Positions 1 to 6,539 of a DNA stretch of 6,539 nucleotides are shown piece by piece (the first letter of the stretch is position 1; each line of letters begins with the position of its first letter). The stretch comes from Methylococcaceae bacterium (GTDB taxonomy: Bacteria > Pseudomonadota > Gammaproteobacteria > Methylococcales > Methylomonadaceae): assembly GCA_947505055.1 (NCBI GenBank), contig CANNLO010000276.1, positions 1-6,539 on the forward strand. Reading direction: 5' to 3'. Under the pieces are notes generated by a model. That model worked only from the letters and a program-made list of their open reading frames with translations, searched no databases and had not been told where the DNA came from. The position numbers and the translations under genes are program-made.

Positions 1-11
1 AGTTGGCGAGA
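1..11. repeat. Terminal direct repeat, left copy (circle junction)
   Basis: AGTTGGCGAGA is identical to bases 6529-6539. Merging the copies keeps the adsorption-protein frame open across the join, while keeping both shifts the frame and gives a TAG at 93-95. The repeat is therefore best read as assembly overlap of a circular genome of about 6,528 nt, not a biological repeat. Confidence 0.8.
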
Positions 12-1108
12 CTATTGCTGCAGTTAGGGTTAGTTCTGGCATTTCAGCTGCTGCGCTGGCTTCTTCCGCCCTTTCATTTGCAAAATCTCCTCTAGGCATT
101 GCGGCTATAGTTGCGGGTACTGCTTTATATGAATACCTTCATCAATCCAATCTATCCCCTGTTGATGGTGGTTTAGGTTCCTCTCAATCTTCAAACGTAC
201 CTTTTAAATCTTGTTTTTCATTAGGTTTTGGCTGCTACGATGACGGCCAAAGTCTATGCGTAGCTGCTTATAATGCCCCTGTAGAATTTGTTCCACCTAG
301 TACCTGCAAAAGACCTTCCGGCCAAATCCTTTCAGGCTCAATTTCTAAATTTAATACGACAAATTGCCCAACTGGATATTTATCTAATGGTTCAAGTTGT
401 GATTATATTGGAACGCCTGTTATCACGCCCGTTTCTGATGCGTCGGCTTTGTCGTCTTTAACTGCTAATCAGCCTCTTGATGCGGCTCCTGTTATTAAAC
501 AAATTTATGATGCTGATCCTGAAGCAATTCCCACTGCTGATGTCGCACCTTTTTTAAATCTGGATGCATCCCCGATGTATGGCCCCAGTGATAATAATTA
601 CAATCCGGGTCATATGTCTGCACCCCAGACAACAACCTCAGCGCCTAGCAATATAACGACTCCAACCGGAACTACTCAATCATCAACAACAAAAACCGAT
701 TTAGCTCAACCCAGCGCTACAACGATCACATCGACGGCAACCACGACAACAACAACTACAACAAATGTTGATAATTCGACTCGAACCACGATAACCACCA
801 ATGCACCTGCTGCGCCTTCTACGGTTCCTGAATCTAAAACCGATTGTGACAAGTATCCCGATAATATTGGCTGCTCAAAATATGGTTTACCTGATGCTCC
901 TCAAATTATTCCCATCGAAAATATTCCGCTTTCAAATTCTTATACGTCGTGGGGTTCTGGTAGCTGTCCCGCTGCCGTTTCTTTACCTCATGGTCTAACG
1001 TTCAATTATGAACCCATGTGTTCGGCCTTGGTTATTTTAAAACCAATTTTAATCGCTATGGGTTTGTTAATTTCAATGTTTATTGTTTATGGCGGGGTTA
1101 AAGAATAA
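2..1108 (+). CDS. Inovirus adsorption protein (pIII/TspB-like), main C-terminal part of a gene crossing the window ends
   Basis: This is the larger part of the minor tip protein that would bind the host receptor. The frame is open from base 2 to the TAA at 1106-1108. It continues the frame at 6296-6539 once the 11-base terminal repeat is collapsed, giving 446 residues in all; base 2 encodes residue 79. In order, it shows an Ala/Ser-rich hydrophobic stretch (about residues 88-122), a cysteine-containing domain, a threonine-rich linker (about 288-345, bases 629-802), a second cysteine-containing domain (Cys360, 369, 400, 418) and a C-terminal membrane anchor (about 420-442) ending in VYGGVKE. 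A signal peptide, low-complexity linker and C-terminal anchor are the expected plan of pIII proteins, and the region around Cys400-Cys418 before the anchor resembles the TspB family. The stop overlaps the next ATG (TAATG). The TTG at 449 is internal and not the start. The family call is firm from architecture and position; the receptor is unknown. Confidence 0.85.
   Translation, partial: VGETIAAVRVSSGISAAALASSALSFAKSPLGIAAIVAGTALYEYLHQSNLSPVDGGLGSSQSSNVPFKSCFSLGFGCYDDGQSLCVAAYNAPVEFVPPSTCKRPSGQILSGSISKFNTTNCPTGYLSNGSSCDYIGTPVITPVSDASALSSLTANQPLDAAPVIKQIYDADPEAIPTADVAPFLNLDASPMYGPSDNNYNPGHMSAPQTTTSAPSNITTPTGTTQSSTTKTDLAQPSATTITSTATTTTTTTTNVDNSTRTTITTNAPAAPSTVPESKTDCDKYPDNIGCSKYGLPDAPQIIPIENIPLSNSYTSWGSGSCPAAVSLPHGLTFNYEPMCSALVILKPILIAMGLLISMFIVYGGVKE
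629..802 (+). repeat. Threonine-rich low-complexity linker, ACN codon tract
   Basis: These bases encode about 58 residues dominated by Thr with Ser, Ala, Pro and Asn. The core at about 731-764 is a near-microsatellite of ACA/ACG/ACT codons coding for a run of Thr. It separates the two cysteine-bearing parts of the adsorption protein, in the position where Ff pIII has glycine-rich linkers. The mixed use of ACA, ACC, ACG and ACT suggests that the amino acid, not just the DNA repeat, is maintained. Confidence 0.75.
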
Positions 1109-1377
1109 TGACATTATGGGCTTTTCTTTTAAGTGGCATTGGTTCGTTGGCTGTGCGTGTGGTCTTGTCTCTTGGCATTGGGATTGTCTCTTATGCTGCT
1201 TTAACCACATATGTTGCTAATGCCATAAGTAGCATGCAAACCCAATATAATTCAATACCTGCCACTACGTTACAACTTGCGAATCTAGGGGGCATGGGTG
1301 AATTTTTGGCGATTATTTCCGCTGCTATCGTGGCGCGTGTTTCTTTACTCCTGCTTAAACGGTTTAAAATAAACTAA
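1108..1377 (+). CDS. DUF2523-family minor coat protein, pVI-like
   Basis: This 89-residue hydrophobic protein lies exactly between the adsorption protein and the Zot ATPase, where many inoviruses carry a DUF2523 (pVI-like) protein. It has a membrane segment at about residues 8-36, a polar loop with the typical MQTQYNSIP pattern (about 43-51), a second hydrophobic segment at about 62-83 and a basic tail (LLLKRFKIN). In Ff phage, pVI sits with pIII at the virion tip and helps release it from the membrane; the same role is inferred here. Its ATG overlaps the previous stop (TAATG at 1106-1110) and its own stop overlaps the zot ATG (TAATG at 1375-1379), so the three genes are probably translationally coupled. 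Confidence 0.85.
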   Translation: MTLWAFLLSGIGSLAVRVVLSLGIGIVSYAALTTYVANAISSMQTQYNSIPATTLQLANLGGMGEFLAIISAAIVARVSLLLLKRFKIN

Positions 1378-2510
1378 TGTTAACTTTAGTTACGGGTACA
1401 CCTGGCGCTGGGAAAACAGCCTGGACAGTTCAAGAATTGACTAGGCTTCCATCGCAACGTAAAGTTTATGTCCATGGAATCCCAGAATTAAAAATCGCTC
1501 ATGAACCTATTTACTGTCTTTCCGACCTCTGTGAGCATTGCCGATCTTTAACCCAAATCGTAGATATTGAGATAGATGGTCAACCAGCCCAACGTTTTGA
1601 AACGTTAGATAATGCAGGTCATGATGCTTTGTTGGTTGAATATTGGCAAAACTGGGCGACGGAAGGCAGTTTAATTGTATTGGATGAGGTTCAACGTGTC
1701 TGGCGGCCATCTGGTTCAAAATTGCCCGATGAAATAGCCGCTCTTGAAACACATCGTCATAAGGGCTTGGATTTTTGGTTGATCTCACAAGGCCCCCACC
1801 TTTTTCACTCTAATATTCGGCTTTTAATTGGTCGTCATATTCATTTAGTTAGCACGTGGAAGGGGCGTAACGAATATGAATTCCCTGAATGTCGGCAAAA
1901 TGTTACCTCCCGTTCTGATGCTGTCATTCGTCCGTATTCTTTACCTAAAAAAATCTTTGGTCTTTATAAATCAGCTTCATTACATACTGCTTCAAAACAT
2001 CGTAAACCGATGTCGTTCTATTTTTTGATTGCAACCGTTTTAATTGCTGTGGCTCTTGGGTTTTATGCAACTCAACGCTTTGATAAACGCTTTCATTCTG
2101 AAAAAGAGATAACGGCTGCGGGGGGCGCTGTAGCGCAAGCGGTTGCGCCCCTCGCTGCTGGTTCGCTGGTTTCTCCATCCAGTGAACCTATTAAAGCCTT
2201 TCCTAATTTTGAACCTGTCATCGAGGGTGTAATTGAATCCGCTCCCGCTTATTCCGAATTAATTAAAGTGGTGGCCGCGCCTTTGTTGGTCGGTTGCATA
2301 TATTCTAAGGTTAAAGATGTTTGCACGTGCTATACGGCACAGGCTACGCCATACCAAACGAGTAAAGATTATTGTATGCTCCAGATAGCCAATAAACGCT
2401 TTAATCCCTACTATGAAATTAATAAAACTCCTGAAACTTTTAAAACAGATAAACCTAAACCTGAAAGTGAAGGCGCTCAGGCTCCAGCACCGGAACCGCT
2501 AAACGGGTAA
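1377..2510 (+). CDS. zot: Zot-domain phage assembly ATPase (pI-like)
   Basis: This is the inner-membrane morphogenesis ATPase that drives phage extrusion, equivalent to Ff pI. The 377-residue protein has a Walker A motif GTPGAGKT at residues 7-14, a Walker B LIVLDE at 99-104 followed by VQRVW, and a conserved ETHRHKGLDFWLISQ stretch (about 124-138), all typical of the Zot family. A single membrane segment lies at about 213-230. The C-terminal, probably periplasmic, domain has clustered cysteines (307, 316, 318, 333) in a pattern seen in other Zot proteins, then a Pro/Glu-rich tail. It is the last gene of the late operon; a hairpin-plus-T terminator follows about 175 bases later. The name comes from the Vibrio CTX phage protein, and toxin activity should not be assumed. 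No secretin (pIV) gene accompanies it. Confidence 0.95.
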   Translation: MLTLVTGTPGAGKTAWTVQELTRLPSQRKVYVHGIPELKIAHEPIYCLSDLCEHCRSLTQIVDIEIDGQPAQRFETLDNAGHDALLVEYWQNWATEGSLIVLDEVQRVWRPSGSKLPDEIAALETHRHKGLDFWLISQGPHLFHSNIRLLIGRHIHLVSTWKGRNEYEFPECRQNVTSRSDAVIRPYSLPKKIFGLYKSASLHTASKHRKPMSFYFLIATVLIAVALGFYATQRFDKRFHSEKEITAAGGAVAQAVAPLAAGSLVSPSSEPIKAFPNFEPVIEGVIESAPAYSELIKVVAAPLLVGCIYSKVKDVCTCYTAQATPYQTSKDYCMLQIANKRFNPYYEINKTPETFKTDKPKPESEGAQAPAPEPLNG

Positions 2511-2580
2511 ATAGTCGAGCGCAGCCGAGACGGTTTATTACGCAAGCAACATAAAAGTATTTATTCAATTCGCAGCTAAT

Positions 2581-2615
2581 GTTAGTCTTGGGCCGATCAC
2601 ACACCCAAGACTGAC
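2581..2615 (+). promoter_or_regulatory. Strong hairpin, candidate packaging signal or origin stem-loop
   Basis: GTTAGTCTTGGG (2581-2592) pairs with CCCAAGACTGAC (2604-2615) around an 11-base loop, giving 12 pairs with one T·G wobble. No T-run follows it, so it is not a standard terminator. In Ff phages the packaging signal is an imperfect hairpin in the intergenic region after the last morphogenesis gene, and this hairpin has that position. A role in plus- or minus-strand origin function is equally possible. The structure is directly visible; the function is inferred. Confidence 0.45.
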
Positions 2616-2683
2616 GATCAAAGCCTAGAATCATTACCATTCTAAAAATCATGCTCTTGATCTATGTAAAACATTATTACGGG

Positions 2684-2719
2684 GTCAGAGTATCGCGTGA
2701 AATACTGACGGTTTTTTTT
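2684..2719 (+). terminator. Rho-independent terminator after zot
   Basis: GTCAGAGTAT (2684-2693) pairs with ATACTGAC (2702-2709) with a 2-base AG bulge and an 8-base loop, followed by GG and eight T (2712-2719). It lies downstream of zot in the sense direction and would end the late transcript. The bulge makes the stem moderate, and the second hairpin at 2750-2808 could act as a backup. Confidence 0.6.
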
Positions 2720-2726
2720 ATCGGTT

Positions 2727-2826
2727 AAGACTTCGCATAATAGAAATGGCCTTATGTATAAAAGCCTCAACGGATAATTACAGCCCGTTGGGGCTTTTTT
2801 GCATAGGGCGCATTATGCGAGGTCTT
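2727..2826 (+). other. Putative folded attP(+) with XerC/XerD (dif-like) arms
   Basis: Two nested inverted repeats form one long imperfect hairpin. The outer stem pairs AAGACTTCGCATAAT (2727-2741) with ATTATGCGAGGTCTT (2812-2826): 14 Watson-Crick pairs and one T·G. The inner stem pairs 2750-2773 with 2785-2808: 24 positions, 20 Watson-Crick, three T·G and one mismatch, with an 11-base loop. Between the stems is an asymmetric bulge of 8 bases (2742-2749) against 3 (2809-2811). ACTTCGCATAA (2730-2740) matches 8/11 of the XerC arm of E. coli dif, and TTATGTATAAA (2752-2762) matches 8/11 of the XerD arm, in dif order. This is the plan known for the CTX phage, which lacks an integrase and integrates its folded ssDNA with host XerC/XerD. 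All wobbles are T·G in the strand shown, so this strand folds best, as expected if it is the packaged one. The repeat ends one base before the repressor stop codon. Confidence 0.65.
2760..2800. terminator. Bidirectional terminator-like stem inside the attP hairpin
   Basis: The inner part AAAAGCCTCAACGG (2760-2773) pairs with CCGTTGGGGCTTTT, followed on the + strand by a T-run (2795-2800) and on the - strand by TTTT. It could stop both the late rightward transcript and the leftward repressor transcript. The overlap with the putative attP suggests one structure with two uses. No transcript data are visible in sequence. Confidence 0.5.
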
Positions 2827-3012
2827 TTATCTGTTTTTTATTTCGTTTTCAACTTCTTCAATCGTTATTGAATCAATAAATTTTCCTAATAAAGCGTCCG
2901 CTACGTCTGTCGGTTTTATTACTCTGTTTGCCTTAATCGAAAACTCCCAAGCTTTTTTCTCTATTTTGTCCCATCTTGAACTTCTAACTCTTAATGAGTG
3001 ATGAGCAGCCAT
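2827..3012 (-). CDS. Small ribbon-helix-helix-like DNA-binding protein, probable phage repressor
   Basis: This 61-residue protein is the only credible gene on the minus strand. A clear ribosome site, AAAGGTG, ends 4 bases before the ATG (complement of 3017-3023), supporting expression. The fold pattern looks like ribbon-helix-helix: a short strand HSLRVRS (about residues 5-11), an amphipathic helix with WDKIEKKAWEFSIKAN (about 14-29), a turn, then a second helix PTDVADALLGKFID (about 34-47) and a charged tail. RHH proteins act as dimers that place the strand in the major groove. Divergent orientation from the early operon and repeated 14-base sites in the shared control region suggest it represses the replication promoter, as RstR does in CTX phage with a different fold. 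The family is inferred by eye and has not been tested by a profile search. Confidence 0.7.
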   Translation of the reverse strand: MAAHHSLRVRSSRWDKIEKKAWEFSIKANRVIKPTDVADALLGKFIDSITIEEVENEIKNR

Positions 3013-3081
3013 ATTACACCTTTATTTTTATGTTTATTTACAATCAATTATGTCATTAATTTTTAATTAATTGATATCATG

Positions 3082-3111
3082 TTGACAAATCTTATGTGAT
3101 TAATGTATAAA
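3082..3111 (+). promoter_or_regulatory. Sigma70-type early promoter
   Basis: A perfect -35 TTGACA (3082-3087) is followed after 18 bases by TATAAA (3106-3111), with the expected start near 3118-3120. This lies about 50 bases before the ATG of the first rightward gene and should drive the replication operon. The spacer contains an operator-like 14-mer, so the promoter is probably repressible. It lies in an AT-rich divergent region shared with the leftward regulator; I found no equally clear promoter for that gene. Confidence 0.7.
3088..3101. promoter_or_regulatory. Operator-like 14-mer, copy 1
   Basis: AATCTTATGTGATT has AATC/GATT half-sites and matches copy 2 at 3121-3134 in 12 of 14 positions. 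It fills most of the spacer between -35 and -10, where bound protein would block RNA polymerase. A partial third match, TTATGTCATT, lies at 3048-3057 on the repressor side. Assignment to the adjacent RHH-like protein is inferred. Confidence 0.5.
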
Positions 3112-3120
3112 AACGCCTCA

Positions 3121-3134
3121 AATCATTTGTGATT
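3121..3134. promoter_or_regulatory. Operator-like 14-mer, copy 2
   Basis: AATCATTTGTGATT is a near copy of the 14-mer at 3088-3101, with starts 33 bases apart, about three helical turns and so on the same face of DNA. Its outer AATCA/TGATT arms form an inverted repeat around TTTG. It sits at or just after the predicted transcription start. Confidence 0.5.
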
Positions 3135-3145
3135 TGTATACAAAT
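3132..3145. promoter_or_regulatory. Perfect 14-bp palindrome in the early leader
   Basis: ATTTGTATACAAAT is fully self-complementary and overlaps the end of the second operator-like 14-mer. TGATT and AATCA flank it at 3130-3134 and 3146-3150. It lies in the predicted 5' leader, about 20 bases before the first ATG. It could be another protein-binding site or an mRNA hairpin. Confidence 0.45.
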
Positions 3146-3167
3146 AATCAACCATAGAGGCAAAGCT

Positions 3168-3404
3168 ATGCAATCCGTACAAACACCTAGCGCACCTATC
3201 GCGTTACTCACGTATAAAAATATCACCATTAAATTAAGCCCAGAAGATCAACGTCTTTTACTTGATGGTGTTGCGTGTATGTCTTTGATAGAACCCCAAG
3301 CCGAACAACTTCACAAAACATTACAGTTTCTTTTTAAATCTGGCGGCCTTTGCCGACTCCCTGGGCAGCCGTCCGATGATTTTGGCCAGGGGGTCATCCA
3401 ATGA
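3168..3404 (+). CDS. Small early protein of unknown function, 78 residues
   Basis: This is the first gene of the rightward replication operon. I chose ATG 3168 because AGAGG (3156-3160) lies about 7 bases upstream; the frame is open back to 3129, but those codons overlap the operator palindrome and have no ribosome site. The protein starts MQSVQTPSAP, followed by a short strand-like stretch and a likely helical region (about residues 28-58) with LSPEDQRLLLDG and AEQLHKTLQFLFK. The tail is Gly/Pro-rich and ends GQGVIQ. It has no membrane segment or signal peptide. Its TGA overlaps the next ATG (ATGA at 3401-3404). I do not recognise the family. Position suggests a replication accessory or regulatory role, but nothing in the residues proves it. 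Confidence 0.65.
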   Translation: MQSVQTPSAPIALLTYKNITIKLSPEDQRLLLDGVACMSLIEPQAEQLHKTLQFLFKSGGLCRLPGQPSDDFGQGVIQ

Positions 3405-3598
3405 AGTCTTTCCAACTAAATGATTTTCACGTTTCTTTAAATCGTGTTTCTAGTCGTGGATTCCGAAAACATGCAATGTCTAAACGTTTAAATGATGATT
3501 TTGATTGTGATTTGAAAATTGCAGAAATTGCAGAAAATTCGAGGACACTTCCTATAACCAGTGGACTCTTAAGTCGTGGCGACTGTAATCGTGATTGA
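3401..3598 (+). CDS. Small charged protein of unknown function, 65 residues
   Basis: This ORF starts in an ATGA overlap with the preceding stop and ends inside the start region of the replication gene, a layout typical of translational coupling. CAGGGGG (3387-3393) is a plausible ribosome site about 7 bases before the ATG. The N-terminal half is basic (RVSSRGFRKHAMSKR) and the middle acidic (DDFDCD), with a short possible helix around LKIAEIAEN. There is no membrane segment. The basic half could contact nucleic acid, but no family is recognised. It is short and could matter mainly as a translated leader for rep. Confidence 0.55.
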   Translation: MKSFQLNDFHVSLNRVSSRGFRKHAMSKRLNDDFDCDLKIAEIAENSRTLPITSGLLSRGDCNRD

Positions 3599-4811
3599 TA
3601 TGCTCGTTTTACGCTGCGATTTTGCGAAGGAAATACAGCAAAAAATTGCTAGTACCGAACTCGTTTGGCCTACTTTTTACCTTGCAGATTTGGCTATACC
3701 TTTGGAAATGTCAATCGATGCTGATGGTGATATACGATCCACTCGCCATCCTTGGGAATCAATCCCTAGTTCCTATGATTCTATGGCTTTTAAAGTCTTT
3801 GACCATCGTTTTGATTCTCTTGATTCTTTTTATGTTGAAATCAAAGCCAGTCCAGCAAAGATCATGCAAGGCCATAACGTTTGGGGTTCATCTGACATTT
3901 ATGATTGTTCGATACATTTAATGGCCTTGCTCTGTGAAACTTATCCCCAGTTAGTCGATAAATTAGATTCACGTTCGTGGTCTTTGTCTCAAATTGATAT
4001 TACTTATTCAATGCGGGCTGAAAGTACCCATGAATCAAAATGTTTTATCAATGCCTTACATAGCGTTAGCTATGGACAAACTAAATCTCGAACGGGTTTT
4101 GATGGTACTGCGTATTTTGGCAAGAAAAACTCCCGCCTAAAAAAAATCAAAGTTTATTCAAAACTCCCTGAAGTCTTAGAAACGGTTAAACGCAATGCTC
4201 GTAAACCTGACGGTGAAATTTTAAATGAAGTTTACACACCGGATCTTTATCAATTCTCGTCCGGTTTGGTTCGTTGGGAAGTTTCTTTATATCACCGTTA
4301 TTTCGAGCGTTTAGGCATCTCTACCAATTTACGCGATATTTTTCAACAAAATACTTTCACTCCTGAGTCATTACAAAATTACTGGAAGTTATCAACTGCT
4401 GATCTGTTCGGCGCTCTTAAAGGGCAAACTATGAAAATCCTAAATAATACTGAAATTAAAAATCAACTACGTAACCAATTTTCAAAAATCTCTGAAAAAA
4501 CGGGTAAAACTTCGACTGTATACGCTGATTCTGTTTATCGCACCTATAACGACATCCAGCGGGATGGATGGTTAATTGTTCGTGATTCTATGTCCCAAAC
4601 AACATTTGATCGTCACGTTAAAACCTTAACTGATTGTGGTTTGTCTCGCGCTGTTTTGCAAAACATGAATGGTAAATCACAAGGTGCCGAAATTATCCCG
4701 TTTGTTCGTTTTATCGAAGTCGATTTCTGTAATCAATTCCCTGCAAATTATATTGAACCTGCTCCAAAACACATTTACACATCTAAACCGCTGCTGTCTT
4801 TAGTCGCTTAA
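3591..4811 (+). CDS. Phage replication initiation protein, G2P/Phage_CRI family
   Basis: This rolling-circle initiator would nick the plus strand of the replicative form and rejoin it after displacement. I chose GTG 3591 because it gives the family-like start MIDMLVLRCDF; GTG 3576 (5 residues longer) and ATG 3600 (3 shorter) are alternatives, and none has a strong ribosome site. It overlaps the preceding gene by 8 bases. Family signatures (numbered from 3591) are QGHNVWGSSD at about 93-102, a KVYSK motif with Tyr189 and Lys191 that may be catalytic, VRWEVSLYHR at about 227-236, and a C-terminal block from about 346 with CGLSRAVLQNMNG and VRFIEVDF. The 406-residue length is normal for the family. 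It is followed 25 bases later by the SSB-like gene. Confidence 0.92.
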   Translation: MIDMLVLRCDFAKEIQQKIASTELVWPTFYLADLAIPLEMSIDADGDIRSTRHPWESIPSSYDSMAFKVFDHRFDSLDSFYVEIKASPAKIMQGHNVWGSSDIYDCSIHLMALLCETYPQLVDKLDSRSWSLSQIDITYSMRAESTHESKCFINALHSVSYGQTKSRTGFDGTAYFGKKNSRLKKIKVYSKLPEVLETVKRNARKPDGEILNEVYTPDLYQFSSGLVRWEVSLYHRYFERLGISTNLRDIFQQNTFTPESLQNYWKLSTADLFGALKGQTMKILNNTEIKNQLRNQFSKISEKTGKTSTVYADSVYRTYNDIQRDGWLIVRDSMSQTTFDRHVKTLTDCGLSRAVLQNMNGKSQGAEIIPFVRFIEVDFCNQFPANYIEPAPKHIYTSKPLLSLVA

Positions 4812-4836
4812 TTACAACTTAACCATTAACTAAATT

Positions 4837-5178
4837 ATGTCTCATTTACAATTAAAAATACTTGAAATTCTTGAAGATATTGACTCTGAAGGAAAGGGCC
4901 GTCTACGTTTAAAAGTTCAGGAAGTTACTCCAAGAACTCTAAATGTAAATCTAAAAAATGCCTCTGCTGACAAGGTTAATCAATTGCGCGCCTTGGTTGG
5001 TGGTATCGCTATGTTACCTATTAAAGAAGGCATGATGAACGGCTCTACTTTTTTTCAGCTCCTTGTCGATGATGTGATTATTCCTTTGCATAAACCCGAA
5101 CCTATTGCAGTTTCAAAAACCGTTGTTCTTGATCCTGCACCACAAGAACCTAAACCGAATTTAAGTTTACGTTCTTAA
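4837..5178 (+). CDS. Probable ssDNA-binding protein, pV-like
   Basis: This 113-residue protein sits directly after rep, the usual place of the inovirus single-stranded DNA-binding protein that coats new plus strands before packaging. It looks rich in strands: LQLKILEILEDI, GRLRLKVQEV, RTLNVNLKNA, and a GGIAMLPIKEG hairpin followed by TFFQLLVDD (about residues 55-79), consistent with a small OB-like fold. A Pro/Lys tail (PAPQEPKPNLSLRS) completes it. It has no signal peptide or membrane segment. The 25-base gap before the ATG has no Shine-Dalgarno sequence, only TAACTAAATT, so it may depend on rep translation or on an AT-rich leader. The function is inferred from position and fold pattern; no family signature was certain. 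Confidence 0.65.
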   Translation: MSHLQLKILEILEDIDSEGKGRLRLKVQEVTPRTLNVNLKNASADKVNQLRALVGGIAMLPIKEGMMNGSTFFQLLVDDVIIPLHKPEPIAVSKTVVLDPAPQEPKPNLSLRS

Positions 5179-5183
5179 CAGTT

Positions 5184-5238
5184 TATGGTCTTAGACCGTA
5201 AAACCCGCCAATTTTGGCAAACAATCGCGTTTCGACGC
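5184..5238 (+). promoter_or_regulatory. Three consecutive short hairpins before the major coat gene
   Basis: TATGGTCT/AGACCGTA (5184-5200), GCCAA/TTGGC (5207-5218) and GCGT-TTCG-ACGC (5227-5238) follow each other within 55 bases between the SSB-like and major coat genes. The last is followed by TCTTTTAATATTT, so it may act as a weak terminator or as an RNA processing or stability element that raises coat expression relative to early genes. I see no good -35/-10 pair here. The structures are visible; the role is inferred. Confidence 0.45.
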
Positions 5239-5262
5239 TCTTTTAATATTTAAGGATTTACC

Positions 5263-5463
5263 ATGAAAAATTATTTGAAAAATGGCGGTTTAATCGTTGC
5301 TGGTTCTGTTGCTGCTATTTCCTCTGCTCAGGCTGCTGTACCTGTATCAGTTTCAACTGCTTTAACTGATCTGACTGCTGACGTTACAACCATCGCTGGT
5401 TTGGCTTTTAGTGCTTTCTTGGTTGTTGTTCTTTTCGCTTATATGCGCAAAGCTGCACACTAA
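5263..5463 (+). CDS. Major coat protein precursor (pVIII-like)
   Basis: This 66-residue preprotein has the whole pVIII plan. A basic N-terminus (MKNYLKNGG) leads into a hydrophobic core and a signal peptidase site SAQA|AVP (cut after residue 24), leaving a mature chain of about 42 residues. The mature protein starts with a slightly acidic amphipathic part (LTDLTADVTT), continues with a membrane helix (about residues 42-60, FSAFLVVVLFAYM) and ends with a basic RKAAH that would face the DNA in the virion. AAGGA (5252-5256) gives a good ribosome site 6 bases before the ATG. A strong terminator lies directly downstream, as expected for the most abundant virion protein. Confidence 0.93.
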   Translation: MKNYLKNGGLIVAGSVAAISSAQAAVPVSVSTALTDLTADVTTIAGLAFSAFLVVVLFAYMRKAAH

Positions 5464-5479
5464 GAATAAAAACAGGGAA

Positions 5480-5505
5480 GGGGGGGTCAACCCCCCCTTT
5501 TTTTT
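5480..5505 (+). terminator. Strong G7/C7 terminator after the major coat gene
   Basis: Seven G (5480-5486), a TCAA loop and seven C (5491-5497) are followed by eight T (5498-5505). This is a very stable rho-independent terminator 17 bases after the coat stop. In Ff phages a terminator after gene VIII sets a high coat-to-minor-protein ratio through partial read-through; the same use is inferred here, since I see no clear new promoter before the next gene. Homopolymer runs of this kind are prone to length error in sequencing. Confidence 0.9.
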
Positions 5506-5529
5506 AAAAACAAATAACTAAAATTTCCT

Positions 5530-5886
5530 ATGATTACTCAAATCATTACTGACAAGTTAACTTCTTTATCTTTAGATACTTCAACGATAGCTTTACTGTC
5601 TTTCAGCGTAGTTTTAGTTATTTATTTTTTCGCACAAATTAAACCCGCCATAGATTCAAATACGCGCGTTCGTCGCCAAGTCCAACGCAGGGAAGAACGT
5701 GACCGAGCCAATGCTATTTATCAAAAAAAGAACCCACCAAAAACCAATCAGCCTTTCAAAAAGCGCGTTTATACTGCTAAACAAAAATCTTATTACGCCT
5801 ATTTGCGTAAACAAGGCGCTCATTTAGCCAATAAACAAAATAAAAAACACAATTCTTTTAAAGCTTTCTCTAAGTCTAAGAGATAA
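5530..5886 (+). CDS. Basic single-pass membrane protein of unknown function, 118 residues
   Basis: The protein has a short N-terminal segment, one membrane helix at about residues 18-37 (TIALLSFSVVLVIYFFAQIK), then about 80 strongly basic residues: RVRRQVQRREERDR at about 46-59, likely coiled or helical, and a Lys/Arg/Asn-rich tail ending FKAFSKSKR. Acidic residues are almost absent after residue 60. The charge pattern predicts the tail on the cytoplasmic side, where it could touch ssDNA or a DNA-SSB filament during assembly. The ATG lacks a Shine-Dalgarno sequence and follows a TAACTAAAATTT leader similar to that of the SSB-like gene. It lies between the coat terminator and the minor coat genes, 2 bases before the next ATG. 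I do not recognise the family. Confidence 0.7.
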   Translation: MITQIITDKLTSLSLDTSTIALLSFSVVLVIYFFAQIKPAIDSNTRVRRQVQRREERDRANAIYQKKNPPKTNQPFKKRVYTAKQKSYYAYLRKQGAHLANKQNKKHNSFKAFSKSKR

Positions 5887-5888
5887 CC

Positions 5889-6242
5889 ATGCCTAGTTTA
5901 TATAAGGGTTTTTGTTATGAAACACAGGCCGATGCTGTTCAGGCTGATATCGGAAACGGTTCTTTCTCTTCTAACATGGGTATTGCTTCGCCTATTTCTT
6001 ACACTGTCACTAATTCAACGACAGTTCAAATGACTTACGCTTATAAAACTTTCAGCGGTGGAACCGCTGCCGTCAATATGGTAGCTGTTCGGGTCTATCC
6101 GCTTTGTACTGATGTAGGCCAAGTTGGCAATAATAGCGGTATTTCCGTCACTGATGCCTTAACGGTTTCTTGGTTAGTTGTTCTCGTTTGGGCGGCTGCT
6201 TTTTACTTTAAATCTATTCGAACAGGTGTAAGGGGCTATTAA
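5889..6242 (+). CDS. Minor structural membrane protein with a two-cysteine domain, 117 residues
   Basis: The N-terminal 90 residues are polar, strand-like and rich in Ser/Thr/Val, with two cysteines (Cys9 in KGFCYET, Cys83 in YPLCTD) that may form a disulfide. A C-terminal membrane helix (about 92-109, LTVSWLVVLVWAAAFYF) is followed by basic KSIRTGVRGY. No cleavable signal peptide is visible, so the polar part would have to be translocated by way of the C-terminal anchor or remain cytoplasmic. The start is the first ATG, with AAGAGA just upstream (5877-5882). The gene ends flush with the next one (stop 6240-6242, ATG 6243). Its place among coat genes suggests a minor virion or assembly protein; the family is not identified with certainty. 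Confidence 0.7.
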   Translation: MPSLYKGFCYETQADAVQADIGNGSFSSNMGIASPISYTVTNSTTVQMTYAYKTFSGGTAAVNMVAVRVYPLCTDVGQVGNNSGISVTDALTVSWLVVLVWAAAFYFKSIRTGVRGY

Positions 6243-6320
6243 ATGGTACAAGATTATTATATTTGGGTTTTAACATTTGGAATTTTGGGGGCTGCTTGGA
6301 TAACTTTTGCAGGTCGTTAA
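6243..6320 (+). CDS. Tiny hydrophobic coat-like peptide, 25 residues (pVII/pIX-like)
   Basis: ATG 6243 directly follows the TAA of the preceding gene and has a good ribosome site, AAGGGG (6230-6235), 7 bases upstream. The product is MVQDYYIWVLTFGILGAAWI followed by TFAGR: a short acidic/aromatic N-terminus, one membrane span and a C-terminal Arg, with no signal peptide. Ff pVII and pIX are similar unprocessed peptides of about 32-33 residues at the virion end opposite pIII. Its place just before the adsorption gene, whose start it overlaps, supports a minor coat role. Shortness limits certainty. Confidence 0.6.
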   Translation: MVQDYYIWVLTFGILGAAWITFAGR

Positions 6321-6539
6321 TATTTTTTTTCCTATCGTTTCCAGCTTTGGCGGCTTTGCCGTCTTTGCCAACTTTCGGTATTACTCGCGCAGGTCCCACA
6401 ACCACTTATACTGTTGGTCCTTCGACTTTTCAACCTGCAACTCTTGCATCTACGGGTACGGGTTTACAACCTTTAAATGCTTCATTTTCTGCTGCGGGGC
6501 GTTCCTATGTCACAACTTCATCAATTCCAGTTGGCGAGA
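6296..6539 (+). CDS. Inovirus adsorption protein, N-terminal part (signal peptide), continues at base 2
   Basis: This is the 5' end of the adsorption-protein gene whose remainder is at 2-1108. No ATG lies in this frame here. The best start is TTG at 6296, preceded by GGGGG at 6287-6291 as a weak ribosome site. It gives MDNFCRSLIFFFLSFPALAA, a good signal peptide with a likely cut after ALA (around residue 19). An upstream TTG at 6272 is a possible but poorer start, because it would put an odd polar stretch before the signal peptide. The mature N-terminus is rich in Thr, Ser, Pro and Gly. The gene overlaps the end of the 25-residue coat-like gene by 25 bases, so translation is probably coupled. 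The frame matches base 2 onward only if bases 6529-6539 and 1-11 are the same bases. Confidence 0.75.
   Translation, partial: MDNFCRSLIFFFLSFPALAALPSLPTFGITRAGPTTTYTVGPSTFQPATLASTGTGLQPLNASFSAAGRSYVTTSSIPVGE
6529..6539. repeat. Terminal direct repeat, right copy (circle junction)
   Basis: This is the same 11 bases as the window start. It falls within the coding sequence IPVGET of the adsorption protein, between its signal peptide region and its first hydrophobic stretch. Confidence 0.8.

Follow-up and report, generated by a model that had tools for sequence, protein, structure and literature searches.

A probable CTX-type folded attachment site in an inovirus akin to prophages of methane-eating bacteria

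The stretch of DNA analysed here (hereafter the window) is an inovirus genome of 6,539 bases. It begins and ends with the same 11 bases, which is consistent with a circular genome. The phage is small and filamentous, and akin to prophages of methane-eating bacteria. Besides the proteins listed in Table 1, profile searches against Pfam and PHROGs recognised a DUF2523 protein and a coat protein (PF05356). As for recombinase and transposase families, none was matched among the translated stretches scanned, 14 against Pfam and 12 against PHROGs (part of the listed open reading frames), in agreement with an earlier sequence-only reading that had reported neither in the genome. Between the end of zot, on the + strand, and a convergent 61-aa gene, on the - strand, lies the imperfect hairpin that is the subject of this study. 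An open reading frame similar to the 61-aa gene is present in the related locus L001 (752-1006), and the gene is placed as rstR is in CTX, a position from which a repressor function would be possible.

According to Zot, the nearest relatives are IMG/VR contigs, with 52-72% identity over the best segment. Among 201 genomes from the Methylomonas sp. WSC-6 family, 22 also gave Zot matches, which belong to prophages and reach at best 60% identity; in the NCBI taxonomy, Methylomonas is placed in the Methylococcaceae, order Methylococcales. The same Zot search of the 201 family genomes found no prophage of the window's own phage. At the nucleotide level, positions 2650-2900 gave only short, chance-like matches to phage records, the hairpin of the relative L093 gave no match to them, and no literature was found on Methylomonas together with inovirus. 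Two further hairpins were observed in the window. A strong one at 5472-5505, 3' of the coat gene and with a long G-run, a C-run and a T-run, is a probable terminator. The other, at 2578-2618, just upstream of the site under study, has a 15-bp stem and a 10-nt loop; it was considered as a conserved origin and rejected, no equivalent being found upstream of attP in 29 relatives.

Table 1. Position of the main genes and of the parts of the folded site in the window
Feature	Position	Strand	Details and basis
Zot-like (pI) assembly ATPase	1377..2510	+	PF05707 (E 8.3e-15), phrog_197; upstream of the hairpin
Probable folded attP(+), whole hairpin (outer stem, asymmetric bulge, inner and apical stem, loop)	2727..2826	+	Fold, inverted repeats, covariation in 30 relatives
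attP1	2730..2762	+	XerC arm 2730-2740, ACTTCGCATAA; 11-nt central region 2741-2751; XerD-like arm 2752-2762, TTATGTATAAA
Apical stem and 11-nt loop	2760..2800		GC-rich, with A-run and T-run flanks; terminator-like, between convergent genes
Loop motif A-N-A-A-T (here ATAAT)	2774..2778	+	30-site alignment A1, loop shuffle test
attP2, inverted	2796..2823	-	XerC arm 2823-2813, ACCTCGCATAA; central region TGCGCC 2812-2807 (6 nt); degenerate XerD-like arm 2806-2796, CTATGCAAAAA
61-aa convergent gene	2827..3012	-	phrog_5219 (unknown function), E 4.2e-6
Rep, G2P type	3576..4811	+	PF05144 (E 3e-42), PF05155

The inverted-repeat search delimited two outer arms of 15 nt (2727-2741/2812-2826), 93% complementary, and two inner arms of 25 nt (2749-2773/2785-2809), 84% complementary and separated by 11 nt. 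This confirms the geometry of the sequence-only reading (a 15-bp outer stem, a 24-position inner stem and an 8/3 bulge), a 7/2 gap with 25 inner positions being an equivalent description. When 2720-2830 was folded with DNA parameters, the + strand reached -30.1 kcal/mol (z -8.75) and the - strand -25.0 kcal/mol (z -6.5), energies that none of 200 dinucleotide shuffles matched for either strand; both strands thus fold far beyond chance, the + strand better than the - strand. On the 35-pair consensus structure described below, the window has four wobbles, all of them T.G, and no A.C pair, as had been claimed together with the better fold of the + strand, which also contains one T.T mismatch.

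The XerC-like and XerD-like arms that had been placed on either side of the bulge were found there, and form attP1. Compared with the dif of the host family, the XerC arm of attP1 has no mismatch (11/11) and its XerD-like arm has three mismatches in 11. The second, inverted dif-like site, attP2, which had been left unspelled, has one mismatch in its XerC arm and four in its XerD arm.

Similar sites were sought in IMG/VR by scans that yielded 11, 17, 34 and 88 stretches, partly overlapping, 80 of the last 88 being fetched. The first attP scan, of 11 loci, provided four with a hairpin (L072, L075, L077 and L081), and its remaining seven loci were excluded from later counts. Among 311 genomes of the order, one attP pattern was present in four and the same pattern reversed in none. 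As the window itself escaped a strict regular expression, a fold-based search was used instead. A similar hairpin was retained in 123 of the 130 pattern-fetched loci, corresponding to 55 non-redundant sites; the other seven were excluded for unpaired XerC arms or a fold energy above -15. Orientation was set by hand from the central-region lengths for the window, L072, L084, L194 and L205, L131 being ambiguous. Inverted XerC arms and a XerD core being required by the patterns, these locus counts are not frequencies and the constancy of the arms is in part due to selection; the apical stem and the loop lie outside the pattern selection.

In the 30 sites of the window's type, 98.0% of the 1,050 cells of the 35 consensus pairs are standard pairs. 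Changes on both sides were observed in 18 of the 35 pairs, 15 of them in the inner helix, which includes the unselected apical stem. The covariation score was 0.420 vs. 0.140 (sd 0.010) in shuffles, with 0/500 shuffles reaching it, and slid versions of the alignment did not exceed 0.084. This strong covariation, as read from the aligned relatives, indicates that the stems have been kept by compensatory changes, as expected of a folded site. The same 30 sites hold 93 wobble cells vs. 6 A.C cells (74 vs. 6 outside the apical stem); as each of these wobbles corresponds to an A.C mismatch in the complementary strand, pairing was kept on the attP1 strand. This strand gave the better fold in 41 of the 55 non-redundant sites, the worse in nine and about the same in five, the numbers for all 123 sites being 81, 21 and 21, respectively.

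Zot is encoded on the strand that bears attP1 and the bulge in all but one of 47 records (46/47, and 34/35 after removal of redundancy). In a first set, Zot was found in all 13 genomes or records; that of genome G090 is on another contig and the other 12 are on the attP1 strand, genome G163 having an extra Zot-family match beyond dif on the opposite strand and genome G196 a distant one. In a second set, Zot was found in 35 of 40 records and on the attP1 strand in 34 of them (L108 was settled separately). The sole exception, L124, is a mixed locus, with Zot located across dif from the attP hairpin: the single dif of its region 5556-10956 separates a Zot-bearing phage from a 908-base stretch that contains the hairpin.

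Concerning the chromosomal partner, the usual dif of the family reads ACTTCGCATAA-TGTATA-TTATGTNAAAT. A narrow dif pattern matched once in each of 13 genomes, out of 19 picked for their Zot matches, and a broad pattern matched in 215 of the 311 genomes of the order, with varying central regions and some second sites. In CTX-type integration, the bases adjoining the XerC arm can pair with those of the target dif, a rule that the window follows in part when compared with the family's dif. The triplet adjoining the XerC arm of the window's attP1 is TAG vs. TGT in the commonest host dif, so that one position out of three agrees; TGT against the attP2 side allows three pairs out of three, one of them a wobble. 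The triplets TAG/TGC were found in four of the 55 sites, and TGT at attP1 in 29. Full agreement at attP1 seems unneeded, as the phage of G090 is integrated with TTA at attP1 vs. TGC in the dif of that genome; the true host of the window's phage may also carry a different dif. Genome G001 gave no dif match with up to three mismatches, which is consistent with, and no proof of, its contig ending inside dif. L001 ends inside dif; when supplied with the missing XerC arm, its beginning folds as an attP, an observation that is suggestive only.

The prophages of relatives provide the integration junctions. Prophage copies integrated elsewhere would have spoken against the sequence-only reading; in relatives, the hairpin-bearing prophages of G196 (in tandem), G163 and G090 lie at dif. 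G196 has two tandem prophages at its only dif, with Zot copies 8,467 bases apart. Read in the direction of dif, its left junction consists of host sequence, AGTTCGCATAA, then phage TGTGACGAGA; its middle junction of phage sequence, ACTTCGCATAA, then TGTGACGAGA; and its right junction of the same phage sequence as at the middle junction, ACTTCGCATAA, then host TGTATATTATGTTAAAT. From these sequences, the switch between phage and host is located at the end of the XerC arm, at its boundary with the central region, and the whole dif is on the right. The junctions of G163 and G090 are ordered likewise: on the left, the XerC arm is followed by the attP1 central region, and on the right a XerC arm is followed by the central region and XerD arm of the host; in G163, the exchange point is not pinned to one base because the 30 bases preceding the XerC arm are identical on both sides. 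Finally, in all 12 of the 12 loci with a mismatch-free dif match, dif shares the strand of attP1 and lies 3' to it, imperfect matches being left out of this count.

These junctions bear directly on the double-stranded route used by the filamentous phages VGJ-phi and TLC-phi, which likewise depend on host XerC/XerD at dif, with a single dif-like site (28-29 bp), a double-stranded substrate and a reversible reaction (PMC4246890, Table 2). The window's phage could in principle integrate in this way through attP2, the hairpin being incidental: the central region of attP2, with 6 nt, has the length of that of dif, and one relative, whose Zot shares 72% identity with that of the window, lacks a hairpin of the window's type yet has prophage-like junctions at dif. 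Yet the XerD arm of attP2 has four mismatches, the junctions of the relatives correspond to attP1 and its long central region rather than to attP2, and neither the covariation of the stems nor the wobble bias would have a reason. Two inverted sites are present, and the one used in relatives is that with the long central region, a situation other than the VGJ/TLC type; this route is thus considered very improbable. The relative in question, L002 (19-9076), is bounded by dif and a second site, which keeps the central region and XerD arm of dif and not its XerC arm, and no folded attP was seen in L002. By comparison with the window, related phages seem to swap integration modules.

Taken with the compensatory changes in the stems, the junctions of the relatives at dif support the earlier proposal of a CTX-like folded attP(+), and the 100-nt element is very probably a single-strand attachment site of this known kind, assuming that the window's phage is like its relatives. 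The architecture, covariation and polarity, and in relatives the junctions at dif, are demonstrated; integration as a single strand is suggested by the architecture, the strand bias and the analogy with CTX, and the window's phage presumably behaves like its relatives. Several points go against this interpretation. The search found neither a prophage of the window's own phage nor an empty site for G196, the attP1 triplet agrees with that of the host dif at one base, the exchange point of G163 is loosely fixed, and the loci were retrieved by patterns requiring the arms. The - strand folds well too, nine of the 55 sites even folding better on it, and L002, despite its close Zot, is at dif with another type of junction.

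In the proposed mechanism, the virion would contain the (+) strand, presumably the coding one, on which the inverted attP1 and attP2 would pair into a forked hairpin, the stem presenting one XerC arm and one XerD arm across the asymmetric bulge. Host XerC and XerD would bind and join this folded attP with the chromosomal dif, XerC would perform a single strand exchange at the boundary between the XerC arm and the central region, and the product would be resolved by host replication. The resulting prophage would be flanked by a rebuilt dif at one end and by a non-functional double-stranded attP at the opposite end.

The rules of CTX-type integration used for comparison are those given in PMC4246890, PMC3089051, PMC4439123, PMC5357621, PMC7307601 and PMC6813254. 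In this type, a phage with no recombinase of its own integrates irreversibly from a single-stranded substrate, XerD being present and catalysis by XerC being sufficient. Like the attP(+) of CTX-phi of Vibrio cholerae, the window's site is made of two inverted dif-like sites (PMC4246890, PMC3089051), the central region being long in attP1 (12 nt in CTX, 11 nt in the window) and short in attP2 (5-7 nt and 6 nt, respectively), and it lies between the late genes and an antisense gene, a place corresponding to ctxB/rstR in CTX (PMC4246890). The relatives share with CTX the tandem prophages at dif, the dif rebuilt on one side, and the switch at the boundary of the XerC arm and the central region. 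In CTX, rstR is antisense. The folded span is about 100 nt in the window vs. about 150 in CTX, and 33 nt vs. about 90 separate the XerD arms, the span being treated as a variable dimension that does not exclude membership. The window also differs from CTX in a XerC arm suited to another dif, in its terminator-like apical stem, and in its Rep of the G2P type.

Ypf-phi, CUS-1-phi and RS1, from other bacterial hosts, are listed as users of the CTX-type attP class (PMC4246890, Table 2). The UP-phi phages of Enterobacteriales have tandem prophages at dif, with repeats matching about the first fifteen dif bases (PMC7307601), and the words attP, hairpin and stem are absent from the available text of that source. 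Integron attC sites also involve a folded single strand, a tyrosine recombinase and replicative resolution (PMC3089051, PMC4792948); they differ by their element-encoded integrase, and the analogy goes no further. Single-strand Xer integration was worked out for CTX, and reviews name few other members in the parts available (PMC4246890, PMC3089051). The presence of CTX-like folded sites in many metagenomic inoviruses, as well as in those of a methanotroph family, suggests that this way into lysogeny is widespread. Their natural variation, in the triplets of the central region, in long central regions measuring about 9-13 nt and in the short apical arms, offers material for probing the requirements of XerC.

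The apical part of the hairpin has features of its own. A simple scan placed a terminator-like site on the + strand at 2782-2795, one of four found in the region vs. 1.0 expected, and GC followed by at least five T is present in 25 of the 30 window-type sites vs. 8 of the 25 others, so that the apical arm probably also ends transcription, a likely additional function as judged from these sequence features. That the hairpin does nothing but stop transcription from both sides, as an intrinsic terminator for the late operon and the antisense gene that converge on it, would agree with the GC stem and the well-placed A- and T-runs; this reading would account for neither the two kinds of Xer arm nor the outer stem, nor for the difference in length between the central regions or the junctions at dif, and has only the slightest chance of being correct.

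The loop itself starts with A-N-A-A-T, with A and T in 30/30 sites each at the first and fifth positions and each of the two middle A in 28/30. Kinship being ignored and only predicted loops of at least 6 nt being counted, A first and T fifth occur in 20 of 24 window-type sites (six of 30 dropped) vs. 2.8 expected, and in 11 of 20 other sites (five of 25 dropped) vs. 1.9 expected, counts reached in 0/20,000 shuffles for each set. No description of this invariant motif was found in the consulted parts of the Xer and filamentous-phage literature cited.

An invariant loop motif could be expected if the hairpin served mainly as a replication origin, nicked by Rep in its apical loop, all the more so as the ori(+) of CTX contains hairpins and is nicked in a loop. 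The window, nevertheless, has a candidate Ff-like (+) origin elsewhere, near 3560 (3548-3575), where AGTGGACTCTT is also found at the start of an Ff-type record and GTGGACTC has a comparable setting, frequently inside an inverted repeat, in 8 of 15 relatives inspected. This candidate has weak points: it is absent in 7 of the 15, one 12-base and two more 11-base matches occur elsewhere, and blastn gave no match. Furthermore, the loop motif occurs with a PF05144 Rep, with PF02486 (L089, L138) and with neither (L083, L103, L189). With the candidate origin near 3560 and a motif that accompanies differing or unrecognised Rep proteins, the loop was judged unlikely to be the Rep nick site, and a hairpin serving chiefly as origin is improbable in the extreme.

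Another function of the loop, compatible with a CTX-type attachment site, was considered. In the geometry of sigma70 promoters, the non-template -10 element has A at -11 and T at -7, and a loop of about 11 nt resembles the upstream half of an open complex. The loop might then be a -10-like element at which RNA polymerase would bind the folded incoming strand and prime its complement, in competition with XerC/XerD; one hairpin would serve two host machines, and conversion to double-stranded DNA and integration would be alternative fates. This suggestion, drawn from the loop sequences, is an unlikely one. The base before the loop A is G, not T, in 21 of 30 sites; no fitting -35 hexamer was seen by eye, nor any + strand promoter in 2300-3700 by a simple scan; and in L002, which lacks the attP hairpin, one of the 35 listed hairpins has such a loop start, inside a coding region.

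No empty site was found for G196: eight more regions were compared, of which four align to the right flank of G196, and its left flank has no counterpart in any of the eight. In these four (L217, L221, L223 and L224, compared with L035), the aligned block, on the XerD side of dif in G196, lies on the XerC side, a pattern that an exchange of one side of dif, or an inversion of dif, would produce in these four family genomes; in genome G166, the flank alignment is on the same side as in G196. By junction positions, the tandem units of G196 (L035, L063) measure 8,467 and 9,359 bases, one having 892 extra bases. In G090, a 3.47-kb element (L071, 7380-10848) separates the attP hairpin from dif; it carries a G2P-type Rep, lacks Zot, and looks like an inovirus satellite, comparable to RS1 for CTX.
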